A DNA stretch of 33,060 bases, from the IMG/VR virus record IMGVR_UViG_3300036768_000867, positions 1 to 33,060 of that record. One strand, written 5' to 3'. The DNA is from a virus. The notes under the pieces are model-generated. The model did not search any database and was not told the DNA's origin. It was given only the letters and a program-made list of their open reading frames with translations. Numbering within the stretch: the stretch's first letter is position 1; each line of letters begins with the position of its first letter. Made by a program: the position numbers and the translations under genes. Shown here piece by piece: positions 1 through 33,060 of the stretch.

Positions 1-132
1 GCTGAAGCAGCCCTCAACGGTGTTCGTGTGTGCGTCGCCGCGCACGTATTCGCCGATCCCGTGATTGACCGCTTCATGACTGGCGAACATGTCGGCGACT
101 AGGCGGTACTGGCCTTCACCATCCGTCTGCGA
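1..132 (-). pseudogene. IS1595 (ISXO2-like) transposase fragment, 5'-truncated, continues off left edge
   Basis: Reading leftward from the TGA at 133-135, the frame gives TDGEGQY, FASHEAVNHGIGEYVRGD and HTNTVEG. This is the pattern of the ISXO2-like transposase domain of IS1595-family elements: a TD(E/G) near the second catalytic Asp, then an asparagine-containing EYxRGDxHTNTxEGxFS block. The amino-terminal half of the transposase is missing because a stop and unrelated sequence lie just upstream; the carboxy end lies beyond the window. It is therefore a broken copy, probably marking the boundary between phage and non-phage DNA near position 130-140. No terminal inverted repeat is visible. 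The family call rests on motif recall and was not searched. Confidence 0.7.
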
Positions 133-135
133 TCA

Positions 136-220
136 CGTGCCGGCGACGCGGCCGCCGCTCAGCGCGGCCCCTCCGCCGCGGCGGGGGTTCGGACCGCAGG
201 AGTGTCGCTGGATGGATGGC
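136..220. other. Gene-free junction segment between IS fragment and phage lysis genes
   Basis: No credible gene is seen. The segment holds a perfect 12-bp palindrome CCGCCGCGGCGG at 173-184, downstream of the last lysis gene. On the minus strand it could form a stem, but no T-run follows, so it is not called a terminator. Confidence 0.4.
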
Positions 221-355
221 TCAGAACAGGATCGCGCCGGCCACGAACGCGAGCCCCATCAGGACCAGCACCGTCACCCAGCGCGCGCGCTTGTCGAAGA
301 TGGCGTCGATGGCCGAACGGCCCTCCGCGATATATCTCGGCGTATCGTCGAACAT
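221..355 (-). CDS. small single-pass membrane protein of the lysis block
   Basis: Codes for 44 residues beginning MFDDTPRYIAEGRSAIDAIF. The start at 355 has a good ribosome site (AAGGAG about 10 bases upstream), and the stop of the preceding gene lies one base away (TGAcATG). The carboxy half is one hydrophobic segment (WVTVLVLMGLAFVAGAILF, about residues 26-44), so an amphipathic N-terminus followed by a C-terminal membrane anchor is predicted. It is the last gene of the leftward late operon and directly follows the holin and spanin-like genes, so a role in lysis (accessory holin or inner-membrane partner) is an inference from place only. A longer in-frame reading upstream would overlap the preceding gene heavily and is not favoured. 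Confidence 0.65.
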   Translation of the reverse strand: MFDDTPRYIAEGRSAIDAIFDKRARWVTVLVLMGLAFVAGAILF

Positions 356-356
356 G

Positions 357-590
357 TCAGCATCTCCTTGCCTTCTTGCGGATGTCCACATACTGCGCCA
401 CGACCTCGCGCAGCGCCGACCCTTCCGGCAGGGCGTCGGCTTCGGCGCCCGCGCGCAGCGCGAACTCCTTCGACCATTCCGCCACGCACAGCTCCTGGCC
501 GGCATCGATCCTGAGCGGAATCGAGCAGCCAGCCACGGTGATCGCGATCAGCGCCCACATGGCCAGCCAAACGAACACCGGCCTGCTCAT
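357..590 (-). CDS. small lipoprotein, outer-spanin/Rz1-like candidate
   Basis: A 77-residue protein starting MSRPVFVWLAMWALIAITVA and followed by GCSIP. The hydrophobic leader ending in VAGC is a lipobox, so signal peptidase II cleavage before Cys-21 and lipid anchoring are predicted. The rest is a charged helical region ending in a basic tail (DIRKKARRC). Start at 590 overlaps the stop of the holin gene (ATGA). Small lipoproteins next to holin and endolysin in phages of Gram-negative hosts are usually spanin subunits that fuse inner and outer membrane; here no separate long i-spanin is recognised, so the exact role stays open. Alternative: a non-lysis lipoprotein. Confidence 0.65.
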   Translation of the reverse strand: MSRPVFVWLAMWALIAITVAGCSIPLRIDAGQELCVAEWSKEFALRAGAEADALPEGSALREVVAQYVDIRKKARRC

Positions 591-1072
591 CGCGCCCTCT
601 CCACCGCCTGGCCGAGCCCGACCGACGGCGACGTGCCGCCGACCTGGATGGTCCCGACGCCCTGGTATTTCTCGAAGCTGCGCAGCGCGCCCATGCCGAG
701 CATGGCGAACACCAGCTCCCACATGTTCTGCTCCGGCGCCGGCATGCGGAACTCCGGCCACCAGATGCGCGCGACGCCGGTCGCGACGGGCGCCAGCAGG
801 AACGCATAGCCCACGCCGATGCCGAGCACCCAGCCGATGAATGGCCGCCATCCGGCCACGAACAGCGACGGGTGCCTCGCCTCCTCGCGATTGACCTCGA
901 GCTGGCCGAGATCGCTGGCCTGCAACGCCCTGATCAGCTCGACGCGCATCTCCAACGCCTTCTGCGGGTCGGGAAAGAAGCGGTCGATGATGGGCTGCGC
1001 CACCTCCAGGACCTTGCCGGCGACGTTGAGCCCCGTCGCGATCGCAGCGGGAATGCCCAGTGCGGCAACCAT
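587..1072 (-). CDS. holin, 3TM-type (GTA/Holin_3TMs-like)
   Basis: 161 residues starting MVAALGIPAAIATGLNVAGK. Start chosen at 1072 because GGAGG lies eight bases upstream. The soluble first half (KVLEVAQPIIDRFFPDPQKALEM...) leads into a segment with the pattern RHPSLFVAGWRPFIGWVLGIGVGYAFLLAPV and then a second hydrophobic stretch (MWELVFAMLGMGALRSFEKY). This is the layout of the phage holin_3TMs family, in which the R-P-x-x-G-W motif opens the first membrane helix and S-x-E-K follows the last. Holins permeabilise the inner membrane at the end of infection and let the lysin reach peptidoglycan. It is flanked by the lysin (start of this gene two bases from its stop) and the lipoprotein, which supports the call. 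Confidence 0.85.
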   Translation of the reverse strand: MVAALGIPAAIATGLNVAGKVLEVAQPIIDRFFPDPQKALEMRVELIRALQASDLGQLEVNREEARHPSLFVAGWRPFIGWVLGIGVGYAFLLAPVATGVARIWWPEFRMPAPEQNMWELVFAMLGMGALRSFEKYQGVGTIQVGGTSPSVGLGQAVERAR

Positions 1073-1074
1073 GT

Positions 1075-1521
1075 TCACGCCTCCAGTCGGTAGAAATGAT
1101 GCGCGCCGATGACGCAGGTCTTCCGTTCCGGCGCGGCCCAGTTCGGCAGGGGCCGCACCACCGCCGGGTTCAGGTAGTGTGTCGCCCCGCCGGTCGGATC
1201 GGCGATCTTCCCGATGAACACATCCCGCGCCAGCTCGCGCGCCTGCCGATAGGACGGGTCCGTGACCGTCAGCGACAGGATCAGCTTGCGATTCGGGTCG
1301 CGGTCGTTCCAGCAGGAGTACTGCAGCGGCCACAGGCATACCGCGATGTAGGACCGCCCCCACCATGCATTGGCATGGACGCGGTTGCGGATCGTCCACA
1401 GCACGGCCGCCATGCCAACGGAACCTTCGCCGCGCGCCTCGCCGATCGCCGTGCGGGCGGCAATGTCCAGCCCGGCCTCGTCCGGCAGATGAACCGGCCT
1501 GTCATCAGTCATCGTCGTCAT
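1075..1521 (-). CDS. endolysin, SleB-like cell wall hydrolase (Hydrolase_2 family)
   Basis: 148 residues. The conserved block is IAARTAIGEARGEGSVGMAA, where the Glu of GEARGE is the expected catalytic residue, followed by VLWTIRNRVHAN, a QYSCWNDRDPN segment and the terminal ATHYLNP and HHFYRL elements typical of SleB/CwlJ-type hydrolases, which cut the glycan strand of peptidoglycan. There is no signal peptide, so release depends on the neighbouring holin. Two starts are possible, ATG at 1521 and ATG at 1512; both overlap the end of the upstream gene (stop 1505-1507). This class of lysin is common in phages of alphaproteobacteria but is not restricted to them. Confidence 0.85.
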   Translation of the reverse strand: MTTMTDDRPVHLPDEAGLDIAARTAIGEARGEGSVGMAAVLWTIRNRVHANAWWGRSYIAVCLWPLQYSCWNDRDPNRKLILSLTVTDPSYRQARELARDVFIGKIADPTGGATHYLNPAVVRPLPNWAAPERKTCVIGAHHFYRLEA

Positions 1522-1738
1522 CGAATTCGGCGGCGAACCTTTCGTGCCATGCTATGTCCGCCAGCGTCGATCCGTTGGCGCCGTCGTCCCGATCCGGATG
1601 CGTCACCCCGGCCGCCGGCGCGGCGTCGGGGCGATTCCGCGCGGCAGCCATGAACAGGCAATGCGGGCATATGGGATCCAGCGGCGCGAGAACCTTGGGT
1701 GCGTAGCATCTCTCGCACAGCAGGATCACGACCGTCAC
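1505..1738 (-). CDS. small CxxC zinc-ribbon-like protein with acidic tail
   Basis: 77 residues. The GTG start at 1738 overlaps the stop of the metallophosphoesterase gene (GTGA). The N-terminal half carries two cysteine pairs, LLCERCYAP and ICPHCLF, spaced about 15 residues apart, which is the form of a small zinc ribbon. The C-terminus is strongly acidic and ends FDDDDD. Function unknown. It lies between the phosphoesterase and the lysin and is probably co-translated with both. The longer in-frame reading starting at 1852 would overlap the upstream gene by over 100 bases and lacks a better ribosome site, so it was not used. Confidence 0.65.
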   Translation of the reverse strand: MTVVILLCERCYAPKVLAPLDPICPHCLFMAAARNRPDAAPAAGVTHPDRDDGANGSTLADIAWHERFAAEFDDDDD

Positions 1739-2682
1739 ACCGCGATGACGCCGCCACGGAACTCGATCAAGCCTTCCTCGATCACGCGCACCAGCTCCGG
1801 CGTCAGCAGCCGGCCCTTCCACCATGTCAGCACCGCGAAACCGGAGCGCCAATTGACCGGCGCGTCCTCGGTATAGTCGCGGAACTGCTCGTCATACGGA
1901 TCGGCAATGCAGCCCGTATCCACGCCCCACCGCGTTCCGTTGTAGTCGCTGAGCGGATAGACCTTCTGCGAATGCAGATGCCCGGTCACCATCGTCCGCC
2001 CCGCCCACATGGTATTGTTCCAGGGCGCGTGGATGCCGGACTTGAACCGGTGCTTCACCACCGCGTCGTCGTTGATCCACACCGACCAAACCGCCTCCCA
2101 TGCCGGGAAATGGTCCTTCAGGTGGACGCCGTGGACCTTGGCATACTCTGGCGCGACGGTGGCCAGGCGCGTCTCGAACCGGGCGTCATGATTGCCGAGC
2201 GTCCATATCCTGCGCGCGTCGCCGGCGGCGCGCTCGATCTCGTGCAGGCGCTCCTTGCAGGCCTCCAGCTCCTCGATGAGCGTGGGCCGCTTCTCCCAGC
2301 CGATCGGCGCGTGGCGCGAGATGCGCGCCCCGTCGAGCACGTCGCCGTTCAGGATCACCGCCTGCGGCCGCAATTCCTCGCACAGCCGCAGGAACGCCCG
2401 GTGCGCGGTGGTGCGCTGGCCCGGCCAGTAATGCGCGTCCGAGCCGACGATGACGCAGCCGTCATAGATGGAGAGGATGGCGCGGTGCGGGAACTCCGAC
2501 GGCTTCGGCGGCCTGCACGCATCGAGATCGAACCCGCGCTGCCGCATGTTGCGGACGCGGGTCTTGAAGGTGTCGGCATTGAGCCCCCGCAGCCGGGCGG
2601 CGGCGACCTGGTTGCCGCCGGTCGCCTTCAGCGCCTCGTAATCCCGCCGAAGCTCTGCGAGCGGCAGCGGCTTTGCCGGCAT
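1735..2682 (-). CDS. metallophosphoesterase with N-terminal helix-turn-helix-like region
   Basis: 315 residues. The first ~60 residues look like a small DNA-binding helix-turn-helix (ALKATGGNQVAAARLRGLN). The rest is a calcineurin-like phosphoesterase with the metal-ligand blocks in order: VGSDAHYWPG, LNGDVLDG, WTLGNHDARFE and VTGHLHSQ. Such phage proteins hydrolyse phosphoesters, but substrate cannot be predicted. Start at 2682 overlaps the upstream stop (ATGA) and its own stop overlaps the next start (GTGA). Presence inside the late operon just before the lysis genes suggests late expression. It could act on nucleic acid ends or as a packaging or recombination helper; this is conjecture. 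Confidence 0.85.
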   Translation of the reverse strand: MPAKPLPLAELRRDYEALKATGGNQVAAARLRGLNADTFKTRVRNMRQRGFDLDACRPPKPSEFPHRAILSIYDGCVIVGSDAHYWPGQRTTAHRAFLRLCEELRPQAVILNGDVLDGARISRHAPIGWEKRPTLIEELEACKERLHEIERAAGDARRIWTLGNHDARFETRLATVAPEYAKVHGVHLKDHFPAWEAVWSVWINDDAVVKHRFKSGIHAPWNNTMWAGRTMVTGHLHSQKVYPLSDYNGTRWGVDTGCIADPYDEQFRDYTEDAPVNWRSGFAVLTWWKGRLLTPELVRVIEEGLIEFRGGVIAV

Positions 2683-2891
2683 CAGTCGTGGCCTCCGCTG
2701 ACCCGCTCGGCCAGACGGTCGATCTTGCTTTCGAGCCGGTCGAGGCGGGATTCGACGCCATCCTTGGTCGCGTAGTGCTCGGCGGCACGCACCTGGAAGG
2801 CGGTCAGCCTGGCCTCCAGCCGCAGGAACATCACGGCCAGCGTGGCCAAGGCCGGAATCTCGACCAGTTGTATCCAGTTGGTCCAGGTCAC
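2682..2891 (-). CDS. small membrane-anchored coiled-coil protein
   Basis: 69 residues from a GTG start at 2891, which overlaps the upstream stop (GTGA). One hydrophobic segment near the N-terminus (IQLVEIPALATLAVMFLRLE, residues about 7-26) is followed by a heptad-like charged helix (SRLDRLESKIDRLAERVSG). This is the shape of the small hemolysin XhlA-like or i-spanin-like proteins of phage lysis cassettes, but the sequence is not specific enough to name. Its place a few genes upstream of the lysin is compatible with a lysis role. Confidence 0.65.
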   Translation of the reverse strand: MTWTNWIQLVEIPALATLAVMFLRLEARLTAFQVRAAEHYATKDGVESRLDRLESKIDRLAERVSGGHD

Positions 2892-3190
2892 AGCCCGAGC
2901 GCCTCCTTGCCGCCGGGGGTGAGCCCGCCGCGCACCAGCCGCAGGTCGGTCCCGTCCATGATCAGGCACCCGGCCTGCGGGTGCTGGACCGGCCGGCCGA
3001 CGATGGTGAAGCTGCGCGTCTCGGGGTTGGCCCAGAACTCGATGCCGCCGGCCGGATGGTTGGCGGTGGCGATCAGCCTTTCGCCGAGCTGCGTCAGGGC
3101 GCGTCGGACATCCTCGTAGTCGGCGCATTGGGCGCCGGCCGGTGCCGGCAGCAGCAGGGCTGCCAGCGCGAACGCGAGGGCGAGTCGCAT
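2888..3190 (-). CDS. small secreted/periplasmic protein of unknown function
   Basis: 100 residues starting MRLALAFALAALLLPAPAGA, a clear signal peptide with a probable signal peptidase I site (AGA|QC), followed by a mature domain with two or three cysteines (QCADYEDV, AGCLIMDG). The start at 3190 has AAAGGA nine bases upstream. No family is recognised. Export to the periplasm from a phage late operon is unusual enough to suggest a lysis accessory, a superinfection-exclusion factor or a lysogenic conversion product; none of these can be decided from the sequence. Confidence 0.65.
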   Translation of the reverse strand: MRLALAFALAALLLPAPAGAQCADYEDVRRALTQLGERLIATANHPAGGIEFWANPETRSFTIVGRPVQHPQAGCLIMDGTDLRLVRGGLTPGGKEALGL

Positions 3191-3216
3191 GGCGTAATCC
3201 TTTCGCCTGGTACTGG

Positions 3217-3606
3217 TTACTGTGGACATTTCGGGGACGCAAGGGGCAACTGCGTGAATACCCCGCCCGCGCCCGGCGGGCGATCAAGCGGGATGGGCGG
3301 GGTGGCGGCGATGCGTTCCAGCGCGCTGGCGGTCCGCGCCTGCTGCGCGGCCTGCTCGTCGCCGCGCGTCTCGACCGCCCGCTGCAACCCGAGCAGGCGC
3401 TGCACCATGCTGTTGTTGGCCTGCATTTGCACCAGCACGGCCAGGCGCAAGCCGCACATATTCTCGACGATGCGCGCCTCCGGGTTCTGCGGGTCTGTCA
3501 TCTCGACGCCGATCCACAGCGGACAGTCGCGCTTCTGCCGCACCTGGTGGCAGGTCTTCGCCATGCCCGTATAGGGGCAGGAATGGGCGCGAGGATCGAA
3601 CGGCAT
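3217..3606 (-). CDS. phage protein of unknown function, Cys-rich N-terminus
   Basis: 129 residues. The N-terminal third has several cysteines (HSCPYTGMAKTCHQVRQKRD, then CPLWIGVEM), possibly metal-binding. The middle is a helix (RLAVLVQMQANNSMVQRLL) and the end is Pro-rich. The start at 3606 overlaps the stop of the fibre gene (ATGA), so it is probably coupled to it; a chaperone role for the fibre is possible but unproven. No family recognised. Confidence 0.6.
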   Translation of the reverse strand: MPFDPRAHSCPYTGMAKTCHQVRQKRDCPLWIGVEMTDPQNPEARIVENMCGLRLAVLVQMQANNSMVQRLLGLQRAVETRGDEQAAQQARTASALERIAATPPIPLDRPPGAGGVFTQLPLASPKCPQ

Positions 3607-4511
3607 CAGGTCTTCACGCAGACGCAGGCGTCGAGATACTTGACCGCCAGCGACAGGCTGTGGCTGTGCCCGCCGCCGCCGCCGGCGTTCGCGGTGTTGC
3701 CGCTGGCCGCGCCGGTGACGTTCGGCGACGGCCCGCCGGTGGTGCCGGCGCTGTGCACGTTCGGCACGAAAGCGTCGATGCCAGGCGCGGACAGCTGGCC
3801 CATGTTGACGCTCAGCACGGCGGTGAAGCCGTGCGTGTGGTTCGACAAGTCGTGCGTGTGGCTGTTGAGCCCGTGGCTGTGCGATGGAATGTCGGCCGTG
3901 GTCAGCGTATAGCTGCCGGTGCTGCCATTGGCGAACGCGGTCTCGAAATCCACCGACCCGCCGGTCGACGTGCTGGCGGATGTGCGCACCCGGATCGCGG
4001 CCTTGTCATACGCCGCCGTGGTATCGATGGACCATCCGGCCGGCGCCGCGGATATGCCGGGGAACAGCAGCTTCGTCCCGGACCGCGCCAGCACCGCCGG
4101 CAAGGCGGTATTGTTGCCCGACAGGATGTGCAGCGAGACCGTCAGGCTTTCATTCGCCATCGCGCCGCTGTCCCACGACACGGTGACCGTGTTGGTCGGC
4201 GCGCTGTAGCTGGACGCGCTGATCGTGCCGTAGATCGTGCCGGTGCCGGAGCCTTGGGCGCGGATGCGTCGGCCGGGATGATAGGTCGCGGTGCGGTCCA
4301 CCCCGCCGCCGATGGTGAACTGCGTGCCCGATACATAGACGTGGGTATAGCCGTAGTTGATCCACTCGGCCTCCTCGTACCAGGCGCGCAGATCGGCCAT
4401 GTTCTGGCGGGCGCAATCGTTCACCGCCGAGCGCGCCATGCCCTCCGGCCAGCCGTTCGGCGGCGCGGCGTTGTTGGCGGCCGGATTGGTGGAGTAGGAT
4501 TCGATGCCCAT
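3606..4511 (-). CDS. tail fibre / phage collar-like receptor-binding protein
   Basis: 301 residues starting MGIESYSTNPAANNAAPPNG. The N-terminal ~55 residues (GWPEGMARSAVNDCARQNMA) match the virion-attachment segment found at the start of many podovirus tail fibres. A beta-rich middle part (TNTVTVSWDSG) follows. The C-terminus is the collar-type knob: LLFPGISAAPAGWS, SHSHGLNSHTHDLSNHTHGF and a final GGGGGHSHSLSLAVKYL. His-x-His repeats of this kind bind metal in the T4 short-fibre and related tips. This is a good candidate for host recognition. Start at 4511 has only a weak ribosome site and the opposite-strand gene begins just 15 bases away. Confidence 0.85.
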   Translation of the reverse strand: MGIESYSTNPAANNAAPPNGWPEGMARSAVNDCARQNMADLRAWYEEAEWINYGYTHVYVSGTQFTIGGGVDRTATYHPGRRIRAQGSGTGTIYGTISASSYSAPTNTVTVSWDSGAMANESLTVSLHILSGNNTALPAVLARSGTKLLFPGISAAPAGWSIDTTAAYDKAAIRVRTSASTSTGGSVDFETAFANGSTGSYTLTTADIPSHSHGLNSHTHDLSNHTHGFTAVLSVNMGQLSAPGIDAFVPNVHSAGTTGGPSPNVTGAASGNTANAGGGGGHSHSLSLAVKYLDACVCVKT

Positions 4512-4526
4512 TGCTATCGTTCCGCG

Positions 4527-4760
4527 ATGTGGCTAGAATGCGGTGTCATGCAGACACTCGCGATGGTTGTGCAATGCGCCGTGTCCTGCGTCATCGGCTG
4601 CGCGGCGTTCCTCCTCATCGGTCCCATGCCGGAAAGCCCGAAGGCACCGTTGATCGGCGCACTGATCGCCGGCTTCGGCGGCGGCTGGCTGGTCATGTTC
4701 CTGTATGTCTGGGCGCGCCATGGCTGGCGCGCCGCCAGGTCGATGTCGCTGACGCCCTAG
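4527..4760 (+). CDS. small membrane protein on the opposite strand (moron candidate)
   Basis: A 77-residue reading frame occupies exactly the gap between two leftward virion genes, and its TAG overlaps the TAG of the leftward gene ending at 4757. Two hydrophobic stretches (QTLAMVVQCAVSCVIGCAAF and LIGALIAGFGGGWLVMFLYV) are separated by a short PMPESPKAP loop, and the end is basic. Third codon positions are GC-rich, as in neighbouring genes. Against it: neither ATG (4527 or 4548) has a clear ribosome site. If real it is an independently transcribed membrane protein, the type of gene often added to prophages for exclusion or conversion. No family recognised. Confidence 0.45.
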   Translation: MWLECGVMQTLAMVVQCAVSCVIGCAAFLLIGPMPESPKAPLIGALIAGFGGGWLVMFLYVWARHGWRAARSMSLTP

Positions 4761-6763
4761 GGCGTCAGCAGCCACTCCAGGGCGGGACCCTTCTCGCGGG
4801 CGCCGATGATGCCGGCGGTCATCCCGCCGGTGGCACCAGGAAGGCCGCCGGGCGGCGCCTTCGGCCGGTTCCGGGCCACCCATTCCAGGAACCGCTCCAG
4901 CTCGCCGGGATCCGTCTCGAACAGGCGGCGCGTGAGGGCCGGCGCGGTCTGTCTCGCGACGCCCTGTTGCCGCCGCCCAAGCCATTGCTGGAATGCGTCG
5001 AACGCCGCGACGCTGGGACGCTGGCCGACGGCCATCTTGCCGAGGGCCTTCAGGGCGTCCTCGCCCAGGCTCGCGGCGTCGGCCTGGCGCAACTCCGTCT
5101 GTGATCCGGTGCGCGAGGACACGAATCCCGTGTCCTCCCATCCCTGCTTGCGCGCATCGATGCGGCGCTTCAGCAGGCGATAGTCGCGCGGCGGAAGCGC
5201 GGCGCGCAACTGTTCGTCCGTCCAGTCGTTCTTTCGGAACAGCGCCTTCGTCTTGTCGCCCCTGATCTCCTTGACGGACCGCTCAATGGCGTCCTGCATG
5301 CCGGTGCGGAAGGCATCCTGCTCGGCGAAGGACGCCGTTTTCATGAACTGCTCGATCTCGCGCGGGTCCATCTTGGCGAACTCACGGCCCTTGCGCAGCG
5401 CATCGAGCACCTCGGCATCGCCGGCATATTGCTGGCGCGCGGCCTTGTACAGGCCGGTCTTGTCGGCTTCCTCGACCGCCTGCAGGAACTGCTCCTTGGT
5501 CTTGGCGACCAGCCTGCCATAGTTGTTCAGCCGCCCGGTCTGCTCGTTGATGCTGGATTTCGAGCTCAGGATGGTATCCAGCGCCTTCTTGACATCATCG
5601 ACCGCTTCCGCCGTCAGGGCCTGGATCGGCTCGCCGCGCCGGAATCCTTTCGCCGACATGAACTTTCCGTCCGACGCGCGCACGATCCCGAAGGCGCGCC
5701 CTTCGTCCTCGGCGGCATTGCGCATGGCAATGCCGATGGCGTCGCGCAGCGACGGCCTGGTCTTGAACAGCTCGGCGAGCTTGTCGGACCAGACATAGGG
5801 CACCTTCTTGCGGAAGGCGCCGTAGGCTTCGCTTGCGTTCGCGCGCAGCGTGTCGATCAGCTTCTGCTCGGACTCCAGGAAATCGTCGCCCTTGAACGCG
5901 CGCGACACGTCCTTCAGCACGCGCTCGCCCATGCCCTCGCGCATGCTCGTGATCGCTGCCTGCGATATGTCGGCGCTCTCGCCAGGCATGCCGGCCGCCG
6001 CCCGCGCCAGACGCCGCGTGGATTCGCCGCCGAGCTGGAACAGCGCGGTCGGCTCGCCGGCCGCGGTCATCTCCTTCAGGCGACGGCGGGCGTCGGTGAT
6101 ATCGACCGGATCGAAGGTCCTGGCGATCGTGCGGTCGATGGCCTCCGGCTGCACGCTCGGGTTCAGCATCCGGTAGCCGGCCTTGGCCGCGCTGCCGGTC
6201 GCCGCCAGGCCGGGAACGGCCATCGCCGCGCCCAGCCCCAGCAACGGGCTGTCGGTCGCCTCGCCGACCGCGCCGCCGGCGGCGCCGGCCGCGGCCTGCA
6301 TGCCGGGATTGGACGCCAGCGCCGCCGCCGAGCGTTGCGCCAGGCCGCCCGCCTGCGCCGCCCGCGCCACGCCGGCCGCCGGCAGCAGCAGCGACACGGC
6401 ATCGCCGACGCCATGCCCGGCGCCGTACAGGAGTTTTTCCGCCCCGCTCTGCGGCGCAATCCGCTCGGCGCCCGGCATCAGCCAGGACTTCAGCGCCTGC
6501 GTGTACATGCCGGGACGCTGGCCGGGAACGCCGATGGCCTGCAAACCCTTCGCCACCAGGTCCGGCACGCCGCCAATGGTTTCCAGGACGCTTTCCTGCA
6601 GGCCCTTCATCGGCAACGCCGCGGCGCGCAGGACGCTTTGCGCCATGCCCGGCTGGGCGGCCGGCCCGCCGAAGCGCTTTGCCATCGCCGCCTGCATCAC
6701 GTCGCGCGGCGTATCGTCGGGAAACTCGACGATGGTGCCGTCGGGGGCCTCGACTTCGATCAT
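4757..6763 (-). CDS. large internal virion/ejection protein candidate
   Basis: About 668 residues. It opens with MIEVEAPDGTIVEFPDDTP, a short domain (VEAPDGTIVEFPD..PRDVMQAAMAKRF) found at the N-terminus of many phage structural and lytic virion proteins. Residues about 110-210 are Ala/Gly-rich and hydrophobic, and the rest is long charged helices. The pattern fits a podovirus ejection protein that forms the channel across the envelope, with no recognisable lysozyme active site. Start: ATG at 6763 (TGATG with the upstream stop) or GTG at 6766 are equally possible. It is the last large virion gene before the fibre. Confidence 0.65.
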   Translation of the reverse strand: MIEVEAPDGTIVEFPDDTPRDVMQAAMAKRFGGPAAQPGMAQSVLRAAALPMKGLQESVLETIGGVPDLVAKGLQAIGVPGQRPGMYTQALKSWLMPGAERIAPQSGAEKLLYGAGHGVGDAVSLLLPAAGVARAAQAGGLAQRSAAALASNPGMQAAAGAAGGAVGEATDSPLLGLGAAMAVPGLAATGSAAKAGYRMLNPSVQPEAIDRTIARTFDPVDITDARRRLKEMTAAGEPTALFQLGGESTRRLARAAAGMPGESADISQAAITSMREGMGERVLKDVSRAFKGDDFLESEQKLIDTLRANASEAYGAFRKKVPYVWSDKLAELFKTRPSLRDAIGIAMRNAAEDEGRAFGIVRASDGKFMSAKGFRRGEPIQALTAEAVDDVKKALDTILSSKSSINEQTGRLNNYGRLVAKTKEQFLQAVEEADKTGLYKAARQQYAGDAEVLDALRKGREFAKMDPREIEQFMKTASFAEQDAFRTGMQDAIERSVKEIRGDKTKALFRKNDWTDEQLRAALPPRDYRLLKRRIDARKQGWEDTGFVSSRTGSQTELRQADAASLGEDALKALGKMAVGQRPSVAAFDAFQQWLGRRQQGVARQTAPALTRRLFETDPGELERFLEWVARNRPKAPPGGLPGATGGMTAGIIGAREKGPALEWLLTP

Positions 6764-8274
6764 CACTCGATCTCGCCGGTCTGCGGATTGAAACGCATGC
6801 GCTTTTTCTGTTGCGTGTCATGCTTGCGGAATTGCGATTCCGGCCCGACGCCGAAATCGCGCGCGAAGGCCGCGGCGCGAATCTCGCGGCCCGTTATGAC
6901 GCCGTCCCTTATGCGCCGTAGATTATAGGCCAGGTCATGTGCGGTCTGCGCCTGCGCGAGCGATCCTTGGCTGCTCTGTAGCCATCGTCCTTCCTGATCG
7001 CTGACCGGCCCAAGCGCGCCGCCGGTCGGGGACGCCTCGCGCATGGCCTGCAGCTTGTCAAACCCAGCCCTGGCCATGATGGTTTCGAGTTTCTGCCGCA
7101 ACGCATAGGCCGGCGTATACGGTGCCGCAGACAGCACCGCGCCCACACCGCCTGTCACCAGCGCGGGGTTTTTCTCAATCATGTCGAGGGCGCGGCCGAT
7201 TTCGTCGATCATAATATTGTGATCTGCATCCAGCGCGTCGATCACGGCCTGCGCCTTCGACCTCAGCGCCGGCAACTGCCCCTCGCGCTTGCCCTCTTCC
7301 TGGCCGATATGCTTTTCACGTTCCGCCTCGCGCAGGTTCTTCTTCAGCATGTCCGGCGCGGGCGGGGGGGGCGCCGGGGAATTCGCCGGCGCCGGGACGG
7401 GCGGCATCGGCTGGCCCTGCGCCGCAGGCTGCATCGGCTGGTCTTGCGGCGCGGGCGGCGCCTGGCCGGGAACGCCCACCATGCCGGTGCGGGTGCTGAA
7501 GGGTGCGTAACGGTCCCCCAGGTCGAGCGCCTTGTACTGGTCGGCCGGCCGCCAGCCTGGCGGGAACTGTATCTGCTTCGGCTCGCCGCGCGACCCGAGC
7601 TGGAACACGCCCAGCTCCCCGTTCGGCCCCTGGGCGAACAGGGGCGACTTCGAGTAGTCGCCGGCAACCTGCGCCTTCGCGCGCAGGAAGTCCATGAATG
7701 TGCCCTGGAAGCCCTGCTGCTTGGCGAACTGGTAGTCCTTGATCTCGTTGGTCGGGTCGGGCGGCTTCGGCAGCACCGACTTGAGATATTCGTCCGCCAA
7801 AGGCGTGGTCAATATCAGGCTGACGCCTTCGGGCGGCAGGCGCGACGGATCGCCGCCGCGGGCGATGTGGCCCGCCATGATCTCGCCAAGGCGGCGCTTG
7901 GCGTCCTCCAGCGCCCGGTCGCGCTCGGCCTTGCGCTCCAGCTCGGCGATCTGCGCGTCGGTCATTCGATTCTGCCGCGCGAGCTGCCCCTTCTCCAGGC
8001 CGAACCTCTCGTCGGCGCGTTTCTCCCGGCCCAGCAGCAGACGGCGCCGCCACACGCTGTCCAGGGCGTTCTCGTAGTCCTTGCTCGCCTGCGCAAGGCC
8101 GGCGCCGATATCCTGGAACGGGGTTCTGGGCATGCGGGAATAGCCCTGGCCGAGCGTGCCGGCGGCAAAGCCGCCGAGCGCCGCCCCGATGGCGTCGCGA
8201 CGGTCGCGCGGCGTGATCAGGCCGCCGTAAGGATCGTCGCCGTAGTCGTTGTTCCATCCGAACAGGCCGAACAT
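6763..8274 (-). CDS. structural / ejection protein candidate with coiled coils
   Basis: 503 residues from ATG 8274, chosen because GAGGG lies just upstream; a longer reading to 8460 would overlap the previous gene. It begins MFGLFGWNNDYGDDPYGG, then a Gly/Ala segment (GAALGGFAAGTLGQGY), a long charged helix (EKGQLARQNRMTDAQIAELE, residues about 85-135), and a Pro/Gln-rich linker around residues 280-340 before a second helical half. Such an architecture is usual for podovirus internal core proteins encoded between tail tubular and fibre genes. No enzyme motif is seen. Confidence 0.65.
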   Translation of the reverse strand: MFGLFGWNNDYGDDPYGGLITPRDRRDAIGAALGGFAAGTLGQGYSRMPRTPFQDIGAGLAQASKDYENALDSVWRRRLLLGREKRADERFGLEKGQLARQNRMTDAQIAELERKAERDRALEDAKRRLGEIMAGHIARGGDPSRLPPEGVSLILTTPLADEYLKSVLPKPPDPTNEIKDYQFAKQQGFQGTFMDFLRAKAQVAGDYSKSPLFAQGPNGELGVFQLGSRGEPKQIQFPPGWRPADQYKALDLGDRYAPFSTRTGMVGVPGQAPPAPQDQPMQPAAQGQPMPPVPAPANSPAPPPPAPDMLKKNLREAEREKHIGQEEGKREGQLPALRSKAQAVIDALDADHNIMIDEIGRALDMIEKNPALVTGGVGAVLSAAPYTPAYALRQKLETIMARAGFDKLQAMREASPTGGALGPVSDQEGRWLQSSQGSLAQAQTAHDLAYNLRRIRDGVITGREIRAAAFARDFGVGPESQFRKHDTQQKKRMRFNPQTGEIE

Positions 8275-8285
8275 CGTTCCCTCGC

Positions 8286-9146
8286 TCAAAAGAAGGGCAG
8301 GAACAATTTGCCGATCGCGCTGGCCATCCCCAGTCCGGTTGCAAACGGCGACGGTCCATAGACGGTCTCTTTGGTGGTTGTGTTGCTGCTGCCCTCCGCC
8401 GTCGTGCTGCGGCCATAGTCGCCGCCCAGGATGCCGGCCCGCGCCGCTTCCTGCGTCCACGGCGTGGTCTGGCCGAACTGGTAGAGCTGCAGCGCCCGCA
8501 CGATCGGGTTGTCGGCATAGGCATCGGCGGCGGTGCCGAGATTGCCGAGCACGCGCGCGCCGATATAGTCCGCGTCCGTCAGCCCCGGAGCGCGGCCAGC
8601 CGCCGCCTCCATGTTAGCCCGCTCGCGCGCATAGTCGCTGCCATAGATGTCCGTCGCCAATCGCCGCAGCTGGTCGCCCACCTGCTGCTGCTGCGTCGCC
8701 AGCGCCTCGCGCTGCGCGCCGCTGCCGTACCGCCCGCCCAGCGAGAAATTCGCCGCGATGCCGGGCGCGGTCACCTTGCGGAACTGCTCGCCCAGCCTGT
8801 CCGCCGCCTGCGAGAAGGCGGCGTCGAGATAGGGATTGGCGCCCAGGAACTTCCCGCCCAGCACGTCGGTGGTGTAGCCCTGCGCCGCGTTCAGCGCCGG
8901 GGAGCCGCGCGCCGCGTTTGCCAGCGCGTAGTTCTCGGCGGCCGTCGCCACCTGCGAGCGCGGCGCTTGCAGCTCGCCAGTATAGGGCTGATAGCCCGGC
9001 ATCGCGGCGACGTTCTTGAGCTGCGCCTGGATGTATGGCAGCTGCCAATCCGGCAGGCTGGTGGTGCTGGTGCTGCGCTGATATCCGGTCGTTACGGTCG
9101 GAACCTCGCGCGTGCTGGGCTTGAACAGGGAATCGAAGAATCCCAT
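8286..9146 (-). CDS. phage structural protein, internal virion/ejection candidate
   Basis: 286 residues starting MGFFDSLFKPSTREVPTVTT. Middle section has repeated Ala/Gln-rich helical stretches (AAFSQAADRLGEQFRKV, QREALATQQQQVGDQLRRL) and the motif SLGGRYGSGAQREALA, seen in tail or ejection proteins of small podoviruses of proteobacteria. The C-terminus (FATGLGMASAIGKLFLPFF) is hydrophobic and could insert into membrane. It follows the Gly/Pro-rich 388-residue protein by five bases. Function in DNA ejection is inferred from position and composition. Confidence 0.65.
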   Translation of the reverse strand: MGFFDSLFKPSTREVPTVTTGYQRSTSTTSLPDWQLPYIQAQLKNVAAMPGYQPYTGELQAPRSQVATAAENYALANAARGSPALNAAQGYTTDVLGGKFLGANPYLDAAFSQAADRLGEQFRKVTAPGIAANFSLGGRYGSGAQREALATQQQQVGDQLRRLATDIYGSDYARERANMEAAAGRAPGLTDADYIGARVLGNLGTAADAYADNPIVRALQLYQFGQTTPWTQEAARAGILGGDYGRSTTAEGSSNTTTKETVYGPSPFATGLGMASAIGKLFLPFF

Positions 9147-9150
9147 GGGA

Positions 9151-10317
9151 TCACCCCTTCCACGACGCGAACAGCTTGCGCATCGCGTCTTTCTTCTGCT
9201 TGGTGCTCATCTTCCGGTCGCGGCCGATCCGGCGCATCTGGTCCAGGAACTTCCTGCCCACGAGCGCCGTGGTCTGGCTGTCATGGACGTATTCCCTCTC
9301 GTGCACCTTGCCGCGCACGCTGTCGCCGGGCCTGCCGTCGTCGCCGGTGTAGCCGCCGCGCCGGAAGATGCCGGGCGCGCCGGTGCCCTGCGGATCGCCC
9401 GGCGCGACGCCGGACCCGCCGGTCCCGCCCGATGTATGGTCGGTGGACGCCTGGTTTTGCGCGCCGCCCCCGCCGCCGCCTCCGGCTCCGCGGCCAAAGC
9501 CCATGCCGATGGCTTCCGCCGGCGTCATCTGGTTGTACTGCGGGTCCATGCTGTAATAGCTGCCGATCGTGGCCGGCATGTCGATCCCAAGCGTGACGGT
9601 CGGGCTCCATGCGCGCGTCGCCCAGGACATGTCCTGCAGGGGCTCCCGCAGGGCCGGCGGCTCCGGAATGCCGAACTTGCCCGTACTGGCCACGCCCGTT
9701 CCGACATCGCGCGACGGGGTGGAGAAGGACGGCGCCCCGACATTGGGATGGCCGGGCTCGGCAAATGACGGCGACGGAACGGACGGGCTTGGGCTGGAGC
9801 TCGGCATGCTCAGGCCCAGCGCCCGCATGCCGAGATTGGTCAGACCCAGCGGGTTGGCGCGCGGCGCCGATATCGGGGCGGACGGGACAGGATTGAAATC
9901 CGGCAGGCTTGGCAAGCCGGCGGCCGGCGACAATCCGCCGCGAGACACGTCGATTCCCACCTTGTCGAATCCGGGCGCGAACTCGCCCAGCACGCTTTCC
10001 GGCGCCAATGGCTCGGCGGCGACAGGCGCGGGCGACTGGCCCGGCGCCGCTGCCGGCGCAGGGCCGGGCGACGGACCCGGCGACGGGTTGCTGACGTCGC
10101 CGCGCCCGCCATATCCCCATGCCGTCACATCCGGCTGCCAGGCCGGCACGAACTGCGGCACCGGAGCCTTGGCGGCGGACTGCATCAGCGGCGCGGACGG
10201 AACGCTGCCGATGGACGGGGTCGATCCGTAGCCGGCCGCCATGTTCAGCAGGTCCACCAGCGTCATGCGGCCGCCGCCGGAATAGGGATCAGGACCGAAT
10301 TCTGGCATGTGAGTCAC
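9151..10317 (-). CDS. Gly/Pro/Ser-rich virion protein of unknown function
   Basis: 388 residues. Start is GTG at 10317 overlapping the upstream stop (GTGA), with ATG 10308 as an alternative. The first ~230 residues are of low complexity (repeated P-S-P, A-P and G-P; for example SPGPSPGPAPAAAPGQSPAP), then a short ordered region and a GFGRGAGGGGGGGAQNQ glycine run. The C-terminal ~70 residues are charged and ordered, with HEREYVHDSQTTALVGRKFL and a basic tail. The combination of a disordered spacer and a conserved helical end occurs in phage proteins encoded with ejection proteins. No family recognised. Confidence 0.6.
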   Translation of the reverse strand: MTHMPEFGPDPYSGGGRMTLVDLLNMAAGYGSTPSIGSVPSAPLMQSAAKAPVPQFVPAWQPDVTAWGYGGRGDVSNPSPGPSPGPAPAAAPGQSPAPVAAEPLAPESVLGEFAPGFDKVGIDVSRGGLSPAAGLPSLPDFNPVPSAPISAPRANPLGLTNLGMRALGLSMPSSSPSPSVPSPSFAEPGHPNVGAPSFSTPSRDVGTGVASTGKFGIPEPPALREPLQDMSWATRAWSPTVTLGIDMPATIGSYYSMDPQYNQMTPAEAIGMGFGRGAGGGGGGGAQNQASTDHTSGGTGGSGVAPGDPQGTGAPGIFRRGGYTGDDGRPGDSVRGKVHEREYVHDSQTTALVGRKFLDQMRRIGRDRKMSTKQKKDAMRKLFASWKG

Positions 10318-10628
10318 CCGATGATGAGGACCGCGAAGCTGCGGTCCGTCTGCGCGTTATTGGCGTGCGCGATGGTGGCGCTGCCGGACGCGCGCGCCGA
10401 GACATATGTCGTCGCCAAGGCGGCAGCGGCATTGGCCGTCAGCGGCGACAGGCCGATATACGAATCGACGCCAATGCGCGCATCGCTGACGACCGTGGTC
10501 GGCTGGTTCGGCGTCAGCGTCACGACGCCCGTCGCATTCACCTTGCCGCGCATCGCCAGGTTGACGCAGGTGGCGACGGCGCGGGGCGTGCCGCCCGCCG
10601 GCGGCAGCAACGGGAACTGGACCGCCAT
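10314..10628 (-). CDS. small phage structural beta protein (HANNAQTDR motif)
   Basis: 104 residues from ATG 10628, set one base after the previous stop (TGAcATG). Beta-strand pattern with NQPTTVVSDARIGVDSYIGL, LTANAAAALATTYVSA and the closing motif ATIAHANNAQTDRSFAVLIIG. The SDARIG...L.P.TANAA and HANN.QTDR.F elements are widespread in small phage virion proteins and in the ends of fibre proteins, where they probably mediate trimerisation or attachment. The specific role here is not known. Confidence 0.7.
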   Translation of the reverse strand: MAVQFPLLPPAGGTPRAVATCVNLAMRGKVNATGVVTLTPNQPTTVVSDARIGVDSYIGLSPLTANAAAALATTYVSARASGSATIAHANNAQTDRSFAVLIIG

Positions 10629-10629
10629 G

Positions 10630-12138
10630 TCAGCGGCCTCCGGCCGGGCGGAAATCCGGCTCGATGCCCAACGCGGCGGCAAAATCCCCGGCTATGGTCG
10701 CGCGGAAACGCACGAACCGGGAATTCGCCCGCAGCGGGCAGTTGCCGAGAGCGTTCATCGCGATGATGTCGCCGGCCGCCGGCAATTCCGACTGCGTGTT
10801 GCGCATGAACGGCTGCACCGTTACCGCCGCCGCCCCGTCCACCAGCGGCCTTGCCCCCACCAGCACCGCCCTGCCATATCCCGGCACCAGCTGCTGCTCG
10901 CCGGTGTCGATGGTCGCCGTCAGCGCCGGCCCGGTGAACGTGCAGAGGACGTGGGACTGGTTGAAGGCGGCGACGGACGGGACGTTCGAGATGTGCGACA
11001 CATCATCCAGCGATGCGCCCTCGATGTCGAGCGGCTCCGACGGGTCCGGGCTGTCCAGGTCGGCGGATGCCGGCTGCATCGAGGTCAGCCAATCGACCGA
11101 CAGTTCCGCTATCGATGCCTTCCTGTTGGCCCAGTCATAGACGAAGATCCTGTCCGGCATGCCGCCTGGAGCGGCGATGGACGGATATGCCATCAGATAG
11201 AGCTTGCGACTGTGCCAGATCGTCGAGGACACGCGATGCGCATAGTTCAGGTCGATGTCCGCCATCAGCGCGCGGTCGAAGCGGTTGGTGCCCAGCGACA
11301 CCGACTGTTCGCCGGTCCATGCATACAGGCCGTCGTGATCGACGAAGAACGTCGTGCCGCCGGCCCGCGCCACGCTGCCAGGAATCGCCACGCCGCGATT
11401 GGTCTCCACCTCGTCGAACGAGAAGAACAGCGGCGGCCCGACATAGGTCATGCGGTAGATCGAGCTTTCGCAGAAGACGATCCCGACCTCGCCGGAGACG
11501 ATCTTCTGCACCTTCCCGCCATTCGCCAGGTCCTGGAAATCCGACTGGCTGGACGCGCCGCCCTCCTCGAAGGTGGCGTAATCATCGATGCCCGACCACC
11601 ACACGCGGTTCGGCACCAGCCCGTCATTGCCCACGTCGTCGATGTTGCCGAGCACGACGAAGTCGCGGACCACCGCGATGTGTCGCGCGCGCGGCGTGCG
11701 CGTCGACGTGATGGCGTTGGCGAACGCGGTGCCGCCGAAGGCGATCTGCTGCATCGGCTCGTCGATGCACACCGCCAGCACCCGCTCGCCCCACTTGGCG
11801 AACTCCCAGGTCTCGCGGTCGGACACGCTGTAGCCGGACGTGCCGTCCTTGCCATTGCCGGAACGGTCGACCCAGGCCGTGGCCGACAGGACATACAGCT
11901 TGCCGGCGTTTGATCCGCCGGACGTGGCGGCATAGTTGTAGCTGTTGCCATCCTTGTCGGCGGCAACGAACCCGCCGATGACCGTTGCCGGCAATGCCGA
12001 CGGGCCGGCATAAGCCTCCAGCGAAGGAAAGCGGCCATAGCCGCTGCCCTGCGGCAGACAGTTCTTGGCGACCAGCGCGCCGGGATTGCCGAGCGCGGCC
12101 AGATCGGGCGCCCAGTCCCCGAAGGGGATGATGGTCAT
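10630..12138 (-). CDS. tail protein, nozzle/tail-hub candidate
   Basis: 502 residues starting MTIIPFGDWAPDLAALGNPG. The start phrase (IPFG.W.PD) and repeated beta-strand blades (KLYVLSATAWVDRSGNG, WEFAKWGERVLAVCIDEPMQ, ARHIAVVRDFVVLGNIDDVG, VGIVFCESSIYRMTYVGPPL, GGTTFFVDHDGLYAWTGEQS) suggest a beta-propeller. Proteins of this length and layout take the place of the tail nozzle in T7/P22-like podoviruses; the next genes toward the right encode fibres and the adaptor. Its start overlaps nothing upstream except the four-base ATGA with the 90-residue gene. Exact equivalence to T7 gp12 or P22 gp10 cannot be shown from sequence. Confidence 0.7.
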   Translation of the reverse strand: MTIIPFGDWAPDLAALGNPGALVAKNCLPQGSGYGRFPSLEAYAGPSALPATVIGGFVAADKDGNSYNYAATSGGSNAGKLYVLSATAWVDRSGNGKDGTSGYSVSDRETWEFAKWGERVLAVCIDEPMQQIAFGGTAFANAITSTRTPRARHIAVVRDFVVLGNIDDVGNDGLVPNRVWWSGIDDYATFEEGGASSQSDFQDLANGGKVQKIVSGEVGIVFCESSIYRMTYVGPPLFFSFDEVETNRGVAIPGSVARAGGTTFFVDHDGLYAWTGEQSVSLGTNRFDRALMADIDLNYAHRVSSTIWHSRKLYLMAYPSIAAPGGMPDRIFVYDWANRKASIAELSVDWLTSMQPASADLDSPDPSEPLDIEGASLDDVSHISNVPSVAAFNQSHVLCTFTGPALTATIDTGEQQLVPGYGRAVLVGARPLVDGAAAVTVQPFMRNTQSELPAAGDIIAMNALGNCPLRANSRFVRFRATIAGDFAAALGIEPDFRPAGGR

Positions 12139-12407
12139 GCCAGGTCCTCCGGCGACAGCACGCCCTTGCGGATCAGCGCGGCGGTCAGCGATTCGACAGT
12201 GATCGACGGCTTGACCGCTGCGGGTGGCGCCTTGGGCGCGTCGGCCTCGGCGAACACGGCATGGGCGGCGGCGATGATGGAGGCGGCATCGGCCGGGTCA
12301 TAGGTGCCGGCTGCCAGCACCACTTCACGGCCGCCGATCCGGAAATGGTGGTCCGCGACGCGCTCGATCGCCAAAGACGGAGCGCCGGCGTCTTCCATGG
12401 TCATCAT
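12135..12407 (-). CDS. small phage protein of unknown function downstream of the tail fibre
   Basis: 90 residues from ATG 12407, overlapping the fibre gene stop (ATGA), with GGCAGGA just upstream. The N-terminal half is a small beta domain (ERVADHHFRIGGREVVLAAG), the linker is Ala/Pro-rich, and the end is helical (ESLTAALIRKGVLSPEDLA). It may be a fibre assembly factor; no family recognised. Confidence 0.6.
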   Translation of the reverse strand: MMTMEDAGAPSLAIERVADHHFRIGGREVVLAAGTYDPADAASIIAAAHAVFAEADAPKAPPAAVKPSITVESLTAALIRKGVLSPEDLA

Positions 12408-13516
12408 ATCCTGCCGCCCTGCGCGCTGAGCAGCACGAAGCTGAGGTTGAGCGAGCTGGAATATCTGTTGGTGAAGCTGGTCTCGCTCCCCGTGTTCTGC
12501 ACCCACCATTTGCTGGCCCCGGACCCCGGATCGGAGGTCACGAACTGGCCGGCGGTGGATTGCCAGATGATGTTCGGGGTTGTCGCGCTCTCGAACGAGA
12601 TCAGCGCCGTGCCTCCGCTCGACGAGTCGCGCACGACCATGATCCCGCTGATGACGCGGGATGCCAGCGACAGCTTGGCGTCAGCGGCAACGGCAACGGC
12701 CGTCTTGCCGCCTACGGCACCGGCATTCGTGTCGGCATTCAGGATGATTTGCTTCGCGTTGTTGCCGTCGATGGTCTGGTTCGCCGACCATGTGTTGGCG
12801 GCGTTGAGCAGCGGCACGTTCGCGCCGGAAGTCCCCGTGTTCTGCGTCGCCGCCGTGCCGAGCCCAAGCGTCGTGCGCTGGGCCGATGCGCTGGCGTCGT
12901 CGACAAGCGCGCGCCCGGCGGCGGTGAAGTCGGCCAGGGCCGCCGTGCCGGAGCCGGTGAAGTATGGCAGCTTGTCCGCCGCGCTGGTCAGGCCGGCGAT
13001 GGCGGTCAATTCCGCGTCCTGCGCCTGCACGTTCGTGCCGATGACCAGGCCGAGCGTGGACCGCGCGGCCGTGGCGTCGGCATCGTCCAGCAGCGTGCGG
13101 GCGAAGGACGTGAAGTCGGCCAGGGCCGCCGTGCCGGAGCCGGTGAAGTATGGCAGCTTGTCCGCCGCGCTGGTCAGGCCGGCGATGGCGGTCAATTCCG
13201 CGTCCTGCGCCTGCGCCCCCAGGGTTGTGCGCGCGGCGGAGGCATCGGCATCGTCCAGCAGCGTGCGGGCGAAGGACGTCAGATCGGTCGTTGCGAACGT
13301 GTCGGCTGCCGTCGCGTAGATCAGCTTGTTGGCCGACACCGTCACGCCGGCCAGCGCCGTCAGCGTGGCGTCCAATGGCTGATAGGTGAACGGCAGTGTG
13401 GCGACGACCGACTGCAGTGCCTCGATCTCGGACTTGGCGGCCGCGAAATTGGCGCGCACGCTGGCCGTGGTGGGCGTGCCGCTGACCGGCTTGGTTGGAT
13501 CGATGGAACTGGTCAT
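12404..13516 (-). CDS. tail fibre protein with tandem shaft repeats
   Basis: 370 residues. The N-terminus (IDPTKPVSGTPTTASVRANF followed by AAAKSEIEALQ) is the virion-attachment segment used by many podovirus tail fibres. Residues about 50-200 contain three to four repeats of the pattern T.IAGLTSAADKLPYFTGSG - TAALADFTSFARTLLDDADA - AARTTLGL, a trimeric shaft unit, with two copies identical at DNA level over 105 bases. The C-terminal ~150 residues form a different beta domain (TWSANQTIDGNNAKQIIL...) likely to be the receptor-binding tip. Start at 13516 overlaps nothing important; stop overlaps the next start. Confidence 0.85.
   Translation of the reverse strand: MTSSIDPTKPVSGTPTTASVRANFAAAKSEIEALQSVVATLPFTYQPLDATLTALAGVTVSANKLIYATAADTFATTDLTSFARTLLDDADASAARTTLGAQAQDAELTAIAGLTSAADKLPYFTGSGTAALADFTSFARTLLDDADATAARSTLGLVIGTNVQAQDAELTAIAGLTSAADKLPYFTGSGTAALADFTAAGRALVDDASASAQRTTLGLGTAATQNTGTSGANVPLLNAANTWSANQTIDGNNAKQIILNADTNAGAVGGKTAVAVAADAKLSLASRVISGIMVVRDSSSGGTALISFESATTPNIIWQSTAGQFVTSDPGSGASKWWVQNTGSETSFTNRYSSSLNLSFVLLSAQGGRI
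12924..13028. repeat. direct repeat copy 1 in tail fibre gene (105 bp)
   Basis: This 105-base segment is identical to 13110-13214, an offset of 186 bases (62 codons, in frame). It encodes one shaft unit, so recombination between the copies would shorten or lengthen the fibre by 62 residues without breaking the frame. Confidence 0.85.
13110..13214. repeat. direct repeat copy 2 in tail fibre gene (105 bp)
   Basis: Second copy of the 105-base unit at 12924-13028. A further 35-base identity links 13077-13111 with 13245-13279 (offset 168 bases, 56 codons), so the shaft region is built from several related units. Confidence 0.85.
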
Positions 13517-13848
13517 CGCAAGCTATTCAGCCATGTCGTTGCCGGAACCTGCTGCGCGGTCCATGCCGTGGCCGGCACGGCGTCGGCGCCGAAGCGGGAG
13601 GTCGGGTCCCAGATGGCGCCATCGTTGTCATAGGCGTCGTCGCCGCCATCCCAGGCCGACGCGCCGCCATCCCATATCGAGCCCGGATGCCACGGCACGT
13701 CGATGTTGATCCACATCGTGCGCGGCGGCGTTTGCACGACGATGGAAACGGCCGGCGGTGCGAACGTGATGGCGGCCGATGCGCTACAAGTAACGGCTCC
13801 TCCGGCTCCGCTGAGGAAGCCAAGCAACGCTATATGCGTGAGGATCAT
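13513..13848 (-). CDS. small virion protein with DGG/WD repeats
   Basis: 111 residues. A hydrophobic N-terminus (MILTHIALLGFLSGAGGAVT) is followed by a beta segment and then a Trp/Asp/Gly-rich stretch with repeats of the form WDGGxSAWDGGDDAYDNDG and IWD. The tail is FRSRFGADAVPATAW-like and polar. Start overlaps the stop of the 496-residue gene (ATGA). Similar W-D-G-rich small proteins accompany podovirus tail genes, but the function is not known; the leader could be a signal peptide or simply a buried helix. Confidence 0.6.
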   Translation of the reverse strand: MILTHIALLGFLSGAGGAVTCSASAAITFAPPAVSIVVQTPPRTMWINIDVPWHPGSIWDGGASAWDGGDDAYDNDGAIWDPTSRFGADAVPATAWTAQQVPATTWLNSLR

Positions 13849-15338
13849 CAGAAGTAGAGCACGTTCACGACGATTTCGTTGGCTGCCACCGCGCCTGTGT
13901 CGCTGTCGGCAACACCCGTGGTCAGCGCCAGCGCGATCCCGGTCGCGAACGCGATTCCGTGTCCGCCAAGATCGAACGTGAAGCCGGCGCCAGCCGTATT
14001 GCCCGGGATCGGAAGCGTCAGGACCGGGGTGTCCGTTCCGACCGTCGGCGCCGATGCCTTGTTGTAGATCTTTAGGTACCGTACTGCCGCATTCGTATTG
14101 TGCGCGTAGATGGCGTAAATCTGTCCGGCGGACGCCTTGACGCTGGTTGCATTGGTGCTGGCCGCGCTGATCACACGGCTGATGGACAGGCCGCCGGCGG
14201 TATGAGGCACCGGCGAGACGATCTGCGCGCCGCGCCTGTTAGCCCATGGATAGACCACGTCGCCGTCGGCCGACATGGCCGATGGCACCGCATCGGATGC
14301 GCGATAGCCGATCTGAACCGGGTTTCCGGAAATCGCCGCGTCCTGTGCCGCGGCGCCGGCCACGGTGAATGTGCCGGTGCCGGCGTTAGCCGTGACGGTA
14401 CCGCTGATCGGCTGCGTGACGGCCGAGCCGTCTACTTTCAGCGCGTTCGATGCGGTGACGGTGGCGCGGCGGCCACGTGTGGTCTCGTCCTCGATGACGA
14501 GCACCTGGGCGCGCTTGCTGTCCATGCGCGCTGCACCGGCATCGTTTTCCGTCAGCGCGGTTCCGGCGGTTTCGTCGAGGATGAAGCCGACGGGCAGAAC
14601 CTTGGTTGTTCCATCGGTGAACGCGGCGTTATCCGCCACCTTTTCGCTGTCCTGAACCGCGAACGTGCCAGTGCCAACCACGGTCACGTTGCCGCTGACG
14701 CGAGTTACGTCGACATCGAGTCCGTTGGTCGCGTCGCCGCCGATCAGCGCGCCGGCCGCCGTGATGACGGTCGCCTGCGCGCCGTTGCGCAGATGCCACG
14801 AACGGACGAGGTCTCCGTCGGCGGACACGTCGGCCGGGGCGGTAGCCGATGCGTAGCCGGCCCCGAGCACGCCATATTGGCTGGCGCCGCTCCCCAGGGC
14901 CGCGTCATGGGCCGTGCTGCCGGCAACCTCGACCCGCAAACGGTCGTTGTCCGTCACCGACAGGTTGACGTAGTCGCCGTCCGTGCCGCCGCTGACCGCA
15001 GCCGAGCTGCGCCGGACGGCCAGCACCTGTATGCCGGGATCGCCGGTGACATGCGCCGCGTCTTCGGCGAGCACCAGATTGTCGATGAGCTGCAGCGACG
15101 TGAGCGCCGGTCCGCTTTCCTGCGTCGCGAACGTTCCTGCATTGCTGACCGGCATCGTGATGGTGCCCAGCTCTGCGATCTTGACCGGCATGCGCTTGCC
15201 GGCAGCATCGTCGGTATCGTTGGCCGTTCCGTCGGGACCCCACACGATCTTGCTGCGCGGGTAATGGACTCCGGCGATGTCGTCCGTTGCCAGAACTGCC
15301 CCGCCGGAGCCGGGATTTGCCGTTACGTTGTCCGCCAT
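13848..15338 (-). CDS. large beta-rich virion protein, tail appendage candidate
   Basis: 496 residues starting MADNVTANPGSGGAVLATDD, with GAGG upstream of the ATG at 15338. After the conserved opening (ATDDIAGVHYPRSKIVWGPD), the protein consists of Thr/Ala/Val/Asp-rich beta strands and no obvious enzyme motif. The C-terminal ~120 residues (AVRYLKIYNKASAPTVGTDT ... GNTAGAGFTFDLGGHGIAFA) resemble the small beta domains that recur in phage head and tail appendage proteins. Probably a tail spike base or decoration protein; the exact role is unclear. Confidence 0.65.
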   Translation of the reverse strand: MADNVTANPGSGGAVLATDDIAGVHYPRSKIVWGPDGTANDTDDAAGKRMPVKIAELGTITMPVSNAGTFATQESGPALTSLQLIDNLVLAEDAAHVTGDPGIQVLAVRRSSAAVSGGTDGDYVNLSVTDNDRLRVEVAGSTAHDAALGSGASQYGVLGAGYASATAPADVSADGDLVRSWHLRNGAQATVITAAGALIGGDATNGLDVDVTRVSGNVTVVGTGTFAVQDSEKVADNAAFTDGTTKVLPVGFILDETAGTALTENDAGAARMDSKRAQVLVIEDETTRGRRATVTASNALKVDGSAVTQPISGTVTANAGTGTFTVAGAAAQDAAISGNPVQIGYRASDAVPSAMSADGDVVYPWANRRGAQIVSPVPHTAGGLSISRVISAASTNATSVKASAGQIYAIYAHNTNAAVRYLKIYNKASAPTVGTDTPVLTLPIPGNTAGAGFTFDLGGHGIAFATGIALALTTGVADSDTGAVAANEIVVNVLYF

Positions 15339-15345
15339 CTTGCCC

Positions 15346-16341
15346 TCAGACGCCCACGCCGAGCATGGTCATGGTTTGCTGCCGCGCACTCCCGCCGCCG
15401 CCAGACTGGAACTCCCACGCCCCGATGTCGCGCGCCGATCCAGACACGGATTGCCCAACGATGTCCGGGTCCGTGCCGGTGCCGGCATTGATCAGCGCCG
15501 ACCCGGACTTCAGCCGGAAGTCCCGCGTCGAATCGGCATTCGACTCGAACTGATCGGCATAGGTAAGCGATTCCTGGTTGGACGAGCCGAACCCGATGGT
15601 CTTGTCCGAGCCGTTGTTCGAGCTTCCGCTCGCGAACGTGCCGATGTTGAAGCTGTTGAACCCGAACCCGGCGCAGCCGGTCAGCGTGACCGTGCCGCCG
15701 CTCTCCTTGCGGAACGCCGCGCGCGTGGACGAAACCCCCGATACCGTGACCACCGTGCAGTTCTTCACCGTCACGGTGCCAGGATAGCTATGCGCCATGC
15801 CCGTCCCGTTGCTGCGCAATATGACCACCAGCCGATCGGCCGTGCCGGCCCGCAAGCCTGCAAGACCGGCATATACGCCGAGATCGTTTCCGGACGAGCT
15901 GTTCTCGAATATGCAGCGCTCGTACAGTGTGCCGCCGTATGACGATGTATCCATGATGATGGCACCCTTTCCGGTCGAGGCGCTCATCCGGATTTGCAGG
16001 CCGATGAACTTCATATGATCGACCTGGACCACGAAACAGTGGGCAAAACTCGCAGAGCAATTGATCCCGAAGCCCTTCGACTGGTCGTAGCGCAGCGGGT
16101 TCGTCGCCTTGTCCGCGTGGTCGTAGAACGCATGCCCGCTCGCCGGCCGGATCGTCACCGTGTTCGTTCCTGACGTCGTGAACCCGGTGAACGTAACGGC
16201 GGACGAGACCTCCATTTCCCCGTCGTTGTAGCACTCGCCCAGCTCCGGCTCGCTCAACGTGTCCAGACCGTCGAGATACGACGCATAGGACGCGAAGGAC
16301 GTGTAATCCCGCGAGCCGGTGCCGATGCTTTTCGTCGCCAT
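15346..16341 (-). CDS. tail spike-like right-handed beta-helix protein
   Basis: 331 residues from ATG 16341 (ATGA with the upstream stop). It begins MATKSIGTGSRDYTSFASYA, and contains Ser/Thr/Asn-rich repeated strands (CIFENSSSGNDLGVYAGLAG, VKNCTVVTVSGVSSTRAAF, VTLTGCAGFGFNSFNIGTFA) with the recurrent 'I.NCT' turn pattern of parallel beta-helix proteins. The end (DFRLKSGSALINAGTGTDP ... DIGAWEFQ) is the closing element typical of choice-of-anchor or pectate-lyase-like domains. It may bind or degrade a surface polysaccharide; no catalytic residues can be assigned. Confidence 0.75.
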   Translation of the reverse strand: MATKSIGTGSRDYTSFASYASYLDGLDTLSEPELGECYNDGEMEVSSAVTFTGFTTSGTNTVTIRPASGHAFYDHADKATNPLRYDQSKGFGINCSASFAHCFVVQVDHMKFIGLQIRMSASTGKGAIIMDTSSYGGTLYERCIFENSSSGNDLGVYAGLAGLRAGTADRLVVILRSNGTGMAHSYPGTVTVKNCTVVTVSGVSSTRAAFRKESGGTVTLTGCAGFGFNSFNIGTFASGSSNNGSDKTIGFGSSNQESLTYADQFESNADSTRDFRLKSGSALINAGTGTDPDIVGQSVSGSARDIGAWEFQSGGGGSARQQTMTMLGVGV

Positions 16342-16772
16342 CAGCCGATCACCTCGGTCTGCGAGATGACATTCGCGTTCTCCAGCGACGCGACCGCCGT
16401 CTCGGCGGCAACGACGTCCGCCTTGGTCGTCAGCGGGATCGCCCGGTCCGGCTTTTCCAGCGGCGCCAGCCCGGCCGCGGCCTCGATGGCATCCAAGTCC
16501 AGCGCGACCTTGCGCTTCCGGGGGTACTGCGGCTCCGACACGAACAGCCGCTCGTCCAGGAATTTGGGATCCGCCTCCAGCAAATAGGCATAATCGGCGG
16601 CCGGGCCGGGGGCTTCGATCACCCGCCACCAGGATCCTTTCTCGACGTCGTTCCCGAGGAACTCGCCGTCCTCGCGCACCTCGACCACCATCCCGCGCTT
16701 GAACTTTCTGGCGTTGCGAACCGGGTCAGCGCAATCGTTATCCGGCTTCGCCCATACGACGATGCGCGCCAT
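16341..16772 (-). CDS. phage protein of unknown function between tail proteins
   Basis: 143 residues starting MARIVVWAKPDNDCADPVRN. The first two thirds form a compact alpha/beta domain (MVVEVREDGEFLGNDVEKGS, WWRVIEAPG, YAYLLEADPKF), the last third a helix with Lys/Arg-rich linker (PQYPRKRKVALDLDAIEAAA). Start chosen at 16772 for the ATGA overlap. Function unknown; gene order suggests a tail or head-tail joining component. Confidence 0.6.
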   Translation of the reverse strand: MARIVVWAKPDNDCADPVRNARKFKRGMVVEVREDGEFLGNDVEKGSWWRVIEAPGPAADYAYLLEADPKFLDERLFVSEPQYPRKRKVALDLDAIEAAAGLAPLEKPDRAIPLTTKADVVAAETAVASLENANVISQTEVIG

Positions 16773-17092
16773 CAGCCGTAGGCTCCGTCCCAGCCGTTGT
16801 ATTCCTGGACCACGTCGCCCTGCGGCGTCCGGTGCGCATAGACGCACCACACCTCGGTATCGTCCTCCAGCGCCTCGATGAGATGCCAGACGTCCTTCTT
16901 GACCAAGAAATGCGCCGGCGCCTTGAAGGCGCGCTCGATCTCGCGCCCGTCCGGCAGACGCGCCTTCACGCGCGCCGAGCCGCGGAACACGATGCTGGTG
17001 TGATCGAACCGATGCTCATGCCCCTGGCACGCCTCGCCTGCTTTGGCGAAGCGCATCGGCCGGACGAATATGTTGCCGGAAACCCATTCCAT
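16772..17092 (-). CDS. single-domain cupin-fold protein
   Basis: 106 residues starting MEWVSGNIFVRPMRFAKAGE. The cupin motif is visible as CQGHEHRFDHTSIVFRGSA (G-x-H-x-H in first strand), then a second metal-side motif near HFLVKKDVWHLIEALEDDT (H followed by E). Small cupins of this type bind a metal and a ligand, often a sugar or small organic acid. It is co-translated with virion genes on both sides, so it is probably a virion or tail component or an assembly factor rather than a metabolic enzyme. This is an inference; catalytic residues were not compared with a database. Confidence 0.75.
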   Translation of the reverse strand: MEWVSGNIFVRPMRFAKAGEACQGHEHRFDHTSIVFRGSARVKARLPDGREIERAFKAPAHFLVKKDVWHLIEALEDDTEVWCVYAHRTPQGDVVQEYNGWDGAYG

Positions 17093-17502
17093 CAGGCATT
17101 CCCGTCGGTCAGGGTCCAGGACGTGATCTGCACGGTCTGGCCGGCGTTGATCGAGGTATTGTCGATCTCCATGTCGCCGCCGCCGCCGGTGGCGGTCACG
17201 GTTCCCTGCATGTGGCAGGTCGTGCCATCCGAGGCATACAGCCGGAAATGCCCGGCCGTGCCGGTGTTGTCGGCCGACGAATCCTGGATCGGCGTGCCGG
17301 TGAAGCTCTTGCTGCCGGACGATGCGTTCGCCGCCCAGTCCGATGCCAGGTTGAAGGTGGCCAGGACCGTGCCGCTGTCGGTGGAGGCGCAGCTTGGAGG
17401 CGGCGAGCCGGTCCTGATCTTGACGATCGCGGACGTGCCTACCGTCGTTTCGATTGCATCAAGACGTGCATTGCGCACCGCCGTGCTCAGCTGGATGGCC
17501 AT
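17092..17502 (-). CDS. small beta-rich phage tail/head protein
   Basis: 136 residues starting MAIQLSTAVRNARLDAIETT, then Ser/Thr/Gly-rich strands (GTVLATFNLASDWAANASSG, HFRLYASDGTTCHMQGTVTA) and the end VQITSWTLTDGNA. This type (LSTAVRNARLDAIET plus GTxxHMQGTV) recurs in podoviruses next to adaptor genes, so it is a probable virion component. Stop overlaps the cupin start; the adaptor stop is three bases upstream of the start. Confidence 0.7.
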   Translation of the reverse strand: MAIQLSTAVRNARLDAIETTVGTSAIVKIRTGSPPPSCASTDSGTVLATFNLASDWAANASSGSKSFTGTPIQDSSADNTGTAGHFRLYASDGTTCHMQGTVTATGGGGDMEIDNTSINAGQTVQITSWTLTDGNA

Positions 17503-17505
17503 GGG

Positions 17506-18129
17506 TCAGGCTCCTTGATATTCCGTCATCACGCGCCGGGGCGTGACGCCGGCCTTGTTGCGCCATTCCGCATTGCGCAACTGGTCGGCGGCGGCGTTCA
17601 GAAGCGACCGCCAGGTCTCGACGCGCGCGTCGTTCATCAGATACGGCTCGGCCTGCATCAGCGTGCCGTAGAGATAGATGTCCGGATGCCGCCTGATCAG
17701 CCAGTTCCCGCTCTCGCCGGCATTGGCCAGATCGAGCCGGCGGTAGTAGTCGATCTGGACCGTCAAGCCTTCGGTCGGCGTAGGCCACAGACACAGGGCC
17801 GCTTGGATGTCCGACCAATAGCGCGGCGTGCCGCCGACCTGCGGGTCCTGCGACTCGAACTGCTCGGGGTTGAGGTACTGCAGCACCGTCGGCGGCGTGC
17901 CGTCGATCTTGATATACCGCAGCTCCACCATGTCGGTCGGCCATGCGTAGAGCCGTTGCCCGTCGACGGTCGTGCAGTAGGCACGCTGCTCCATGTCGCG
18001 CACCCGCAGCTCGCGGTTCGCCGCCGCCTCGAACAACGCGACGAACTCCGGAATTCGCGCGTTCAGGTCGTCGCGCGCCAACCAGTTGGCCGCGGCAACC
18101 AGCAGGTCGTTGTAGTTGCTGATCGCCAT
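17506..18129 (-). CDS. head-tail adaptor (connector) protein
   Basis: 207 residues starting MAISNYNDLLVAAANWLARD. The conserved pattern is that of podovirus adaptors: N-terminal helices (LNARIPEFVALFEAAANREL, RVRDMEQRAY), a middle 'RLYAWPTDMVELRYIKIDG' strand, a 'YWSDIQAALCLWPTPTEG' beta-hairpin and a C-terminal helix (WRSLLNAAADQLRNAEWRNK). Such proteins form a dodecameric ring below the portal that joins it to the tail. Position between head and tail genes fits. I cannot distinguish the P22 gp4-like from the T7 gp11-like type. Confidence 0.8.
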   Translation of the reverse strand: MAISNYNDLLVAAANWLARDDLNARIPEFVALFEAAANRELRVRDMEQRAYCTTVDGQRLYAWPTDMVELRYIKIDGTPPTVLQYLNPEQFESQDPQVGGTPRYWSDIQAALCLWPTPTEGLTVQIDYYRRLDLANAGESGNWLIRRHPDIYLYGTLMQAEPYLMNDARVETWRSLLNAAADQLRNAEWRNKAGVTPRRVMTEYQGA

Positions 18130-18130
18130 C

Positions 18131-18454
18131 TCACACCCTGCCGGGCGAAGTGCGCAGATGGCGCCATTCCGGGTCGTTCAACAGCCGCTTCAGCAGCGCC
18201 TCGTTGCCCTTGGCCAGCGGGTCAACCCCATAACGGTTGATCCACTGCATCTGCACGGTGACCGGGATGGATGCCACCCGCCGCCACTCGCGGGTGGCCG
18301 AGTATCCATCGCCGGCAGTTTGCAGCGCCTTGTTGCGTTCGACGATCGGCTCGACATCCTCGAACCGGCGAATGGCGAAGCTGCCGTCGCCGTGGAAGAT
18401 CAGTTCCTCGCCGATCCCGTCCGGCGTCATTTCCACGAAGCGTCGCACGGTCAT
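18131..18454 (-). CDS. phage protein of unknown function near the adaptor
   Basis: 107 residues. The N-terminal beta part (EELIFHGDGSFAIRRFEDVE) leads to a helical segment (PIVERNKALQTAGDGYSATR) and 'EWRRVASIPVTVQMQWINRY', then a C-terminal helix (LLKRLLNDPEWRHLRTSPGRV). Proteins of this type occur in podovirus head-tail regions, role unclear. ATGA overlap with the 50-residue gene upstream. Confidence 0.65.
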   Translation of the reverse strand: MTVRRFVEMTPDGIGEELIFHGDGSFAIRRFEDVEPIVERNKALQTAGDGYSATREWRRVASIPVTVQMQWINRYGVDPLAKGNEALLKRLLNDPEWRHLRTSPGRV

Positions 18455-18603
18455 TTGCGCTTAGCCACGAATGCCTTCATCGCCTTGAACATCTCGATCT
18501 GCTCCAGGCGCTTTTTCGCGCGCTTGCGGCTCTTGTACGGGCCGCCAAGGTTCCTGCCGGATTCCGACACCACGCGATATCCGCCTGCCGTCCTGACGAT
18601 CAT
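18451..18603 (-). CDS. very small basic protein (50 residues), head-tail region
   Basis: A 50-residue gene starting ATG 18603 one base after the preceding stop (TGAcATG) and ending in an ATGA overlap with the next gene. Sequence opens MIVRTAGGYRVVSESGRNL and is followed by PYKSRKRAKKRLEQIEMFKA, with 15 or so Lys/Arg, so it should bind nucleic acid or an acidic partner. Tight packing in the head-gene operon supports it being real. Similar small basic proteins are seen beside capsid genes in related phages, without known function. Confidence 0.65.
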   Translation of the reverse strand: MIVRTAGGYRVVSESGRNLGGPYKSRKRAKKRLEQIEMFKAMKAFVAKRK

Positions 18604-18604
18604 G

Positions 18605-18910
18605 TCAGAACTCCACCGGCACCACGTTGACGATGGTGGCGGCCGCCTCTTGGATGTAGGCGAAGTGCGTGAACGGCTTGACCGCGAACACGACCGGCGC
18701 GCCGCCGCCGACGAGAATGTCGTTCGACGTGGCGGTCACGCCGGACGTGCCGAACTTGATGTAGGCGGTTGCCTTGGCCGTCACCATCACGAAACGCGCG
18801 CGGTTGCCGTCGGCCGCATTCGGAATCGCCGCGCTGGCCGACGACGCACCGGTGGTGACGGTCGTGCCGGCCGCCCCCACCATGACCGCCGGGAAATTCG
18901 GTGCCGCCAT
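18605..18910 (-). CDS. small head protein (decoration or joining candidate)
   Basis: 101 residues starting MAAPNFPAVMVGAAGTTVTT. It is Thr/Ala/Ser-rich and beta-stranded with one ordered strand (RARFVMVTAKATAYIKFGTS) and a C-terminal half (SNDILVGGGAPVVFAVKPFT). Gene order, immediately downstream of the decoration protein and capsid, points to a head component. An alternative start is GTG 18919, which would overlap the upstream stop (GTGA); no ribosome site favours either. Confidence 0.65.
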   Translation of the reverse strand: MAAPNFPAVMVGAAGTTVTTGASSASAAIPNAADGNRARFVMVTAKATAYIKFGTSGVTATSNDILVGGGAPVVFAVKPFTHFAYIQEAAATIVNVVPVEF

Positions 18911-18915
18911 GACCG

Positions 18916-19344
18916 TCACGCCGGGGTCAGGAACACGGCGATGATGCCGGTCGCCGAGGTCAGCGTGCCGGTGAAGTCGATGGCGATGGCCTGACCAGCC
19001 TCGACGATCAGGTCGCTGGCCGTGGTCGACAGCGTCAGCGTCTGATTGGTGTCGGCCGTGCCCTTGAGGTTGAACGAGCCGCTGTGCAGCGCGGTGCCGG
19101 ACGCGATGGCCGTGCCGCTCGACACCTTGCGCACCACCGCCGTGACGGCGCTGGCGTCGGTGCCTGCCACGGTCACGCGGCCGACGATGCCCTGCACGAT
19201 CATGCGTCGCGGCATGATCGCGACCGTCTTGTCGACCGAAGACGCCGTGTATTCGCCGGTGACGATGATGAACGCGCCGGAATCGGCGTTGTAGCCTTCG
19301 AGCCCCATCGACCCGTCGGCGAGCTGCTTCAGGTTGACGCCCAT
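18916..19344 (-). CDS. head decoration/cement protein candidate
   Basis: 142 residues starting MGVNLKQLADGSMGLEGYNA. It is beta-rich with Thr/Ser/Ala strands (AFIIVTGEYTASSVDKTVAI, QTLTLSTTASDLIVEAGQAI). Start at 19344 is firm: AAAGGAG lies about nine bases upstream. It is placed just after the major capsid gene, behind a strong hairpin, which is the usual position for cement proteins that bind the capsid exterior. The call comes from place and composition; the family was not identified. Confidence 0.65.
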   Translation of the reverse strand: MGVNLKQLADGSMGLEGYNADSGAFIIVTGEYTASSVDKTVAIMPRRMIVQGIVGRVTVAGTDASAVTAVVRKVSSGTAIASGTALHSGSFNLKGTADTNQTLTLSTTASDLIVEAGQAIAIDFTGTLTSATGIIAVFLTPA

Positions 19345-19367
19345 AGGGCGATCTCCTTTCGTGAATC

Positions 19368-19401
19368 GAAAAAGAGCGGGGCGGCCCCGAAGGACCGCCC
19401 C
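19368..19401 (-). terminator. intrinsic terminator between capsid and decoration genes
   Basis: On the minus strand a stem of GGGGCGGtCC with CUUCGG-type tetraloop pairs to GGgCCGCCCC (one mismatch), followed by GCTCTTTTTC. The stem is 19378-19401 and the T-run is about 19369-19373. It lies 10 bases past the stop of the capsid gene and before the next gene with its own strong ribosome site, so it may set a high capsid-to-downstream ratio. Confidence 0.85.
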
Positions 19402-19410
19402 GGATCGGGA

Positions 19411-20382
19411 TTACGAGGTCGTCAGGTCGGCGACGATGCCGCTGGACGCCTGGTTGCGCGCCTCCAGCGTGTACTCCGCCAGCACCATGGCCTTCTCGGC
19501 ATCGCCGGTCTTGGCGAGGTCGATGGTCTGCATCTTGCGCAGATAGGCCACCGCCCACATGCTGGTATCCAGCACATGGCAGTCGCGCTCGCGCGAGAAG
19601 CGGTTCGCCACGATCTTGTGCGTGCCGAAATCGCTCTCATACACGTCGACCGCCGCCACGATGCGACGATCCTCGCTCCGGTCGATGCGGGTGGCGTTGC
19701 CGGTGAATCCGCTGATCACGGTCTTGTTGAACGGCCCGACCATGATCATGTCGGGATTGCCGCCCTGGGTCCAGCAGGACTGGATCACGGACTTCAGCAT
19801 CGACTCCGTCAACGGACGCTGCGTGCCATCGGTAGCCGCCGCCGAAGCGGTGCCGTCCGCCCCGTTGCCGGCGCGATTCTTGTTGGTCGAGTACCAGCCG
19901 CAGAGCGGGCGCAGGGCGCGCGCCGTGCCGGTGCCCGAGCCGCCGCCGCCGGGCGAAGACGGATGCGAAGTCGGAACCGGCGTCTGGTTGTTGGTCAGCA
20001 CGAACTCCATGTCCCGCTTCAGCTCGTTCGTGCGCCGAGTGAGCTGATAGACGATCTCGCGCTGACGGCCGGCCTTGTCGACCACGTCCTGCGTGCCGGT
20101 CACCGAGCAGGTCTTGTAGCTGATCTGCAAGGTGTTGTTCAGGCGGGTCGTGTAGGCCGCCGCATCGAAGGTCGTGATGTCGTCGCCTTCCAGCTTGGCG
20201 TTCGCGCCGGCGGTCGCCAGCGTGTCTGTCTGCCACTCGTGGAAGGTCGACGTGGCCTTGCTGGTGCCGATGGCCGCCATGAACGGCGTGTCCTTCGGCG
20301 CGATGTTGTAGATCTTGTCGCTCAGGTCCTCGCGATTGCCGATGGAGGCAAACGTGTGCGAGGCATTGTTCGTCATTGCCAT
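19411..20382 (-). CDS. major capsid protein, DUF5309 (SU10-type) HK97-fold
   Basis: 323 residues. The signature opening is SHTFASIGNREDLSDKIYNI followed by APKDTPFMAAIG, then TSTFHEWQTDTLA, and later 'LTNNQTPVP' and 'IMVGPFNKTVISGFTG', matching the DUF5309 family of HK97-fold capsids (SU10-like). The C-terminal strands 'IVANRFSRERDCHVLDTSMW' and 'LRKMQTIDLAKTGDAEKAMV' complete the fold. Neighbours are scaffold upstream and decoration downstream. Start at 20382 has GGAG nine bases upstream; a second Met two codons on is possible. An intrinsic terminator follows 10 bases after the stop. Confidence 0.9.
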   Translation of the reverse strand: MAMTNNASHTFASIGNREDLSDKIYNIAPKDTPFMAAIGTSKATSTFHEWQTDTLATAGANAKLEGDDITTFDAAAYTTRLNNTLQISYKTCSVTGTQDVVDKAGRQREIVYQLTRRTNELKRDMEFVLTNNQTPVPTSHPSSPGGGGSGTGTARALRPLCGWYSTNKNRAGNGADGTASAAATDGTQRPLTESMLKSVIQSCWTQGGNPDMIMVGPFNKTVISGFTGNATRIDRSEDRRIVAAVDVYESDFGTHKIVANRFSRERDCHVLDTSMWAVAYLRKMQTIDLAKTGDAEKAMVLAEYTLEARNQASSGIVADLTTS

Positions 20383-20397
20383 GACGTGTTGCTCCGG

Positions 20398-21375
20398 TCA
20401 GAGCATGCGGAGAATCGCGTCCGCCTTCTCGCGATCGCTTCTCGCCGCACGCCAGTTGCGCGTGAGCGCCTGCTTCTCGCGGAGACTCCTTTCGCGGGTC
20501 CTTTCCTTCTCGCCCTTCGGCGCCACCGTCTTCGGCGGCTGCTTGACGGCCTTGTCCTTCGCCGTCTTCGCCGCCTCCCGCATCTTCTGGCCATAGGCCG
20601 CGTCGCGGGCCAGCAGCATCACGCGGTGATCCACCGTCCGTCGCACGTCGTCCGGGGTGAATCCGACGGCCAGCATCGCGTCGCTCATCTCCTTGAGAAT
20701 CGCGTCGCGCTTGGATGCGTCGGTCAGCTCCGGTATGGCGGCGACAATCGCATCGCGCTGGTGGCGCGTGTAGTCGGCGAAGGCCTTCTCTCCGGCGGCG
20801 GCATGAGCCGCCTCCAGGTGACGCAGATACTGCGCATCGCGCTCATACTGATGACGCAGCCGCGTATATACGTTCGGGTCCTCGGCCGACAACTTGTCCC
20901 AATCGATCTCGCGGTATTGCCGCAAGGGATCGATCATATGGACGAATGACAGGACCTGGTTCAGGAACTCCTTGGTCTGCTTGCGCTCGGTTTCGAGTGC
21001 CTGGCGCTCGGGCGCCAGCGCCTGCGTCTTGCGGGTGTAGTCCTGTTGACGCATGTAGCCGCGCTTGAGCTCCTCCAGGGTGATCCGCTCGCCGTTCACC
21101 TCGACTTCCGTCGATGGATCGGGCTCCTCGGATTCCTGTGCGGACTCCGCCTCGGCTTCCGCGTCGGGCTCTTCCCCGGACGCCGCATCGGTGTCGGCTG
21201 CCTCTGCCTTCGCTTCCGTGTCCGCCGGCTCGTCGTCGGCGGGTGGCGCTTCGGCTTCCGGTTCGTCAGCCGTCTTCTCCTCTTCCTTCCCGTTTCCTGC
21301 CTTGTCGTCGGCAGACAAGACGGCGAGGATGCTTTCGGCGACGTTGGCGTCGCCAGTCGGTGCCGTTTCCGGCAT
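20398..21375 (-). CDS. capsid scaffolding protein
   Basis: 325 residues. The N-terminal third (residues about 25-95) is acidic and disordered (runs such as EEEKTADEPEAEAPPADDEP), followed by EVNGERITLEELKRGYMRQQ, a conserved scaffold-type start of the helical domain, then long charged helices (QQDYTRKTQALAPERQALET, RQYREIDWDKLSAEDPNVYT). The C-terminus is very basic (KQPPKTVAPKGEKERTRERS), which in scaffolds docks onto the capsid shell. Start at 21375 has GAAAGGACTGGAG upstream. No protease domain is seen. Position immediately upstream of the capsid gene supports it. Confidence 0.85.
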   Translation of the reverse strand: MPETAPTGDANVAESILAVLSADDKAGNGKEEEKTADEPEAEAPPADDEPADTEAKAEAADTDAASGEEPDAEAEAESAQESEEPDPSTEVEVNGERITLEELKRGYMRQQDYTRKTQALAPERQALETERKQTKEFLNQVLSFVHMIDPLRQYREIDWDKLSAEDPNVYTRLRHQYERDAQYLRHLEAAHAAAGEKAFADYTRHQRDAIVAAIPELTDASKRDAILKEMSDAMLAVGFTPDDVRRTVDHRVMLLARDAAYGQKMREAAKTAKDKAVKQPPKTVAPKGEKERTRERSLREKQALTRNWRAARSDREKADAILRML

Positions 21376-21476
21376 GGCTCCAGTCCTTTCGGGTGTTGGA
21401 GTGCCCCGCGCAGGGGGCGGTTCAAGCCGCGTCTGATCGTCGCAGTCTGGCTACGACACGGCGCGGCAAATCGAAT
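21376..21476. other. 101-base gap between portal-side small gene and scaffold
   Basis: No gene seen. Near 21410-21430 a GC-rich inverted repeat (GCCCC / GGGGC) could form a weak hairpin in the mRNA, without a T-run. It may hold a secondary promoter for scaffold and capsid but no clear boxes are seen. Confidence 0.3.
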
Positions 21477-21776
21477 TCAGATCGGATCGCCTGGGGCGAC
21501 GCCGCGCGCTCGGCGCGCCTTCGCCGCCTCGCGTTCGCTTTCGTTGCGCTCGGCTGCCAAACGCCCGGCCTCCAGCCGCGTCCGCAACGCATCGCGCAGA
21601 TCGCTCAGCGCCAGCAACCGGGCATGGATCGCGTCGCGTGCGACACTGTCGCCGGGGGCCGTCGCGCGGAACGCGGCGATCAGCTCGGCGTCCATCGCCG
21701 CAAGGATCGACGCCAGCACCTCGTCGTGCAGCAGGCGACGGCAATGTTCGCCGAGCGCGACCGGATCGTCGGTCAT
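21477..21776 (-). CDS. helical phage protein of unknown function beside portal
   Basis: 99 residues, almost all helical: EHCRRLLHDEVLASILAAMD, DAIHARLLALSDLRDALRTR, then RNESEREAAKARRARGVAPG. Start at 21776 overlaps the portal stop (ATGA). Proteins of this size and shape occur between portal and scaffold in P22-like podoviruses, role unknown. Confidence 0.65.
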   Translation of the reverse strand: MTDDPVALGEHCRRLLHDEVLASILAAMDAELIAAFRATAPGDSVARDAIHARLLALSDLRDALRTRLEAGRLAAERNESEREAAKARRARGVAPGDPI

Positions 21777-23800
21777 GCGGAGGCGGCCGGCATGACCGGC
21801 GACTGTGGCATGAACGCGCCCTGCGCGGCCCGGATCGCCAACTCGCGCTGCTTCAGCATCAGCTCGCCGTCCTGCTTCTGCTTGCGCAGCTCGAAGTCAG
21901 CCGCCGCCTTCTGGCGGTCGATCTCGATCTGCGCTTTCGCCTTCTCCATTTCCGGGTCGGGCTTCGGCGGTGGCGGCGGCGCCTGCGATGGGTCGGCGAA
22001 GAACTGCTCGGCGCTCTTGAGCCCCGCATTCTCGACGATCTTGCGCGCGGTCTCGTACATGTGCCGCAACGTGACCATCGGACCGTCCGGCCCGCCCTGC
22101 ACCTGCATCGCCTGCAGCTGCTTGTCCCAGACGGCCATCAGATGGGCGAGCTGCTGGTCCTTGTTGCCGGTGCCGAGCCCGACGTTGATCGCCACGTCCA
22201 TCTCCGCATTCCAGGCGCGCGGATCGACGGCGATCCACGTGTTGCGCAGCCGCACGACGCGCGCGCGGTCCTGATAGCGCGTCATCAGCTTCAGCAGCAT
22301 GCGGAAGGCGCGCTTCACGCCGACCTCGGCGAAGATGCGAGCAATGGTCTCCAGCCGCCCCTGCGCCTTCGTCATGATGGCGTTGATGCCGGCAGCGGTC
22401 TTGTTCAGCGAATCGGCGTCCAGGCCCTGGTTGTAGCGCGTCGCGCCGCTGCGGTTCTCGCGCACCGTGTCGAGGTACTCCAGCGCCGGGAAGGCGTGCT
22501 GGAAGACGGGCGGCACGGCGATCTCGCGCATCGCCCCGGCTTCGCGCACGCGGATATAGCCGCCGGGTTTCGAGGACAGGAAGTCGTCCAGGTTGACCTT
22601 GCCCTCGACGATCTCCGTGCGCGCGTTGTTGACCAGGTACAGGTTGTCGAGCATCTGGCGGAGGATGGCGGACTTGGTGAGCTGCACGTCCATCACCTTG
22701 TCCGCCACGCTCTCGCCGTGGAACTTGTGCGGGATCGGATAGGGCGACCATGCCGCGAAGGGATGGTCATCGACCTCCTCGTTGTCCAGCACGACGTTTG
22801 CGGTGTCGCCGGCCAGCGTGACCTTCCGGTATTCCGCGATCCCGTCGCCGTCGGCGTCGAGCGGCAGGTAGCATTCGCTGACCCACACCTCGCGCTGCGC
22901 GGGATCGGCTGACATTTCCTCGCGGCCGATCAGTTCCTGCTCCGGCGATTCGCGCTCGTCCCGCTCGGGCACCACGTCGTATTCAGCACCGCCGGAATCG
23001 ATGCGCGCGATCTTCTCCTCCGGGTATCCCAGCTCGCGCAGATCGCTCAGCGTGCGGCGGCACCGGTGCGCAACGAACGGCCGGTCGTCGAGCTGGATGC
23101 GCTCCGACAGGACCAGGAATTCCTCCGGCGGAACGTTGCGGATGCGGATGCAGCCGCCCTCGACCGTGCGATGGACCGTCGCGTCGAAGGAAGGGACCGG
23201 CTGGCCGTCTGGTCCAGGAATCGGCTGCGCCGAAGAGGCGACGATCTTTGTCACGCTTGGATCGGCCTGCAACGCGGCCAATTCGACTTCGGTCAGGCCG
23301 GTATAGCTCTCACGGCTCGTTTGCTGCTCGCGTTCCCACCACACTTTCACGACGCCGACGCGCGCCAGCAGCCCGTCCTTGATCCAGTCGTGAAAAACCG
23401 TGAAGCCGGGATTGTCGACGTTCCAGACATAGTTCGCGTAATCGGTCGCCTGCTGCGCCGCCTGCTCATCCTCCGGCCCGCGCGGCTCGTAGCGCACGGT
23501 TTCGTCGCCGCTGACGAACGGTTTCAGCAGGTCGGGAATCATGCCGTCGACGACTTCGGCCACATCGCGACTGACGATCTGCGACCGGCCCTCGATCTCG
23601 TTGCCGAGCGGCTCGCCGCGGTAGTAGCGCAGCGCCTTCGCGCGAGCCTCGCTCAACGGCCCGCCGTCGTAGCCGATGCATTGCTCCAGCGTCCGGCGGA
23701 CGATGGACGCGATTTCGTCCTCGCGCATCGGTTCCGCCGCCGGCGCGACGGCCGTTTCCGCCGTCGTATCGTCGACAATGTCCGTCATCGGTTCAGGCAT
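21773..23800 (-). CDS. portal protein (P22-like)
   Basis: 675 residues. The family pattern is clear: EDEIASIVRRTLEQCIGYDG, ALRYYRGEPLGNEIEGRSQI, VSRDVAEVVDGMIPDLLKPF, then the beta-rich wing with ESYTGLTEVELAALQ and IRIRNVPPEEFLVLSERIQL. The crown and stem helix region follows (DVQLTKSAILRQMLDNLYLV, NNARTEIVEGKVNLDDFLSS), as does the 'LETIARIFAEVGVKRAFRML' helix. The C-terminus is a Gln/Lys-rich helix (IEIDRQKAAADFELRKQKQD) like the barrel of long portals. The portal forms the dodecameric DNA channel at one capsid vertex. Start at 23800 (second Met at 23788) overlaps the preceding gene by eight bases. Confidence 0.9.
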   Translation of the reverse strand: MPEPMTDIVDDTTAETAVAPAAEPMREDEIASIVRRTLEQCIGYDGGPLSEARAKALRYYRGEPLGNEIEGRSQIVSRDVAEVVDGMIPDLLKPFVSGDETVRYEPRGPEDEQAAQQATDYANYVWNVDNPGFTVFHDWIKDGLLARVGVVKVWWEREQQTSRESYTGLTEVELAALQADPSVTKIVASSAQPIPGPDGQPVPSFDATVHRTVEGGCIRIRNVPPEEFLVLSERIQLDDRPFVAHRCRRTLSDLRELGYPEEKIARIDSGGAEYDVVPERDERESPEQELIGREEMSADPAQREVWVSECYLPLDADGDGIAEYRKVTLAGDTANVVLDNEEVDDHPFAAWSPYPIPHKFHGESVADKVMDVQLTKSAILRQMLDNLYLVNNARTEIVEGKVNLDDFLSSKPGGYIRVREAGAMREIAVPPVFQHAFPALEYLDTVRENRSGATRYNQGLDADSLNKTAAGINAIMTKAQGRLETIARIFAEVGVKRAFRMLLKLMTRYQDRARVVRLRNTWIAVDPRAWNAEMDVAINVGLGTGNKDQQLAHLMAVWDKQLQAMQVQGGPDGPMVTLRHMYETARKIVENAGLKSAEQFFADPSQAPPPPPKPDPEMEKAKAQIEIDRQKAAADFELRKQKQDGELMLKQRELAIRAAQGAFMPQSPVMPAASA

Positions 23801-23975
23801 TGCCGAGCACCGACACCATGCAGAACATGTTCAGCACGTTCGCCTCTTCCTCGGTCAGCGCGCGGCGCGTGCCACATTGACGCCAGCCGCGTCCGTCGAA
23901 GAACCGCATCCAGCCGGTATACGGCGTCCCGTACAGCAGCCTGCCGTCGGCGTGCTTGCGTGGCGCGACGGTCAT
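23793..23975 (-). CDS. small phage protein between terminase and portal (60 residues)
   Basis: 60 residues (MTVAPRKHADGRLLYGTPYT opening; then GWMRFFDGRGWRQCGTRRAL). Starts with ATGA overlap and stops just upstream of portal, so packing is perfect. The 'FFDGRGWRQCG' pattern resembles a small beta domain. Function unknown. Confidence 0.65.
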   Translation of the reverse strand: MTVAPRKHADGRLLYGTPYTGWMRFFDGRGWRQCGTRRALTEEEANVLNMFCMVSVLGNA

Positions 23976-24289
23976 CGCGCGGACACGAAGCGGCCGTTCG
24001 GCGCGCGCGCGACCGGCGGCGGCATGTCGATCGGCTTGCGGCCCGATGTGGCGCCGGATGCCGGATTGCCGGCATTGCCCACATCGCCGGCCGGCGCGAT
24101 GCCGTGGACGGTGATGCGGTAGAGGTGCGGCAGCTCCGCGATGGTCGCGCGCACCTTTCCGCAGGCGATGCGGGCGGCGACTTCGCCATGCAGGTCGCGC
24201 GGGGTTTCTGGCGGCGGCTCGACGATGACGCGATGCTCGGTGTCACGGCGGTTCGGGTCGCGGACCATCACGATCACTTCATAGCGCAT
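23972..24289 (-). CDS. phage protein of unknown function following large terminase
   Basis: 105 residues from ATG 24289, which overlaps the terminase stop (ATGA). Opening MRYEVIVMVRDPNRRDTEHR and then a helix (DLHGEVAARIACGKVRATIA) and strand (LPHLYRITVHGIAPAGDVG). The tail is rich in basic and Pro residues (RKPIDMPPPVARAPNGRFV). No family recognised. Confidence 0.6.
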   Translation of the reverse strand: MRYEVIVMVRDPNRRDTEHRVIVEPPPETPRDLHGEVAARIACGKVRATIAELPHLYRITVHGIAPAGDVGNAGNPASGATSGRKPIDMPPPVARAPNGRFVSAR

Positions 24290-25566
24290 CAGATCACCCA
24301 TCGCGTATCGACCGGCGGGCCGGGACGGAAGATGCCGTCGCGACGGCTCGGGTCCTCGTAGCACACGGCCATCAGGCCGAAGGCGTCGGCGGCGTGCGAC
24401 GACCAGTCGTGCTCCGGCCCGAGTCCGACGCCCCGCTCCTCATCGCGCCGCTCGTGATACCAGCCGAGCGCGTCGATGCCGGCCGCGCATCGCGCGTCGA
24501 ACCAGCATTGCGGCAGGATGCGGCGCACGGCCTCGATCCGCATGGTCGCTGCGCCCCGGCCCTGGTTCGGGATCGGCGTCGGCACATCGAATCCCGCGTC
24601 GCGCAGATGGTCGGCGTAGCGCTTGCCGCTGATCGCGCTGGTATTCAGGCCGTCATGCGGCAGGACGCAGATCGCCCGATCCCATCCGCGCGTGCGCAAC
24701 GCATCGACGTAGTAGGCCAGCGGCTGGCCCTGTCCCTCGATGTAGTCGAGCGCGCGGATTTCGTGGCCGACCCATTGCACGATCCAGATCGCGTTCGCGT
24801 CCGCCGTCGCGCCGGCGCCGCCGAGGTCCCAGAACGCGCGGACCGGCAGCAGCGGGTCGGCGGCGATCGTGCCGCCGATGCGGTTCTCGGCCTTCGCCTT
24901 CGCCAGGCCGGCGGCGAAGTAGGCGCCCTCGGCCGCCTGCGCGTACTCGCCCTCCCAGATATGCGCGTAGCGCTCCGGGTAGCGCTCCTGGTCCAGCCGC
25001 CGTTCGGCCTCCAGCACGTCCGTCCACCACGGGTTGTCGCGCCAGTTCGCTTGCACGACGATCGCATCGGGCGGGCGTTTCGCGCGCAGGAACTCGTCGA
25101 TCGCGTCGGTCTTGCGGCGCGGGTTCCACGATGCCCAGATTTCGGAGCCGTCCTTGCGGATCGTCGGGCGCAGCAGCGACAGGCTGCGGTGGCTCAACGT
25201 CTGCGCCTCTTCGATCCACGCGATGTCGTAGCCCTCGAGCGACTTGATCGACTCCGCCGTGTGATCCTGCATGCCCTGGAAGATGATCAGACCGTTGCCG
25301 GGCGTGCGGATTTCGGTCGCGGTGACATCGAAGCATGCGCGCCATCCCAGCTCCACGATCTTGTCCTCGATCAGGCGCTTCGAAGATTGAGCGAGCGTTC
25401 GCTGCACCTCGCGGATGCACACGGCGCGCAGCCCCGGTTCGGCCATCGCGCGCGTGACAAGATGCTGGCCGAAGAAGTGCGACTTGCCCGATCCGCGCCC
25501 GCCATAGGCGCCCTTGTAGCGCGCCGGCCGCAACAACGGCTCGAAGACCCGCGCGACCCGCAGCAT
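24289..25566 (-). CDS. large terminase subunit (PBSX/Terminase_3-like)
   Basis: 425 residues. The ATPase half opens RVFEPLLRPARYKGAYGGRG, with Walker A GGRGSGKS (residues about 22-29) and Walker B with catalytic Glu in YDIAWIEEAQTLS (about 117-123). The nuclease half (RNase-H-like) begins PVRAFWDLGGAGATADANAI and includes DGLNTSAISGKRYADHLRDA and the terminal acidic site DWSSHAADAFGLM. This is the phage DNA packaging motor and headful nuclease. Ribosome site is weak (GGAAT). Immediately upstream are 20-bp repeats and the probable small terminase gene. Confidence 0.92.
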   Translation of the reverse strand: MLRVARVFEPLLRPARYKGAYGGRGSGKSHFFGQHLVTRAMAEPGLRAVCIREVQRTLAQSSKRLIEDKIVELGWRACFDVTATEIRTPGNGLIIFQGMQDHTAESIKSLEGYDIAWIEEAQTLSHRSLSLLRPTIRKDGSEIWASWNPRRKTDAIDEFLRAKRPPDAIVVQANWRDNPWWTDVLEAERRLDQERYPERYAHIWEGEYAQAAEGAYFAAGLAKAKAENRIGGTIAADPLLPVRAFWDLGGAGATADANAIWIVQWVGHEIRALDYIEGQGQPLAYYVDALRTRGWDRAICVLPHDGLNTSAISGKRYADHLRDAGFDVPTPIPNQGRGAATMRIEAVRRILPQCWFDARCAAGIDALGWYHERRDEERGVGLGPEHDWSSHAADAFGLMAVCYEDPSRRDGIFRPGPPVDTRWVI

Positions 25567-25598
25567 GGTTGCGCGCGCAACTATTCCGCTGCCGCCTG

Positions 25599-25649
25599 AC
25601 TAGTTCGCAACGCGCCGAACTAGTCCGCGACGCGCCGAACCAGTCCGCG
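25599..25649. repeat. short tandem 20-bp repeats between terminase genes
   Basis: Two full copies of a 20-bp unit (ACTAGTTCGCAACGCGCCGA, ACTAGTCCGCGACGCGCCGA) at 25599-25618 and 25619-25638 plus a partial third copy at 25639-25649 (ACCAGTCCGCG). They fill the gap between the two terminase genes and lie outside any called gene. Confidence 0.75.
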
Positions 25650-25679
25650 TCCGCCCGGTATCGGTCGCCCCAGATCGCG

Positions 25680-25991
25680 TCATCCGCCGGAATTCGTTGC
25701 AGGATCAACGATCACGATCTCAATCCGTCCCTGATGCCTGATCGCCGGATCGTCATCGGCCCCGCCGATCACCGGCTGCGCCGATCGGCCATACCCTCTG
25801 TCGAGCAGCTCCTTGATCGCCGCGACCCGCGCCGCCTCCGATTCCGCCGTCGTGGCCAGGCGGTACAGCTCGCGGATCGCCGCCGGGCCGTACTCGCGGG
25901 CGAGCGCGCGCACGTCCGCCGTGATCTTGTTCACCGCGCCCTTCGGCCGGCCGATTTTCTTCGGTCGCTCAGACTGTTCGTTTTGCGACAT
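25680..25991 (-). CDS. small terminase subunit candidate (GRPKGAVNK-type)
   Basis: 103 residues. A basic N-terminus (RPKKIGRPKGAVNKITADVR), AT-hook-like, is followed by a helical core (ALAREYGPAAIRELYRLATT, EAARVAAIKELLDRGYGRSA) and a C-terminal strand (IEIVIVDPATNSGG). Proteins with GRPKGxxNK and LLDRGYGR motifs sit next to large terminases in many phages and are taken as the DNA-recognising small subunit. It lies 114 bases upstream of the large terminase. The ribosome site is poor (only AATAAAAA before ATG), which suggests low expression or a different start. Function is inferred from family and place. Confidence 0.75.
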   Translation of the reverse strand: MSQNEQSERPKKIGRPKGAVNKITADVRALAREYGPAAIRELYRLATTAESEAARVAAIKELLDRGYGRSAQPVIGGADDDPAIRHQGRIEIVIVDPATNSGG

Positions 25992-26303
25992 TTTTTATTC
26001 AGCACGCGACCCCGCGCGCGCCTGCGGGATAATCGGGCCGACGGCCCGTACATATATATATGTGTCGAGCGCGGTCGGGGTCGCGTCCTCATCGATGCGC
26101 TGGGCTAGCCGGCCGGGCGCCGGGGGCGCCGGCACCCGCGCCCACCGCTCGCGTCACGGCTGACTCTGTGATGATGTGGCGAAAATAGCACAGTGTTGCG
26201 GATATGTCCACAGCATAAAATCGACGTAATGTCAGATATTTCGCCGGACGGATGTACCTGTCTTATGTACAGTATAGCCACGATCGACTAGCGGAGGACA
26301 TCG
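25992..26303. promoter_or_regulatory. intergenic control region between late operon and rightward small gene
   Basis: No gene seen in ~312 bases that read away to both sides. Present are: a perfect stem CGGGCC/GGCCCG with a 3-base loop at 26034-26048; an adjacent perfect 14-bp palindrome ACATATATATATGT at 26050-26063; two GGCGCC units at 26116-26130; an AT-rich stretch about 26160-26280; and the inverted repeat TGTAC-N9-GTACA at 26253-26271. The late (leftward) promoter probably lies here. TATACT (minus strand, 26271-26276) could be a -10 box but no -35 partner was found, so no exact promoter is called. Confidence 0.5.
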
Positions 26304-26471
26304 ATGATCCAAGAAATCCTGCGCCCAACCCGCCGGGAAGCACGGTGGGATTATCCGGGACTGGACCCGGAATACTACTGGGTCAAAGCGGACGACCAGT
26401 GGCATGGGCCTTACTGCCGGTGGGCGGAGGTAATCGCCCGGTTTCCAGAGGCCGAAACCGCGTGCATGTAG
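26304..26471 (+). CDS. small rightward protein, 55 residues, strong ribosome site
   Basis: Starts ATG 26304 with GGAGG at 26293-26297, six bases before the start, the strongest ribosome site in the surroundings. The product opens MIQEILRPTRREARWDYPGL and is followed by DPEYYWVKADDQWHGPYCRW and AEVIARFPEAE. It is rich in Trp/Tyr and acidic residues, with no membrane segment and no recognised family. It is the only rightward gene near the control region, convergent with the replication operon. Its short length and isolation are typical of phage regulatory or host-takeover peptides; this is an inference. Confidence 0.65.
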   Translation: MIQEILRPTRREARWDYPGLDPEYYWVKADDQWHGPYCRWAEVIARFPEAETACM

Positions 26472-26625
26472 CGCGCGGTCGCTCCGGGACCGATCCGTCC
26501 GGAGCCTGATGACGGCAGGATCATGACGGATGGTCTGAGTCCGGAACGAGAACCGACGGCCAATAGGCCCGCATTCCGCGTATTTTGGCCCGTGGTGCGG
26601 TTCTCGCGTCCGCCCACCAACCTAC
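26472..26625. other. 154-base gap between convergent small gene and replication reading frame
   Basis: No credible gene is seen. It is less GC-rich than average and contains GGCCAATAGGCC at 26560-26571. Open frames across it (both strands) lack support. No T-tailed hairpin that would end either transcript is evident. Confidence 0.3.
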
Positions 26626-28038
26626 CTACCCGCCGCGCCAACGCGCACCAGCGGCCAAAAAAACGTGGTTTCCGTCGATCGTATGTGTACTTACGATTCC
26701 AATGCCGACCGGGCCGCCGCGAGCAGGCGGTCCACCCGCTCCCGCTCCGCCGGGCTCAGGTCCGCGTAGCGCGGCGGGTCCGGCGGCCGCCGGTCGCGGG
26801 CCAGCATCCGCACCTGCCGCGCGCGGATCAGGATCGTCCGCCGGCGCGACAGCTCCGCCGCCGCATGGCGGCGCACATCCCCCGGCTGCGGCACCATCCG
26901 CCACGTCCAGCGGGCCAGCGTCGCCTCCAGTGCCGCCATCAGCACGTCCGCCGGCAGGTCGTGCAGCAGCGAGCGGTAGCTCCGCGACACGGCCTGGATG
27001 TCGCGCGGCACCGGCAGGTCGTGCAGCGCCGCATGGCTCAGCAGCCGGTCCAGCGCCACCGCCCATGCCCGGTCGTCCGCCGGCCGCAGCGCCGCCTCCG
27101 CCGCCGCCACCAGCCCCGGCGCCGCCGTCGTGATCCACTCCGGCACCGCTCCCGCCCGCACCGGCGTGTCCGCCAGCCAGGCCGAGGCCCTGCAGGATAG
27201 CGGCCCGCCGGGCCGCGACGTCGTGGACGGGATGGTCGTGCTGCCGGTCGCGGCCGGCACGCCCGTATCGGTCATGGCGCTGCGCCTCCTTGCGCACCCA
27301 GGTCTGCCAGGCACGCGTCCAGTCCAGGTGGGTGGTGTTGCGCCCCCGCCCCAGCGTCCAGTACACCCGGAAATCTTCGGCCATGTCCGTGATGCGGGCG
27401 TCGCTCAGGCCGCGGGCGCGGGCATAGTCCCGCTCCGCCGGGCTCGGCTCCCAGTCCGCCGGCAGCCGCGTGCCACGTGCGGCGCCGCCGCCGCGCTGGG
27501 CAGGCACGCCACCGCCCACGCGCGCCCCTGGCCGAGCATCGCCGGCCCGACAGGCCGCACCGGCGTCGCCCGGGATGGCCGCGACAGGGGGGGGACTAAG
27601 GGGGGGGTTCTCTGTCTCTGTCTCTGTCTCTGTCTCTGTCTCTGTCTCTAGGCTAGCAACTTGATAGCAACCTGCTAGCGACTTGCTAGCAACTTGAGAG
27701 CGACTTGCTAGCACGTTGCTAGCATCGTTCTCGGTCAATGGCTTATCGCCGCCCGGCGCGTCGATGATCCAGCCCTCGCGCGCCATCAGGTCGAGGTCGA
27801 CCGGCTGCTCGGCGCCAATCTGACGACCGACCCATGCCGCGTCATAGGGCAATCGGTTTCCATGTTGGCTCGCCAGCAGCCATATTCCGACGAGGTGCCA
27901 TTTCGCGACGTCGGGGAGCCGACCGAACTCATAGTCACCCAACAAGTCGCGATACAGCTTGATCCACCTGAGCGGCCGGCGATCGCGATAGTGCTGGAAC
28001 CGCGCAAAGTTCCGCACCGAGAATATCCGCGCCGCCAC
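26626..28038 (-). CDS. replication protein, O/DnaT-like, with extended 3' reading frame
   Basis: Start GTG 28038. The N-terminus (RNFARFQHYRDRRPLRWIKL, YRDLLGDYEFGRLPDVAKWH, LVGIWLLASQHGNRLPYDAA) is the winged-helix type DNA-binding part found in lambda-O-like and related phage replication proteins. An iteron-encoded linker (residues about 103-130) and an ETETET stretch (about 131-142) follow. Next is a DnaT/DnaD-like segment (DWEPSPAERDYARARGLSDA, RITDMAEDFRVYWTLGRGRN, DWTRAWQTWVRKEAQRHDR) that would load the host helicase. After about residue 270 the frame stays open as an Ala/Gly/Pro/Arg-rich stretch to 26626, overlapping the whole nested gene; the true protein end may be shorter or frameshifted. 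Confidence 0.75.
   Translation of the reverse strand: MAARIFSVRNFARFQHYRDRRPLRWIKLYRDLLGDYEFGRLPDVAKWHLVGIWLLASQHGNRLPYDAAWVGRQIGAEQPVDLDLMAREGWIIDAPGGDKPLTENDASNVLASRSQVASKSLAGCYQVASLETETETETETETENPPLSPPPVAAIPGDAGAACRAGDARPGARVGGGVPAQRGGGAARGTRLPADWEPSPAERDYARARGLSDARITDMAEDFRVYWTLGRGRNTTHLDWTRAWQTWVRKEAQRHDRYGRAGRDRQHDHPVHDVAARRAAILQGLGLAGGHAGAGGSGAGVDHDGGAGAGGGGGGGAAAGGRPGMGGGAGPAAEPCGAARPAGAARHPGRVAELPLAAARPAGGRADGGTGGDAGPLDVADGAAAGGCAPPCGGGAVAPADDPDPRAAGADAGPRPAAAGPAALRGPEPGGAGAGGPPARGGPVGIGIVSTHTIDGNHVFLAAGARWRGG
26691..27275 (-). CDS. nested replication-associated protein (helicase-loader-like candidate)
   Basis: 194 residues, read in another frame within the 3' part of the O-like gene. 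Start ATG 27275 has AAGGAGG nine bases upstream, embedded in codons of the longer frame. The first ~40 residues (MTDTGVPAATGSTTIPSTTS) look unstructured and overlap the likely functional end of the first gene. From about residue 45 the sequence is a well-formed helical protein: VPEWITTAAPGLVAAAEAAL, DIQAVSRSYRSLLHDLPADV, LMAALEATLARWTWRMVPQP. The 'LPADVLxxALExxLxRWxWRMxPQPxDVR' pattern recurs in phage replication proteins next to O-like genes. Function inferred from place; family not verified. Confidence 0.7.
   Translation of the reverse strand: MTDTGVPAATGSTTIPSTTSRPGGPLSCRASAWLADTPVRAGAVPEWITTAAPGLVAAAEAALRPADDRAWAVALDRLLSHAALHDLPVPRDIQAVSRSYRSLLHDLPADVLMAALEATLARWTWRMVPQPGDVRRHAAAELSRRRTILIRARQVRMLARDRRPPDPPRYADLSPAERERVDRLLAAARSALES
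27587..27607. repeat. paired poly-G tracts in replication gene
   Basis: Two runs of eight G (27587-27594 and 27600-27607) separated by ACTAA, in the coding region of the replication gene (C-runs on the coding strand). Each is long enough for slippage in replication or sequencing. Confidence 0.8.
27611..27646. repeat. hexanucleotide microsatellite TCTGTC x6
   Basis: Six exact copies of TCTGTC; on the coding strand they encode a Glu-Thr dipeptide repeat. ETETET linkers occur in many phage O-like proteins. Copy number change would alter the linker by two residues at a time and keep the frame. Confidence 0.9.
27652..27728. repeat. iteron array, seven 11-bp direct repeats (candidate replication origin)
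   Basis: Seven contiguous 11-base units with consensus GCTAGCAACTT: 27652, 27663, 27674, 27685, 27696, 27707 and 27718 (variants GATAGCAACCT, GCTAGCGACTT, GAGAGCGACTT, GCTAGCACGTT, GCTAGCATCGT). 11 bp is one helical turn, so a bound initiator would be on one face of the DNA. The array is inside the replication protein gene, as in lambda, where O binds iterons in its own gene, and has lower GC than the flanking DNA. It is adjacent to the TCTGTC microsatellite and both poly-G runs. Confidence 0.85.
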
Positions 28039-28039
28039 G

Positions 28040-28480
28040 TCAGTACCCCGGCAGCACGTCCGGAGGCAGCTCCGGCATGTCGTCGAGCTCGCGCGGCAGC
28101 AGCCCCCGCCGGATGCGTGATCGCGTCGCCACCAGGCACCCGATATTCCACATCGCTGCCTCCAGATGCGGCTCGTCGCGGTAGCCGGTGCCATACCGCA
28201 GCAGGTGATCCATCGCGGAGTTGTAATATGTGCTCAGCGGGATGCCGCGCTCCCAATTGCGGGCGCCATGCTCCGCCGCCCCCCGGCCCATATGCATCGC
28301 GTAGGCATAGATCGCCTCGCGCGGCAGGAGGTCATAGCGCCGGTGCTCCTTGTCGGCGCCGCCGTTGCGCCGCGCGCCGCTCGCGAACTGCCGCACCGCG
28401 CGCTCCAGAATGTCCGCCGTCAGCGATGCCGCCGGGATCGCCGGGTCGTCGTCGCGCTCCGCCATCGCGGCCTCCGTCAT
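28040..28480 (-). CDS. dATP/dGTP diphosphohydrolase-like protein (DUF5664/MazZ type)
   Basis: 146 residues from ATG 28480 (ATGA with upstream gene). The family pattern runs DKEHRRYDLLPREAIYAYAM, HMGRGAAEHGARNWERGIPL, STYYNSAMDHLLRYGTGYRD, EPHLEAAMWNIGCLVA. The E-x-x-x-H...G-x-R-N-W..G-I-P and A-x-x-H-L-x..D..HL-x-x-A-x-W-N motifs match the all-alpha pyrophosphohydrolase family that hydrolyses dATP/dGTP, including MazZ of 2-aminoadenine phages. No PurZ or DatZ partner is seen in the window, so a modified genome is not claimed. It probably adjusts nucleotide pools early in infection. Confidence 0.8.
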   Translation of the reverse strand: MTEAAMAERDDDPAIPAASLTADILERAVRQFASGARRNGGADKEHRRYDLLPREAIYAYAMHMGRGAAEHGARNWERGIPLSTYYNSAMDHLLRYGTGYRDEPHLEAAMWNIGCLVATRSRIRRGLLPRELDDMPELPPDVLPGY

Positions 28481-28887
28481 ATCGGCGCCACCGGGACCGC
28501 GGCCTCGTCGACGATGGTGGCCGGCGGCCGCACGCATGCCGCGCCGCTGTCCGGCGGCGCCACGAACCGCACCGGGATGCCCAGCCGCTCGGCCAGCTCG
28601 CGCTCGACCGTCATGCCGCGACTCTCCTCCCAGCCATGGAGCGTCAGCATCCACAGCTCGCGCGCGTGCCGCAGCAGCGCCCGGTCCTGCCGCATCCACA
28701 GCTCGTGCCCCAGGCGCACCGGCTCGGGCAGGTATCCGCCGATCGAATGCGAATGCGCGATCGGGCTGAACACGACATGCCCGTCCAGGATCAGCCGCGC
28801 CGCCGCGTTGCAGGTGCGGTCATACCGTTCCTGCATCACCTTGCGATCGGGGTGCGTGTAGGGCGAGGCGAGATAGATGTAGCTCAT
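28477..28887 (-). CDS. DUF1937 nucleoside 2-deoxyribosyltransferase-like protein
   Basis: 136 residues from ATG 28887, with AAAGGA nine bases upstream. The opening MSYIYLASPYTHPDRKVMQE and RYDRTCNAAARLILDGHVVF, SPIAHSHSIGGY, then LLRHARELWMLTLHGWEESR and GMTVERELAERLGIPVRFVA are the hallmark of DUF1937 proteins, which share the nucleoside 2-deoxyribosyltransferase / dNMP glycosidase fold (LASPY, E in W-x-x-S-x-G motif). They likely cleave or transfer deoxyribose on nucleotides. Function in this phage is inferred; it precedes the MazZ-like gene with a four-base overlap. A longer reading upstream from 28938 is not favoured. Confidence 0.85.
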   Translation of the reverse strand: MSYIYLASPYTHPDRKVMQERYDRTCNAAARLILDGHVVFSPIAHSHSIGGYLPEPVRLGHELWMRQDRALLRHARELWMLTLHGWEESRGMTVERELAERLGIPVRFVAPPDSGAACVRPPATIVDEAAVPVAPI

Positions 28888-29111
28888 GGTTGCGGAGTCC
28901 TTTCGTGCGGCTGGTTTGACCCGTGCATCCGCGCCCATATGATCGGTCGCGGTCGCCGGCCGGACATGATCTCGGCCGTGCTGCTGACGCCGAAGGTCGC
29001 GCGCGCCGCCCGCAGCACCGCGTCGGTCACGTCGCGGATGTTCCTGCGCGGGTCGGCATCGTCGCTGCGCGTATGCGCTGTCGGCGCGACGTTGCGCACG
29101 ATGCGGATCAC
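28884..29111 (-). CDS. mini-protein resembling DnaA domain IV (DnaA-box-binding helix-turn-helix)
   Basis: 75 residues from GTG 29111, overlapping the VRR-NUC stop (GTGA). The segment RNIRDVTDAVLRAARATFGV followed by SSTAEIMSGRRPRPIIWARM has the pattern of the DnaA C-terminal DNA-binding domain: a helix, VS..(E/D)(L/I)xS, an RR.R.I..AR basic loop. The ATPase domain is absent, so it may bind DnaA boxes or compete with host DnaA, or help the phage initiator. The stop overlaps the DUF1937 start. Medium certainty: similarity is judged by eye. Confidence 0.7.
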   Translation of the reverse strand: MIRIVRNVAPTAHTRSDDADPRRNIRDVTDAVLRAARATFGVSSTAEIMSGRRPRPIIWARMHGSNQPHERTPQP

Positions 29112-29494
29112 GCCGCGATCCTGCCGCGCAGCGGCAATCCCCATTCGATCAGCGCGGCCGTCACGCCGGCCGGCGACCGCGCCACCTTCGGCGGCGGGCA
29201 GCCGGCGGCGGCCAGCAGCGCATGGCACAATTCCTGCGCCGGCTGCGTCCGGCCATGCCCGGCCTTGAGCTCGATCCAGTAGGCGCGGCCGCGCCAGACG
29301 ATCAGAATGTCCGGCACGCCCGCGCGCACGCCCATCGCGCGCAATTGCGCGCCCGTCTTCGGCCCGCGCCGGCCATGGCCGACAGACGTGTACCAGGCGT
29401 CCAGCGGCAGCACGCGCTCCAGCATCGCCGCCACCGCGCAGTGCAGCGCATATTCCCGCTGCCGCGGGCGGGACCTCGTCATCAAGGCCGTCAT
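29108..29494 (-). CDS. VRR-NUC domain nuclease
   Basis: 128 residues from ATG 29494 (ATGA with upstream gene). The domain is compact: REYALHCAVAAMLERVLPLD, then GVRAGVPDILIVWRGRAYWI followed by ELKAGHGRTQPAQE. The G-V-P-D-I-L...W-x-E-L-K motif supplies the catalytic Asp, Glu and Lys of the PD-(D/E)XK-type VRR-NUC family, in this case with the second half TQPAQ-(E)LCHALLAAAG typical of phage forms. It likely processes branched or Holliday-like DNA in replication. ATG 29482 is an alternative start. Confidence 0.85.
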   Translation of the reverse strand: MTALMTRSRPRQREYALHCAVAAMLERVLPLDAWYTSVGHGRRGPKTGAQLRAMGVRAGVPDILIVWRGRAYWIELKAGHGRTQPAQELCHALLAAAGCPPPKVARSPAGVTAALIEWGLPLRGRIAA

Positions 29495-29631
29495 GCCGCC
29501 GCCCGCTGCGCCCGCTCGATCAGGCGCAGCCGCCGCGGCAGCACCAGTATCAGCCCGTCCGGCGACGGCACGGCCTCGCCGAATTCCTGCCACGCGCCGA
29601 TACGTCTGATGTCACTGATATATTTGATCAT
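29491..29631 (-). CDS. very small early protein (46 residues)
   Basis: A 46-residue frame opening MIKYISDIRRIGAWQEFGEA, then PSPDGLILVLPRRLRLIERA. Its stop overlaps the VRR-NUC start and its start overlaps the preceding gene by 20 bases, as expected in this compact operon. It has a short strand and a basic helix and no recognised family. Ribosome site is not obvious, so translation may be coupled to the preceding gene. Confidence 0.55.
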   Translation of the reverse strand: MIKYISDIRRIGAWQEFGEAVPSPDGLILVLPRRLRLIERAQRAAA

Positions 29632-29935
29632 GCATACGGTCCGCGACGCCGGGCGCCAAGTTGTCGCAGCACCACCGCGACTCCGGGGGCATCCAGTCAT
29701 GCCCCCATGCCGCGGCGATCATCGCCGCCATCGCGGCCAGGGCCAGTCCCGCCGCGGCCAGCGCGCCATAGCCGGCGGCGCGCCGCGCAATGGTCCTGGG
29801 AGCGGCGCTGGGCATGCTCGCCGGCCTGCTGCTCGATGTCGCCGGCCAGCCGGACTGCGACATCGCCCTCGCCGTGGTCTGTCCCCGGCCGCCATAGGCG
29901 ATCCGCACCGCGCGGCTCACGGGACGGCCGGTCAT
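29612..29935 (-). CDS. single-pass membrane protein of early operon
   Basis: 107 residues from ATG 29935 (ATGA with the Cro-like gene). One strong hydrophobic helix (YGALAAAGLALAAMAAMIAA, about residues 54-75) is flanked by a basic N-terminal part and a C-terminal part with two adjacent cysteines (ESRWCCDNLAPGVADRM). Function unknown; possible exclusion, membrane anchoring of replication, or a regulatory role in the early operon. Confidence 0.6.
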   Translation of the reverse strand: MTGRPVSRAVRIAYGGRGQTTARAMSQSGWPATSSSRPASMPSAAPRTIARRAAGYGALAAAGLALAAMAAMIAAAWGHDWMPPESRWCCDNLAPGVADRMHDQIYQ

Positions 29936-30132
29936 TTCCGGCTCGCGCTCGGCGGCGCGCGCAGCGCGCCCATGTCGTCGTACCGCGCATCGATGCCGCG
30001 CGCCGCGGCCGCGCGCAGAATCGCCATCCGCCAGCGGTGCGGCACCGCGCCGCGCTGCCACCATTTGCGCACGGCGGCGGCGCTCACCCCGATTTGCGCG
30101 GCCAGCGCGCCTAACTGTCGGCGGTCCAGCAT
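29932..30132 (-). CDS. Cro/CI-like helix-turn-helix regulator
   Basis: 66 residues. The HTH is RRQLGALAAQIGVSAAAVRK (recognition helix about residues 17-28), followed by WWQRGAVPHRWRMAILRAAA, the pattern of small Cro/YdaS-type repressors. It is the first gene of the leftward operon. Its ATG at 30132 lies six to seven bases after the -10 box of the promoter and no ribosome site is present, so the message is probably leaderless, like lambda cI from PRM. It presumably binds the GGACA palindromes beside it and represses one or both early promoters. Confidence 0.8.
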   Translation of the reverse strand: MLDRRQLGALAAQIGVSAAAVRKWWQRGAVPHRWRMAILRAAAARGIDARYDDMGALRAPPSASRK

Positions 30133-30138
30133 GCGGAC

Positions 30139-30168
30139 AGTCTATGGACAAAATGTCCCGTGCGTCAA
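30139..30168 (-). promoter_or_regulatory. leftward early promoter with operator in spacer
   Basis: Minus strand TTGACG (30168-30163) and TAGACT (30144-30139) separated by 18 bases. The operator GGACATTTTGTCC lies in the spacer, so a bound repressor would block polymerase. The predicted start is at about 30132, on the ATG of the Cro-like gene. Confidence 0.7.
30146..30158. promoter_or_regulatory. operator palindrome GGACAAAATGTCC
   Basis: Perfect inverted repeat with GGACA/TGTCC arms around AAA. The half-site GGACA occurs again at 30135-30139 and 30169-30173, so more sites may flank it. The same arms form the two operators at 30431 and 30455. Confidence 0.75.
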
Positions 30169-30219
30169 GGACAAAGTTGGCGTCTGTCGCCGGCCGCTGC
30201 GGCATCGCACAATGCGCGC

Positions 30220-30390
30220 ATGCACGACGCATTAACCAAGAATCGCGCCCAGGTGCGCGACCTGCTGTGCCAGGCCCGTCATCTGCGGGGCTGGTCGCAG
30301 GCGCGAGCTGACCCCCAGCCAGGCGGCTGCGCCCGCGTGGTCGAGGCCGCACAGGCGCCGCGCAAGAAACGCCCGGACACGGGTCCTTAA
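30220..30390 (+). CDS. small basic protein between the divergent promoters (degenerate repressor candidate)
   Basis: 56 residues opening MHDALTKNRAQVRDLLCQAR then HLRGWSQARADPQPGGCARV and ending KKRPDTGP. The stretch RDLLCQARHLRGWSQ looks like the first helix and turn of an XRE-type HTH repressor, but the following recognition helix is missing and the rest is basic and Pro-rich. It lies between the two early promoters, the place of a CI-type repressor, so it may be a shortened remnant. No good ribosome site is seen. It could also be non-coding. Confidence 0.35.
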   Translation: MHDALTKNRAQVRDLLCQARHLRGWSQARADPQPGGCARVVEAAQAPRKKRPDTGP

Positions 30391-30430
30391 CCACATTCCC
30401 TCATCCCCTGACCCGCCGCGCAGACAGAGT

Positions 30431-30443
30431 GGACATTTTGTCC
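30431..30443. promoter_or_regulatory. operator palindrome GGACATTTTGTCC
   Basis: Perfect 5-base arm repeat, the reverse complement of the operator at 30146-30158. Its end abuts the -35 box of the rightward promoter. Its centre is 24 bases (about two helical turns) from the next operator, allowing cooperative binding. Confidence 0.75.
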
Positions 30444-30472
30444 TTGCCAGCGGTGGACAAATAGTCCATATT
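30444..30472 (+). promoter_or_regulatory. rightward early promoter with operator in spacer
   Basis: TTGCCA at 30444-30449 and CATATT at 30467-30472, spaced 17 bases; five and four of six match consensus. The second operator is inside the spacer. The first rightward gene begins at 30502 with ribosome site GGGAGG at 30491-30496. Confidence 0.7.
30455..30467. promoter_or_regulatory. operator GGACAAATAGTCC
   Basis: Inverted repeat with GGAC/GTCC arms, one base short of the perfect form of the other operators. Lies between the -35 and -10 boxes of the rightward promoter. Confidence 0.7.
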
Positions 30473-30501
30473 GGCCGGCGTCACCCCCGCGGGAGGCGCC
30501 C

Positions 30502-30795
30502 ATGACCACGGTCATGACCGACAATGCACCCGGCGACCGCGCCATGACGGTGTGGCGCATCCGCACGGCGCGCGGGCTGGCGGCGGCATCCCTGCGCGTG
30601 GCCGCCGGCCACTGGGCCGCCGCGCAGGGCGCCTTGCGCCTGGCGCGCCATTACGCCCCCGGCACGCCCGAGCGTCGGCTGCTGCGCCGCCAGGCGCGCC
30701 GCTGCCTGGCGTCGCGCGTCGCCGAGCGCGAGGCGGCAGCGGCATGGTCGGAGCTGGCCGCTGTGCTGGGCGAGCAGGCGGGGCGCGCGCCATGA
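30502..30795 (+). CDS. first gene of rightward operon, small helical basic protein
   Basis: 97 residues. Start ATG 30502 has GGGAGG five bases upstream. Composition is Ala/Arg-rich helix (IRTARGLAAASLRVAAGHWA, RRLLRRQARRCLASRVAERE). Not recognised. As the first product of the repressor-controlled rightward operon it may be an early regulator or antitermination-like factor; that is conjecture. It overlaps the next gene by four bases. Confidence 0.6.
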   Translation: MTTVMTDNAPGDRAMTVWRIRTARGLAAASLRVAAGHWAAAQGALRLARHYAPGTPERRLLRRQARRCLASRVAEREAAAAWSELAAVLGEQAGRAP

Positions 30796-30962
30796 TCCCG
30801 CGCATCCACCTGATCGCCGCCGCCATGGCCGACCTCAATGATTGCGTGCTGCGCTACGCGCCGCCGACGCGCACGCCGCGCTGGCCGCTGTGGCGGCTCG
30901 CGGTCAACCTGACCGGCATCGCGGTCGCGCTGGCCGCGATTTTGGCGGGGCTGGCGCTATGA
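30792..30962 (+). CDS. small membrane protein, 56 residues, rightward operon
   Basis: ATG 30792 overlaps the preceding stop (ATGA). N-terminal half amphipathic (MIPRIHLIAAAMADLNDCVL), C-terminal half a membrane helix (LAVNLTGIAVALAAILAGLAL). Unknown role. Coupled both upstream and downstream. Confidence 0.6.
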   Translation: MIPRIHLIAAAMADLNDCVLRYAPPTRTPRWPLWRLAVNLTGIAVALAAILAGLAL

Positions 30963-31171
30963 CCAGTCTCGACCCGCGCGATATGATGCCCGAGCCGGAG
31001 CACGACCTGTGGCTGCTGTCGCAGCAGGTCACGGCGGTCGTGACCTCCTTGCGCGCCATGTCCACCGCCGATCTGGCCGCGATCGCCGCGCTCGGCTCCC
31101 GCCTGTACGCGGCGGCGGCGGCCGCATGCCGCCGGCGGATGGGGGACGGAGGCGACATCCATGCCGCATGA
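30959..31171 (+). CDS. small helical protein, 70 residues, rightward operon
   Basis: ATG 30959 overlaps the stop before it. Sequence opens MTSLDPRDMMPEPEHDLWLL, then LRAMSTADLAAIAALGSRLY. Acidic N-terminus, Ala-rich helix. Not recognised. The end overlaps the nuclease start by 11 bases. Confidence 0.6.
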   Translation: MTSLDPRDMMPEPEHDLWLLSQQVTAVVTSLRAMSTADLAAIAALGSRLYAAAAAACRRRMGDGGDIHAA

Positions 31172-31898
31172 CGCCGGCGCCCTGCGCCTTTCGCCCTCGT
31201 CGATCATGACGTTCATGCGCGAGCCCGCACTGTACGTGTTGCGCCGGCGGTTCGGCGTGCAGGCGGAGGCCGGCCCCGGCGCCTGGCTGGGCGATGCCGT
31301 GCATCACGGCGTGGCCTATGCGCTGCTGCACGGCGCCGACCACGATCGCGCCCACGAGGCGGCGCTGGCGAAGTTCCACGAGCGTTCGGGCGGGGAGATT
31401 CGCGCCGATATCGACGAGGCGCGCGAGCGCATCGCCCCCTGCCTGCGGCAGGCGATGGCGGCGCTGGCCCCATATGGCCAGCCCGTCACCATCGAGGGGT
31501 GGGTCGAGGCGCCAATACCGGGGGTCGACGCCGTCGTGCGCGGCCGGACGGATTTCGGCTACGATGATTACTGCATCGACCTGAAGACCGGCCGGAACTG
31601 CTATGTCCGGCCGCTGCCGGATCACGTGCTGCAGCTCGCCTGCTACTGGCGCGCGACCGCCCTGCCGCAGCTGCTCTGCTACGTGACCCACGCCAGGACG
31701 AGCATCGTCGCGGTGACGGAAGAGGACCTCGCCGCCGGCTGGCGGCAGATCGTCGCCGCCGCCCGCGCGATGGTGCGCCTGGAATCCCTGCCGGACGGCG
31801 ATGCCGTCACCCTGTATCCACCGCGCGACCTGACGGGGTACCGCTGGGATGACGCGACGCGCGCCAAGGCGCGGGAAATCTGGAACCTGCACGAATAG
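31161..31898 (+). CDS. PD-(D/E)XK superfamily exonuclease (RecB/Cas4-like)
   Basis: 245 residues. ATG 31161 has GGAGG nearby. The N-terminus (LRLSPSSIMTFMREPALYVL) is the 'SPS.I..F..CP..Y' helix of the PDDEXK_1 family, the middle GAWLGDAVHHGVAYALLHGA carries the His. The nuclease core is GVDAVVRGRTDFGYDDYCID followed by LKTGR: the Asp in RTDF and the D-x-K in IDLKT fit the catalytic metal site. These proteins process DNA ends for recombination in phages. The cysteines for an iron-sulphur cluster of Cas4/AddB type are not obvious. Confidence 0.8.
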   Translation: MPHDAGALRLSPSSIMTFMREPALYVLRRRFGVQAEAGPGAWLGDAVHHGVAYALLHGADHDRAHEAALAKFHERSGGEIRADIDEARERIAPCLRQAMAALAPYGQPVTIEGWVEAPIPGVDAVVRGRTDFGYDDYCIDLKTGRNCYVRPLPDHVLQLACYWRATALPQLLCYVTHARTSIVAVTEEDLAAGWRQIVAAARAMVRLESLPDGDAVTLYPPRDLTGYRWDDATRAKAREIWNLHE

Positions 31899-31907
31899 GA
31901 GCCGACC

Positions 31908-32522
31908 ATGCCGCTGATCGCGCCCAAGCCCAGCAATGCGGACTTCACGCCGGCACCGGCCGGCACGCATCTGGCGATCTGCTATCGCCTGATCGATCTC
32001 GGCACGCAGCTGACCACCTACCAAGGCCAGCCGCCGCGGCCGCAGCACAAGATCGTCATCTCCTGGGAGCTGCCCGAGGCGCGGATGGCCGACGGCCAGC
32101 CATACACCGTGCATCAGCGCTACACATTCAGCCTGCACAAGCAGGCGGCGCTGCGCGCCGATCTGGAATCCTGGCGCGGCCGGCCCTTCACGGACGAGGA
32201 GCTGGAGGCGTTCGACCTCGAGCGGCTGCTCGGCCAGCCCTGCATGCTGTCGATCGTGCACCGGCAGCACGGCGACCGCACGCACGCCCACGTCACCGCC
32301 GTGACGCGGCTGCCGAAGGGCATGGCCGCGCCCGATCGGCCGACCCACCAGCCGGTGGCCTTCAGCCTGGCCACCCCCGATTGGCGGGTGTTCCAAAAAC
32401 TCAGCCTCGGACTGCAGGAGGCGATCAAGCGCTCGCCGGAATACGCCGAGGCGACCAGGCAGCCGATGGCCGACGCCCCGCCCGAGCGGCGCGGCGATAT
32501 CGACGACGACATTCCGTTCTGA
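31908..32522 (+). CDS. SSB-like phage single-strand DNA-binding protein candidate
   Basis: 204 residues with GGAG before ATG 31908. The core contains beta strands (HLAICYRLIDLGTQLTTYQG, HKIVISWELPEARMADGQPY) and an OB-like organisation. The C-terminus DIDDDIPF closely matches the acidic tip of bacterial SSB proteins, which recruits partner enzymes. Located between the exonuclease and a helical gene, so a recombination or replication role is likely. Related proteins occur in phages in the same position. Distinct from canonical SSB by size, so the call is provisional. Confidence 0.75.
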   Translation: MPLIAPKPSNADFTPAPAGTHLAICYRLIDLGTQLTTYQGQPPRPQHKIVISWELPEARMADGQPYTVHQRYTFSLHKQAALRADLESWRGRPFTDEELEAFDLERLLGQPCMLSIVHRQHGDRTHAHVTAVTRLPKGMAAPDRPTHQPVAFSLATPDWRVFQKLSLGLQEAIKRSPEYAEATRQPMADAPPERRGDIDDDIPF

Positions 32523-32532
32523 GGCCGATCCC

Positions 32533-32886
32533 ATGCGCGCTCCCGACCAGGCGGCGGCCGTCCGCGCCCTCGATCCAGACCAGGTCGCGCACGAGCTGGA
32601 GCGGCGCGGCATGGAATGGGCGGACCGCAACCAGGCCGCCGAGGCGCTGGAGGAGGCGCGCAAGTCGGTGATCGCCCAAGCGACGCTGCGGGCGAACGGC
32701 CGCTCGCACGCCGAGCGGGAAGCCGCCGCGCTGGCCTCAGCGGAGGTGGTCGACCACCTGCGCCGCATGGTCGAGGCGCGGGGCGAGGCGAACCGCGCGC
32801 GCGTGCGCTACGACGTATGGAGGACCTATATCGAGCTGGAGCGAAGCCGGCACGCGACCGAGCGGGCGGCAATGACGCTGCGATGA
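32533..32886 (+). CDS. helical protein, end of rightward recombination operon
   Basis: 117 residues starting at ATG 32533, GAGG 12 bases upstream. Almost all charged helix (QVAHELERRGMEWADRNQAA, EALEEARKSVIAQATLRANG, AEVVDHLRRMVEARGEANRA) with a C-terminal RVRYDVWRTYIELERSRHAT. Probably a coiled-coil partner of the SSB-like protein; not recognised. It is the last phage gene in the window. Confidence 0.65.
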   Translation: MRAPDQAAAVRALDPDQVAHELERRGMEWADRNQAAEALEEARKSVIAQATLRANGRSHAEREAAALASAEVVDHLRRMVEARGEANRARVRYDVWRTYIELERSRHATERAAMTLR

Positions 32887-32950
32887 TGGACGATACGCAT
32901 GCCGGCAGATAGACCAGCACGAAATCGACCGCGCGGCGGCCCTGGATAGA
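32887..32950. other. probable phage right end / junction region
   Basis: No gene seen after the helical protein. The sequence changes character around 32940-32960, where the truncated leftward gene begins to read coherently. No obvious attachment repeat matches the left end segment. Confidence 0.35.
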
Positions 32951-33044
32951 CAGGAATGTCAACCTTTCTGGGGTGGGGACGATAGTCCTCCGAACGAGGC
33001 GCGTCGGGGACGAGCAGATGCTTGCGATTTCGCGGCGCCGCCAT
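32951..33044 (-). pseudogene. S8 (subtilisin-like) peptidase gene start, truncated at phage boundary
   Basis: Minus-strand ATG at 33044 with AGAGG ten bases upstream opens MAAPRNRKHLLVPDAPRSED and YRPHPRKVDIP. This RKHLLVP..PxSExYxPHxRKI start resembles the N-terminus of S8 family peptidases often encoded beside AAA ATPases. The frame then runs into phage sequence without a peptidase domain, so only the beginning remains. The boundary is estimated; the family call is from memory of the motif. Confidence 0.45.
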
Positions 33045-33060
33045 CGTTCTGGAAGCCTCT

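Follow-up and report, generated by a model that had tools for sequence, protein, structure and literature searches.

What does a tandem array of short repeats do inside the coding region of a phage replication gene? The question is raised by a 33,060-base virus record, analysed here over its whole length and referred to as the window, which carries phage head and packaging genes on its minus strand (terminase large subunit, portal, scaffold and major head protein). A preliminary description of this DNA had noted seven in-register 11-bp iterons at the linker of an O-like replication protein and had read them as a phage replication origin, in the lambda layout but with an unusual short iteron. 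The features discussed in the following are listed in Table 1.

Table 1. Features of the putative origin region; positions refer to the 33,060-base window.
Feature	Position	Strand	Remarks
Initiator ORF	26626..28038	(-)	GTG 28038 to first stop; conserved up to about 27274
Initiator N-terminal domain, aa 1-100	27739..28038	(-)	predicted winged helix; candidate iteron-binding domain; PHROG 26426
Seven 11-bp iterons	27650..27728	(-)	register of the preliminary description 27652-27728; register shared with homologues 27650-27726
Purine tract (GAGACA)n, coding strand	27609..27649	(-)	directly abuts the last iteron; proposed unwinding / single-strand loading site
DnaT-type DNA-binding domain, aa 191-255	27274..27468	(-)	PF17948, E 1.8e-6, 28 bits vs curated cut-off of 25
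Next gene, 194 aa	26691..27275	(-)	position of lambda P; based on codon-position GC

Compared to the consensus GCTAGCAACTT, the seven 11-mers (27652-27728) fit at 11, 9, 10, 11, 8, 9 and 9 of 11 positions, while the 11-mers flanking the array on both sides fit at only 3-4. The self-identity of the array is 0.74 at lag 11 compared to 0.07-0.40 at lags not divisible by 11, and its lag-11 signal is the strongest 77-bp periodicity in the whole 33 kb when all lags and all places are considered. Resampling of synonymous codons with the protein kept gave a maximal periodicity of 0.657 in 20,000 trials compared to the observed 0.731, i.e., 0/20,000 trials reached the array. Tandem Repeats Finder reports period 11 with 6.6 copies (score 90) as well as period 33 (score 109). 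Furthermore, all 11 adjacent unit pairs with at most 3 mismatches that were found in the window lie within the array, where 0.14 pairs are expected. That is, periodicity beyond synonymous recoding, repeat detection and pair counts agree that the seven iterons are real. In the register shared with homologues, the unit read on the coding strand (from 27726 down to 27650) is NNYGCTAGCAR with the palindromic 6-bp core GCTAGC.

The placement of the array within a replication gene also holds: it encodes the linker between the N-terminal domain (PHROG 26426) and the C-terminal DnaT-type domain of the minus-strand initiator gene. The GTG start of this gene is one base past the stop of the preceding gene. 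Beyond its conserved end, the initiator ORF stays open for about 650 bases (26626-27275, minus strand) and thereby runs through the entire next gene, which is read in a different frame; the ORF of a twin gene (L012) is likewise open far past the conserved end. For this overlap, codon-position GC favours the next gene over the initiator frame. The product of the next gene has no Pfam match, no recognisable loader domain, and only a weak match to PHROG 34007 (unknown function). Directly upstream of the initiator (28040-28938, minus strand), there are two nucleotide-metabolism-like genes, one with a dATP/dGTP diphosphohydrolase N-terminal domain (PF18909), the other for a DUF1937 / nucleoside 2-deoxyribosyltransferase-like protein. 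The least stable stretch of the window (26180-26320) separates the terminase side from the replication genes, and its minus strand carries a match that resembles a sigma-70 promoter. A 20-bp unit in 2.5 copies is located at 25599-25648.

The N-terminal domain of the initiator is matched by the PHROG 26426 'replication protein' profile both in the window (E 1.2e-6) and in 66/66 relatives. An AlphaFold model of the N-terminus, based on an alignment of 66 sequences, has a mean pLDDT of 81, and from its order of helices and strands we predict a winged helix. No convincing Pfam or NCBIfam model was found for this domain. When compared with the PDB, sequence search gave no relatives and fold search no match at E<=0.001. 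The fold search in BFVD returned four viral proteins at E<=0.001, including gp04 of Iodobacter phage PhiPLPE, and a 'Replisome organizer' that matched the model weakly (E 0.16). With regard to lambda O, the Pfam family Phage_rep_O matched neither the window protein nor any of the 66 N-terminal and 70 full-length relatives, and the PHROG 345 profile 'replication initiation O-like' matched 1/66 relatives (E 0.006). This qualifies the earlier term 'O-like'. Plasmid Rep initiator families are absent from the Pfam matches of the initiator. Four relatives (L022, L049, L051, L094) carry an inserted HNH endonuclease domain, located after the N-terminus and before the purine-rich linker; close to the N-terminus, their in-register iterons have disappeared or are difficult to discern.

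Homologues were collected via tblastn in 50,697 phage records and via searches with the N-terminal alignment in IMG/VR, from which the best 80 of 565 confirmed relatives were used, as well as in bacterial and archaeal genomes. The latter search, with one genome per species, provided 14 relatives, while a whole-protein scan of bacterial genomes gave none. About 100 genes from phages, viral contigs and bacterial genomes were gathered, of which 82 remained as non-redundant once those with more than 85% identity were removed. Among the organisms named in the relatives' records are Vibrio, Xanthomonas, Iodobacter, Limnohabitans and Cylindrospermopsis phages as well as Bradyrhizobium, Paramagnetospirillum, Limnoglobus, Zavarzinella and a Nitrospirales genome.

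Once the homologues are aligned over the 77 bp that precede the purine tract, the iterons are visible by eye. The pooled lag identity is 0.447 at lag 11, 0.395 at lag 22 and 0.354 at lag 33, compared to about 0.25 at other lags. When in-register units were counted under a relaxed criterion (6 of 9 positions), real genes could not be told apart from synonymous shuffles, and a strict test for exact G[AC]TA[GT]C cores was used instead. At least two such cores in 11-bp register are present in 59/82 genes, while synonymous shuffles reach this in 6.1 genes on average and in 13 at most (200 rounds). The distance from the last exact core to the tract is 8+11k bp (8, 19 or 30) for 50 of the 64 genes that have both. 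Among the 72 scored genes, 10 have at most one unit close to the N-terminus; the four genes with the HNH insertion are among these, and L032 is without core and tract. We also screened with a DNA-only pattern of two iterons plus AGAGA, which is found in at least 120 viral contigs. Within the 80 inspected, it falls in the initiator gene 74 times; of the remaining six, one (L116) is truncated at the end of its contig and another (L146) reads in frame into an initiator-like linker. The comparison with homologous phages, suggested in the preliminary description as a check, shows that dozens of distantly related phages keep the pair of array and tract. It also corrects one detail, i.e., the iteron is indeed short with its 11 bp, but this is the norm across a large family instead of a peculiarity of the window phage.

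Two classes of units occur among the homologues, namely NNYGCTAGCAR and NNYGATATCAR. Their cores GCTAGC and GATATC differ at core positions 2 and 5, and since these are symmetric, the palindrome is kept in both classes. On the protein tree, the class label needs only about two changes, which points to mostly one old switch as the origin of the difference. We also considered deriving contact residues from the covariation of protein and core, which was rejected given that, with about two class changes on the tree, such a signal is confounded with ancestry. The palindromic core suggests a two-fold symmetric recognition, and a dimer may bind each unit.

The preliminary description covered the iterons but overlooked the adjoining purine tract, i.e., half of the element. 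Its codons are strongly restricted: Thr is encoded by ACA in 96%, Arg by AGA in 86% and Glu by GAG in 89% of the cases, compared to 27%, 16% and 41% in the remainder of these genes. Six relatives (L035, L039, L041, L043, L044, L045) have an initiator frame that ends within the array such that the protein consists of the about 100 aa of the N-terminal domain, while GCTAGC iterons and an AGAAGAG-type tract persist. For L035, L041 and L045 (about 2780-2910), the array is part of the 5' end of the next gene's open frame, an SF2-helicase-like ORF; for L039, L043 and L044, there is no long frame across array and tract. Within these six relatives, the iterons are spaced less evenly, at 11, 22, 26 bp and more. 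Given the restricted tract codons and the persistence of array and tract where the initiator frame has ended, selection acts on the DNA of both elements, and their occurrence outside the initiator frame means that the DNA function is separable from protein coding.

Array and tract together form the second least stable 60-120 bp stretch of the GC-rich window. In low-GC relatives, the tract has a GC content of 42% compared to 39% for the gene, i.e., it is neither weaker nor A+T-richer than its own gene. The conserved feature of the tract is its GA-repeat on the coding strand, where GAG is preferred though GAA is commoner elsewhere in the genes. Conserved repeat, codon preference and stability in low-GC relatives favour a sequence- or strand-specific site, possibly a single-strand site for the initiator, rather than a plain A+T-rich unwinding element. 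Compared to the window, a twin (L001/L012, 97% identical) has an identical iteron array and a purine tract that is shorter by two hexamers (12 bp). Past the tract, positions 27587-27607 of the window contain two G8 runs (C8 on the coding strand), which the twin shares. C-runs after the tract were rejected as a conserved element, as they are present in 7/72 genes compared to 6.3 expected.

The gene that follows the initiator in relatives encodes a DnaB-like helicase in 11/54 and an IstB/DnaC-like loader in 10/54 cases; in L025, it is lambda P (E 1e-33). These next genes, together with the homologues' iterons and tract being kept as DNA, support the phage origin in lambda layout that had been proposed initially. 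Arguments against it are the 10 genes with at most one unit, the tract of low-GC relatives with its unremarkable A+T content, the next gene of the window with its lack of a loader domain, and the GC skew described below. Judged from the sequences, we consider it highly probable that array and tract are a phage replication origin that is built into its own initiator gene in the style of lambda and functions as follows.

Starting from the observed iterons and tract, their fixed register, the DNA conservation and the domain order, we infer binding, opening and helicase loading. The winged-helix N-terminus would bind the palindromic core of each 11-bp iteron. Since successive iterons are one helical turn apart, bound proteins would be located on the same face of the DNA, where they could assemble into a compact nucleoprotein complex. 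The strain from this complex would open the adjoining (GAGACA)n tract, and the exposed single strand would be held by the initiator, for which the DnaT-type domain is the candidate. Finally, the replicative helicase would be loaded with help of the next gene's product. The cumulative GC skew, for which a turning point at the array had been suggested as a check, falls steadily through the array and has its minimum at 32,581, i.e., no turning point is observed there; this result is uninformative because the record is of uncertain completeness and its identified genes are on one strand.

An unlikely alternative is that the array serves as an operator, i.e., that the initiator or another regulator binds the iterons and controls the transcription of the replication genes, while the origin is located elsewhere. 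Palindromic sites for a winged-helix protein may be operators too, and one origin array can have both functions, but an operator does not need the purine tract with which the array is always paired in fixed register. The array is found just before the next gene in some relatives but mid-gene in most, and no promoter-like site was found at the array of the window. Even less probable is that the array governs copy number, incompatibility or partition in cis without being the start of replication: plasmid iteron arrays can serve as incompatibility loci, but the replication gene contains the sole such array of the window, with the purine tract next to it, and helicase or loader genes often lie downstream. 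That a charged repetitive linker (ASxxLAxxxQVAS, ETETET) is selected as peptide, with the DNA periodicity as a by-product or due to slippage, is largely refuted already and has hardly any probability left, for although most genes read through the sequence in frame and the twins' GAGACA arrays differ by whole units, as from slippage, synonymous shuffles destroy the periodicity, the tract codons are nearly fixed, array and tract are kept outside the initiator frame in six relatives, and each unit is read in a different frame because 11 is not a multiple of 3.

Beyond the origin reading itself, it is conceivable, with slightly less than even chances in our estimation, that the window represents a widespread and undescribed class of phage origins. 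Here, a distinct initiator family would act on palindromic 11-bp iterons spaced by one turn and would open a sequence-specific, strand-asymmetric GAGACA-type tract, i.e., a defined single-strand loading site at fixed phase instead of a generic A+T-rich unwinding element. In the open-access papers searched, we found neither an account of such an origin nor an experiment on any member of the family. Together, the 11-bp iterons and the phased purine tract provide a sequence signature by which many uncultured phages can be searched for the putative origin and its initiator; the genomes that harbour relatives range from Pseudomonadota to Planctomycetota. The purine tract also raises the question whether, in some origins, helicase loading depends on a specific purine strand instead of a low melting temperature.

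Among known systems, iteron plasmid origins (P1, RK2, R6K type) are alike in their direct repeats in helical phase beside the opening region (PMC5043065). They differ from the window in that here the array is inside the initiator gene, each unit is palindromic and the initiator shows no match to a plasmid Rep family. The PHROG 26426 proteins include gp04 of Iodobacter phage PhiPLPE and proteins of Xanthomonas phage PBR31, Limnohabitans phage DC33, Cylindrospermopsis phage Cr-LKS3 and Vibrio phage phiV208. All of these phages have the homologous N-terminal domain and, at the corresponding position, 11-bp iterons with the purine tract, in degenerate form for phiV208, while PBR31 and DC33 differ from the window by GATATC instead of GCTAGC cores. 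The remote O/P homology of the replication proteins has been remarked for PBR31 (PMC10975493); searched for iterons, repeats and replication origin, the PBR31 and phiPLPE papers (PMC10975493, PMC3391216) do not describe the array.

The lambda origin (ori-lambda, gene O) likewise has palindromic repeats within the initiator gene, which are bound by the initiator in lambda and presumably so in the window. Lambda and the window family have the same order of initiator domain, iterons, purine-rich tract, C-terminal domain and next gene; the latter recruits the helicase in lambda and is a candidate for this role in the window family. The lambda O gene (L106) contains four annotated 18-bp iterons, whose starts are 20, 24 and 23 bp apart, and an A-rich, purine-rich coding-strand stretch after them. 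O dimers bind the lambda iterons and open the neighbouring 40-bp A+T-rich region (PMC5043065). Unlike the 18-19 bp iterons of lambda, which are about two turns apart, the window has 11-bp units with a 6-bp palindromic core at a distance of one turn; a GAGACA-type tract is found where lambda has its A+T-rich unwinding element, and the initiator is outside the lambda O Pfam family. The window element therefore resembles lambda in layout, and it probably works like the lambda origin with an initiator that is not a lambda O family member.
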